From Halorussus litoreus (lineage in GTDB: Archaea > Halobacteriota > Halobacteria > Halobacteriales > Haladaptataceae), in NCBI RefSeq assembly GCF_003382685.1, contig NZ_KZ859517.1, forward strand, positions 26,738 to 64,829: a stretch of DNA of 38,092 nt, given 5' to 3'. The notes below the pieces were generated by a model, which saw only the letters and a program-made list of their open reading frames with translations, had not been told where the DNA came from and made no database searches. A program made the position numbers and the translations under genes. This document shows positions 1 to 38,092 of the stretch, piece after piece. Positions within the stretch are counted from its first letter, which is position 1, and each line of letters begins with the position of its first letter.

Positions 1-61
1 CCCGCTCCGCGCGCCGCCCCCCCCCCCCCCCCCCACCCCCACCCCCCCCCCCCCCCCCCCC
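1..61. other. Poly-C low-complexity tract at the window edge
   Basis: From about position 17 to 61 the sequence is almost only C, broken by two single A bases. It holds no gene. Such a homopolymer at the first bases of a contig is more likely an assembly or sequencing edge effect than biology, though a real C-tract cannot be excluded. Positions 62-312 after it show no convincing gene either. Confidence 0.7.
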
Positions 62-312
62 ACAGGTGCCCGCTGGTGCCCGTCCGCCAGCGAGTTACCC
101 CGATTTCTCGTCGTTCGGGTTTAAGCGCTTCGTCTTCGCGCGAGTCGAACGGGGCCCTCCAGTCCGGCGGCCCCCGAGCGTGCTGGGCCTCCCGGAGTGT
201 CTCCCTCGGGCCGACGGTTGCAGACCGTTTCGTTCCCTCCGACCGCTGCGTATCCAATCGATTCCAGATTAGCTGGCGGATAACAAAGAGCGTCGACGTT
301 CTACCGTCGGGT

Positions 313-426
313 ATGGCACACGACACAGCCAACGAGCGCGCAGCGGTCGAGGGCAGCCACGTGACGGACGACCGACGCAGCTTCGCGGAGAGCGACCGAA
401 CGCCGCGACGCGACGGAGGTCGATAG
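313..426 (+). CDS. Possible small 37-residue protein upstream of DUF1328 gene
   Basis: A short ATG-started frame ([14 protein letters not shown]...) of polar, mixed-charge composition ends one base before the ATG of the DUF1328 gene. An AT-rich stretch around 275-283 (GGATAACAAA) lies about 33 nt upstream of its ATG, which fits a leaderless haloarchaeal transcript. It could therefore be the first gene of a two-gene unit. It has no domain I recognise, and it may simply be leader sequence of the downstream gene. Low confidence. Confidence 0.3.
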
Positions 427-427
427 G

Positions 428-580
428 ATGGCCATCCTCGAACTCGCCATCGCCTTTTTCGTGTTGGCGATCATCGCGGGCGCGCTGGGGGCCGGCGGCG
501 TCGCCGGCCTGTCGATGGACGTCGCCAAGTGGCTGGTGATAATCTTCCTCGTGCTCGCGGTGCTGTCGCTCGTGTTCTGA
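428..580 (+). CDS. DUF1328-family small membrane protein
   Basis: A 50-residue, highly hydrophobic protein with two predicted membrane segments (about residues 4-24 and 33-50) separated by a Gly-rich turn ([13 protein letters not shown]). Length and pattern fit the DUF1328 (YtjA-like) family of tiny inner-membrane proteins, whose role is unknown; some bacterial members are stress-induced. The ATG directly follows the stop of the 37-residue frame upstream. The gene is convergent with the Rio2 kinase gene, with only 6 nt between the two stop codons. Confidence 0.85.
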
Positions 581-586
581 CCGCTC

Positions 587-1513
587 CTACTCGTCTTCGC
601 GTTCGGGCCCGTACTCGCGGACCGACTCGAACGCACCGTCTGCGAGATCGCCAGCGAGCGCTTCGGCGTCGACCTCGTCGGGCATCAGCTGCGGGTACTT
701 CCGGCGGAAGTAGCCGACCACGTTCTCCACGTCGCGTTCGAGGAACTCCTCGGCGTTCTCGTGGTCGGTCGGGGTGGCCTGTGGCCAGTCGAAGATGGTG
801 ATGCCCGACTCCTCGACGAACACGTTGTACTCGCTCATGTCGGCGTGGACGAACCCCGCGTCGTAGGCGTCGGCCATCTCCCGGAGGATGAGATCGAGCA
901 CGGGCACGACCTGTTCGTCCTCCAGTCGCGTCCGCGAGAGCTCCACGCCGTCGATCTTCTCCATCACGATTGCGTGGCGGTTCTGGTCGACCGGTTGGGG
1001 CACTGCCACGTCCGGGTAGAGCGTCTCGAGCGCCTCGTACTCGCGCTCGGCCGCCTTCCGGGCGGTGTACAGCCACGAGACGTGCTCGCGGTCCGAGGTG
1101 TAGTCGCGCTCTTTCATCACCTCGCGGAAGTTGGTGAAGCCCTCGCGGTGGTACTTGAGCGCGAGGGGCTTGTACGACTGGACTTCGTACACGTCGCTCT
1201 CCTTGCCGACACCCAGCGGCGCGCCGAACCCTTCCAGCGTGTCGCGCTCGACGAACGAGTGGAGCGCCAGCGCGTCGTACCCCTCGAACTTGAGCTTGTA
1301 CCCCTCGTACTGGATCGTCTTGCGCTCGATGAGGTCGCGGTCGAGACACCTGTCGAGCCGGTAGTCGACCTCCTCGGTGGTGAGTCGGGAGAACTCGGGC
1401 AGCTTCTCGCGGGCGACCCACTCCGAGAAGCGCATCCCCTGCTCGACGCCCGACAGCAGATGGAAGTCCTCGGGCTCCAGCTCGGCCAGCATCCCCGCGA
1501 CGTTCTGGACCAT
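587..1513 (-). CDS. rio2: Serine/threonine protein kinase Rio2
   Basis: RIO-family atypical kinase of 308 residues; family members act as ATPase/kinases in late maturation of the small ribosomal subunit. The N-terminal ~90 residues form the Rio2-specific winged helix (FHLLSGVEQGM, LERKTIQYEGYKL). Then come the Rio2 P-loop variant GVGKESDVYE (residues 101-110), the probable ATP-contacting Lys120 (LALKYHREG), catalytic loop HADMSEYN (Asp225, Asn230) and the metal-binding FDWPQ (Asp242). The longer frame extends 29 codons upstream, but ATG 1513 starts the conserved MVQNVAG sequence and has a TTTTA box about 27 nt upstream, so this start was chosen. Full length for an archaeal Rio2. Confidence 0.96.
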   Translation of the reverse strand: MVQNVAGMLAELEPEDFHLLSGVEQGMRFSEWVAREKLPEFSRLTTEEVDYRLDRCLDRDLIERKTIQYEGYKLKFEGYDALALHSFVERDTLEGFGAPLGVGKESDVYEVQSYKPLALKYHREGFTNFREVMKERDYTSDREHVSWLYTARKAAEREYEALETLYPDVAVPQPVDQNRHAIVMEKIDGVELSRTRLEDEQVVPVLDLILREMADAYDAGFVHADMSEYNVFVEESGITIFDWPQATPTDHENAEEFLERDVENVVGYFRRKYPQLMPDEVDAEALAGDLADGAFESVREYGPEREDE

Positions 1514-1696
1514 CAGATTCCCGTAGTCGTTCGGTCGGTAAAAGTTCCGCGTCCCGGCGCGTCCGGGGTGGGCGGCGGGGATTCCACGGTAATAAACCAA
1601 TAATCGAGATACGAAATCTCGTTTCGGGCGGTCACTCGCGGCTCTCTATCAACGGCGCTCACTCTGGCTCTCAGCTTCGGCCCTCTCACCCAGCCC

Positions 1697-2089
1697 TCAC
1701 TCCCGGGCAAACGTTCCGGTGAACGCGGCCGTCTCGCGGGTCTTTTCGTCGGGTTCGTCCTGTACCGTCGGACGCGGCGCGCCCGAGCCTACCGTCAGTC
1801 GCGGTACGTTCTCGGGAATCTCGACGGTGTCTGGCGGTAGGTTCCACAGCAACCAGTGGGTGACGGTCCCACCGGGCGCGTCGGGGTCGTCGACCACCAC
1901 CGCGAGTGTCGCGGCGTCCTCAGAATCTGTCAGATTCTGATGGGCTGCATCGGACGTCGTCCGATGAACGTCGTCCGGTACGTCGCCGATGGTGAGTTCG
2001 GGCGAGCGGTCCTCGCCCTCGCAGGTGTACTTCTCCGGAAGCGACTCGCCGTGCGTGAACGCCGAGGTGCGGAAGGAGAGGTCGGCCAT
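1697..2089 (-). CDS. YbhB/YbcL (PEBP) family protein, rearranged and probably non-functional
   Basis: The N-terminal half matches phosphatidylethanolamine-binding/Raf-kinase-inhibitor-like proteins of the YbhB type: FTHGESLPEKYTCEGEDRSPELTI, then AVVVDDPDAPGGTVTHWLLWNLPPDTVEIPE. Two things are odd. Between the first block and AVVVDDPDAP there is an extra ~15-residue stretch (HRTTSDAAHQNLTDSE), encoded by two back-to-back perfect palindromes (1921-1966). After NVPRLTVGSG the usual C-terminal part (ligand-pocket segment with GPCPP and the HRY/YALD motif) is absent, and the frame runs straight to TAAFTGTFARE, which resembles the normal C-terminus. At 130 residues it is shorter than the usual 150-180. 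Inference: an internal deletion plus insertion has left an in-frame but likely inactive gene. Confidence 0.75.
   Translation of the reverse strand: MADLSFRTSAFTHGESLPEKYTCEGEDRSPELTIGDVPDDVHRTTSDAAHQNLTDSEDAATLAVVVDDPDAPGGTVTHWLLWNLPPDTVEIPENVPRLTVGSGAPRPTVQDEPDEKTRETAAFTGTFARE
1921..1966. repeat. Two adjacent 19-nt perfect palindromes inside the PEBP gene
   Basis: Positions 1921-1939 are CAGAATCTG-T-CAGATTCTG, and 1948-1966 are CATCGGACG-T-CGTCCGATG. Each has 9-nt arms around one central T. They encode residues with no counterpart in the PEBP family as I know it, so they look like in-frame insertions. Confidence 0.9.
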
Positions 2090-2174
2090 CGTTTGCCCGC
2101 GGGAACACTCACCGTCTGCGCGGAAAGTCGTGATGGCTGCTGTGGGTCGGTGGGTACTACGAGCCGTCGGGTGG

Positions 2175-2309
2175 CTACTGCGGGTCGTCGTCCTCCTGTT
2201 CGGCGACGGCGCGGTCGCCGACCGCGCCGTCGCCGAACAACTGACCGCAGACCGAGGCCCACGTTCGAGTGCGCGTTCCGCGCTTTTCGGCGAGTCGAGT
2301 CAAGTCCAT
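2175..2309 (-). CDS. Possible 44-residue protein downstream of an iron-box-like site
   Basis: A short frame starting MDLTRLAEKRGTRTRTWASV and ending in an acidic tail (EDDDPQ). Its ATG is 6 nt from the TTTAGG-TTCG-CCTAAA palindrome, and a T-rich box (complement of 2330-2340) lies about 25 nt upstream, a leaderless arrangement. The second half (about residues 24-37) is encoded by a 41-nt perfect palindrome, so the original protein would have been shorter or different. I do not recognise the family. The operator placement is the main argument that something is transcribed here on the minus strand. Confidence 0.35.
   Translation of the reverse strand: MDLTRLAEKRGTRTRTWASVCGQLFGDGAVGDRAVAEQEDDDPQ
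2198..2238. repeat. 41-nt perfect palindrome with a single central base
   Basis: Twenty-nt arms (2198-2217 and 2219-2238) are exact reverse complements around C2218. The geometry is the same as in the palindromes inside the PEBP gene and cdrL. Confidence 0.95.
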
Positions 2310-2315
2310 AGTTTG

Positions 2316-2331
2316 TTTAGGTTCGCCTAAA
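2316..2331. promoter_or_regulatory. Candidate DtxR/Idr-type metal-regulator operator
   Basis: TTTAGGTTCGCCTAAA is a 6-4-6 inverted repeat. It resembles the TTAGG...CCTAA sites bound by DtxR/IdeR-family iron or manganese regulators, including the haloarchaeal Idr proteins. It sits between a TATA-like stretch (2332-2340, read on the minus strand) and the ATG at 2309, so binding would overlap the start site of a minus-strand transcript. The lplA gene on the plus strand starts 160 nt away and is a less likely target. Confidence 0.55.
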
Positions 2332-2490
2332 AAGAAAACCTTTCGGGTCTCTTCCAACCGTGCTCGGATTGGAACTACGGTTCGGGGTTCACTTCTTGAG
2401 CCAGGGAGGACCCCATCCGCAACCGCACCAGCAACCACGACCGCAACCGCGCTCCGCAATCCATTTGACGGCCTTGCGCGAACGTCAGGT

Positions 2491-3360
2491 ATGGCGCTGT
2501 CCGACCGCGACTGGCGGCTGATCCGCGAGGAGTCCCGACCCGGCCCGGTCAACATGGCCCTCGACGAGATCGCCGCGGAGACGGCCGCCGAGGGCGGCCC
2601 CCGTACGGTTCGAGTGTACCAGTGGGAGCCGAGCACGCTCTCGCTGGGCTACCGGCAGGAGCCCGACACCGTCGATTGGGGCTACTGCGAGCGCGAGGGA
2701 ATCACCGTGACGCGGCGGCCCACTGGCGGTGGGGGCATCTACCACGACAACTGGGGTGACGTCTCCTACTCCATCGTCGCGCCCGCCGACGAACTGCCGG
2801 GCGACCTGATGGAGACGTACGAACTGCTCTGCGAGCCCGTCTTCGACGCGTTCGACCGACTCGGCGTCGACGCCCGCTTCACCGAGACGGAGCTGCCGGC
2901 CATCCACCAGCCGGCGTGCTACCTCCGGGAGCTTCACCCGGCCCACGACGTGGTCGCAGGTGGGTCGGCAGGTGCGGATGGGTCGGTGGGCGAGGACGGC
3001 CGGAAAATTTCGGGGAACGCCCAGTACCGCCGGAACGACGCGATCATCCAGCACGGCTCGCTCAAGTTCGACCTCGACGCCGAGCGCCACCTCTCGGTGT
3101 TCGCCGCCCCCGACACGACGCCCGCGGAGTTCCGCGAGCGCGTGACGACGATAGACGAACAGGCGAGCGCGAGCCGCGAGGAGGCCGTCGCGGCGGTCGA
3201 AGCGGCTCTCGGCGAGTGGGCCGACGCTGACGAAGGTGGTTTGGTCGAGACCGACGAGGGCGGTTGGACAGACGACGAACTGTCGAGAGCCCGCGAGCGC
3301 GCCGAGGCCAAGTTCGCCAGCGAGGCGTGGGTCCGGGACCGAGAGGACCCGACGGAGTGA
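2491..3360 (+). CDS. lplA: Lipoate-protein ligase A family protein
   Basis: A 289-residue protein of the BPL/LplA/LipB fold, which activates lipoate (or octanoate) with ATP and attaches it to a lysine of 2-oxoacid dehydrogenase E2 or GcvH. Visible family motifs are RRPTGGGGIYHD (residues 75-86, ligand-binding loop), NMALDE near the N-terminus, and KISGNAQYRRNDAIIQHGSL (from about residue 171), with the conserved lysine that contacts the acyl group. The C-terminus is an acidic, Gly/Asp-rich tail. The open frame extends 74 codons further upstream, but ATG 2491 begins the conserved N-terminus. A short G/A/V-rich insert (about 153-167, GGSAGADGSVGEDG) lies before the KISGNAQ motif. Confidence 0.9.
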   Translation: MALSDRDWRLIREESRPGPVNMALDEIAAETAAEGGPRTVRVYQWEPSTLSLGYRQEPDTVDWGYCEREGITVTRRPTGGGGIYHDNWGDVSYSIVAPADELPGDLMETYELLCEPVFDAFDRLGVDARFTETELPAIHQPACYLRELHPAHDVVAGGSAGADGSVGEDGRKISGNAQYRRNDAIIQHGSLKFDLDAERHLSVFAAPDTTPAEFRERVTTIDEQASASREEAVAAVEAALGEWADADEGGLVETDEGGWTDDELSRARERAEAKFASEAWVRDREDPTE

Positions 3361-3395
3361 GACGCGCCGCGGCCTGTCGAGCCGGCGTGTGAGCC

Positions 3396-3929
3396 TCAGA
3401 ATCCGAACGTCTCGCCCTCTTTACCGCCGAACTCCTCGGCGATGGCCTCGTGGATATCCGAGATGGGCGGCTGATCTCTGGTCGGGTCCAGCGCGTCTTC
3501 GCTCACCCAGACGTATCGGACCACGCCGTCCTCGTCGAGCAGGAAACACGAGCGCCTCGACCGGCGGACCAGCTTGAACGCGCGGTAGTCCACGTCGAAC
3601 GCCGAGGCGAGGTTCAGGTCGGTGTCGGCGTACAGCGGGAACTGGAGGTCGAGGTAGTCGATGAACTTCTGGTGGGTGTACGGTCGGGACCTGCTGGCTC
3701 CGACCACCTGGACGGTGTCGTCGCTGGCGAACCAGTCGTAGTCGCGGAACGAACACCACTCCTCGATGCAACCCGGACTGAAGTCGTTGGTGTAGAACGT
3801 GAGCAGGACCGGACCGTCGGACAGTAGGTCCGAGAGGGCAGTCTCAGAACTGGTACCGTCGGAGCGGACCAGCGTCTCGGTCACGTCCGGCGCCCGCTCG
3901 CCCATGTCGAGTCCGGTCGAATCGGTCAT
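3396..3929 (-). CDS. Redoxin (AhpC/TSA peroxiredoxin-like) protein
   Basis: A 177-residue thioredoxin-fold redoxin. The conserved strand and active-site region reads VLLTFYTNDFSPGCIEEWCSF, placing the likely peroxidatic Cys at residue 54 and a second Cys at 59; the canonical PxxxTxxC is altered to a diverged NDFSPGC. Further family features are VVGASRSRPYTHQKFIDYLDLQFPLYAD and the C-terminal CFLLDEDGVVRYVWV. ATG 3929 is preferred over an upstream TTG because a TATA-like GGGATACAAA lies about 25 nt upstream. A clear paralogue is encoded at 26220-26771, which has lost these cysteines. The substrate (peroxide or other oxidant) cannot be told from sequence. Confidence 0.85.
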   Translation of the reverse strand: MTDSTGLDMGERAPDVTETLVRSDGTSSETALSDLLSDGPVLLTFYTNDFSPGCIEEWCSFRDYDWFASDDTVQVVGASRSRPYTHQKFIDYLDLQFPLYADTDLNLASAFDVDYRAFKLVRRSRRSCFLLDEDGVVRYVWVSEDALDPTRDQPPISDIHEAIAEEFGGKEGETFGF

Positions 3930-3975
3930 CGTATCGGTAGTTACCGACCGGGGATACAAACGCCTTCGGTAGTGG

Positions 3976-4335
3976 CTATCTCGCCCGGGTCCGGTAGTAG
4001 CTCCGCTCGCCCTCTCCGGCGTCGACCACCCGCCGCTCCAGCGCGCCGTGGTCGACCAGTCGGTCGAGGATCGAACTCACGGTCGCGAGGTCGACGATGC
4101 AGCCGAGGAGTTCGCCGTCGAGTCCGTCGTCGGGTTGGCTATCGAGTTCGTCGTCGAATTCGCCGTCGAGTTCGCGCTCGACGTTGGTCTCCGACCAGCC
4201 GGTCTCCATCACGGCCTCGGTGATCTCCCGGACGTTGTACGCCTGCTGGTCGTTCTCGCGCAGGAACTCGACGATGCGCTCCTCGACGGAGTAGCGCTCG
4301 CCCCCTCGCTCGAATGCGTCGACGGAGATTGGCAC
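3976..4335 (-). CDS. Winged-helix DNA-binding-like protein, haloarchaeal
   Basis: A 119-residue protein whose two ends form a winged helix-turn-helix: ERIVEFLRENDQQAYNVREITEAVMETGW (about 18-46) and LATVSSILDRLVDHGALERRVVDAGEGERSYYRTR (about 83-118). Between them is an acidic low-complexity insert (DGEFDDELDSQPDDGLDGEL), built from repeated GACGAC/GAGTTC-like codons, that would loop out of the fold. The GTG start at 4335 is supported by a CATTATTG box about 27 nt upstream. It is a probable transcription regulator; target genes are unknown. Confidence 0.75.
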   Translation of the reverse strand: MPISVDAFERGGERYSVEERIVEFLRENDQQAYNVREITEAVMETGWSETNVERELDGEFDDELDSQPDDGLDGELLGCIVDLATVSSILDRLVDHGALERRVVDAGEGERSYYRTRAR

Positions 4336-4464
4336 ACCCTGGGTACGCCGCGGCTCTCAATAATGGGTGTGGCTGACATGGAGTGTTCGGCTGGGCGCGT
4401 CGGCGGGTTTTCTGTCCGGCGCACTGGTTTGCTCTCCATCCGTTGATGCGCTACTTCTCTTTCC

Positions 4465-4820
4465 ACCCCGGCGCGCACTCCCTGCTCCTTACACCCCGGC
4501 GCGTGCAGGCGCGACCTCCGTGTCGCGCCAAATCGCGCGAGGGACGAGTAACGCAACGGAGCGAAGCGGAGTGAGTAACGCAGGAGGCTGGGGAGGCGTG
4601 AGGCCCGCGGTCGCGGTTGCGGTGCTGTGCGGTTTCTCATATGCCTCGGCGGTAGCTAGCTTCACGCCGATTTTCGTTGTTCCGAACGAGCTAGCTATTG
4701 CTTGAGCTTAGGCGTGACGGCAACCGCACCGCAAAGCACTGGGCCTCGTCTTCCCCCAGCCTCCTGCGGTCCTCGCTACGCTGCGGTCTTCGTCCCTCGC
4801 GCGCGTTGCTCGCGCGCGCC
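4465..4820. repeat. Family 1 intergenic palindromic element, copy A
   Basis: It fills most of the 634-nt gap between the divergent wHTH and nfo genes. The left arm carries TTCCACCCCGGCGCG, CGCGAGGGACGAG and AGGAGGCTGGGGAGG. The right arm carries the complements CAACCGCACC, CCCCAGCCTCCTGCGG and CGTCCCTCGCGCG, so the whole folds back on itself. The core is TCTCATATGCCTCGGCGG then GTAGCTAGC (to 4660), a 29-nt centre (4661-4689), then GCTAGCTATTGCTTGAGC (4690-4707). No protein gene is visible in it. Copies B-E are at 17045, 27310, 30402 and 34535. Confidence 0.9.
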
Positions 4821-4828
4821 GAGGTTGC

Positions 4829-4873
4829 AAGTACAGTGTCGCGAAGTACAGTGTCGCGAAGTACAGTTTTGCT
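4829..4873 (+). repeat. 15-nt direct tandem repeat (two full units plus a partial)
   Basis: AAGTACAGTGTCGCG occurs at 4829-4843 and 4844-4858 without change, followed by a third unit that starts identically (AAGTACAGT) and then diverges. It lies between family 1 copy A and the nfo promoter region. Confidence 0.9.
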
Positions 4874-4969
4874 CGTCACTCCGAAGCCGAGATTCACTAC
4901 ACGACCCTCTGATAAATCCGCTTCTCCGGTTCCGAACTCCTTTTACCCTCTCCATACCTGCCCGAACAC

Positions 4970-5797
4970 ATGAAAGTCGGAGCGCACGAATCCATCGCTG
5001 GCGGCGTGTACAACGCCGTAGACGACCAGATCGAGGACGGCGGCAACTGCGGGCAGATATTCACCCACTCGCCGCAGGTGTGGCAGGACCCCAACATCGG
5101 CGAGGAGGAGGCCGAGCAGTTCCGCACGCTGTCGGCCGAGAACGACGTGGGGCCATGGGTCATCCACTCGTCGTACCTCGTGAACCTCTGCACGCCGAAG
5201 GACGACCTGCGCGAGAAGTCCGTCGACAGCATGCAGAAGGAGGTCGACGCCGCCGACGCGCTCGACGTCCCGTACGTCAACGTCCACCTCGGCGCGCACA
5301 CCGGCGCGGGCGTCGAGAACGGTCTCGACAACGCCGCCAGCGCGCTCGACGAGTTGGACATTCCCGAGGGCGTGACCGTCCTCGTCGAGAGCGACGCGGG
5401 CTCGGGCACCAAACTGGGCGACGACTTCGAGCATCTCGCCGAGGTCCTCGACCGCTCCGAGCAGGATCTGGACGTCTGTCTCGACACCGCGCACGTGTTC
5501 GCGGCGGGCTACGACCTCTCCAGCGAGGCGGCGGTGTACGACGCCGTCGCGGAGTTCGACGACGTGGTCGGATTGGAGCATCTGGAGTGCATCCACCTCA
5601 ACGACTCGAAGCACGAGTGCGGCACGAACAAGGACGAGCACGCCCACATCGGCGAGGGGTACATCGGCGACGAGGGGATGTCGGCCGTCGTCAACCACCC
5701 CGATCTGGCGGACGTCCCGCTGGTCCTCGAGACGCCCCACGAGGACGGCCGGGGCTTCGCGTGGAACATCGAGCGCGTGAAGGAACTGCGCGAGTAG
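4970..5797 (+). CDS. nfo: Endonuclease IV (AP endonuclease, Nfo)
   Basis: A 275-residue TIM-barrel AP endonuclease that cuts DNA 5' of abasic sites in base-excision repair, using three zinc ions. The metal ligands known from the family are all recognisable: His66 (VIHSSY), His106 (NVHLGAH), Glu140 (LVESDAGSG), Asp172 and His175 ([13 protein letters not shown]), His209 (IHLNDSK), Asp222 and His224 ([11 protein letters not shown]), Glu254 ([10 protein letters not shown]). Length is normal. The ATG directly begins the conserved [12 protein letters not shown]. The gene stands alone. Confidence 0.96.
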
Positions 5798-5873
5798 CGA
5801 AATCGGGCGTTTCGATCCGCCGTCTTCCTCCCGCAGGAGAACGATTTTGTAGTTGCCGAAAAAACACGTCAGT

Positions 5874-6053
5874 ATGCGCTCTCAAACCAAGACGACCCGG
5901 GCACTCGGCCTGCTCGCGTTCGCCGTCGGACTGGTCGGCTACGTGTTCTTCGGCTGGCGGTTCGGCGACGGCGCGTCGAACCCGTTCACGGTCGGCCTCG
6001 CCATCCTCGCGGTGGCGGTCGCGGTCGGCGTGACCCTTCGAGATCGGTTGTGA
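5874..6053 (+). CDS. Small two-helix membrane protein
   Basis: A 59-residue protein with two hydrophobic segments (about 9-28 and 37-54), short charged ends (MRSQTKTTR, LRDRL) and a GDGASNPF turn. ATG 5874 lies about 27 nt downstream of a T-rich box (GATTTTGTAG), so it is preferred over an upstream TTG in the same frame. No family recognised; small membrane proteins like this are common in haloarchaea. Convergent with the membrane-protein gene at 6093-6536. Confidence 0.65.
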   Translation: MRSQTKTTRALGLLAFAVGLVGYVFFGWRFGDGASNPFTVGLAILAVAVAVGVTLRDRL

Positions 6054-6092
6054 CCGACCGAGCCGACCGTGACCCTCCGAGACTGGCTGTAA

Positions 6093-6536
6093 TCAGCCGC
6101 CAAGACCGTACGTCCGCGTTCGCCGAGCGAACGCATCGGGGTAGATCAGCCGGTAGGCCCCGAGATATGCGAGGACGCCGGTCGCGAGCAACAGCACTCC
6201 GAATACGGGCCAGCCGACCGAGAGCGGTCCGAACACCGCGTCGACGGCCGCGGCGCTCAACAGGACCGCGAAGAAGAGCGCCCAGACCGCGACTGCGAAC
6301 GCGAAGAGGCGTTTCAGCGAGTAGCTCTCGACGAGGAACCACGCGGCGAGCAGCGTCGCCACCAGCGTAGCGACGTCGGCGAGGGGTGCGACCGACTCGT
6401 CGGGAACCGGATACTGGCCGCCGAGTGCTCGCCCCGCGAAGACGACGAGTAGCAACCCGAGCGCGACGACGAAGTACAGTCCGCTCACCGCCGCGACGAA
6501 CCGCGCCATCGTCCCGAGCGCGCTCCGAACGCCCAT
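6093..6536 (-). CDS. Hypothetical four-helix membrane protein
   Basis: A 147-residue protein with four predicted membrane segments (about 10-32, 47-67, 71-92, 101-125) and a short polar C-terminus (YPDAFARRTRTYGLGG). No catalytic motif is visible and I do not recognise the family. It lies 59 nt downstream of azlD on the same strand and could be cotranscribed with azlC-azlD. ATG 6536 gives the compact N-terminus MGVRSALGTM; the longer frame upstream runs antisense-like through azlD and is not credible. Confidence 0.6.
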   Translation of the reverse strand: MGVRSALGTMARFVAAVSGLYFVVALGLLLVVFAGRALGGQYPVPDESVAPLADVATLVATLLAAWFLVESYSLKRLFAFAVAVWALFFAVLLSAAAVDAVFGPLSVGWPVFGVLLLATGVLAYLGAYRLIYPDAFARRTRTYGLGG

Positions 6537-6595
6537 ATCGAACGGGCAACGTGTCGAGCCTTCAACTCCCCGGCTCGACCGGAGCCGGCAGCCTC

Positions 6596-6940
6596 CTACC
6601 CGAGCACGAACGTCGTCAGCCAGAGCGCGCCCATCCCGGCGACCAGCGTCGCGAACACGTCCTCGGTCCGCCACGCGACCGCGAGCGCGAGCGCGCCGGC
6701 GAGCAGCCGCGGGTTCGCGGCCGAGAGCGCGACGCCCCCGTCGGCGGCGAGCACCTGCGGGGCGACCAGCGCCGAGAGCACCGCGGCGGGGACGAACCGG
6801 AGCGCGCGCTCGACGCCCGGGGGCACCTCGTCGAAGCGCTCGAACATCGCGACGAACGACACCCGGAGCGCGAACGTGCCGACCCCCGCGGCGAGGATGG
6901 CGAGCCACAGCACGGCCGAGTCGAGGTGCGTGCCCGCCAC
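6596..6940 (-). CDS. azlD: AzlD-family branched-chain amino acid exporter subunit
   Basis: A 114-residue membrane protein with four hydrophobic helices. Size and motifs are typical of AzlD: LWLAILAAGVGTFALRVSFVAM at the start, PPGVERALRFVPAAVLSALVAP in the middle, and a C-terminal helix ending LWLTTFVLG. AzlD is the small partner of AzlC in exporters of branched-chain amino acids and analogues. The GTG start immediately follows the azlC stop codon (6941-6943), so translation is probably coupled. Confidence 0.85.
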   Translation of the reverse strand: MAGTHLDSAVLWLAILAAGVGTFALRVSFVAMFERFDEVPPGVERALRFVPAAVLSALVAPQVLAADGGVALSAANPRLLAGALALAVAWRTEDVFATLVAGMGALWLTTFVLG

Positions 6941-7717
6941 TCAGGCCACCTCCTCGTCGTCCGCGCCGGGCTCGGTTTTCGACTTCGCCTCGACTTCTGC
7001 ACCGTCCTCCGCTCCGGCCTCCCCGCCCGGCTCCACGTCGGTCAGCGACTCGACCGCCAGCCCGGCCGCGATGGCGATTAGCGCGGCGACGACGAGTCCG
7101 AGGTTGTACGGCAGCCCGCGGGCCAGAATCGCGGCGGTCCCGCCGACGATGGCGGCCGCGCCGGTCGCGCGGTCGGTCACGGCCGGGACGAGGATTGCGA
7201 GGAACACCAGCGGGACCGCGAACTCCAGTTGCCAGCCGTCGGGGACGCTCGCGCCGACGAACACGCCGACGACGGTGGCGGCCTGCCACGCGACCCACAG
7301 CGGGACCGCGACGCCGAGGTAGTACCAGCGCCGGCTCGTCTTCGGGTCGTTCTCGAACTCGACCACCGAGACGGCGTACGCCTGATCGGTGAGCAGGTAG
7401 CTGAGCGCGGCCTTCCACTTCGCGGACTGGTTGGCGAAGTGGGGCGCGATGGACGCGCTGTACATCACCAACCGGAGGTTGACGACCAGTACGGTCGCTA
7501 CGACGACGACCGCGGGCGCGCCTTGCCCCACCAGCTCCACGGCGGCGAGCTGGGACGCCCCGGCGAAGATGACGACCGACATGGCGAGCGCCTGCAGGGC
7601 CGGGATGCCGACGCTGACGGCGGCCGCGCCCGCGACGAGCCCGAACGGCACGATGCCGAGGACGATGGGCGCGGTGACCCGGAGTCCGGCCCGGAAGTCA
7701 CTACGAGGGGAACTCAC
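6941..7717 (-). CDS. azlC: AzlC-family branched-chain amino acid exporter
   Basis: A 258-residue polytopic membrane protein. The AzlC signature region is clear: FRAGLRVTAPIVLGIVPFGLVAG near the N-terminus, then SVVIFAGASQLAAVELVGQGAP, NLRLVMYSASIAPHF, LSYLLTDQAYAVSVVEF, and a WYYLGVAVPLWVAWQ helix. The last ~30 residues are an acidic cytoplasmic-type tail (EPGGEAGAEDGAEVEAK...). The GTG start at 7717 gives the N-terminus VSSPRSDFRAG. With azlD it should form an amino-acid efflux pair; the substrate is inferred from the family. Confidence 0.88.
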   Translation of the reverse strand: MSSPRSDFRAGLRVTAPIVLGIVPFGLVAGAAAVSVGIPALQALAMSVVIFAGASQLAAVELVGQGAPAVVVVATVLVVNLRLVMYSASIAPHFANQSAKWKAALSYLLTDQAYAVSVVEFENDPKTSRRWYYLGVAVPLWVAWQAATVVGVFVGASVPDGWQLEFAVPLVFLAILVPAVTDRATGAAAIVGGTAAILARGLPYNLGLVVAALIAIAAGLAVESLTDVEPGGEAGAEDGAEVEAKSKTEPGADDEEVA

Positions 7718-7880
7718 TGTCTGTCCGTGGTCGGCCGACCGGTATGACGTTTGGCCTCCCGGCGAAACCTCCGGGAAACTGGACGACGGTCGAGTCCCGC
7801 GCCCGCCGACCGGGAGGCAACCTTGCGCTAAGCGCGACTATCCACCGGTTTCGCGCGGTGCATCAAACTCGTCCCTGGCG

Positions 7881-8009
7881 GACTGAAAGGGCGAGGCGGG
7901 TCCGCGGTCACGCGAGTGGAGCGAGTGTGACCTCGGAAGACGCGGCCCGCGCAGGCCGAAGGCCGAGCAGGACCGTCTTCCGGCAGCGAGCGCCCGAGGG
8001 CTTTCGAGG
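7881..8009. repeat. Family 2 hairpin element, diverged copy
   Basis: It starts GACTGAAAGGGCGAGGCGGG and ends CGAGGGCTTTCGAGG, matching the two ends of the elements at 28704-28826 and 34263-34465 (which lie in the other orientation). The interior differs and lacks the TATCC...GGATA core. It lies in the 417-nt gap between the divergent azlC and methyltransferase genes; I see no gene in the rest of that gap. Confidence 0.65.
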
Positions 8010-8134
8010 ATGTCTTATTCGTACCAGCTACAGATTCGAACACCACCGACCCAGTTCCAACTACGGATTCAACACCACCGACCGAGACCACCCCGCTTTT
8101 GCCCGTCGCGTTCCAACCCCCACTAGATTCAGCC

Positions 8135-9010
8135 GTGCGACAGTTCTCCGCCGACTACCTCCGGGACACGCGCCGCGGGATGTGGGACGACCGGTCGGCG
8201 CTGGCCGACCTCGACCTCGACTCCCGGGAGCGCGTGCTCGACGTTGGCTGTGGCACCGGCGAGCTTTCGCGGGTGCTGGCCGAGGAGACGCCCGGCGAGG
8301 TCGTCGGCTGCGACGCGGACCGCGACTTGCTCGCGGTCGCGGCCGGGCGCGCTGCGCCCGGCCGCGACCGCGAACGCACACACGAGAGGAGCGGATCTGA
8401 CGATCAAGGCGGGGACGAACCGGAGCACTCGCTCCCCGTCGTCGCGGGCGACGCCCTCGCGCTGCCGTTCCGCGACGACGCGTTCGACCTCGTGGTCTGT
8501 CAGGCGCTGCTCATCAACCTGCCCGACCCCGCGGCCGCGCTCGCGGAGTTCCGCCGGGTGTCCTCGGACCTCGTGGCCGCGGTCGAACCCGACAACGCCG
8601 CGGTGTCGGTCGAGTCGACCGTCGATTCGGAGTCCGAACTGGCGGCCCGCGCGCGCCGGGCGTATCTCGCCGGGGTCGAGACCGACGTGACGTTGGGCGG
8701 CGAGGGCACCCGCGAGGCGTTCCGAGAGGCGGGACTATCCGAGGCGTCGACCCGGCGGCACGTCCACGCCCGGACCGTCGAACCGCCGTACGCCGACCGG
8801 GACCTGCGCTCGGCCCGCCGGAAAGCCAGCGGCGAGGGGCTGGCCGACGACCGGGCGACCCTGCTCGCTGGCGACCTCTCGGCCGAGGCGTACGACGACC
8901 TCCGGACCGACTGGCGCGAGATGGGCCGGGCGGTGGTCGAGCAGATGGCTGCCGGGGAGTACCGCCGGGCCGAGGTGGTCCCGTTCTACGTGACCGTTGG
9001 GTCGGTGTGA
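8135..9010 (+). CDS. Class I SAM-dependent methyltransferase
   Basis: A 291-residue protein with a methyltransferase_11/25-type Rossmann domain: motif I VLDVGCGTGELSRVLAEE (about 34-51), acidic strand-2 end GCDADRDLLAVA, motif II VVAGDALALPFRDDAFDLVVCQALLINL, then a variable C-terminal half. The GTG start at 8135 has a CTTTTG box about 35 nt upstream and gives the natural N-terminus VRQFSADYLRDTRRGMWDD. A 41-nt palindrome (8332-8372) plus following polar codons (GRDRERTHERSGSDDQGGDEPEHS) break the fold between strand 2 and strand 3 and look inserted. Substrate unknown. Confidence 0.85.
   Translation: MRQFSADYLRDTRRGMWDDRSALADLDLDSRERVLDVGCGTGELSRVLAEETPGEVVGCDADRDLLAVAAGRAAPGRDRERTHERSGSDDQGGDEPEHSLPVVAGDALALPFRDDAFDLVVCQALLINLPDPAAALAEFRRVSSDLVAAVEPDNAAVSVESTVDSESELAARARRAYLAGVETDVTLGGEGTREAFREAGLSEASTRRHVHARTVEPPYADRDLRSARRKASGEGLADDRATLLAGDLSAEAYDDLRTDWREMGRAVVEQMAAGEYRRAEVVPFYVTVGSV
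8332..8372. repeat. 41-nt palindrome inside the methyltransferase gene
   Basis: Eighteen-nt arms (8332-8349 and 8355-8372) are exact reverse complements around CGCTG. It adds codons in frame (VAAGRAAPGRDR) after the conserved acidic end of the SAM-binding second strand, where family members normally have a short loop. Confidence 0.92.
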
Positions 9011-9122
9011 AAGCGATCTGATCGGCCCAATCGCCGGTCAGGTCGGTCTGACCCAGCCCTGACCCAGCCGAGAGGCCCCGCGAGGCCGAACCTCTTTGTC
9101 CTCGGCGCGCGACCGCTCACAT

Positions 9123-9986
9123 ATGTTCGAGAGTATGCTCCTGCCCACCGACGGGAGCGAGGGGACCGACGAGGCCATCGCTCACGCGCTCGACCTCGCC
9201 GAGCGGTTCGACGCCACGCTGTTCGTCGTGAACGTGGCGGACACGAACCGCGACAGCGTGACCGTGGTCGACGCGGAGGTCGTCGACGCGCTCGAACGGG
9301 AAGGCACCGAGATCGTCGACGCGGTCGCCGAGACCGCGCGCCGCAGAGGCGTCGACGTAGAGACCGAGGTCGTACAGGGCGATCCGGCGACCACCATCGC
9401 CGACTACGCGGCCCAGCGCGGGATGGACCTCGTGGTGATGCCGACCCGCGGACGGAGCGGCGTCTCGGAGCACCTGCTCGGCAGCGTCACCGAGCGCGCG
9501 GTCCGGCTCTCGGAGGTGCCGGTGCTCACGATCGACAGCAACGCGGACGGCCGCACGGCGTTCCCCTACGAGAACGTGCTGGTGGCGACCGACGGGGGCG
9601 AGGCCGCGGCTACCGCGGTCGACCGGGGCGTCGAACTCGCGTCGGGGCTCGACGCCGCACTCCACGCGATTTCCGTGGTCGACGACGTTTCGCTGGGCTA
9701 CGACGTGCGTTCCTCGGCGGTCAGCCAGCAGCTCGACGACGCCGCGAGAGAAACCGTGAATTCGATAGTCGACCGCGCCCACGAGGCCGGCGTCGAATCG
9801 GCCGACGGGATCGTCCGCCACGGCGTCGTCTACGAGGAGCTACTCGACGCCGTCGAGGCGACCGACGCCGACGTCGTGGTGCTGGGCACCCACGGCCGCG
9901 GCGGTGCCGAGCGGGTCCTGCTCGGGAGCGTCGCGGAGCGCGTCCTGCGGTCGTCGCCCGTCCCGGTGCTGACGGTTCCGCAGTAG
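9123..9986 (+). CDS. Universal stress protein, tandem UspA domains
   Basis: A 287-residue protein made of two UspA domains. The first starts MFESMLLPTDGSEGTDEAIAHAL and contains the nucleotide-binding-type motif PTRGRSGVSEHLLGSVTERAV; the second starts NVLVATDGGEAAATAVDRGV and contains GTHGRGGAERVLLGSVAERVL. Both match G-x2-G-x9-G-(S/T), so both halves are likely ATP-binding. The ATG at 9123 is preferred over codons 27 nt upstream because it begins the conserved first strand. Role in stress survival is inferred from the family only. Stands alone. Confidence 0.92.
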   Translation: MFESMLLPTDGSEGTDEAIAHALDLAERFDATLFVVNVADTNRDSVTVVDAEVVDALEREGTEIVDAVAETARRRGVDVETEVVQGDPATTIADYAAQRGMDLVVMPTRGRSGVSEHLLGSVTERAVRLSEVPVLTIDSNADGRTAFPYENVLVATDGGEAAATAVDRGVELASGLDAALHAISVVDDVSLGYDVRSSAVSQQLDDAARETVNSIVDRAHEAGVESADGIVRHGVVYEELLDAVEATDADVVVLGTHGRGGAERVLLGSVAERVLRSSPVPVLTVPQ

Positions 9987-10174
9987 TCTTCTGTCTGCCA
10001 GTAGAGTTCTTTCCTCTCGACTCACGCCAAGCTTCAAATACGAGGGGGCGACCAGACCCGCCGTGACCTGAGGGTCGCCGCGCGGGCGGTCGAGACGGGT
10101 GTACCGTGCGCCCCCGCGCGGACTCGCTCGTCCGAAATGCACGGCCTGCTCGCACTCCTTGCTAGCGTCGGTGA

Positions 10175-10822
10175 TCAGACCACGTCGCCGCGCACGGTCG
10201 TCCCCTCCTGGCGCTTCCGGTAGGACTCCACGGCGTCGGCCGCCTCTTGAGAGTCCTCGGAGTCCAGCCCCAGCATCTCCAGCGCCGCGGGCAGTGTCGG
10301 GAAGGCGAGTTCGCTCTCGCGGAGCTTTCGAAGGGCCTCGTCGCTTCGCTGGCCCTCCACCCAGAGGCACACCCCGCGCGGGTCGAGAATCTGTTCGTAG
10401 GCGTCGCGGGTCATCGCGCCTTCGAGCCGCTGGGTCACGTTGTCCTCGAAACTAGAGTTACACACTTCGAGGTGGACCGCCGCGTCCTCTGGCAGGAGGT
10501 GGGCCGCCAGACACTGCTCCGGCGCGGCGTGACCGCTGTCGTTCGCCCGCAGGTGCTCGGGGTACTCGTCGGCCCACTCGGCGCGAACGGTCTTGCCCAC
10601 GCCTTTGACGCCGTGGCTGCGCTCGAACCGCTCGGACGCGCTCCCGTCGTCGCCGCGCAGGAGGATGTCCTTGGTGACGTACACGTCCAGCCGCTCGACC
10701 GGGTCGAGTCCGAGCGCGACGTCGCCGTACACCCACAGCTCCCGGACCGGCACCGGCATCGTCTCGTCCTCGACCGTGGCGAGCATCGCCTCGACGTGCT
10801 CGATGGCCTCGTCTCGGTTCAT
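10175..10822 (-). CDS. Conserved haloarchaeal hypothetical protein
   Basis: A 215-residue acidic soluble protein: MNRDEAIEHVEAMLATVEDETMPVPVRELWVYGDVALGLDPVERLDVYVTKDILLRG in the first third, then a Cys/His-bearing middle (APEQCLAAHLLPEDAAVHLEVCNSSFEDNVTQ) and a helical C-terminus. The WVYGDVALGLDPVERLDVY segment faintly recalls nucleotidyltransferase-fold proteins (a G-D...D-x-D pattern), but I see no complete active site. I believe it belongs to a haloarchaea-specific DUF (possibly DUF7095); that assignment is from memory and uncertain. It is the next gene downstream of the YeeE pair on the same strand, 76 nt away. Confidence 0.7.
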   Translation of the reverse strand: MNRDEAIEHVEAMLATVEDETMPVPVRELWVYGDVALGLDPVERLDVYVTKDILLRGDDGSASERFERSHGVKGVGKTVRAEWADEYPEHLRANDSGHAAPEQCLAAHLLPEDAAVHLEVCNSSFEDNVTQRLEGAMTRDAYEQILDPRGVCLWVEGQRSDEALRKLRESELAFPTLPAALEMLGLDSEDSQEAADAVESYRKRQEGTTVRGDVV

Positions 10823-10898
10823 TGCTGGTCAGTTGGAGTTCGGACGGGTTAATCGTGGCGTGTTCCTCGGTCGAAAACGAGCATTCTGGACGCTGCCG

Positions 10899-11421
10899 TC
10901 AGTCACCCGCGGCGGCAGCGGCAGCCTCGCCCGCACCTCGAGTGCACCAGAGAGCCTGCAGGTACGCGCCGACGAACATCCCCGCAATTCCCCAGAGGGT
11001 GGCGACGTTGCCGATCCCGAGGCTGGCGTACGCGGCCCCGGGACAGATGCCCGAGACGCCCCAGCCGACACCGAACACCGTGCCGCCGACGAGCACGTTC
11101 CGGTCGAACGACTTGAGCCGCCGGCCGTACGGGCGGCCGGTCAGCGGCGCGCTATCGAGGACCGTCGTCGCCACGGCGAACGCGACGGCGGTGACCCCCG
11201 GCGGCTCCGCCCATCACGAACAGCAGGCCGAAGTCCTCCAGCTGGAGGAAGTCCAGCACGACCTCCGGGCGCGCCATCCGGCTGTACGCCAGTCCGAATC
11301 CGAATATTAGTCCGCCAGCGAGGACGACTGGAAGGAACAGCGGATGCCGGTCTCGACTCGCGGGTCGCTCGGCTCCCCGCTCGTCGGTAGTCGAGGTCTC
11401 CCGCTGGTCGACCTCGCTCAT
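10899..11421 (-). pseudogene. YeeE/YedE sulfur-transport protein, second half, frameshifted
   Basis: Two frames together make one membrane protein. It starts at ATG 11421 (MSEVDQRETSTTDERGAERP), continues through PLFLPVVLAGGLIFGFGLAYSRM and FGLLFVMGGAAG, then loses frame at the C5 run 11195-11199. Restoring the frame by one base less gives GVTAVAFAVATTVLDSAPLTG and on through VGGTVFGVGWGVSGICPGAAYASLG to the stop at 10899. The span is 523 nt, one more than a multiple of three. The GICPG motif corresponds to the conserved Cys of YeeE/YedE (thiosulfate uptake TsuA-type) proteins. The ATG overlaps the upstream gene's stop (ATGA). A homopolymer error in the assembly is as likely as a real mutation. 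Confidence 0.8.
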
Positions 11422-11912
11422 GGCGTCACCCCGAGCGCCTGCACCAGTTGGGCCGTCCCGACCGCGACCGCGAGGAACGTCGCGACGTTGACGAGCGAGG
11501 TCTCGGACAGCGAGCCGACGCCACAGATGCCGTGGCCCGAGGTACAGCCCTTCCCGATGCGGGTGCCGACGCCGACGAGGACGCCGCCGCCGAGCAGCCG
11601 CCACCACTGCACGTCGGTCGTCCACGCGCCGTTCTGGAAGGCGAGGGCGTACGCCGCCGCGCCGAGGACGATGCCGAGCGTGAACACGACGCGCCAGTCG
11701 CGGGAGGCGACGTATTTCGGTTGGTTGAGTTGAGGCAGGCCGGAGGCGTACGACAGCGTCGACTCGAGGAAGGTGCTCGCGCCCGCAGTGATTCCCGTAG
11801 CGAGATATATCACGACGGTGCCGAGGCCGACGAGTAACCCGCCGACGGCGTAGCGCTCGACGCCGTTCGGGAACAGCTCGGCGACCGCCAGTACCGGTAT
11901 CAGCGTGCTCAT
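11418..11912 (-). CDS. YeeE/YedE family sulfur-compound transporter, first half
   Basis: A 164-residue membrane protein with about four or five helices. It contains GKGCTSGHGICGVGSL, the conserved Cys-rich motif of YeeE/YedE proteins, for which thiosulfate import (TsuA) is the described function; the cysteines are thought to pass the sulfur compound along. In haloarchaea this family often occurs as two half-size proteins encoded together, as here. The start at 11912 is supported by a TATTTAG box about 30 nt upstream. The stop overlaps the start of the second half-protein by four bases. Confidence 0.87.
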   Translation of the reverse strand: MSTLIPVLAVAELFPNGVERYAVGGLLVGLGTVVIYLATGITAGASTFLESTLSYASGLPQLNQPKYVASRDWRVVFTLGIVLGAAAYALAFQNGAWTTDVQWWRLLGGGVLVGVGTRIGKGCTSGHGICGVGSLSETSLVNVATFLAVAVGTAQLVQALGVTP

Positions 11913-12340
11913 CCGTTGGCGTACAACGAGGGCGCTCCCCCTATTTAGTCGCTCCTGACCCGTCGGAACTGGCCGGGACCTCGTACGAACGGTGGTTCGG
12001 GGTAGAGAATCGCTTCGTCGGTGTCCGGACAGTCGAGTGAATTCTCGTGATTCGTCGCTCTCGCACTCGGAAAACGGGCTGTCCGGCCGAGAGAACCGCT
12101 CTCGGAGCGACTACGCTTGATCGAACGGCCCTGCTCGTCTCGGAGCAATTTCGACTATCTCGCCGGGATAAATTGATTAACGCTATAGAAAATCCCCTAT
12201 GCGACGGTTCGGCGGCGGCTTCGGATACCGGCGGTAGCAGCTCCCGAGCGCCGAAACCCGGGCTCTCGCCCGAATCAGCAGCCGGATACCGCTTGCGAGC
12301 GATTCTGTTCGACGAACCGGCACGCTCTCGCGGTGGTGCG

Positions 12341-12366
12341 CGGTCGCGCTCAGGTGAGCGCGACCG
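12341..12366. repeat. 26-nt palindrome
   Basis: CGGTCGCGCTCA and TGAGCGCGACCG are exact reverse complements separated by GG. Intergenic. Confidence 0.9.
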
Positions 12367-12486
12367 CACAGGACCGCGAGGCAAACTCGTCGCATCCACC
12401 AGCGACGAACGGATTACCGGGAGCGGCCGAACGGGAGGTCGGGAAATTTCTTCGTCACCGTGCGTGCGCAGGTGCGGCCACTCGGG

Positions 12487-12536
12487 GTGCGTGCGCGGGC
12501 GCGACCGCTCGGAAGCGGTCACGCCCGCGCACGCAC
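12487..12536 (-). terminator. Long stem-loop after the small acidic gene, possible terminator
   Basis: Fifteen-bp outer arms (12487-12501 with 12522-12536), one C/A mismatch, and a 7-bp inner stem (GACCGCT/AGCGGTC) closed by a CGGA loop. It begins 16 nt past the stop codon of the minus-strand gene at 12553-12750, so it would form at the 3' end of that transcript. There is no clear T-run, so termination is an inference. Confidence 0.45.
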
Positions 12537-12552
12537 GAAGCACCAAATACAG

Positions 12553-12750
12553 TCACTCGATGTCGGCGTCGTCTTTCGCGAGCAGTTCCCGGATGTCGTC
12601 CTCGTCGAGCAGGTCCACCAGACTCTCGCCGGCCTCCCACTCGGCCAGCTCCTCGGCGGTGAGCCAGTTCGAAGGGTCCCTGCCGTCGGCGTCCATCAGG
12701 CGCGAGAGTTCGTCGTCGAGGTCCTCGGGGTCGTACCCACCCACAGGCAT
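12553..12750 (-). CDS. Small acidic hypothetical protein
   Basis: A 65-residue, very acidic protein (MPVGGYDPEDLDDELSRLMDAD...) predicted mostly helical, with a central DPSNWLTAEELAEWEAGESLVDLLDEDDIREL segment. No known family recognised. ATG 12750 is chosen over an upstream frame extension because the conserved-looking acidic part starts there. It is divergent from znuA, with 115 nt between the starts. Confidence 0.6.
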   Translation of the reverse strand: MPVGGYDPEDLDDELSRLMDADGRDPSNWLTAEELAEWEAGESLVDLLDEDDIRELLAKDDADIE

Positions 12751-12865
12751 GCATAGCCCCACGATAGCCGCTTCCTTAGGCCGTTCGGCAGTCGGCTCGC
12801 AGCAGTTAACAACAACGCTACTTCGAATCACAGGTATTATTATCTAGTGGGCAGTTCTTATTAAC

Positions 12866-13948
12866 ATGGTACGATGCACCCGACGACGAACGCTGGAGAT
12901 GACCGCGAGCGCGCTCGCAGTCGGATCGCTAGCTGGCTGTCTCGGCGGTGCGCCGTCGACGGAGTCGGCCGACGAGGACCGTGAGCGAGCGACCGCACGG
13001 GCCTCCTTCTTCGTGTTCGGCGACTTCGCGTCGCACATTGCCGGCGACGTCGCGACGGCCGAGACGCTCGTCCCGGTCGGCCAGCACGGCCACGGCTGGG
13101 AGCCCGGACCGCAGATCCAGGGCGACGTGCTCGACGCGGACCTGTTCGTCCACGGCGTCGACGGGTTCCAGCCGTGGGCCGACGACGCCGCGGCGAACGT
13201 CCGCGCGGACGGCGCGGACACCGTCCTCGTGGAGGTCGGGTCGAACGTCGACCTGCTCGACGCCGGCGGTCACGAGGGAGACCACCACGAGGAGACGGAG
13301 CACGAAAACCATCACGAGGAGACGGAGGACGGAGACGGCCACGAGGCGACCACGCACCACGAGGACCACGCCGAGAAAGATGACCACGGCCACGACCACG
13401 CGAGCGGGACCGACCCGCACTTCTGGCTCGACCCGGTGCGGGCCAAGCGCGCGGTCGAAACCGTTCGGGAGGGGTTCGCGAGCGCGGACGAGGCGAACGC
13501 CGACGCCTACGCCGAGAACGCGGACGCGTACGTCTCGCGACTCGACGACCTCCACGAGTCGTTCGAGTCGGCGCTCGATGGCGCGTCGCGGGACGTGGTC
13601 CTCGTCGCGGGACACGACGCCTTCGGCTACCTCGCCACCAGGTACGGGTTCGAGGTCCGAACCCTGACCGGCGTCTCGCCCGACGACACGCCCACGCCGA
13701 AGGACGTCGAGACGGCCCAGCACGTCGTCGCGGAACACGACCTCGACCACGTGCTCGCGGACCCGCTGGCGTCCCAGCGCGCGGCGAACCAGCTAGTCGC
13801 CGAGACCGACGCCGAGTCGGTGCTCCCGCTGACCTCGATCCCCGGCCGGACCGAGGAGTGGAACGAGAAGGGCTGGGGGTACGTCGACGTCATGCGAGAG
13901 ATCAACCTCCCGACGCTGCGGCGCGCGCTCGGGGCGGAGGAGCAGTGA
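12866..13948 (+). CDS. znuA: Zinc/manganese ABC transporter substrate-binding lipoprotein
   Basis: A 360-residue ZnuA-type (cluster A-I) metal-binding protein. The N-terminus CTRRRTLEMTASALAVGSLAGCLGG combines a twin-arginine motif and a lipobox (LAGC), so it is probably a Tat-exported lipoprotein anchored outside the membrane. After the first lobe (GQHGHGWEPGPQIQ, likely first metal His region) comes a His/Asp/Glu-rich loop of about 50 residues (133-183) typical of zinc-binding members. The conserved DPHFWLDP, VAGHDAFGYLATRYGF and DDTPTPKD motifs follow. The stop overlaps the GTG start of the ATPase gene by four bases. The high-His loop favours zinc over manganese as the substrate. Confidence 0.93.
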   Translation: MVRCTRRRTLEMTASALAVGSLAGCLGGAPSTESADEDRERATARASFFVFGDFASHIAGDVATAETLVPVGQHGHGWEPGPQIQGDVLDADLFVHGVDGFQPWADDAAANVRADGADTVLVEVGSNVDLLDAGGHEGDHHEETEHENHHEETEDGDGHEATTHHEDHAEKDDHGHDHASGTDPHFWLDPVRAKRAVETVREGFASADEANADAYAENADAYVSRLDDLHESFESALDGASRDVVLVAGHDAFGYLATRYGFEVRTLTGVSPDDTPTPKDVETAQHVVAEHDLDHVLADPLASQRAANQLVAETDAESVLPLTSIPGRTEEWNEKGWGYVDVMREINLPTLRRALGAEEQ

Positions 13949-14727
13949 CTGGGGCGACGGCCCGCGACCGACCGGACGGAACCCCGCCGGTCGTCGGCGT
14001 CGAGAACGTCACTTTCGGCTTCGGCTCCGAACCGGTCGTCGAGGACGTTTCGCTGACGGTCGAGCCCGGAGCGTTCCTCGGCGTGGTCGGCCCGAACGGG
14101 TCGGGCAAGAGCACCCTGCTCGAACTCCTGCTCGGCCTCCGGGCTCCCGACGAGGGAACGGTCCGGCTGTTCGGCGAGCCCGCCGCCTCGTTCGACGACG
14201 GCGAGCGGGTCGCCTACGTGGCCCAGAACGTCGCGGGCGCGGTGCGGGACATGCCCGTAACGGTGCGCGAGGCCGTCCGAATGGGCCGATACCCCCGGCG
14301 GCTCGTCGGCCGGTTCTCGGACGCCGACCGGCGGGCCGTCGCGAGCGCGCTCGACCGCGTCGGGATCGCGAACCTCGCCGACCGGCAGGTCGGCCGACTC
14401 TCCGGCGGCCAGCGCCAGCGGGTGTTCATCGCGCGGGCGCTCGCCGCCGAGGCCGACCTGCTCGCGCTCGACGAGCCGACCGTCGGCGTCGACGCCCGGT
14501 CGCGAGAGGCGTTCTACGCGATGCTCGCCGACCTGAACGACGAGGGGCTGACGGTCGTCCTCGTGGAGCACGACATCGGCGTGGTGACGACCCACGCGAG
14601 CGAGATCGCGTGCCTGAACCGCGAACTCCACTTCCACGGCGATTCGGCCGAGTTCGTCGAGACCGACGCGCTCGGGTCGGCGTACGGGCCGAATCAGCAC
14701 GTCCTCCATCACGACCACGAGCCATGA
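13945..14727 (+). CDS. znuC: Zinc ABC transporter ATP-binding protein
   Basis: A 260-residue ABC ATPase energising metal import. Walker A GPNGSGKST, Q-loop VAYVAQN, signature LSGGQRQR, Walker B LLALDEP and switch His VLVEHD are all intact. The C-terminus is His-rich (NQHVLHHDHEP), seen in some metal importers. GTG 13945 overlaps the znuA stop (GTGA), the usual coupling in such operons; the open frame upstream lies inside znuA and is not used. The last four bases overlap the permease start (ATGA). Confidence 0.94.
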   Translation: MTGATARDRPDGTPPVVGVENVTFGFGSEPVVEDVSLTVEPGAFLGVVGPNGSGKSTLLELLLGLRAPDEGTVRLFGEPAASFDDGERVAYVAQNVAGAVRDMPVTVREAVRMGRYPRRLVGRFSDADRRAVASALDRVGIANLADRQVGRLSGGQRQRVFIARALAAEADLLALDEPTVGVDARSREAFYAMLADLNDEGLTVVLVEHDIGVVTTHASEIACLNRELHFHGDSAEFVETDALGSAYGPNQHVLHHDHEP

Positions 14728-15764
14728 CCCGGCTCGACTATCTCGCGAACGAAGTCGGCGCTACTCCGCTGGCGCTCACCGACTGGCTGTTCGGCTTGCT
14801 CGACTGGCTGCTGACCGACGCCTACGGCGCGGGCATGGACTGGATCGCATGGACGTTCGGCGTCCGGACGCTGAGCTACCCTTACATGCAGCGGGCGTAC
14901 CTCGCGGTAATCTGCATTGGTATCGTCGGGCCGCTTGTCGGCACCTTCCTCGTCCACCGCGAGATGGCGATGATCGGCGACACCCTGGCTCACACCGCGT
15001 TCGCGGGGGTCGCGGTCGGCCTGTTCGCCAACAGTGTGCTCTCGCTGTCGGTCCACCCGCTCGCGACCGCGATGGTCGTCGCGGTCGGAACCGCGCTGCT
15101 GGTGGAACTGCTCGTCGAGTACGCCGACGCCCACAGCGACACCTCGCTCGCCATCGTGTTGACCGGCGGGTTCGCGGTCGGGAGCGTGCTCATCACCGCG
15201 ACTGACGGCGGCATCTCGGTCGGCATCGACGCCTACCTGTTCGGCAGCCTCGCAACCGTCTCGAAGGCCAGCGTCGGGCTCCTGCTCGCGATGACCGCGC
15301 TCGTCGCGGGGCTGGTCGGCGCGGCGTACCGACCGCTCCTCTACGCCACCTTCGACGAGACCGCGGCCCGCGCCGCCCGCATCGACGTCCCGTTCTACAA
15401 CCGACTGCTGGTCGTCCTGACCGCGGCGGTGGTCGTGAGCGCGATGCAGATTCTCGGGGTCATCCTCGTCGCCGCGATGCTGGTGGTCCCGGTCGCGGCC
15501 GCCGCGCGGGTCGCGCGGACGTTCAAGCAGTCGCTGCTACTGGCGGTGCTCGCCGGCGAGTTCGCGGGCGTCGTCGGCGTCACCGTCTCGTACCGCTACG
15601 GGCTGGCCGCAGGCGGGTCGATAGTGCTGACCGGCATCGCCCTCTACGCGGTCGTGCTGGCAGTCGACGCGTTCGGAGCGAAGGAGTGGGTTCCAGGGAG
15701 GGAGTCGGCGGGTCGGAATCCCGAGTCGGCCGTCGAGGAGTCGGACGCGGCTGTCGAGGACTGA
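14724..15764 (+). CDS. znuB: Zinc ABC transporter permease
   Basis: A 346-residue membrane protein of the ABC-3 (ZnuB/MntB) family with about eight helices. Conserved pieces are FLVHREMAMIGDTLAHTAFAGVAVG (the coupling region and first conserved loop), DAYLFGSLATVS, and AMQILGVILVAAMLVVPVAAA (the family's GxLLVxALLxxPAAxA block). It has an N-terminal extension of about 55 residues before the first core helix and an acidic C-terminal tail. ATG overlaps the end of znuC. This completes a znuA-znuC-znuB operon. Confidence 0.93.
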   Translation: MTRLDYLANEVGATPLALTDWLFGLLDWLLTDAYGAGMDWIAWTFGVRTLSYPYMQRAYLAVICIGIVGPLVGTFLVHREMAMIGDTLAHTAFAGVAVGLFANSVLSLSVHPLATAMVVAVGTALLVELLVEYADAHSDTSLAIVLTGGFAVGSVLITATDGGISVGIDAYLFGSLATVSKASVGLLLAMTALVAGLVGAAYRPLLYATFDETAARAARIDVPFYNRLLVVLTAAVVVSAMQILGVILVAAMLVVPVAAAARVARTFKQSLLLAVLAGEFAGVVGVTVSYRYGLAAGGSIVLTGIALYAVVLAVDAFGAKEWVPGRESAGRNPESAVEESDAAVED

Positions 15765-15769
15765 TCCTC

Positions 15770-15783
15770 AATATCTCGATATT
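15770..15783. repeat. Short AT-rich palindrome after znuB
   Basis: AATATCTCGATATT is a 6-2-6 inverted repeat 5 nt after the znuB stop. It may be a 3'-end structure or an unrelated protein-binding site. No gene is visible between 15765 and 15962. Confidence 0.5.
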
Positions 15784-15962
15784 CAGCGGTAGAGGTGCTC
15801 TATCGCCCGCCCTCCTGTTGTTGGGATCGCAACTGTTCTACGAGCCGCGCTTTCCGAGCGGCGCGAGTGAAGCACCCACCGGTCCGAATTTGCTATAGCG
15901 GAAAAGAGTTTACGCGTCGCGAGGCGAAACCGACAAACGCCCGGACCCGAAACTCACGGGCG

Positions 15963-16982
15963 ATGGACTGCGACAAATGCGGCCGCGAGTCGGTCATGCA
16001 CGCGGCGTACTCGGGGCTGCACCTCTGCGAGGAGCACTTCCTCGCGTCGGTCGACAAGCGGGTCCGAAAGCGGGTCCGCGAGGACGGGCTGGTCCCCGAC
16101 GACGCCACGCCGGAGGACCCCGAAACGTGGGTCATCGGGCTGTCCGGCGGCAAGGACAGCGTCGTCCTGACCGACGTGCTCCACCGGACGTTCGAGCGCG
16201 ACCCCCGCATCGAACTCGTCGCGCTCACCATCCACGAGGGCATCGAGGGCTACCGCGACGAGAGCGTCGACGCCTGCGTGGAGCTGACCGACGAGCTGGG
16301 GATTCCCCACGAGCTCGTGACCTACGAGGAGGAGTTCGACGTGCGGATGGACGACGTGGTCGAGAGCGACCCCGAGAACATGGCCGCCTGTGCCTACTGC
16401 GGGGTGTTCCGGCGCGACCTGCTGGAGTCGTACGCCGAGGAACTCGGCGCGGACAAGCTCCTGACCGGCCACAACCTCGACGACGAGGCCGAGACCGCGC
16501 TGATGAACTTCCTCGAAGGCGACGTGGCCCAGATCGCCAAGCACTTCGACGCGAGTCTGGGCTCGTTCGACGAGCGTGACCGAGACGATGACGGTCCGAC
16601 CAGCGAGGACGGCGGGCCGACCCGCGAGGAGGGCGACCACTTCGTACCGCGGGCCAAACCGCTCCGGGACGTGCCCGAGAAGGAGGTCGCACTGTACGCC
16701 CACCTGAAGGATCTGCCCGCCCACATCACGGAGTGTCCCCACGCGAGCGAGGCCTACCGGGGCGAGATCCAGCAGTTGCTCCACGGACTGGAGGAGAACC
16801 ACCCGGGCACCCGCCACTCCATCATGGCCGGCTACGAGGACCTGGCCGCGCTGGCGGCTCGGGAGTTCGGCGCGCGCGAGGAGGGCTCGACGGAACTCGG
16901 CGAGTGCGAGCGCTGCGGCTCCTCGACGACACGGGACGTCTGCCGGAAGTGCTCGCTGCTCGACGCGATTCACGCGGTCTGA
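15963..16982 (+). CDS. ncsA: tRNA 2-thiolation protein NcsA (Ncs6/CTU1 family)
   Basis: A 339-residue PP-loop ATPase. In Haloferax the NcsA protein is needed for 2-thiouridine at the wobble base of tRNA-Lys and works with ubiquitin-like SAMP2. Visible: N-terminal zinc ribbon (CDKC...LHLCEEH, residues 3-25), PP-loop GLSGGKDSVV (59-68), the catalytic-type Cys pair CAYCG (143-147) with Cys258, TGHNLDDEAETALMNFL, and a C-terminal zinc ribbon CERCGSSTTRDVCRKC. A polar insert (about 202-223, DERDRDDDGPTSEDGG...) interrupts the usual loop after AQIAKHFD. ATG 15963 starts the zinc ribbon. Confidence 0.94.
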   Translation: MDCDKCGRESVMHAAYSGLHLCEEHFLASVDKRVRKRVREDGLVPDDATPEDPETWVIGLSGGKDSVVLTDVLHRTFERDPRIELVALTIHEGIEGYRDESVDACVELTDELGIPHELVTYEEEFDVRMDDVVESDPENMAACAYCGVFRRDLLESYAEELGADKLLTGHNLDDEAETALMNFLEGDVAQIAKHFDASLGSFDERDRDDDGPTSEDGGPTREEGDHFVPRAKPLRDVPEKEVALYAHLKDLPAHITECPHASEAYRGEIQQLLHGLEENHPGTRHSIMAGYEDLAALAAREFGAREEGSTELGECERCGSSTTRDVCRKCSLLDAIHAV

Positions 16983-17044
16983 ATTTTCCGACTCTACGCG
17001 GTCGTACTCGGACGATTCTTCATCTCTGCGTGCGCTGATTTGTT

Positions 17045-17465
17045 CTTCCACCTCGGCAGACGCTGGCTACTTTCCCCCCGGCGCGTGCTGGCGGATTCTC
17101 CACTCCGGCGCGTGCGGGCGTCTGCGCGAGGGCACCGAGCGCAGGCTCGTGGGAGCTTCGCTCCCACGGCGCGACCTCGTGTCGCGCCAAATCGCGCGAG
17201 GGAGCCGACCGCTTTCATGCGGTCGGCGAGGCTGGGGAGGTCTGAGAGGCTCTCGCGGTGCTGTGCGGTTTCTCATATGTCTCGGCAGTAGCTAGCTCCA
17301 CGCCGACTTTCGTTGTTCCGAGCGAGCTAGCTATCGCTTGAGCCTAGGCGTAACCGCGACCGCACAACACCGCGCCTCGTCCTCCCCAGCCTCCTGCGGT
17401 CCTCGGTCGTCACATTCGTTCCTCCCTCCGGTCCTCGTCCCTCGCGCGCGTTGCTCGCGCGCGCC
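17045..17465. repeat. Family 1 intergenic palindromic element, copy B
   Basis: It fills the 620-nt gap between the convergent ncsA and ftsZ2 genes, where no gene is visible. It shares TCGCGCCAAATCGCGCGAGG, GAGGCTGGGGAGG, TGCTGTGCGG, TTCTCATATG and the CTCGGCAGTAGCTAGC core with copy A. The 29-nt centre (17297-17325) matches copy A at 26 of 29 positions. The right arm CCTCGTCCTCCCCAGCCTCC pairs back to the left. It carries two strong local stem-loops: 17149-17167 (GTGGGAGC/GCTCCCAC) and 17204-17227 (GCCGACCGC/GCGGTCGGC). The second occupies the slot used by different stem-loops in copies C, D and E. Confidence 0.9.
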
Positions 17466-17602
17466 GGATTTCAGGGTAAACCTCTGCCATGGTCGACGAT
17501 GGACTCTAGTTCCGAGAATACAACTCCACGAACTTACTGTCACTTCCAAGAAAGAGCCGAACACAGCGTTCGACGGTCGATCCGAACGAAAATCCGGAGT
17601 GG

Positions 17603-18835
17603 TCAGCGGATCACGTCGAGTCCGTTGCTCTGCTCGACCTCGTCGCGGCCGCCGTCGCTCTCGGCACCCCACTCGTTCGACCCGCCGGCGTCGTGGGTCG
17701 AACCGGCCGAGTCGCCGAAGGTCTCGGCGTTCTCGAGGTTCTGGCTGGCGTCGAACGACGAGTCGTCGATGTCGCTCATCTTCTCGCGCGAGCGGTCGGC
17801 CTGCTTCTGCGTGCTCGGGCCGAGCACCTGCGCGCTCTGGACGCCGGTCATGATGGCCATGACTCGGACCTTGCCCTTGTAGTTGTCCTGGATGCGCGCG
17901 CCCCAGATGACGTTCGCGCTGGCCTCCAGTCGCTCGGTGATGTTGCTCGCGATGGACTCGGCCTCCTTCAGCGTGAGGTCCGGACCGCCCGTGATGTGGA
18001 CCAGTCCGCCCGACGCGCCGCGGTAGTCGACGTCGAGCAGCGGGTGGTTCATCGCGTCGCGGACGACCTCCTCGGTCTTGTTCTTGTCCTGGGTCTCGCC
18101 GACCAGCATCACCGCGACGCCGCCCTGATTCATGATCGAGGTCATGTCGGCGTAGTCGAGGTTGATGAGGCTCGGCTGGGTGATTGTCTCCGAGATACCC
18201 TTGACGGTCTCGGCGATGATCTGGTCCATCACCGAGAACGCCTTGCCGATAGGCAGGTTCGGGACGTAGTCGAGCAGTCGGTTGTTGTCGAGCACGATGA
18301 TGGAGTCGGCCTCGCCACGGAGCTTCTCGAGGCCCTCCTCGGCTTTCACCGTGCGCGCGCGCTCGACGTTGAACGGCGTCGAGACCATCCCGACGACGAT
18401 TGCGCCCTGCTCTTTGGCGATCTTCGAGACGACGGGCGCGGCTCCCGTGCCGGTGCCGCCGCCCATCCCGGCGGTCACGAACACCAGGTCCGCATCGCCG
18501 AGCACGTCCTTGATCGTGCCCTGGGCCATCTCGGTCGCGCGCTCGCCCATCGAGGGGTCGCCGCCCGCGCCGAGGCCGTTGGTCAGGGACTTGCCGACGA
18601 GGATCTTCGTGTCGGCCTCGATCATCTTGAGGTGCTGCTTGTCGGTGTTGATCGCGACCGTGTCCGCGCCCTCGACGCCGATGTTGTACAGCCGGTTGAC
18701 GGTGTTGTTGCCCGCGCCGCCGCAGCCGACGATGACGATACGGGGGTCGCCGAACTCGTCGCCGTCGACCGAGGCGTCCATCTCGCGGCTCTCCTCCTCG
18801 GCGTTCTCTAGCGCGTCCTGGACGATGTCCTGCAT
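17603..18835 (-). CDS. ftsZ2: Cell division protein FtsZ2
   Basis: A 410-residue tubulin-superfamily GTPase. Haloarchaea use FtsZ1 and FtsZ2, of which FtsZ2 drives ring constriction. Visible: [17 protein letters not shown] (33-49), the tubulin signature [14 protein letters not shown] (123-136), [12 protein letters not shown], and the synergy (T7) loop NLDYADM (225-231). An acidic, Ser/Asp-rich C-terminal tail (from about 360) contains the linker for partner binding. The N-terminus [20 protein letters not shown] and the adjacent cdrS identify it as FtsZ2 rather than FtsZ1. The start is 3 nt after the cdrS stop, indicating one transcript. Confidence 0.95.
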
Positions 18836-18838
18836 GAT

Positions 18839-19018
18839 CTACACCTTCGCCCACGACCGCTTGTTGGTCGTCTGGTCGGCCGTCTCCTCCTGTTCGTTCA
18901 ACATGTCGCGAACGGCGGCCCGAATCGCCTCGCTCCGGTTCGGGAACTCGCCGGTCTCGACCATCTGTTCGACCTCCTCGATCTGCTGTTTCGGAATGCG
19001 CAGTGTCACACGCTCCAT
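18839..19018 (-). CDS. cdrS: Ribbon-helix-helix cell division regulator CdrS
   Basis: A 59-residue ribbon-helix-helix (CopG/Arc-like) protein: strand [20 protein letters not shown], helix-turn-helix [22 protein letters not shown], then a short polar tail ending RSWAKV. CdrS (cell division regulator, short) is encoded directly upstream of ftsZ2 in haloarchaea and controls ftsZ2 and other division genes; size, order and spacing here match. ATG 19018 begins the DNA-contacting strand. The stop is 3 nt before the ftsZ2 ATG. The long leader between its promoter and ATG carries several motifs described in the next entry. Confidence 0.92.
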
Positions 19019-19206
19019 GGTTGGTATATCCCCTGTGAGTAAGACGGTTCGCGACTTCCCACGCGCGCTGTCTTACAGCATGTGCGCGCTTCAGGCGGCG
19101 GACATCCGCCGCGAAGCGCCATCTGTAAGACAACCGTCTTACGCATCAAGACCCAACAAAGTCAAAACTTAAATAGTTAATGGCTACTCGTAAAACACTG
19201 TCTTAC
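19019..19206 (-). promoter_or_regulatory. cdrS-ftsZ2 promoter/leader with repeated GTAAGAC operator motif
   Basis: On the minus strand a TATA box CTATTTAAG (complement of 19165-19174) predicts transcription starting near 19142. GTAAGAC or its complement GTCTTAC occurs five times: 19039-19045, 19070-19076, 19125-19131, 19136-19142 and 19200-19206. The middle pair forms a perfect inverted repeat GTAAGAC-AACC-GTCTTAC lying at or just after the predicted start. The leader also has a stem-loop (19087-19118: CGCTTC, GCGGCGG, loop ACAT, CCGCCGC, GAAGCG). Ribbon-helix-helix dimers bind such repeated short sites, so CdrL and/or CdrS are the obvious candidates. Confidence 0.75.
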
Positions 19207-19958
19207 GGGCGGTCCAGCACGTCGGCGGCGGGCGTCCGGCGGCCGCAGCCGGGGCAGAACCCCCAGTCCGAGCGCACCTCGTCGCCGCACTCGCAGAACA
19301 GCCGCCGGGCGGCCTTCTCCCCGCAGTTGGGGCAGTACACGTGGTCGTCGGACAGCGACTCGCCGCACTGGCCGCAGGCCGATTCGGCGGCAGAGTCGCT
19401 CGCTTCGCCCGCTTCACGCGCAGGTCGGGCGTCGGACGAGTCGTCCGACGCCCGACCCGCGCGTCGAGTCGCCTCCGTATCGGTGTCGGATCGTCCGCGC
19501 GGGGCCGCATTAGGTTCGGTGCGCGCTCCCCCGTCGGACTCCAGCGTCACGTTGACGTTCACGTCCTGCGGCCGTCCGGCCGCACGGGAGTCGCGTCGCG
19601 ACTCCCGTGCGGCCAGCCGCTCGGTCACGAGTTCGTCTACGCGCTCGGCCAGGAAGGCATCCAGCGTGGCGGTCCGAGCGCGCTCCCCGCGAGCGCGCTC
19701 GGACGCGCGGCCCGGTGCGGAGTCAGCCGTCGCGCCGCGGCCGTCGTCCGGCGCAGTCGCGCGCCGCTCGGAATCCACTGGCCCACGCCGTTCGGAGTCC
19801 GCCCTCGCGTCGTGCCCAGCGTCCGCTCCGTCGCGCTCGACGCTCGCGCCGTCGAGGTACGCGCGGAGCGCCTCCCGCATGATCTCGCTCTTCGAGGCGT
19901 CGCGGGCCTCGATGCGCTCGACGAGGTCCTCGTCCGCGCGGAAGGTAATCTTGCTCAT
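19203..19958 (-). CDS. cdrL: Ribbon-helix-helix/zinc-ribbon regulator CdrL
   Basis: A 251-residue protein with an N-terminal ribbon-helix-helix (MSKITFRADEDLVERIEARDASKSEIMREALRAYL, 1-35), a long disordered acidic/Arg-rich linker, and two C-terminal zinc ribbons (CGQCGESLSDDHVYCPNCG and FCECGDEVRSDWGFCPGCG). This domain order and the position just upstream of cdrS-ftsZ2 match CdrL (long), which binds the cdrS-ftsZ2 promoter in Haloferax. The linker is repeat-laden: three perfect palindromes (19423-19457, 19578-19614, 19672-19704) and a duplicated SERR-GPVD/TAP segment. ATG 19958 starts the ribbon strand; codons further upstream are not used. The stop codon lies inside a GTCTTAC motif. Confidence 0.88.
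   Translation of the reverse strand: MSKITFRADEDLVERIEARDASKSEIMREALRAYLDGASVERDGADAGHDARADSERRGPVDSERRATAPDDGRGATADSAPGRASERARGERARTATLDAFLAERVDELVTERLAARESRRDSRAAGRPQDVNVNVTLESDGGARTEPNAAPRGRSDTDTEATRRAGRASDDSSDARPAREAGEASDSAAESACGQCGESLSDDHVYCPNCGEKAARRLFCECGDEVRSDWGFCPGCGRRTPAADVLDRP
19423..19457. repeat. 35-nt perfect palindrome in the cdrL linker
   Basis: Seventeen-nt arms around one central G (19440). Encodes part of the RAGRASDDSSDARPARE linker stretch just before the zinc ribbons. Confidence 0.95.
19578..19614. repeat. 37-nt perfect palindrome in the cdrL linker
   Basis: Eighteen-nt arms around one central T (19596). Encodes the RLAARESRRDSRAAGR stretch. A smaller GCGGCC-GTCC-GGCCGC palindrome touches its left end. 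Confidence 0.95.
19672..19704. repeat. 33-nt palindrome in the cdrL linker
   Basis: Fourteen-nt arms GTCCGAGCGCGCTC and GAGCGCGCTCGGAC around CCCGC. Encodes the SERARGERART stretch. Confidence 0.95.
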
Positions 19959-20009
19959 GTGGCAGTTCGTACCACGATATACGCGCATCCTATTTCAATC
20001 TTCCCAAAC

Positions 20010-20102
20010 ATGTCTGACGAGTGGGAGACGACGGAAGACGCGGCGCTCGCTGGCGGTTTTTTCGACTGTCGCGCCGGGTTCACTCCGGGCCAGTCGCGAT
20101 AG
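20010..20102 (+). CDS. Possible 30-residue peptide divergent from cdrL
   Basis: A short ATG frame (MSDEWETTEDAALAGGFFDC...) with acidic haloarchaeal-like composition and an AT-rich CCTATTTCAATC about 20 nt upstream. It lies between cdrL and tRNA-Tyr. No family recognised; it may be chance. Confidence 0.2.
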   Translation: MSDEWETTEDAALAGGFFDCRAGFTPGQSR

Positions 20103-20190
20103 CTCGGCTGACAGGTCCGGTCGGACGGAAGTCGATTGTGCTTGGACGACGGGTCGAGGTCCTCGGGCTCGCGCGGGTCCTCGCCCTCGC

Positions 20191-20209
20191 CGAATAATAA
20201 CCCTTAAGT
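20191..20209 (+). promoter_or_regulatory. Probable tRNA-Tyr promoter box
   Basis: AT-rich CGAATAATAACCCTTAAG lies 29-47 nt before the first base of the tRNA, in otherwise GC-rich DNA. It fits a BRE/TATA element. Confidence 0.55.
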
Positions 20210-20237
20210 CCGCCAGAGGACCTACGTGAAACTGCGC

Positions 20238-20311
20238 CCGCCCTTAGCTCAGACTGGTAGAGCAGTCGACTGTAGATCGACTTGCCCCCCGTTCAAATCG
20301 GGGAGGGCGGA
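20238..20311 (+). tRNA. tRNA-Tyr (anticodon GTA)
   Basis: A 74-nt cloverleaf: acceptor CCGCCCT/AGGGCGG with discriminator A, D arm GCTCAGACTGGTAGAGC, anticodon stem GTCGA/TCGAC around loop CTGTAGA (anticodon GTA), variable loop TTGCC, and T arm CCCCG-TTCAAAT-CGGGG. CCA is not encoded. Its 3' half is copied, partly or fully, at 20450-20473 and 22628-22651, showing that this gene served as an integration target. Confidence 0.96.
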
Positions 20312-20313
20312 CT
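20290..20313 (+). repeat. att-like repeat, copy 1 (within tRNA-Tyr)
   Basis: The 24 bases starting CGTTCAAATCGGGG and ending GGCGGACT recur exactly at 20450-20473. Confidence 0.9.
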
Positions 20314-20370
20314 GATTTCTCTCGGCGCAACGCGAGGGAGCGTAGCGACCGAGCCGCGCCGAGAAATCAG
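20312..20370 (+). terminator. Stem-loop directly after tRNA-Tyr
   Basis: CTGATTTCTCTCGGCGC (20312-20328) pairs with GCGCCGAGAAATCAG (20356-20370) with a two-base slip and a GC-rich internal hairpin. Position right after the tRNA suggests a 3'-end or termination structure, but it may instead be another inserted palindrome. Confidence 0.45.
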
Positions 20371-20449
20371 CATTCCCCGGGCCGATTTGAGCCTGTGAGT
20401 CGCAGCCCCGGAACGGCCCGTAGGGCCGCATGCCCGGAACGTCTCACAA

Positions 20450-20473
20450 CGTTCAAATCGGGGAGGGCGGACT
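20450..20473 (+). repeat. att-like repeat, copy 2
   Basis: Exact 24-nt duplicate of the tRNA-Tyr 3' end. The sequence after it (ACTTCTT..CC..CG.TTCGT.GT.G) is also related to the sequence after the third copy at 22641, so the homology is more than the tRNA itself. Confidence 0.9.
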
Positions 20474-20780
20474 TCTTTACCAAGCGATTCGTTGTTGGCC
20501 GAGTAGCCGCCCTTGTGCAACCCACAGGACCCGACGTAGTTCAACAGGTGCCCAACTTGGGCCCGCGCCGCCATGCCTTTGCATATTGCCGAACGCGGTG
20601 GAGCAACTACGTGTTTTGGGACTGATGGTTCTGTGGCCCGCTGGAACAGGAGTCACCTCTGCCGAAGCCGGAGCGTCCCCTGCCGAAGAATAAACACACG
20701 CCGACGCAGACCTTCGGACCAGTGGGTCGTTGCCCGGCCGTTGCACTAGAGCTACAACTACGCATCAAGGAAGTGTAACC

Positions 20781-20803
20781 ATAGATACGTGGTGCGTATC
20801 TAT
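20781..20803. promoter_or_regulatory. 9-bp inverted repeat, possible operator or hairpin
   Basis: ATAGATACG-TGGTG-CGTATCTAT is a perfect 9-5-9 inverted repeat in the otherwise gene-free stretch 20314-21027 upstream of the acetyltransferase gene. It could be a repressor site of the integrated element. Confidence 0.45.
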
Positions 20804-21027
20804 CGCTGAGATACTTTCACTGCATTGTGAAGAGTTAACACCCATCGTGATAAATCAAGAAGTAGGCGTTCTCTGTCCCGGAGAAGAGATGGCTGGTTGC
20901 CACAGGATGTTGGTCTAAACGCCAGGGGGTAAGGGAAGGACAATGACCGTAAGACCATCAACGGGGTACACGAACCTACTACACCAGTGTTTCGCGGTTC
21001 CTCAAAACCAAACCATTGGGGTGTCAC

Positions 21028-21858
21028 ATGACGAGATTTGAATATGATGAGCTGTACCTCAAAGCCAGTACGAACCGAACTCGAACACCGCCATCCAATC
21101 GTGACCTCGTGGCGGATGCACACGACAACCTCCAGAGGGCCTTTCTGAAGCAGGCAGAACACGTTCCGGACGGTCAGACACGTCAGTTCGGCCCGGTAAC
21201 AGCGGTTTCGGCGGGAGTTCCAATTCCGATATTTAATAGGGTATTCATCCTCGAATGCCCACCCTACGACGAGCTTACAGCGGCAGTCGAGTGGATGACT
21301 CAGCGTGATGTACCGTTCTGGGCGACTGTGACAACACCCATGGTCAAGACAGTCGAGGAACTCGCTACTGGCCTTGACCTCAGGTTGACTAATCAGCCCC
21401 AGCCCGGGATGGCGCTGGCTCCACTCGACGAGATACCGTCCAGCGAGTCTGTCGCCCAGATTTCCGAGGTCACTGACTCGGATGCACTTGCCGACTTCGC
21501 CACAATTGCTGCGACTGTCTTTGAGATTCCCGAGGACGTGACACACAAGCTCACGTCGCCCTCAATCCTGATCGACGAGGAAGTACGTCTGTTCGTCGGG
21601 CAGGTAGACGACCAGTCTGTCGCCTGCGGCCAATTGGTACAGACCGGAGATGTGGCTGGTATCTACACTATTGGGGTGGTTGAGCCGTTCCGACGACAAG
21701 GCATCGGGGAAGCCATGAGTTGTGAACTTCTTCGGATTGGGCGTGACGCTGGCTGCACCGTCGGAACACTACAGTCGTCCGAAATGGCTCAACCAATGTA
21801 CGAAAAGATAGGGTTTGAAACGGTTGTGACCTACCACCATTTCGAGGCAACCGTGTGA
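21028..21858 (+). CDS. GNAT family N-acetyltransferase (element cargo)
   Basis: A 276-residue protein. The C-terminal half has GNAT motif A/B: IYTIGVVEPFRRQGIGEAMSCELL (acetyl-CoA loop RRQGIG), then AGCTVGTLQSSEMAQPMYEKIGF and the final strand VTYHHFEATV. The N-terminal ~130 residues are a second, diverged acetyltransferase-like domain or a substrate domain without a clear CoA loop, as in other two-part GNATs. ATG 21028 is preferred over an in-frame start four codons upstream. Codon use is less GC-rich than in neighbours, which fits horizontal transfer. Substrate unknown. Confidence 0.85.
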   Translation: MTRFEYDELYLKASTNRTRTPPSNRDLVADAHDNLQRAFLKQAEHVPDGQTRQFGPVTAVSAGVPIPIFNRVFILECPPYDELTAAVEWMTQRDVPFWATVTTPMVKTVEELATGLDLRLTNQPQPGMALAPLDEIPSSESVAQISEVTDSDALADFATIAATVFEIPEDVTHKLTSPSILIDEEVRLFVGQVDDQSVACGQLVQTGDVAGIYTIGVVEPFRRQGIGEAMSCELLRIGRDAGCTVGTLQSSEMAQPMYEKIGFETVVTYHHFEATV

Positions 21859-22087
21859 ATGGGTCGTGGACTTCACAACTTGTCCAAGATGTACTCCCAA
21901 TCATGAAGGATACACGCTCTGTCTCTACCACTCCCCAGAGGACTGTGGCCATGGTATCCTATCTGGCGACGCAGACCGGGCCTGACCACCGCCGTGTCGG
22001 TCCTGCGTGGCCGTGGTGCAGGGCCTCCTACGAGAAGGGGGTGAACACACGCAGCGGCACGCTCTCGACCCCCACTGGAGGAAGGGG

Positions 22088-22548
22088 TTAGAGTCCTTCG
22101 AGATACCCCCGACGCTGTTCCATCTTCTCCTCTTTAGTCATCTGGTTGTAGTGGTCGTCCAGTACGTCGGCGGATACGTCGCCTCTGTCGGATACGACTG
22201 CCTTCGGCACGTCTTCGTCGAGGGTAGGGAGGACGATGCTGTCGTAGAGGCCGTCCTCAACGCCGTCAATCGTCTCGCAGAACCTGATGAATTTCCGTAG
22301 GGTCGAGAGTTGCGTACGGAGCGAGACTGTGTTCAAGTCGCCGTCGTTGCGCCGCCACGTACGGTACTCGTACAGCTTCCGACCGGTGAGGGAGTTGCGG
22401 TTAGTGATGTTCTTCTCGTCACACCACCGGAGGAAGTGTTTGAGCCGATACCAGTGGGCTTGGTGCGCTCGGCCGAGTCTTCGCCCCGTTGTGCGAGGTA
22501 CAGTTCCACTGCTGTTTCCGGTTCGAGGGGTTCGAGTTCTTGGGTCAT
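22088..22548 (-). pseudogene. Haloarchaeal tyrosine recombinase/integrase, decayed
   Basis: Starts MTQELEPLEPETAVELYLAQRGEDSAERTK, the standard N-terminus of haloarchaeal XerC/D-like integrases, then shifts frame near 22464. It continues as AHWYRLKHFLRWCDEKNIT, LTGRKLYEYRTWRRNDGD and TVSLRTQLSTLRKFIRFCETIDGV (the core DNA-binding domain). After VLPTLDED the catalytic domain (R..HxxR..Y) is missing, and the sequence joins directly to VPKAVVSDRGDVSADVLDDHYNQMTKEEKMEQRRGYL, which is the normal C-terminal end. So it has one frameshift and one large internal deletion. Inactive by any reading. It lies beside the right att-like repeat. Confidence 0.88.
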
Positions 22549-22627
22549 GGCTTGCGATGGTTTGCAAAGCCATGCCAGCGCAGTGAAGTGGCGTTTCAGG
22601 GCGGTAGGACGCCTATGGAGGTCGTTT

Positions 22628-22651
22628 TCGACTTGTCCCCGTTCAAATCGG
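22628..22651 (+). repeat. att-like repeat, copy 3 (right end)
   Basis: TCGACTTG (22628-22635) and CCCCGTTCAAATCGG (22637-22651) match the tRNA-Tyr anticodon-stem-to-T-loop part, with one base fewer between. The bases that follow resemble those after copy 2. Read as the distal attachment site of the integrated element. Confidence 0.8.
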
Positions 22652-22757
22652 CTCGGTTGGACTTCTTCCCCGGTCGTTTCGTCGTCGACTGAGATCGACT
22701 CGTCTCCGTCCTCCCGAGCGGAGCGAACGAGAACGGGAGAGCCACAGCCTCGATAGC

Positions 22758-24335
22758 TCAACGCAACGTTCCGGCGTCCAGCCGCTCGCTTCCCCAGTAG
22801 TACACACCACCGAGCGTGACGCTCCAGACGAGATGGCTCCCGAGCGCCGCCACGTCGAGGTTCGGAACCTGCGCCGGAATCCCGACCAGACCCAGCCAGA
22901 GCGGCATGACGACGCCCGCCGCGACGGCCCAGAGGACGAGTCCCCACGCGGCCGCGACCGAGACGTGCCCGAGCAGGCTGTCGGCGTCCTCGCCGGGAAC
23001 CACGGTCAGCAGTCCCGCAAACGCCATCGCGAACACGACGCTGTGGAACTCGTGGGTGATCCAGCCGACCGCCGGGTCGGAGACGCCGTACAGCGCCCCG
23101 ATGACCGGGATCACGCCCGCGACGGTCTGGCTGAACGCGCCCATCGCGACCCCGGCGACCAGCCCGGAACCGACCGACAGGGTCAGCTTAGACGGCGCGA
23201 TGCCGTACGTTCGGTCGGTGGTCATGGACGTCCCCGGCGGCGTCGAGCCGTCGGCCCGGAGGAGCGTCACCTCGACCGTCGTTCCCGCGTCGGTCACGGT
23301 AGTCCGTACATCGCCGTGGTAGCGCTGGACGAGCAGTCGGACGACGTTGAGACCGAAGCCACTCGACGGGTTGTCGTGCTCTGCTACCGCGCCCTCATCG
23401 AGGATCGAGCGCTCGCGCTCCGGAAGTCCCGGGCCGTCGTCGGCGATGCTGACCGTCGCGTACCGCCCGTCTGTCTCGACGCCTACCGTCACGCTCGGCG
23501 CGTCCGCGTCGTTGTGCCGGACTGCGTTTTCGAGCAGGTGGCGAAACAACTGTTCGAGCTGGGCGTTCGCCCACACCGGAATCGGCTCCGAATCGTCGCT
23601 CACGCGCCAGTCGGCGTCCGGATGCTCGCTCCGGACCGACTCGACGCTCCGCCGGAGCGTGGCGAGGAGGTCGACCCCGTCGAGGCTCGTCTCGGCCGAC
23701 CGCGCGGACTCCGTCAGGTACTGCACGTCTTCGATGGTGTCCACCACGTGATCCGAGCGTCTGCGGATGACCTCGACCGGGCTGGCGTCGTCCGCCTCCT
23801 CGCGCCGGTCGAGCACGTCGGCGTAGCCCGAGATGGCGGTGATGGAGTTGAGCACCTCGTGGCGCAGGATGCGGTTCAGCGTCACCAGCCTGTTGGCCTG
23901 CCACCGCAACTCGCCGCGCTGGCGGTCGTTCCGCGCGGCGTACACTCCGGTCAGTGCGCCGCCGATACTCCCGCCGATGAGGAAGTTCGAGAGGTAGATC
24001 TCCGACAGCACAGACTCCATCCCGCGGAGTTCCCCGGGATTCGACCCGAGCAGCGTCAGCACCACGAGGACGAGCATCGCTCCCGCGCCCGCCAGACACC
24101 AGACGGTGGTCGTCCGCACGAACCCGGGGTCGAACGGGCCGACGACGAGCGCCACGCCGAACGCGGCCAACAGCAGTCCGAGCACGAGCGGGAGCAGTCC
24201 GGCGAGGTAGAACGCCACGGGCTCGTCGTACGCGGCCAGCGTCACGGTGAATCGGGTCAGCCCGAAGCCGAGCCCCGCGACCGCGAGCCCGGTGAGCGTG
24301 ACGTTCCGCGGCACCGATGCTCTTGGAAGGCGCAT
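22758..24335 (-). CDS. Membrane histidine kinase with a C-terminal membrane domain
   Basis: A 525-residue protein. Residues 1-135 hold about four membrane helices. The dimerisation/phosphoacceptor helix follows (TLNRILRHEVLNSITAISGYADVL, His in RHEVLN), then the HATPase_c domain with N box LLENAVRHND, G1 DDGPGLP and G2 GFGLNVVR. Unusually the kinase core is followed by another ~140-residue membrane domain (from about TYGIAPSKL) with about four helices and conserved-looking HEFHSVVFAMAF. ATG 24335 has a TATTAATA box about 30 nt upstream. No response regulator gene is adjacent. Signal unknown. Confidence 0.88.
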   Translation of the reverse strand: MRLPRASVPRNVTLTGLAVAGLGFGLTRFTVTLAAYDEPVAFYLAGLLPLVLGLLLAAFGVALVVGPFDPGFVRTTTVWCLAGAGAMLVLVVLTLLGSNPGELRGMESVLSEIYLSNFLIGGSIGGALTGVYAARNDRQRGELRWQANRLVTLNRILRHEVLNSITAISGYADVLDRREEADDASPVEVIRRRSDHVVDTIEDVQYLTESARSAETSLDGVDLLATLRRSVESVRSEHPDADWRVSDDSEPIPVWANAQLEQLFRHLLENAVRHNDADAPSVTVGVETDGRYATVSIADDGPGLPERERSILDEGAVAEHDNPSSGFGLNVVRLLVQRYHGDVRTTVTDAGTTVEVTLLRADGSTPPGTSMTTDRTYGIAPSKLTLSVGSGLVAGVAMGAFSQTVAGVIPVIGALYGVSDPAVGWITHEFHSVVFAMAFAGLLTVVPGEDADSLLGHVSVAAAWGLVLWAVAAGVVMPLWLGLVGIPAQVPNLDVAALGSHLVWSVTLGGVYYWGSERLDAGTLR

Positions 24336-24410
24336 GGTCGTTCGCCACGTTCTCACCTCCCGTATTAATAACCGGGTGTCGGTTCACTCGTCGCTCTCGT
24401 CCCACCGATT

Positions 24411-25919
24411 TCACTCGTCGCTCTCGTTCGACCGATTCCGGATTCGCGCGTACGCTCCCGCAGCCACCGCGGCCGCCCCCGCACCGACGCCCACCGCGCC
24501 GAGCCTCCTGCGCCACGAGGACCCGCCGGACCTGCCGGTGGCACGCTCTATCGACCCCGTTCCGGACTTGGGCACCTCCGCGGCGTACCGATGCACCTCG
24601 CCGGCGCCGATGGACGTCGAGGGTCGGGCGTCGAGCCGCGTCCCCTCGGCGTCGGCGACCAGCGCCCGGAGCGCGTAGTCGGCGTCGGCCTCGCCGACGA
24701 CCGTGATATCGTATCGGCCGGGCGAGAAGCCGTAGCGGTAGCGCATCCGACCGTACTCCGTCCGCGACCGGTCGATGGAGGTCGCGGCGTCGCGCAGCAG
24801 CGGTCGGTCGTCCGGGCCGACCACCGTCAGCGAGACGGCCTCCGAGTCGACGAGGAACAGCGCGAGGTCGAACAGCTGGTCGGCCACGCCTCCGCCGGTC
24901 GGTCCGACGAGCGGGCTGGAGCTATTAGCGTCCTCACTTCCGCTCTCATCCTCACTCGCGCTTCTTGCCGCGGCGACGCGCCCACGACGGTTGAACACGA
25001 ACCCGTCGTACCCCTTGCCGTACGGCCGGACCGTCGGCTCCGAGCCGGTGGTGTCGACCTCGATGGGCTCCGGCGGGCGGGGCCGCGCGTACCGCCCCGC
25101 GCGGTAGTTCGGGTCGTAAACGAACAGCCGGGTGGCGTCCGGCTCCCGACTGTAGTCGTACACGAGCACCTGATGGGACGCCCGGGTCTGGCTGTCGAAC
25201 ACGGTGATTCCGGCGGTGCCGAACTCGTCGACGACCGCGGCGATCCGGTCGAGCTGTCGCTCGTAGTCGATCCAGCCCGGGCGCAGAATGGCTCGGCGGC
25301 CGAGCCACGAGTGGAGGTCGAAGAACTGCGTGATGTGGTAGTAGTCGATCTCGGCGGCGACCGGCCCGTTCTCGCGGTCCTCGACCGGCGTTTCGGGGTG
25401 GGTGAACTCGCTGGCGACCTCGCGGTCGAGCGGGACGGAGCCCGGGTCCTCGAAGTACTGCTGGGCCGCGAACACCATGCCGTAGCAGTGGCCGTTCGTG
25501 CCCGACTGCTGGTTGACCGAGACGTACAGCTGCTTCGCGATGGCGTCGAACAGGGTGTCCGGCAGCTTGAGCACGTTCACGTCGAGGACTCGCCGCGCGG
25601 GCCCCTCCCAGCGCCGGCCGAGCAGCCGGCGGACCTGCCCCTCGTCTACCGCTTCGTGGTCGTGCTCGGTGAACACCGACTCGCGCGTCGACCAGTTCTG
25701 GAACCCGAACCCGTGAATCGAGGGGTCGAACCCGTCGCGCTGCCGCGTTCGGCGGTCGCCCTGCCGGGCTCTGGTCGCGCTCGCTCGACGGTCTCCCGGT
25801 CGCCCGGGGTCCACTCGACTGCCGTCCGCGGCGCTGGTTCCGACGACTCGCCCGCTCCCCGCCACCGAGAGCCCTGCCAGCCCCGAGAGCAGCGCCCGGC
25901 GCGACGTCTCGTTCCGCAT
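24411..25919 (-). CDS. Exported papain-like cysteine protease-fold protein
   Basis: A 502-residue protein with a twin-arginine-type signal (RNETSRRALLSGLAGLSVAGS), a large extracellular part, and a C-terminal membrane helix (LGAVGVGAGAAAVAAGAYA) followed by positive residues, so it is probably anchored at the surface. The middle has the order expected of papain-like/C39-like folds: Cys in TNGHCYGMVFAAQQYF, His in RASHQVLVYDY, Asp in LFVYDPNY. A second, beta-rich domain (about 350-450: VSLTVVGPDDRPLL, YGFSPGRYDITVVG) follows. Whether it is an active peptidase is inference. 75 nt upstream of the histidine kinase gene, same strand. Confidence 0.7.
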   Translation of the reverse strand: MRNETSRRALLSGLAGLSVAGSGRVVGTSAADGSRVDPGRPGDRRASATRARQGDRRTRQRDGFDPSIHGFGFQNWSTRESVFTEHDHEAVDEGQVRRLLGRRWEGPARRVLDVNVLKLPDTLFDAIAKQLYVSVNQQSGTNGHCYGMVFAAQQYFEDPGSVPLDREVASEFTHPETPVEDRENGPVAAEIDYYHITQFFDLHSWLGRRAILRPGWIDYERQLDRIAAVVDEFGTAGITVFDSQTRASHQVLVYDYSREPDATRLFVYDPNYRAGRYARPRPPEPIEVDTTGSEPTVRPYGKGYDGFVFNRRGRVAAARSASEDESGSEDANSSSPLVGPTGGGVADQLFDLALFLVDSEAVSLTVVGPDDRPLLRDAATSIDRSRTEYGRMRYRYGFSPGRYDITVVGEADADYALRALVADAEGTRLDARPSTSIGAGEVHRYAAEVPKSGTGSIERATGRSGGSSWRRRLGAVGVGAGAAAVAAGAYARIRNRSNESDE

Positions 25920-26219
25920 TTGCGATAGGTCACGTGGAGTACCCACTTATCTCCCGGTGGTCGTCTGGGGTCCTCCGCAGTGGAAGGGTCACGTGCGCGA
26001 ACCTGGGCCGATTCGGCCCTCACCCGGCTGTTTACAGCCATTTTCATCTTCTGACGCGCGTCAGACGGCTCGCCGGGAGTCGATTTTGGAGCGTCTCTCG
26101 TCGAGAACGGACGGTAGCGGGTCGAAATCGGTGCAAACGCCGGTTTTCTTCCAGCGGCCGAGTCGGCTTTCGGCAGTCGAGTTGGTACTCACGGGTCGTG
26201 GTGACTCCCGCTCGCGGCC
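25920..26219. other. 300-nt gene-free stretch
   Basis: Promoter region of the exported protease-like gene and the 3' flank of the redoxin gene. I see no gene, repeat or clear structure in it. Confidence 0.5.
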
Positions 26220-26771
26220 TCACCACTCGGTCGAGCCACAGGCGAAGCCGAACGACTCGGGATCGGGCCGGCCGAGCACGTCCACCACCGCGTCGTAGAG
26301 GTCCCGGACCTGCGGATGGCCGGTGGCAGCCCCAGACTCGTCGGCGACCCAGCGGTACTGGACCACGCCGTCGGGGTCCACGAAGAAGCAGGCCCGGCGC
26401 GTTCGCGGGGCGACCCCGAACGCGCGGTAGGTCGCGCCGTACTCGCTGGCGATGGACCGATCCCGGTCCGAGCAGAACGGGTAGGTCACGTCGAGGTAGT
26501 CGATGAACTCGCAGTTGGTCCGGGGTCGGGCGCGGTTGACCCCGACCACCCGGACGCACTCGTTCGCGGAGAACCAGTCGTACTTGCCGGGGCCGCGCCG
26601 GTCGGCGAACGACTCCAGTTCGAAGTTCGTGGGCTGGAACACCAGCAGGACCGCGCCGTCCTCGCGCAGCGACGACAGCGACACCTCTTCGACCGATCCG
26701 TCGAGCTTCGCGAGCGGTGCGGTGAACTCCGGAGCCGTCGAGCCGACGGCGGGCCCACCCGAATCTGCCAT
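26220..26771 (-). CDS. Redoxin-family protein lacking the peroxidatic cysteine
   Basis: A 183-residue paralogue of the redoxin at 3396-3929: both have VLL(T/V)F...F, KYDWF/DYDWF, VVG.(N/S)R.RP, EFIDYLD, YPF, ASEYGATYRAF and CFFVDPDGVVQYRWV. Where the first protein has SPGC (Cys54) and WC (Cys59), this one reads ELES (Ser54) and Arg59, so the peroxiredoxin active site is gone. The remaining Cys residues are elsewhere (NEC, TNCEF, FCSD, RACFF, FACGS). It may be a non-catalytic or differently acting thioredoxin-fold protein. ATG 26771. Confidence 0.82.
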   Translation of the reverse strand: MADSGGPAVGSTAPEFTAPLAKLDGSVEEVSLSSLREDGAVLLVFQPTNFELESFADRRGPGKYDWFSANECVRVVGVNRARPRTNCEFIDYLDVTYPFCSDRDRSIASEYGATYRAFGVAPRTRRACFFVDPDGVVQYRWVADESGAATGHPQVRDLYDAVVDVLGRPDPESFGFACGSTEW

Positions 26772-26885
26772 CGTGTTGCGTCACCACGCCGAACGGTTTA
26801 AAGTTACGTCAGACGGCGGCTTCGAGACGGTTCCCCGCCGGCGCTTCCCGCCCCTTTATGACCGATGGCCAAAAACGAAATCCCG

Positions 26886-27224
26886 ATGGTATCGACGCTC
26901 ACGGTGAACGTGACGGTCGTGGTCGGGCTGGTCGGCTTCTACGGCGGCCTCGCGCACGACCTCGGCGCCACCGCGGCGTTCCTCGACCCGCGGCTCGGAC
27001 TCGGCCTCTCGCTCGGCGCGTACATCGCGGGCGGCGTGAGCGCGCTGCTGGGCTTGGCGACGGTCGTCGTCGAGGTGACCCGGACTGCGGGAGCGTCGTC
27101 GATGGCCGCGACCGCGGTCGGCCTCGGGCTCCTGTTCGCCGTCGTCTTCGGTCTGTTCTTCCGCTTCGGCATCGCGGTGTACGCGGTCCTGCTCCGGCTC
27201 GGGTTCGGCTTCTCGCGGCAGTGA
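26886..27224 (+). CDS. Hypothetical membrane protein
   Basis: A 112-residue protein with about three or four hydrophobic helices (starting STLTVNVTVVVGLVGFYGGL) and no recognisable motif. ATG 26886 lies about 33 nt after a CCTTTATG box, whereas the ATG at 26865 would be only 12 nt from it, so the downstream start is preferred. Convergent with pcc1 across the family 1 copy C. Confidence 0.6.
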   Translation: MVSTLTVNVTVVVGLVGFYGGLAHDLGATAAFLDPRLGLGLSLGAYIAGGVSALLGLATVVVEVTRTAGASSMAATAVGLGLLFAVVFGLFFRFGIAVYAVLLRLGFGFSRQ

Positions 27225-27309
27225 ACTGGAGAAGATTGTTCGCGTGGTCGACTAGTTTTTCGGCGCGCGCTGATTCGTCTTCTGCCTTCGCGTATGCTGA
27301 ATACCCTTT

Positions 27310-27530
27310 CCACCCCGGCGCGCGTTTGGGCGCGGCGCGCGAACGCGCCGCGCTCTAGCGTGCGAGGGACGAGCATCGCAGGCCCAAGGCCGAGAAGCGC
27401 AGGAGGCTGGGGAGGCGTGAGGTCGCGGTTGCAGTGCGGTGCTGTGCGGTCTCTCATATGCCTCGGCAGTAGCTAGCTTCGTGATTCCATCGAGTTTTGA
27501 CGGAGCAGTTGAGCTAGCTACTGCCGAGGC
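27310..27530. repeat. Family 1 intergenic palindromic element, copy C (right arm missing)
   Basis: Left arm TTCCACCCCGGCGCGCG, CGAGGGACGAGCATCGC, stem-loop GGCC-CAA-GGCC, GCAGGAGGCTGGGGAGGCG, TGCTGTGCGG and the core. Here the inner arms are a perfect 18-bp inverted repeat: GCCTCGGCAGTAGCTAGC (27460-27477) and GCTAGCTACTGCCGAGGC (27513-27530), around a 35-nt centre (27478-27512) unrelated to those of A and B. The outer right arm seen in A, B and D is absent. It lies between the convergent genes at 27224 and 27582; no gene is visible in this 357-nt gap. Confidence 0.88.
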
Positions 27531-27581
27531 ATCGGAGATATCGCAATCCCAGTTCGGGACCTAAAAATCAGATACCGTTTC

Positions 27582-27887
27582 TCAAACCAGTCCCGTCGTC
27601 CGCTCGGCGACTTCCACCAGCGATCCCCACGTGTTGCAGCCAGCCCGGAGCGCCACGAGGTCGTCGGCTCCGACTCGGACCACCACCGCGTCGCCGTCCC
27701 GCGCAACGCTGGCCGCCGACCGGTCGCCGTCGATCTCGCCGACTTCTTGACGGACCGACCGAGCGATCACGCGGGCGCGGGCGGACGACTCGTATTCGAA
27801 TCGCAGACGCGCGTCGTGCGGTCGCTGTCCGAACTCCGCGGATTCGCGCTGTCGTTCGGATGTAGAATCGCGAGAAGAATCGACCAT
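27582..27887 (-). CDS. pcc1: KEOPS complex subunit Pcc1
   Basis: A 101-residue Pcc1-family protein, the small dimerising subunit of the KEOPS complex that makes the t6A modification of ANN-decoding tRNAs. Family features: RLRFEYESSARARVIARSVRQEVGEIDGDRS, DGDAVVVRVGADDLVALRAGCNTWGSLVEVAE. The first ~20 residues are a polar extension. It follows rpoP by 16 nt in the conserved archaeal rpl37ae-rpoP-pcc1 cluster. The prefoldin-beta gene that I recall next in some haloarchaea is not present here; the repeat element follows instead. Confidence 0.92.
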   Translation of the reverse strand: MVDSSRDSTSERQRESAEFGQRPHDARLRFEYESSARARVIARSVRQEVGEIDGDRSAASVARDGDAVVVRVGADDLVALRAGCNTWGSLVEVAERTTGLV

Positions 27888-27903
27888 CGGGGCGAGAACG
27901 GAA

Positions 27904-28038
27904 TTACTGCACGCCGACTTCCTTCACGTCGCGGCTCCGCTCCTTCAGCAGGACGCGGTGGCCGCAGTACGGACAGCGGACGCCGCCGTACTCGTCGAGC
28001 TCCACGTCGCGCTTGCACCGCGAACACTTGTAGCTCAT
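27904..28038 (-). CDS. rpoP: DNA-directed RNA polymerase subunit P
   Basis: A 44-residue zinc-ribbon protein (archaeal Rpb12 counterpart): [35 protein letters not shown], with Cys pairs CSRC and CPYC binding zinc. It is part of the RNA polymerase assembly platform. The ATG overlaps the stop of rpl37ae by four bases (ATGA), so the two are translationally coupled. Confidence 0.95.
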
Positions 28039-28319
28039 TCGTCGTCGTCTTCTCCGAGCGCGGCGCGGATGGAGCGGCTGACGGTGCGACCCGCGGGCGT
28101 CTGGGGCCGGTAGGTGCCGCCGGCGTACTTGTAGCCGCAGTTGCCGCACTGCCAGATGCCGGTGCCCTGGCGCTCGACGCGCTCGTCGCCGCAGTCGGGG
28201 CAGGCGTGTTCCTGGTTCATGTCGCTCTCGATCTCGGCGACGCGCTTGCGGGCGACGCGCCCGTACCGCGCCCCGAATCGACCGGCGCTGCCGGTTCGAC
28301 TCTTGGAGTTCTCGGCCAT
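28035..28319 (-). CDS. rpl37ae: 50S ribosomal protein L37Ae
   Basis: A 94-residue zinc-ribbon ribosomal protein: [23 protein letters not shown] then CPDCG...[22 protein letters not shown], the L37Ae fold with two CxxC pairs. The acidic C-terminus (ALGEDDDE) is a haloarchaeal adaptation. First gene of the rpl37ae-rpoP-pcc1 transcript. Confidence 0.96.
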
Positions 28320-28400
28320 AGTACCCCGATTTTGAGCGGGCGCGCTGATAAAGCCTACGAGTCAGGACGCGGTCGACGATAGATTTGCACTCGGTCAGTA

Positions 28401-28440
28401 CCGTGTCCCCAGTCAGTCCGCCGTGTCCCCAGTCAGTCCG
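28401..28440. repeat. Exact 20-nt tandem duplication
   Basis: CCGTGTCCCCAGTCAGTCCG occurs twice head to tail (28401-28420, 28421-28440). The second unit contains the stop codon of the small membrane-protein gene, so the duplication copied the 3' end of that gene. Confidence 0.97.
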
Positions 28441-28591
28441 TCGGCGGGTCGACCAGCTCGTGGCCGATGACCGCCAACGAGGCCACCAGCCCCGCTATCA
28501 TGCCCGGTAGCCCCGTCAACTGACCGATCAGGAACCCGCCCCCGGAGAGCAGCGGTATCGCGGCGAGCACCGCGTCGTAGTAGCCCACCAT
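28433..28591 (-). CDS. Small membrane protein
   Basis: A 52-residue protein, [52 protein letters not shown], with two hydrophobic segments (about 6-25 and 29-46) and a short acidic end. ATG 28591 is 3 nt from the AT-rich palindrome 28595-28612, which is too close for it to be a normal TATA box for a start here. The real start might be a GTG about seven codons in, or the transcript may begin elsewhere. No family recognised. Confidence 0.55.
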
Positions 28592-28594
28592 CTC

Positions 28595-28612
28595 GTAATT
28601 ACATATAATTAC
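28595..28612. promoter_or_regulatory. AT-rich palindrome at the start of the small membrane-protein gene
   Basis: GTAATTA-CATA-TAATTAC is a perfect 7-4-7 inverted repeat in GC-rich surroundings, immediately upstream of ATG 28591. It can be a TATA-containing promoter, an operator, or both. Confidence 0.6.
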
Positions 28613-28703
28613 AGGCTCGGTCAAGAAGGTTGGGGCTTCGAACTGGGAGGATGTGTTTTGACTAGACCTCGACGCAACAGATGTCGACGGATCAGCAGGA
28701 AAC

Positions 28704-28826
28704 GTTTCGAAAGCCCCCGCCCGCTCGCGGTTGCTGGCCGACATATCCTCCGTTCACTGCGTTCACTCCGGATAGGGGTCGGCCAGACGACCAAGCGGTG
28801 CGCGAGCGGGCGGCCCCTTTCAGTCC
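28704..28826 (-). repeat. Family 2 hairpin element, short copy
   Basis: Read on the minus strand it begins GGACTGAAAGGGGCCGCCCG and ends GGGGGCTTTCGAAAC. Outer arms GCCCGCTCGCG/CGCGAGCGGGC pair, then TGGCCGAC/GTCGGCCA, then CCTATCC/GGATATG around a GAGTGAACGCAGTGAAC loop. It lies in the 423-nt stretch 28592-29014, which has no convincing gene. Confidence 0.85.
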
Positions 28827-28861
28827 ACCCAGACGGTGCAACGACGAACCGAGCGCGCTCC

Positions 28862-28995
28862 GGTGGACCGTTCCACGAGGTGTCCGCTGGAGGTTGTCCC
28901 ACGGAGCGTTCGCTGGTGGACTGATTCACTGGCGGTTCTCCGGTGGTCTGAGTCACCGGTCGTTCGCTGGTGGACCGTTCCACCGAGCGCGTGCT
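28862..28995. repeat. Five tandem degenerate 27-nt repeats
   Basis: Units start at 28862, 28889, 28915, 28942 and 28969. Each is 27 nt (the second is 26) with consensus close to GGTGGAC-cGttCAC-gg-c-GTTCGCT. On the minus strand the last three units read as nine-residue repeats (STSERSVGQ-like), but the 26-nt unit breaks the period, so I do not call a gene. Confidence 0.75.
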
Positions 28996-29014
28996 GTGAG
29001 CGGGCAACACCTGC

Positions 29015-29755
29015 TCACTGCAGGTCGGTTTCGGCCAGCGCGTCGTTGAGGTCGGCTCGGATGCGCTCGCCGCGCTCCCGATCCATCGCGGTCGTGACCA
29101 CGCGGTTCTCCTGCACGCTGGAGCCGTCCCGGAGCAGCAGCCGGACGTTGCCGTTCTCGTCGGCGCGGGTCGCCTTCGCGCGCACGCCGGTCCGGCTGCC
29201 CGACCCGCCGGCGTCGATGGGGCCGGGGATGATCTTCTTGACGTGCGGGTGGCCTGCCACGGTCTGGATGGCGGTCCGGCCCGCGCGGTCGCCGATGAGC
29301 GTGGAGTGGCTCCCGCCGAGCTTCTCCGCAGGAGCGGCCTCCACGACCTCCAGCGCGCGGTCGTCCCGGCGCGCGAGCACGGCCCCGACCGGATCTTCGT
29401 CCGCCTCTCCGTCCCTGCCGTCGCCCACGCGGTAGAACGTGTAGTGGAGCTGCTCGCGGGTCGCCCGGAGCACGTCGCGGTCGCCCGCGGCGTACACCTC
29501 CTCGGGGCGCTTGCGCCGCACCTCGTCGGCGATCCGGCCCGCGAAGTTCCGGAGTTCGACCACGCCGGTCTCGCCGCCGTCCTCGGGCGTGGTCGTCACG
29601 CCGGTCTCGCCGACCACCTCGTCGTCGTCCAGCATCGTGAGCGTCGCCCGGTCGCGGTCGAGGTCGAGCACCACGGCGTCGGCGTTGCCCGTCCGGCAGA
29701 CCAGACAGTAGTCGCCGGGGCGTTCGAGCGGCGAGCCACACTGCCGACACTCCAT
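29015..29755 (-). CDS. DUF2103-type zinc-ribbon protein
   Basis: A 246-residue protein: N-terminal zinc ribbon MECRQCGSPLERPGDYCLVC, a mixed alpha/beta middle, and a C-terminal DUF2103-like region (GGSHSTLIGDRAGRTAIQTVAGHPHVKKIIPGPIDAGG..., with a run of conserved Gly/His). This family is found in archaea and described only as predicted metal-binding. It may act on nucleic acid, given the ribbon and basic patches, but no activity is visible. A polar loop DGRDGEADEDP (about 111-121) is typical haloarchaeal decoration. Confidence 0.8.
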   Translation of the reverse strand: MECRQCGSPLERPGDYCLVCRTGNADAVVLDLDRDRATLTMLDDDEVVGETGVTTTPEDGGETGVVELRNFAGRIADEVRRKRPEEVYAAGDRDVLRATREQLHYTFYRVGDGRDGEADEDPVGAVLARRDDRALEVVEAAPAEKLGGSHSTLIGDRAGRTAIQTVAGHPHVKKIIPGPIDAGGSGSRTGVRAKATRADENGNVRLLLRDGSSVQENRVVTTAMDRERGERIRADLNDALAETDLQ

Positions 29756-29875
29756 AGCCGGGCCTAGCTCCGCGGCGGATTTAACCTCCGTGTTTCGCTC
29801 GGCGGTGGCGGTGTTTCGCGCGGCGGCGGGTCGGTCGGGGAGGACTGGTCGGCAGAGTGTCGGTCGTCGGGACGC

Positions 29876-30298
29876 TCACGTTCCGATCCCGAACTCGTCT
29901 CGGGACTCGGAGAGTTCGCTCCGGGATTCGTCGAGTGCCGTCCCGCAGTTCCCGCAGTAGTTGGCGACGGTGGCGACGCTCGCGCCGCACTCCGGACAGG
30001 CGTCGGACTCCCGGACGACCCGGCGCTGGGCGTGTGCGAAGTACTCGTACCCACCGTAGACGAGGTTGACGACGCCCCACGACCACCAGCCCGTGAGTAC
30101 CACGAGCAGGAGGTGGACCCAGAGGCTCCCCATGCCGCGCTTGACGAGGACGACCCGCTCGGGCGTCTCGGTCTCGATGGTCCACCCCTCGGCGATGGCG
30201 TCGTCGATCTCGCGCTGGACTCGCTCGCTCCTGCTGGCGTAGCTCACGTGATTTCCCCGGACGGGGTACCACGCGCCCCCGGATATGGTTTGAGGCAC
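29876..30298 (-). CDS. Zinc-ribbon membrane protein, haloarchaeal
   Basis: About 140 residues: VPQTISGGAWYPVRGNHVSYASRSERVQREIDDAIAEGWTIE..., two hydrophobic segments (SLWVHLLLVVLTGWWSWGVVNLVY), then a C-terminal zinc ribbon CPECGASVATVANYCGNCG and a polar tail. The frame stays open upstream into the repeat element at 30402, so the start is uncertain. GTG 30298 is proposed because the conserved-looking part begins there, but a start up to ~20 codons upstream is possible. Function unknown; proteins with a membrane-anchored ribbon are frequent in haloarchaea. Confidence 0.65.
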   Translation of the reverse strand: MPQTISGGAWYPVRGNHVSYASRSERVQREIDDAIAEGWTIETETPERVVLVKRGMGSLWVHLLLVVLTGWWSWGVVNLVYGGYEYFAHAQRRVVRESDACPECGASVATVANYCGNCGTALDESRSELSESRDEFGIGT

Positions 30299-30401
30299 TT
30301 CGGGTCGCGGTGGTTGTTCTGGTTCTGAGTATTCGCTTGGTACACTCTCACTCTCGGCGTGCGCTGGTTGGTATTCTGTCAGGTGTGCGCTGGTTCGCTC
30401 T

Positions 30402-30810
30402 TCCACCCGGCGCGTGCAGACGCGACCTCCTTGTCGCGCCAAACCACGCGAGGGACGAGTAGCGCAGGCCGTAGGCCGAGCAACGCAGGAGGCTGGGGAG
30501 GCGTGAGGCCCGCGGTCGCGGTGCGGGGCGGTGCGGTCTCTCATATGCCTCGGCAGTAGCTAGCTCGGACGTGTTCGAAAACACAGAGTACGAGACTGCA
30601 ACGCTAGCTACTGCTTGCGCCTCGGCCTGACCGCAACCGCGACCGCAACGCGCCTCGTCCTCCCCAGCCTCCTGCGGTCCTCACTGCGTTGCGGTCCTCG
30701 TCCACCGGAGGACAAACCGCGTCCGCCGAGCCTGCGCTCGTTTCACTCGCGCAGACCTCGCGCGCTTTGCGCGACGCATGAACGCGCCGCGCAGCACGCG
30801 CCGGGGTGGA
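30402..30810. repeat. Family 1 intergenic palindromic element, copy D (most complete ends)
   Basis: The outer ends are inverted repeats: TCCACCCGGCGCGTGC (30402-30417) and GCACGCGCCGGGGTGGA (30794-30810). The left arm has CGCGAGGGACGAG, stem-loop GGCC-GTA-GGCC, GCAGGAGGCTGGGGAGG; the right arm has CCTCGTCCTCCCCAGCCTCC. The core is CTCATATGCCTCGGCAGTAGC (30542-30562); the GCCTCGG...GCTAGC arm ends at 30564, the centre is 38 nt (30565-30602, with its own GTGTTC-GAAAACAC hairpin), and then comes GCTAGCTACTGCTTGCGC. It fills the 600-nt gap before the SufS-SufU gene; no gene is visible there. Confidence 0.9.
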
Positions 30811-30898
30811 GAGCAGAATTCAGCGCGTGCAATGTCCGAGGGCCAAAACAGAACCCACCAGAGAGAACGAGAGACTACCAGAACTCAGAACAGTCCAC

Positions 30899-32548
30899 TC
30901 AGTCGTCGCCTGCGACCGCTGCCCGCTCGCCGTCAAGGTACTCCCGCGCTGCCTCGCTGATGACCTCCTCGGGGCCGACCACGCAGTCCCGGCGCAGGTC
31001 CGGGAAGGTGCCCTCCAGCATCGCGGCGACCTCGCCGTCGAGCGAGGCGGCCTCCTCCAAGGTCCTGCCTTCGAGGTACTCGCTGAGGATGCTCGCGACC
31101 GCGCGGCTGACCGCGCAGCTCTGGCTTTCGAACGCGATGCGCTCGATGGTGCCGTCGGCCACGTCGACGTGGAACTCGCCCTCGTCGCCGCAGGTGGTCT
31201 CCTCCGAATGCTTGCGGAGCGTCGGGTCGTCGAGCCCACCCTCGTTGTGCGGGTTCCGGTGGTGCTCGTAGATGCGGTCGTGGTAGCGGTCGGAGGCGAG
31301 GTACTCCTCGACCTGCTCGGCGACGCCGTCGTGGCCCGGACCGCCGTCGAGCGCGTCGAGCAGTCGGTCGACCTCCTCGGTGGTGTTGTACACGTAGAAC
31401 GAGGCTCTGACCGACCCCGGCAGGTCGAGCACGTCGTGGAGCGGCTGGGTGCAGTGGTCGCCCGCCCGCACCGCGATGCCGCGGTCGTTCAGCAGCGACG
31501 AGAGGTCGTGGCCGTGGACCCCCTCGACGTTGAACGAGACGAGACCGGTGCGCTCGACGCCCGGTGGCGGGCCGTACGTCTCCACGTCGTCGCGCGCTTC
31601 GAGGCGTTCGAGCGCGTACTGGGCGAGCTCGTCCTCGTGCTCGCGGACCCGCTCCATCCCGATCTCGTCGAGGTAGTCGGCGGCCGCCGCGAGCGCGATG
31701 CCCGACGCGATGGGCGGCGTCCCGGCCTCGAACTTCCACGGGAGTTCGTTCCACTTCGCGTCGTCGAACGTGACGTGGCTGATCATCTCGCCGCCGAAGC
31801 AGAACGGGTCGAGCTCTTCGAGCAGGTGTCGCTTGCCGTAGAGGCCGCCGATGCCGGTCGGCCCGGCCATCTTGTGGCCCGAGAACGCGAAGAAGTCGGC
31901 GTCGATGGCCTCCACGTCGACCGGCCGGGTCGGGGCCGACTGCGCGCCGTCGACCAGCACGTACGCGCCGGCGTCGTGAGCCAACTCGGCCAGCGTCTCG
32001 ACCGGGTTGACGGTGCCGAGGACGTTCGAGACGTGGGCCACCGAGACGACCGCGGTGTCCGGACCGATGAGTTCCTTCGCGTGCTCGACGTCGAGTCGGC
32101 CGTCGTCGTCCACGCGAACGTAGCGCACCTCGGCTCCCGTCCGCTCGGCGACCTGCTGCCACGTCACCAGCGAGGCGTGGTGCTCCATCTCGGTGAGGAC
32201 GATCTCGTCGCCCGGCCCGAGCTGGTCGCGCAGGCCGTACGCGACGATGTTGATGCCTTCGGTGGTGTTCTTCGTGAACACCATCTCCTCGCGGCCTCCG
32301 CTCGCGCCGACGAACTCCGCGAGCCTGTCGTGGGCCTCCTCGTAGGCGATGGATGCCTCGTGGCTCAGCGCGTGGATCCCACGGTGGACGTTCGCGTTGT
32401 ACCCCTCGTAGAACTCCTCGTACACCTCGTACACCTGCGTGGGCGTCTGGGTCGTCGCCGCGTTGTCGAGATACGTCAGCGGCTCGTCGCCCACCCGGCG
32501 TTCCAACACCGGGAAATCTTGCCGGAGTTCCGAGATATCGGAGACCAT
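30899..32548 (-). CDS. Fused cysteine desulfurase SufS and Fe-S scaffold SufU
   Basis: A 549-residue protein joining two Fe-S assembly steps. Residues 1-400 are a group II cysteine desulfurase (SufS): YLDNAATTQ, TEMEHHAS, VLVDGAQSAPT, PLP lysine K226 in FSGHKMAGPTGIG, and the persulfide cysteine C366 in RAGDHCTQP. After a linker (about 401-418), residues 419-540 form a SufU/IscU-type scaffold: YHDRIYEHHRNPHNEGGLDDP and three cysteines C453 (CGDE), C478 (CAVS) and C522 (DC), the usual three-ligand set. ATG 32548 has a GATTTATC box about 27 nt upstream; an ATG three codons earlier is possible. In most organisms the two parts are separate genes. Confidence 0.9.
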   Translation of the reverse strand: MVSDISELRQDFPVLERRVGDEPLTYLDNAATTQTPTQVYEVYEEFYEGYNANVHRGIHALSHEASIAYEEAHDRLAEFVGASGGREEMVFTKNTTEGINIVAYGLRDQLGPGDEIVLTEMEHHASLVTWQQVAERTGAEVRYVRVDDDGRLDVEHAKELIGPDTAVVSVAHVSNVLGTVNPVETLAELAHDAGAYVLVDGAQSAPTRPVDVEAIDADFFAFSGHKMAGPTGIGGLYGKRHLLEELDPFCFGGEMISHVTFDDAKWNELPWKFEAGTPPIASGIALAAAADYLDEIGMERVREHEDELAQYALERLEARDDVETYGPPPGVERTGLVSFNVEGVHGHDLSSLLNDRGIAVRAGDHCTQPLHDVLDLPGSVRASFYVYNTTEEVDRLLDALDGGPGHDGVAEQVEEYLASDRYHDRIYEHHRNPHNEGGLDDPTLRKHSEETTCGDEGEFHVDVADGTIERIAFESQSCAVSRAVASILSEYLEGRTLEEAASLDGEVAAMLEGTFPDLRRDCVVGPEEVISEAAREYLDGERAAVAGDD

Positions 32549-32730
32549 GGGAATCATCTTGATTGATGGCCCGATAAATCTGCTTGATGTATCCACCTTC
32601 GGAGAAGACGTATCGAAGTATGCACTCTCAGTACCGTGTACTGAAATGTCTCCTCCGCAAATATTTCCCCGCTCACGGCGTGGTGAGAGCAAGCCGTCCC
32701 TCGTCGCGAGCAGGAAAGTACCACGCTATT

Positions 32731-32774
32731 GCGAGCGGGTGAGCCGCGCCCGCAGTCGCGCCTCACCCGCTCGC
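32731..32774 (-). terminator. Stem-loop over the truD stop codon
   Basis: GCGAGCGGGTGAG and CTCACCCGCTCGC are 13-nt exact complements separated by 18 nt. The upstream arm on the minus strand contains the last codons and stop of truD (TGA at 32763-32765). It is likely a 3'-end structure separating truD from the SufS-SufU gene. Confidence 0.55.
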
Positions 32775-34139
32775 GGGATCGGTCTTCATGAACTCCCGCA
32801 GGACGACGGTGGCGTACGATCCTTTCGGGAGCGCGAACTCGAAGGTCAGCGAGTCCTCATCTTCAGCCTCCTCGATTTCGAGCCCGGTCCGGACCAGAAT
32901 CGACCGACGAGTCCCGGTCGAGTCGAACTCCCCCGGTAGGTCGAAGTCGTCCGGCGCGAGCCCGAGGTCGTCGAGCACGTCGCGCTCGATCTCGCCCGGT
33001 TCGCCGTCGCCGAGTTCCGTCTCGGTGCCGACCAGCGGCGCGGTCACGAACGCCCGGCCGCGCTCGCAGTGGCGCGCGACCGTCTCGACCCGGCGCTCGG
33101 TCACGCGCTGTTCCCGGTCGGGGTCTGGAACGGTCACGCCGTCGACCTGCTCGGCGAAGCAGACCACGTCGCCCGCGACCGGGCGGTCGAACGGGAGCCC
33201 CCGTTCCAGTCGCTCGCTCAGGATTCGGTTGAAGGCGTACGACTGGGCGGCGTTGACGAACAGCCGCTGGAGGTTCGAGGGGACGGCTTCGAGCGCGGTC
33301 CGGAAGTCCTCGGGCCGGTCGCCGCCGGACTCGACCAGCGCGTTCAACATCGCGCGCTCGAAGCCGAGGCGCTCGGGCGTGGCGTCGAGCGCGGCCTGCC
33401 AGTCTCGCTCGTCGAAGTGGTCCTCGACCGCGCGGCGCGCTTCCTGCGATCCCTCGGGCTCGCTCTCGTAGGGGTTGGCGACGTACGCTCGGACCGCGTC
33501 CTCCCACTCGCCGCGGACGACCGCGAGGCCGACCTCGTGGGTGACGGGTCGCCGGCTGCCGAACCGCTGCTGGCCGAAGAAGTTCGGGACGCCTGCGGTT
33601 CCGGAGTGGCTCCCGCCGCCCGTCTCCGACTTGCCGCCCCCGCCGAACGACTTTAGGGCCGACTGGATTTCCGCGGCGTTCTCGGGGCGCTCGGCGTCCC
33701 GGACCGTGATCTCGAACTCGTTGCCCGCCAGATCGCCGAACTGGAGCCCTCGTCCGGTCCGGCCCACGACCGCTATCTCGGCGTCGTAGACGGACACGTC
33801 TCCGAGTTCGGACTGGTCGACCTTCCGGAGCGTGAACAGCTGGGTCGTGACCGCGTGCTTGTCCTTGGTGCCGGCCCACGAGACGCGCTCGCGGCTGATC
33901 CCCAGCGCGTCCGAGAGCCGCTTGGCGAAGTCGTTGGTGTCCCACTCCCGGAGCGTCGCGCGCACGACGAGGTAGGGGTAGGCCCCCTCGTCGGCGTCGG
34001 CCGGCTCGGTGTCGAACCGCTCGACCTCCCGGACCCGGAAGTCCTCGGGCGATTCGCGGAGGCGACCGCCGACGCCGTCCGGGTCGCTGACGAAGTGTGC
34101 GATGCCGACCGCCTGCTCGACTGGGTACGCCTCGCGCAT
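32763..34139 (-). CDS. truD: tRNA pseudouridine(13) synthase TruD
   Basis: A 458-residue TruD-family pseudouridine synthase, modifying U13 (archaeal relatives also U35 of tRNA-Tyr in some lineages). Catalytic Asp93 lies in [13 protein letters not shown]. Also visible are the TruD insertion-domain region and [42 protein letters not shown], and the C-terminal [14 protein letters not shown] Gly-rich linker insert (about 164-182, [17 protein letters not shown]) precedes the FGQQRFG motif. ATG 34139 begins [12 protein letters not shown]. Full length for the family. Confidence 0.95.
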
Positions 34140-34262
34140 TCACTCTTGATTTGCGGGGGAGTCGCTTGTATCTGGCTTCCCGCGGTCAGTAGTTTAGTTT
34201 GGGTTTCTCTGAAGCGCTGGAGTGATTACAGTAGTGAACGGCTGAGTCTGAAGAACGACTTC

Positions 34263-34465
34263 GGTTTCGAAAGCCCCCGCCCGCTCGCGGTCGCTCAGCG
34301 ACATATCCTCGCTCGCTGACGCTCGCCGGCAGACGGTCCTCGTCGCGTTGCTCCTCGGCTGCGACTGCCGAGGTCACACTCGCTTCGCTCGCGTGACCGC
34401 TCGGATAGGGGTCGCTGAGGCGACCACGGGCCTTCGGCCTGCGACCGGGCGGCCCCTTTCAGTCC
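34263..34465 (-). repeat. Family 2 hairpin element, long copy
   Basis: Read on the minus strand it begins GGACTGAAAGGGGCCGCCCG and ends GGGGGCTTTCGAAACC, like the copy at 28704. The central stem is CTCAGCGAC...GTCGCTGAG, where the other copy has TGGCCGAC...GTCGGCCA, with CCTATCC/GGATATG kept. The top of the hairpin carries an extra ~75-nt insert with its own stem-loops (GGTCACGCGAGCG...AGTGTGACC; GGCCGAAGGCC). It lies in the 695-nt gene-free gap upstream of truD. Confidence 0.85.
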
Positions 34466-34534
34466 CACCCGCGGTCGTTTCCCCGTCCAATTTCGCCCGG
34501 TGGACCGGCCGGCCTGCTATCGCTCGGTGGGTTG

Positions 34535-34695
34535 TTCAATCCCGGCGCGTGCTGGCGCGAGTTTATCTCGCGCCAAATCGCGCGAGGGACGAGCATCGCA
34601 GGGCGAAGCCCGAGACGCGCAGGAGGCTGGGGAGGTGTGAGGCCCGCGGTTGCGGTGCGGTCGCGGTGCGGTCACGCCGAGGCTCAAGAATAGTA
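34535..34695. repeat. Family 1 intergenic palindromic element, copy E (collapsed)
   Basis: Left arm complete: CCCGGCGCGTGCTGGCGCGA, TCGCGCCAAATCGCGCGAGG, stem-loop GGGC-GAA-GCCC, GCAGGAGGCTGGGGAGG, GGCCCGCGGTTGCGGTGCGG. The core with GCTAGC and the variable centre is missing; instead the sequence runs into GTCACGCCGAGGCTCAAGAA-TAGTAGC, the reverse complement of a right inner arm. It looks like a deletion derivative or rearranged copy. Confidence 0.8.
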
Positions 34696-34800
34696 GCGGT
34701 CGCGGTTGCTGTGGCGGTCACAGTCGCGGTCGTGGAAGCGGTCGCGGTTGTGGATGCGGTAACCGAAATAGTCGCAGTTCTCACTGGCTCAACAGTAACA
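34680..34800. repeat. Degenerate GCGGTC/GCGGTT hexamer array
   Basis: A run dominated by GCGGTC, GCGGTT, GTGGAT and GCAGTT-like hexamers between family 1 copy E and the pth2 stop codon. Same motif as the GCGGTT-GCGGTG part of family 1 arms, but expanded. No gene is visible. Confidence 0.6.
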
Positions 34801-34834
34801 CTCTCACGAAGAACCCAACATCCAAAAACCGCAT

Positions 34835-35173
34835 TCAGTACAGCGAGAGGTCGCCCGTCACCTTGTCCACGAGGTCGTCGTCGGCCGGGCCGACCGCGAG
34901 GGTCGTCACGGTCCCCGGTTCCAACTGGGTGTGCCCCGCGTCCCGGATCACGGCGCGGGGAAGCCCCTCGGCGCGGGCCTTCTCGGCGAGTCGGAAGATC
35001 TCGTCCTCGCCGGCGGCCTGCACGACGACCTTCTTCTGGCCGCCGCCCTTCCACTCCTTCCGGGCGCGCGTCCCGGCGTCCTCGTAGGCCGACAGCGACG
35101 CGTGGGCGACCTGCGCGGCCAGCTTCCCTTCGCCCATGCCCAGATCGGTGCGGGCGACGATAGTCTGCTTCAC
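34835..35173 (-). CDS. pth2: Peptidyl-tRNA hydrolase Pth2
   Basis: A 112-residue Pth2-family enzyme that frees tRNA from peptidyl-tRNA. Family motifs: [30 protein letters not shown] (the K..Q..H cluster of the active site), [43 protein letters not shown] 35173 starts the conserved strand and has a TTTAAC box (complement of 35196-35203) about 27 nt upstream, so the GTG four codons further out is rejected. Same strand as truD but separated by 695 nt of repeats. Confidence 0.95.
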
Positions 35174-35195
35174 GGCCGCAACCACGGGGTCGGCC

Positions 35196-35203
35196 GTTAA
35201 ATC
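35196..35203 (-). promoter_or_regulatory. TATA box of pth2
   Basis: GATTTAAC on the minus strand, about 27 nt before the GTG start; it decides the start choice. Confidence 0.65.
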
Positions 35204-35310
35204 GGTGACTACTCGGAGCGGGCTCTACCACGTTTCCCGGTGCAATTTCCACCGCCGAAAAACGACACTCGAACGACAGCATTATTGGCTCCCGGTCGGC
35301 GCGTTCCGAT

Positions 35311-36036
35311 ATGGTCCTCGACGCACTCCTCCGCCCGGACGCCTTCTTCGCCGAGCGCGCGCCGGGACTCAGCCTCGCTCGCGCCGCCCTCGTGGTCGCT
35401 CTGGTCGCGCTCGTCACGACCGCCGTGGTTGGCGCGTTCGGCTGGTCGCTGAGCCAGCAGCTCACCCAGACCACCGAGATACCGAACGACGAGCGCCCGC
35501 CCGATTGGGTCTGCGACGACGAGACCACCAGCGAGGTCGACGAGATGATGCAGGACGGCTGCGACCAGCCCAAGCAGAAGACCGTCGTGGTCGGCGACCT
35601 GTTCTGGGACCGGTTCAGCGGTATGCTCCCGCTGGTCCTGTTCAGCGGACTGCTCGCGTGGCCGCTGTACGGGGTCGGACTGCACGTTCTGTCGGCAATC
35701 GTGAACGGCGAGGGGTCGTTCGCCGACACGCTCGCCGTCGCGGCGTGGGGAATGCTCCCCAGCGCGTTTCAGGCGGTGGTCGGCTTCGGCCTCCTGCTGA
35801 CCACGCTGGGGAGCGTCGACCTGTCGGCGTCGAACCCCGAACTGCTGGCCTCGCAGGTCGAGACGCTGAGCCAGCGCGCGCAGGGCGACACCGCCGTGCT
35901 GGCGCTGGCCGCCGCGGCGTGGCAGGGCTACGTCTGGACCTTCGGGCTGAAGCACGCCCGGAAGCTCCCGACCGGCAGCGCGGCGTTCGCGGGCGGGACG
36001 ATCGCGCTCGTGACGTTCCTGTTCGGGATCGCGTGA
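35311..36036 (+). CDS. Yip1-domain family membrane protein
   Basis: A 241-residue membrane protein with about five helices. The N-terminus MVLDALLRPDAFFAERAP is the typical start of haloarchaeal Yip1-like proteins (LLxPxxFF). Then come a first helix (LARAALVVALVALVTTAVVGAF), an exposed polar loop with two Cys (WVCDDETTSEVDEMMQDGC), and paired helices in the C-terminal half (FSGMLPLVLFSGLLAWPLYGVG; LAVAAWGMLPSAFQAVVGFGLLL). Yip1 proteins act in membrane organisation in eukaryotes; the archaeal role is unknown. A CATTATTGG box lies about 27 nt upstream of the ATG. Confidence 0.8.
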   Translation: MVLDALLRPDAFFAERAPGLSLARAALVVALVALVTTAVVGAFGWSLSQQLTQTTEIPNDERPPDWVCDDETTSEVDEMMQDGCDQPKQKTVVVGDLFWDRFSGMLPLVLFSGLLAWPLYGVGLHVLSAIVNGEGSFADTLAVAAWGMLPSAFQAVVGFGLLLTTLGSVDLSASNPELLASQVETLSQRAQGDTAVLALAAAAWQGYVWTFGLKHARKLPTGSAAFAGGTIALVTFLFGIA

Positions 36037-36107
36037 CCGTCGAATTTCGCTGACCACCACTGGCGAGGACCGGTCCATTTAGGCCGCTCCGCGCCAACCC
36101 CACGCAC

Positions 36108-36725
36108 ATGATACTCTCGGACGCCGACATCCTCCGCCGGCTGGAGGACGGCGACCTCGCGGTCGAACCCATCGACGACCTCGACCTCCAGATACAGCCC
36201 GCCAGCATCGACCTCCGGCTCGGCAGGGAGTTCCTGGAGTTCCAGCGCACCAATATCCCGTGCATCCACCCGAACAGCGAGCAGGAGGTCTCCGAATACG
36301 TCGACGAGACCGTGGTCGAGGAAGGTGGCGAGTTCATCCTCCACCCGGGCGACTTCGTGCTCGGCACGACGATGGAGCGCGTCGAGATTCCGGCCGACCT
36401 CATCGCCCACGTCGAGGGTCGGTCGTCGCTCGGCCGACTCGCCGTGGTAGTGCATGCCACTGCCGGCCTCTGCGACCCCGGGTACCAGGGCCAGATCACC
36501 CTCGAACTGTCGAATCTCGGCACCGCGCCGGTCGCGCTCGAACCCGGTATGCGCGTCTCCCAGCTCACCTTCACGGAACTCAAGACGCCCGCGGAGCGCC
36601 CGTACGGCGAGGAGCGGGGCTCGAAGTACCAGAACCAGTCCGGCCCGCAGGCCTCGCGCATCCAGAGCGACCACGAGTTCGGCGGCGACCAGAAGCCCGA
36701 TTCACCTGAGGAGAGCGAGCCATGA
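36108..36725 (+). CDS. dcd: dCTP deaminase
   Basis: A 205-residue enzyme converting dCTP to dUTP for thymidylate synthesis. Family motifs: [64 protein letters not shown] (the RSSxxR and HATAG loops and the catalytic Glu in ITLEL), and [21 protein letters not shown] at the C-terminus. A CCATTTAGG box lies about 30 nt upstream. Whether it also hydrolyses the triphosphate (bifunctional DCD-DUT) cannot be decided here. The stop overlaps the start of thiR by four bases. Confidence 0.95.
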
Positions 36726-37621
36726 GGTTCGCCGAGGAGATCGCGGTCGAGGAGTTCCTGCCCACGGTCCGGTCGATGTTGGCCGAGGAGCTCCGCGAGC
36801 GCGGGCTGACCCAGAGCGAGGTCGCCGACCTGCTGGGCATCAGCCAGAGCGCAGTGTCGAAGTACGCCAACGGCGAGGTCGAGCGCAACGACCAGTTTCT
36901 GCACGACGAGCGCGTCCGGAACCTCGTCGCGCGCGTCGGCGAGGGGCTGGCCGAGGAGACGATGAGCCGGGTCGAGGCGCTGGTCGAGATCGAGGTCATG
37001 ATCCGGCGGCTCGAAGACCGCGATCTCATCGCCGACATCCACGAGCGCGAGATGCCCGACCTGTCGGGCTACGGCGGCGACTTCGACGTCCACGACCCCG
37101 ACGGCGAGTTGCGGGTGACCGAGCGCGTCCGGTCGTCGCTCCGACGCGGGCTCCGCATCGTCGAGAGCGCGGGCGGGTTCGCGTCGCTCATCCCCGCCGT
37201 GGGGTCGAACCTCTGTGAGTGCACGCCCGACGCCGACGGCATCGACGACGTGGCCGGCGTCCCGGGCCGCATCTTCGACGTGAAAGGTCGGGCCGAGATC
37301 CCGTCCGACCCGGAGTTCGGTGTGAGCGAGCACGTGGCGTCGGTCCTGCTGGCAGCGCGCCGGGCAGGAAGCGACGCTCGCGCGGCCCTGAACGTCCGGT
37401 ACGACCCCGACCTCGTGGCCGCGCTGGAGGAGCTGGGCCACGAGGCCGCGGAGTTCGACGCGGAGTACGACGACCTCGACGCGGCGGTGGGCGCGGCGCT
37501 CCGCGAGCAGCCGGATGCGACCGTGCTCTACCACACCGGCGGCTACGGCGTCGAGCCCATCATCTACCTGCTCGGGGACGACGCCGAGGACGTGGCCGAG
37601 ACGGCGCGAAATCTGCTGTAG
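36722..37621 (+). CDS. thiR: HTH-ThiN domain transcription regulator (ThiR-like)
   Basis: A 299-residue protein with an N-terminal helix-turn-helix ([29 protein letters not shown], about 22-50) and a C-terminal ThiN domain (from about 130: [37 protein letters not shown]..., [24 protein letters not shown]). ThiN is thiamine-phosphate synthase in some fusions. HTH-ThiN proteins (ThiR) in archaea are described as thiamine-pathway repressors sensing thiamine phosphate. ATG overlaps the dcd stop (ATGA), so it is cotranscribed with dcd. Confidence 0.88.
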
Positions 37622-37666
37622 TTCGCCGCCGTTCTATTTCATCGCTGTCTTTCGATTTGGTCACCG

Positions 37667-37915
37667 CTATGCTTCCGGTCGGGCGTCGAGCAGAATCTCG
37701 CCCTCTTCGACCGCCTCGACCCACTCCGGCCGGAGCGGGTAGGCGTCCTCGTCGGCCTCGTGGCTCCCCCAGTCGAGTTTGGCCGCGAACTCCTCGGTCA
37801 GACTCGGATGCGGCTCGACGTAAGCGGTCCCGTCCCGGACCTCGGTCACCACGCCGATCTTCTCTCGGTCGGCGTCGAACACGGACGCGCCTTCGTCGGC
37901 CTCGGTGAACTGCAT
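37667..37915 (-). CDS. PRC-barrel-like small protein
   Basis: An 82-residue acidic protein: MQFTEADEGASVFDADREKIGVVTEVRDGTAYVEPHPSLTEEF..., a short PRC-barrel-like sheet (VFDADREKIGVV...DGTAYVEP), then an acidic helical part ending LLDARPEA. Some archaeal PRC-barrel proteins take part in division or RNA metabolism, but nothing here points to one. ATG 37915 starts the barrel strand; the longer frame upstream is non-coding-like. Confidence 0.7.
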   Translation of the reverse strand: MQFTEADEGASVFDADREKIGVVTEVRDGTAYVEPHPSLTEEFAAKLDWGSHEADEDAYPLRPEWVEAVEEGEILLDARPEA

Positions 37916-38011
37916 ACCGTCGGTTCGCCGCGCTCGGGTTTGACGGCTGTGGCCACGAAGCGAGTGGTGACCGACCGCGTTCTCGGCGAACTCAGGTCGG
38001 CGACGGGCTGC

Positions 38012-38062
38012 ACTACTCGGCCAGTCCACGGGACGCGCTACTCGAACAGTCCACGGGATGCG
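38012..38062. repeat. Imperfect 25/26-nt tandem repeat near the window end
   Basis: ACTACTCGGCCAGTCCACGG (unit 1, 38012-38037) and CTACTCGAACAGTCCACGGG (unit 2, 38038-38062) are about 85% alike. No gene in 37916-38092. Confidence 0.7.
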
Positions 38063-38092
38063 ATATGTAGCCATCCGACAGGATGCGCCGCG

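Follow-up and report, generated by a model that had tools for sequence, protein, structure and literature searches.

Results

The cdrS-ftsZ2 locus

The window (the whole stretch of 38,092 nucleotides that was analysed, from Halorussus litoreus) carries on its minus strand the genes cdrL, cdrS and ftsZ2 in this order, with a gap of 184 nt between cdrL and cdrS (Table 1). The length of CdrL (251 aa) was counted from the conserved MSKITFR start (alignment A1), and the CdrS protein of the window is 97% identical to CdrS of H. amylolyticus. In the preliminary description of this DNA both genes flanking the motif region were proposed to encode ribbon-helix-helix (RHH) proteins, which was borne out by the Pfam domains. 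As the controlled operon begins with cdrS and has cdrL upstream, an RHH regulator is found both in and beside it.

Table 1. Genes, half-sites and predicted structures at the cdrS-ftsZ2 locus (half-sites are given in gene sense).
Feature	Position	Strand	Basis or remark
ftsZ2, division tubulin	17603..18835	-	3 nt after cdrS; Pfam Tubulin and FtsZ_C; ORF table
cdrS, 59-aa RHH regulator	18839..19018	-	NCBIfam CdrS equivalog, 122.8 bits (cut-off 100); Pfam RHH_1
Half-site E, GTCTTAC	19039..19045	-	Predicted leader-RNA partner of C1
Half-site D, GTAAGAC	19070..19076	-	Predicted leader-RNA partner of C2
Half-site C2, GTCTTAC	19125..19131	-	11 bp from C1
Half-site C1, GTAAGAC	19136..19142	-	At expected transcription start
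TATA-like box TATTTAAG	19168..19175	-	Sequence; precedes C1 in gene sense
Degenerate partner of site A, GTTTTAC	19190..19196	-	Sequence; 3-nt spacer
Half-site A, GTAAGAC	19200..19206	-	Upstream of TATA box
cdrL, RHH and zinc-ribbon regulator	19203..19958	-	Pfam CdrL_M, RHH_1, zinc ribbon
Predicted leader RNA structure	19039..19142	-	Window fold; covariation; flank tests
Predicted outer helix C1:E	19132-19142 with 19039-19049	-	Window energy fold; covariation
Predicted inner helix C2:D	19123-19131 with 19070-19078	-	Window energy fold; covariation
Predicted GC-rich hairpin, GGCGGATGTCCGCC core	19083-19119		Between C2 and D

Five exact copies of GTAAGAC/GTCTTAC are present as previously described, at 19039(+), 19070(-), 19125(+), 19136(-) and 19200(-). 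The pair at 19125-19142 is indeed a perfect inverted repeat with a 4-nt spacer, and it is also unique in the genome; the cdrL stop codon (TAA, 19203-19205, minus strand) does fall within the site at 19200-19206. The TATA box had been placed at 19165-19174, which is close, the TATA-like box being in fact that given in Table 1. From this box alone transcription is expected to start at C1, and four of the five sites (C1, C2, D and E) are expected within the transcribed leader, with site E directly upstream of a GGGG (19030-19033) and the cdrS ATG. The degenerate GTTTTAC that adjoins site A had been overlooked; it lies close to the place that the A site occupies in other lineages (about 52 nt upstream from C1), and its pair with site A recurs in other Halorussus and in Haladaptatus. 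A sixth copy of the motif was found at 20949, outside the cdrS promoter region, with 2.1 copies expected in the whole window, and five copies of any 7-mer within a 188-nt stretch were obtained in 3 of 2000 dinucleotide shuffles. Judged from the window alone, the excess of the motif is suggestive and not overwhelming.

Conservation of the sites across haloarchaea

A comparative analysis was carried out with 80 named cdrS loci and further loci drawn from 293 Halobacteriales genomes. Each of the 153 unique haloarchaeal cdrS promoters had the motif, with one to five exact copies (mean 4.3) and five of them in 86 promoters, and the adjacent 260 nt of coding DNA were free of it at 146 of the 153 loci. 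Absence of the motif upstream of cdrS in relatives had been named beforehand as a finding that would speak against an operator, and with this class-wide conservation the proposal has passed its own refutation test. The palindrome GTAAGAC-N4/5-GTCTTAC was found exactly once in 263 of the 293 genomes and never twice, and a reversed control pattern in one genome. It lay at cdrS in nearly all inspected loci, its location having been verified directly at fetched loci only; in G019, a genome of low completeness, the palindrome was present and no cdrS was found beside it. A single place per genome upstream of cdrS-ftsZ2 is what a CdrL target should have.

The anatomy of the promoter is also conserved. 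The TATA-to-C1 distance was 31-33 nt in 125 of 136 promoters, and the C1-C2 spacing was 11 bp in 111 of 141 promoters and 12 bp in another 18, that is, short repeats about one helical turn apart as in tandem RHH operators. The distance from A to C1 was 52 in most promoters, and the haloarchaeal spacings other than C1-C2 were not strict multiples of 11. The earlier description of the repeated sites is thus borne out, and more strongly than it claimed.

Some variants of this anatomy were found. In three promoters of Haloquadratum and its kin (L031, L063 and L112) C2 is replaced by a direct-orientation GTATGAC placed 10 bp from C1, which breaks the palindrome; in these promoters the half-site is tolerant of flipping. 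In family f15 (promoters L115, L119, L120, L122, L123, L126 and L127) the spacer between C1 and C2 is 2 nt instead of 4 (9 bp centre to centre), a change that is consistent and specific to the family.

Distribution of CdrL and the probable sequence recognised by CdrS

In Hbt. salinarum, ChIP-seq of CdrL revealed one reproducible place, upstream of cdrS-ftsZ2, with the binding resolved to region level (Darnell 2020, PMC7439475), and the once-per-genome palindrome fits this single place. Together with the conservation and the 11-bp spacing, this supports in good part the earlier claim of an RHH operator. The same work stated that CdrL is present in all Halobacteria (PMC7439475), and this does not fit four complete genomes (G012, G039, G003 and G101; loci L274-L277) in which no CdrL was found with all candidates scored, although they keep cdrS-ftsZ2, the palindrome and site E. 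Further haloarchaeal genomes lack CdrL at the locus; ten candidates per genome were scored in the order-wide search, and therefore the absence of CdrL is claimed for the four fully scored genomes alone.

The palindrome is consequently not restricted to genomes that have CdrL. CdrL had been proposed as its reader and, since at least four CdrL-less complete genomes retain the palindrome, CdrL is probably not the sole one; another protein, most simply CdrS, probably reads or can read it. No RHH protein other than CdrS is shared by every carrier of the element, those without CdrL among them. The invariant RHH strand is K3-T5-R7 in CdrL and R3-T5-R7 in CdrS.

Exact A sites were found in one of 10 CdrL-less promoters versus 97 of 131 promoters with CdrL, and exact D sites in one of 10 versus 105 of 131. 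Family f4 members that bear CdrL share the degenerate A and D sites, so this rarity was attributed to phylogeny and a specific requirement of CdrL for both sites was dropped.

For CdrS, ChIP in Hfx. volcanii yielded 18 sites with a symmetric motif (Liao 2021, PMC8406309), and the cdrS promoter is absent from them (PMC8406309). The published motif is available as a figure only, and the CdrS word was reconstructed here from CdrS target promoters. A GTCNGAC-N4-GTCNGAC pair is located just upstream of BRE/TATA at the ftsZ1 promoter of Haloferax and other genera, in agreement with the published -50 position of the CdrS ChIP (PMC8406309). The same pair is found in Haloferax upstream of hisB, another CdrS ChIP target (the gene was named from sequence), and a degenerate form upstream of dacZ, also a published CdrS ChIP target, in several genera. 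The GTAAGAC word was absent from the 20 ftsZ1 regions analysed. From the pairs at CdrS targets and this absence, GTCNGAC on a 7-N4-7 frame is inferred to be the CdrS word. The haloarchaeal cdrS promoters share the frame and not the half-site word, the third base being A (GTAAGAC) and not C, and any GTCNGAC is present in only 22 of the 153; their operator appears to be shifted by one base from the CdrS word. In the preliminary description both CdrS and CdrL were suggested as readers, with possible auto-regulation; CdrL at this promoter is backed by ChIP, whereas the Haloferax CdrS peaks omit this promoter and the CdrS targets carry GTCNGAC.

In another Halorussus locus (L325, G041 contig 9), a pair of the CdrS type, GTCAGAC-N4-GTCTGAC, was found about 90 nt upstream of a radA-like gene, which could be a repair target of CdrS.

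An older lattice outside haloarchaea

No CdrL was found in the non-haloarchaeal Halobacteriota genomes searched, with the exception of two zinc-ribbon-only matches within large other frames. In these relatives FtsZ is encoded directly downstream of every cdrS gene, and GTCNGAC is present in all 24 unique cdrS promoters, GTAAGAC or GTCTTAC in only one of them. Of 93 half-site pairs with separations of 7-49 bp, 83 were spaced at exactly 11, 22, 33 or 44 bp; simulations (2000 runs) gave 7.5 such pairs on average and never more than 17. This lattice, absent from the preliminary description, falls for the most part between the ATG and the expected start of transcription. Because CdrL-less relatives carry it before cdrS-ftsZ2, the element goes back further than CdrL.

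A hairpin in the leaders of these relatives is only suggestive (13.6 pairs in their own leaders versus 12.5 in chimeras). One non-haloarchaeal leader (L184) has a nearly perfect inverted repeat with 18-bp arms, about 20-60 nt before the cdrS ATG, which is composed of the GTCNGAC lattice.

Predicted structure of the leader RNA

The energy fold of the window leader is a nested structure in which C1 is paired with E and C2 with D, a feature that had gone unnoticed, and RNAalifold unaided picks C1:E. The segments between C2 and D fold better than shuffled ones in most haloarchaea (mean z -2.3). In alignment A2 (49 promoters), the nested C1:E and C2:D helices accumulated 53 doubly changed cells versus 23.7 in shuffles, with a covariation score of 0.133 versus 0.064 shuffled and at most 0.075 slid, values that relatedness may inflate. 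Flank tests in a thinned set of 94 promoters showed complementarity between the bases 3' of C2 and those 5' of D, the second base matching in 72 promoters versus 45.3 in shuffles. Bases 3' of C1 were likewise complementary to those 5' of E, with 82 promoters versus 71.2 in shuffles for the second base, and the other site-flank pairings gave mostly no signal. Isolated control positions, such as the third base of C2-E, also exceed the shuffles in this set, a warning of a relatedness effect.

The orientation of the sites differs between the two sides of the TATA box. Site A, upstream of it, is free (65 GTCTTAC, 46 GTAAGAC), and the leader sites are fixed (110:2 for D, 154:2 for E). In family f4, D often loses its heptamer and the flank pairing of C2 with D is retained. 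The heptamers of C1, C2 and E are invariant, unlike those of a purely structural stem. The leader had no match in Rfam up to an E value of 1. Local hairpins C1:C2 and D:E were discarded as RNA structures, showing no covariation excess, and so was a flank preference of a shared protein as the cause of the covariation, the flanks of other copy pairs being mostly uncorrelated. It has been reported that mRNA level and ribosome occupancy of cdrS-ftsZ2 diverge during growth (comparative transcriptomics, PMC8303175). With moderate confidence, the folding and covariation results indicate that the predicted leader fold is real.

Discussion

The results obtained make it fairly probable that the five sites, as a whole, serve the cdrS-ftsZ2 division operon as its autogenous control element. 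In this model each 7-bp half-site, a pseudo-palindrome GT...AC, would be bound as double-stranded DNA by one RHH dimer, and two dimers 11 bp apart would sit side by side on C1-C2, over the transcription start, lowering initiation. Site A, located upstream near -50 as is the CdrS site at ftsZ1, has the placement of an activator site and may act positively. The ancestral reader would be CdrS on its own promoter; in haloarchaea it would be CdrL, which binds the promoter according to the published ChIP-seq, with CdrS probably still able to do so, and dimers on the half-sites would exert feedback on cdrS-ftsZ2. The transcript is predicted to fold through the same sites, C1 with E and C2 with D, bringing the mRNA 5' end beside the GGGG before the ATG, and this fold may set the translation or the stability of the cdrS-ftsZ2 mRNA. 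A delta-cdrS strain has been reported to fail in ftsZ2 activation, which does not fit simple repression by CdrS and would be accommodated by a positive role of site A. The delta-cdrL strain carried second-site mutations (Darnell 2020, PMC7439475).

An operator read by CdrL only is possible, though unlikely. GTAAGAC would be the private word of CdrL, never touched by CdrS, and the one-base shift from GTCNGAC would insulate the cdrS promoter from CdrS, now a global regulator. This explanation agrees with the match between the single CdrL ChIP site and the once-per-genome palindrome, with the lack of the cdrS promoter in the CdrS ChIP and of GTAAGAC in 20 ftsZ1 regions, and with the K3 versus R3 recognition strands; however, the four CdrL-less complete genomes retain both palindrome and site E, the f4 sites are alike with and without CdrL, and related arrays occur where CdrL never existed. 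Somewhat less likely again is autoregulation by CdrS only, with CdrS reading both GTCNGAC and GTAAGAC and the CdrL ChIP signal arising indirectly through a CdrS-CdrL complex. The presence of CdrS as the sole RHH protein in all carriers of the element, CdrL-less ones too, the use of the CdrS word in the ancestral arrays and the lowered ftsZ2 of its own operon upon CdrS loss point in this direction, but the Haloferax cdrS promoter has no CdrS peak even with plasmid-expressed FLAG-CdrS.

The preferred autogenous element, read as DNA, could also be extended to the transcript. The sites would then double as DNA operator and as two identical RNA helices, GUAAGAC:GUCUUAC, which would have a reader as well, perhaps CdrS or else the zinc-ribbon protein CdrL acting on its target mRNA; this, if true, would couple transcriptional and translational feedback on an archaeal division tubulin. 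We hold this dual use to be quite doubtful. A purely mRNA leader element, in which the C1:E and C2:D helices would control translation or stability of cdrS-ftsZ2, is an even less probable explanation. The covariation above shuffles and slides, the fixed orientation of D and E, the survival of the C2-D flank pairing upon loss of the D heptamer and the reported divergence of mRNA level and ribosome occupancy (PMC8303175) would be explained by it; nevertheless, site A is found in either orientation and upstream of the TATA box, the heptamers of C1, C2 and E are invariant, a related word is found at ftsZ1 in sites that are not transcribed and lie beneath a CdrS ChIP peak, and the CdrL ChIP reflects DNA binding at the cdrS-ftsZ2 promoter. 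Finally, chance or a compositional artefact, to which the modest window-only excess (3 of 2000 shuffles with five copies of some 7-mer) would be open, is refuted by conservation over 153 promoters and 263 genomes and can be practically dismissed.

What sets the timing of archaeal division is still an open question, and few regulators besides CdrS and CdrL are known. With exact sites for mutation now defined, control of the division switch by the autogenous element becomes directly testable. Under the model, autoregulation by CdrS should be an ancestral trait, present in relatives outside haloarchaea as well, and the locus would be a natural example of how operator specificity divides once another RHH gene has been added. 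An undescribed RNA layer could explain the reported post-transcriptional behaviour of cdrS-ftsZ2.

Comparison with known systems

RHH operators as a kind and, at region level, the binding of CdrL at this promoter are already known. In a literature search outside of which lay preprints and most subscription papers, no description was found of the motif or its class-wide anatomy, of the ancestral lattice with its 11-bp spacing, of the shift in specificity, of the genomes without CdrL or of the leader structure. The element occupies the same promoter region as the CdrL-bound promoter of Halobacterium salinarum (PMC7439475), for which that study gave no motif, site anatomy, lattice or RNA structure. 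It shares with the Haloferax volcanii CdrS ChIP motif (PMC8406309) a symmetric RHH site, 7-N4-7 pairs and the 11-bp frame. The CdrS ChIP targets carry GTCNGAC, mostly upstream of the TATA box, whereas the cdrS promoter carries GTAAGAC. In Saccharolobus, aCcr1 is an RHH cell-cycle regulator, as cited in PMC7617429; it is alike in the RHH control of an archaeal division gene and differs in that the Saccharolobus division machinery is unlike the one considered here. CdrL gave a weak, sub-threshold match to the aCcr1 model (22.9 bits, cut-off 60).

Among PDB entries, CdrS is similar to CopG/Arc/MetJ antidote proteins and to NikR, with sub-threshold matches to NikR. The NikR operator is GTATGA-N16-TCATAC, and GTATGAC occurs at some of the D and A sites; nevertheless, the spacing is 11 bp here versus 22 in NikR, and CdrS has no nickel-binding domain. 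Operators of the Arc/CopG/MetJ type, including those of antitoxin autoregulation, consist of short repeats about one helical turn apart at the own promoter of the regulator, and the cdrS element is like them in its repeated sites and its spacing of about one turn. Unlike them, the cdrS element controls a division tubulin, and its sites also form a predicted leader-RNA fold.
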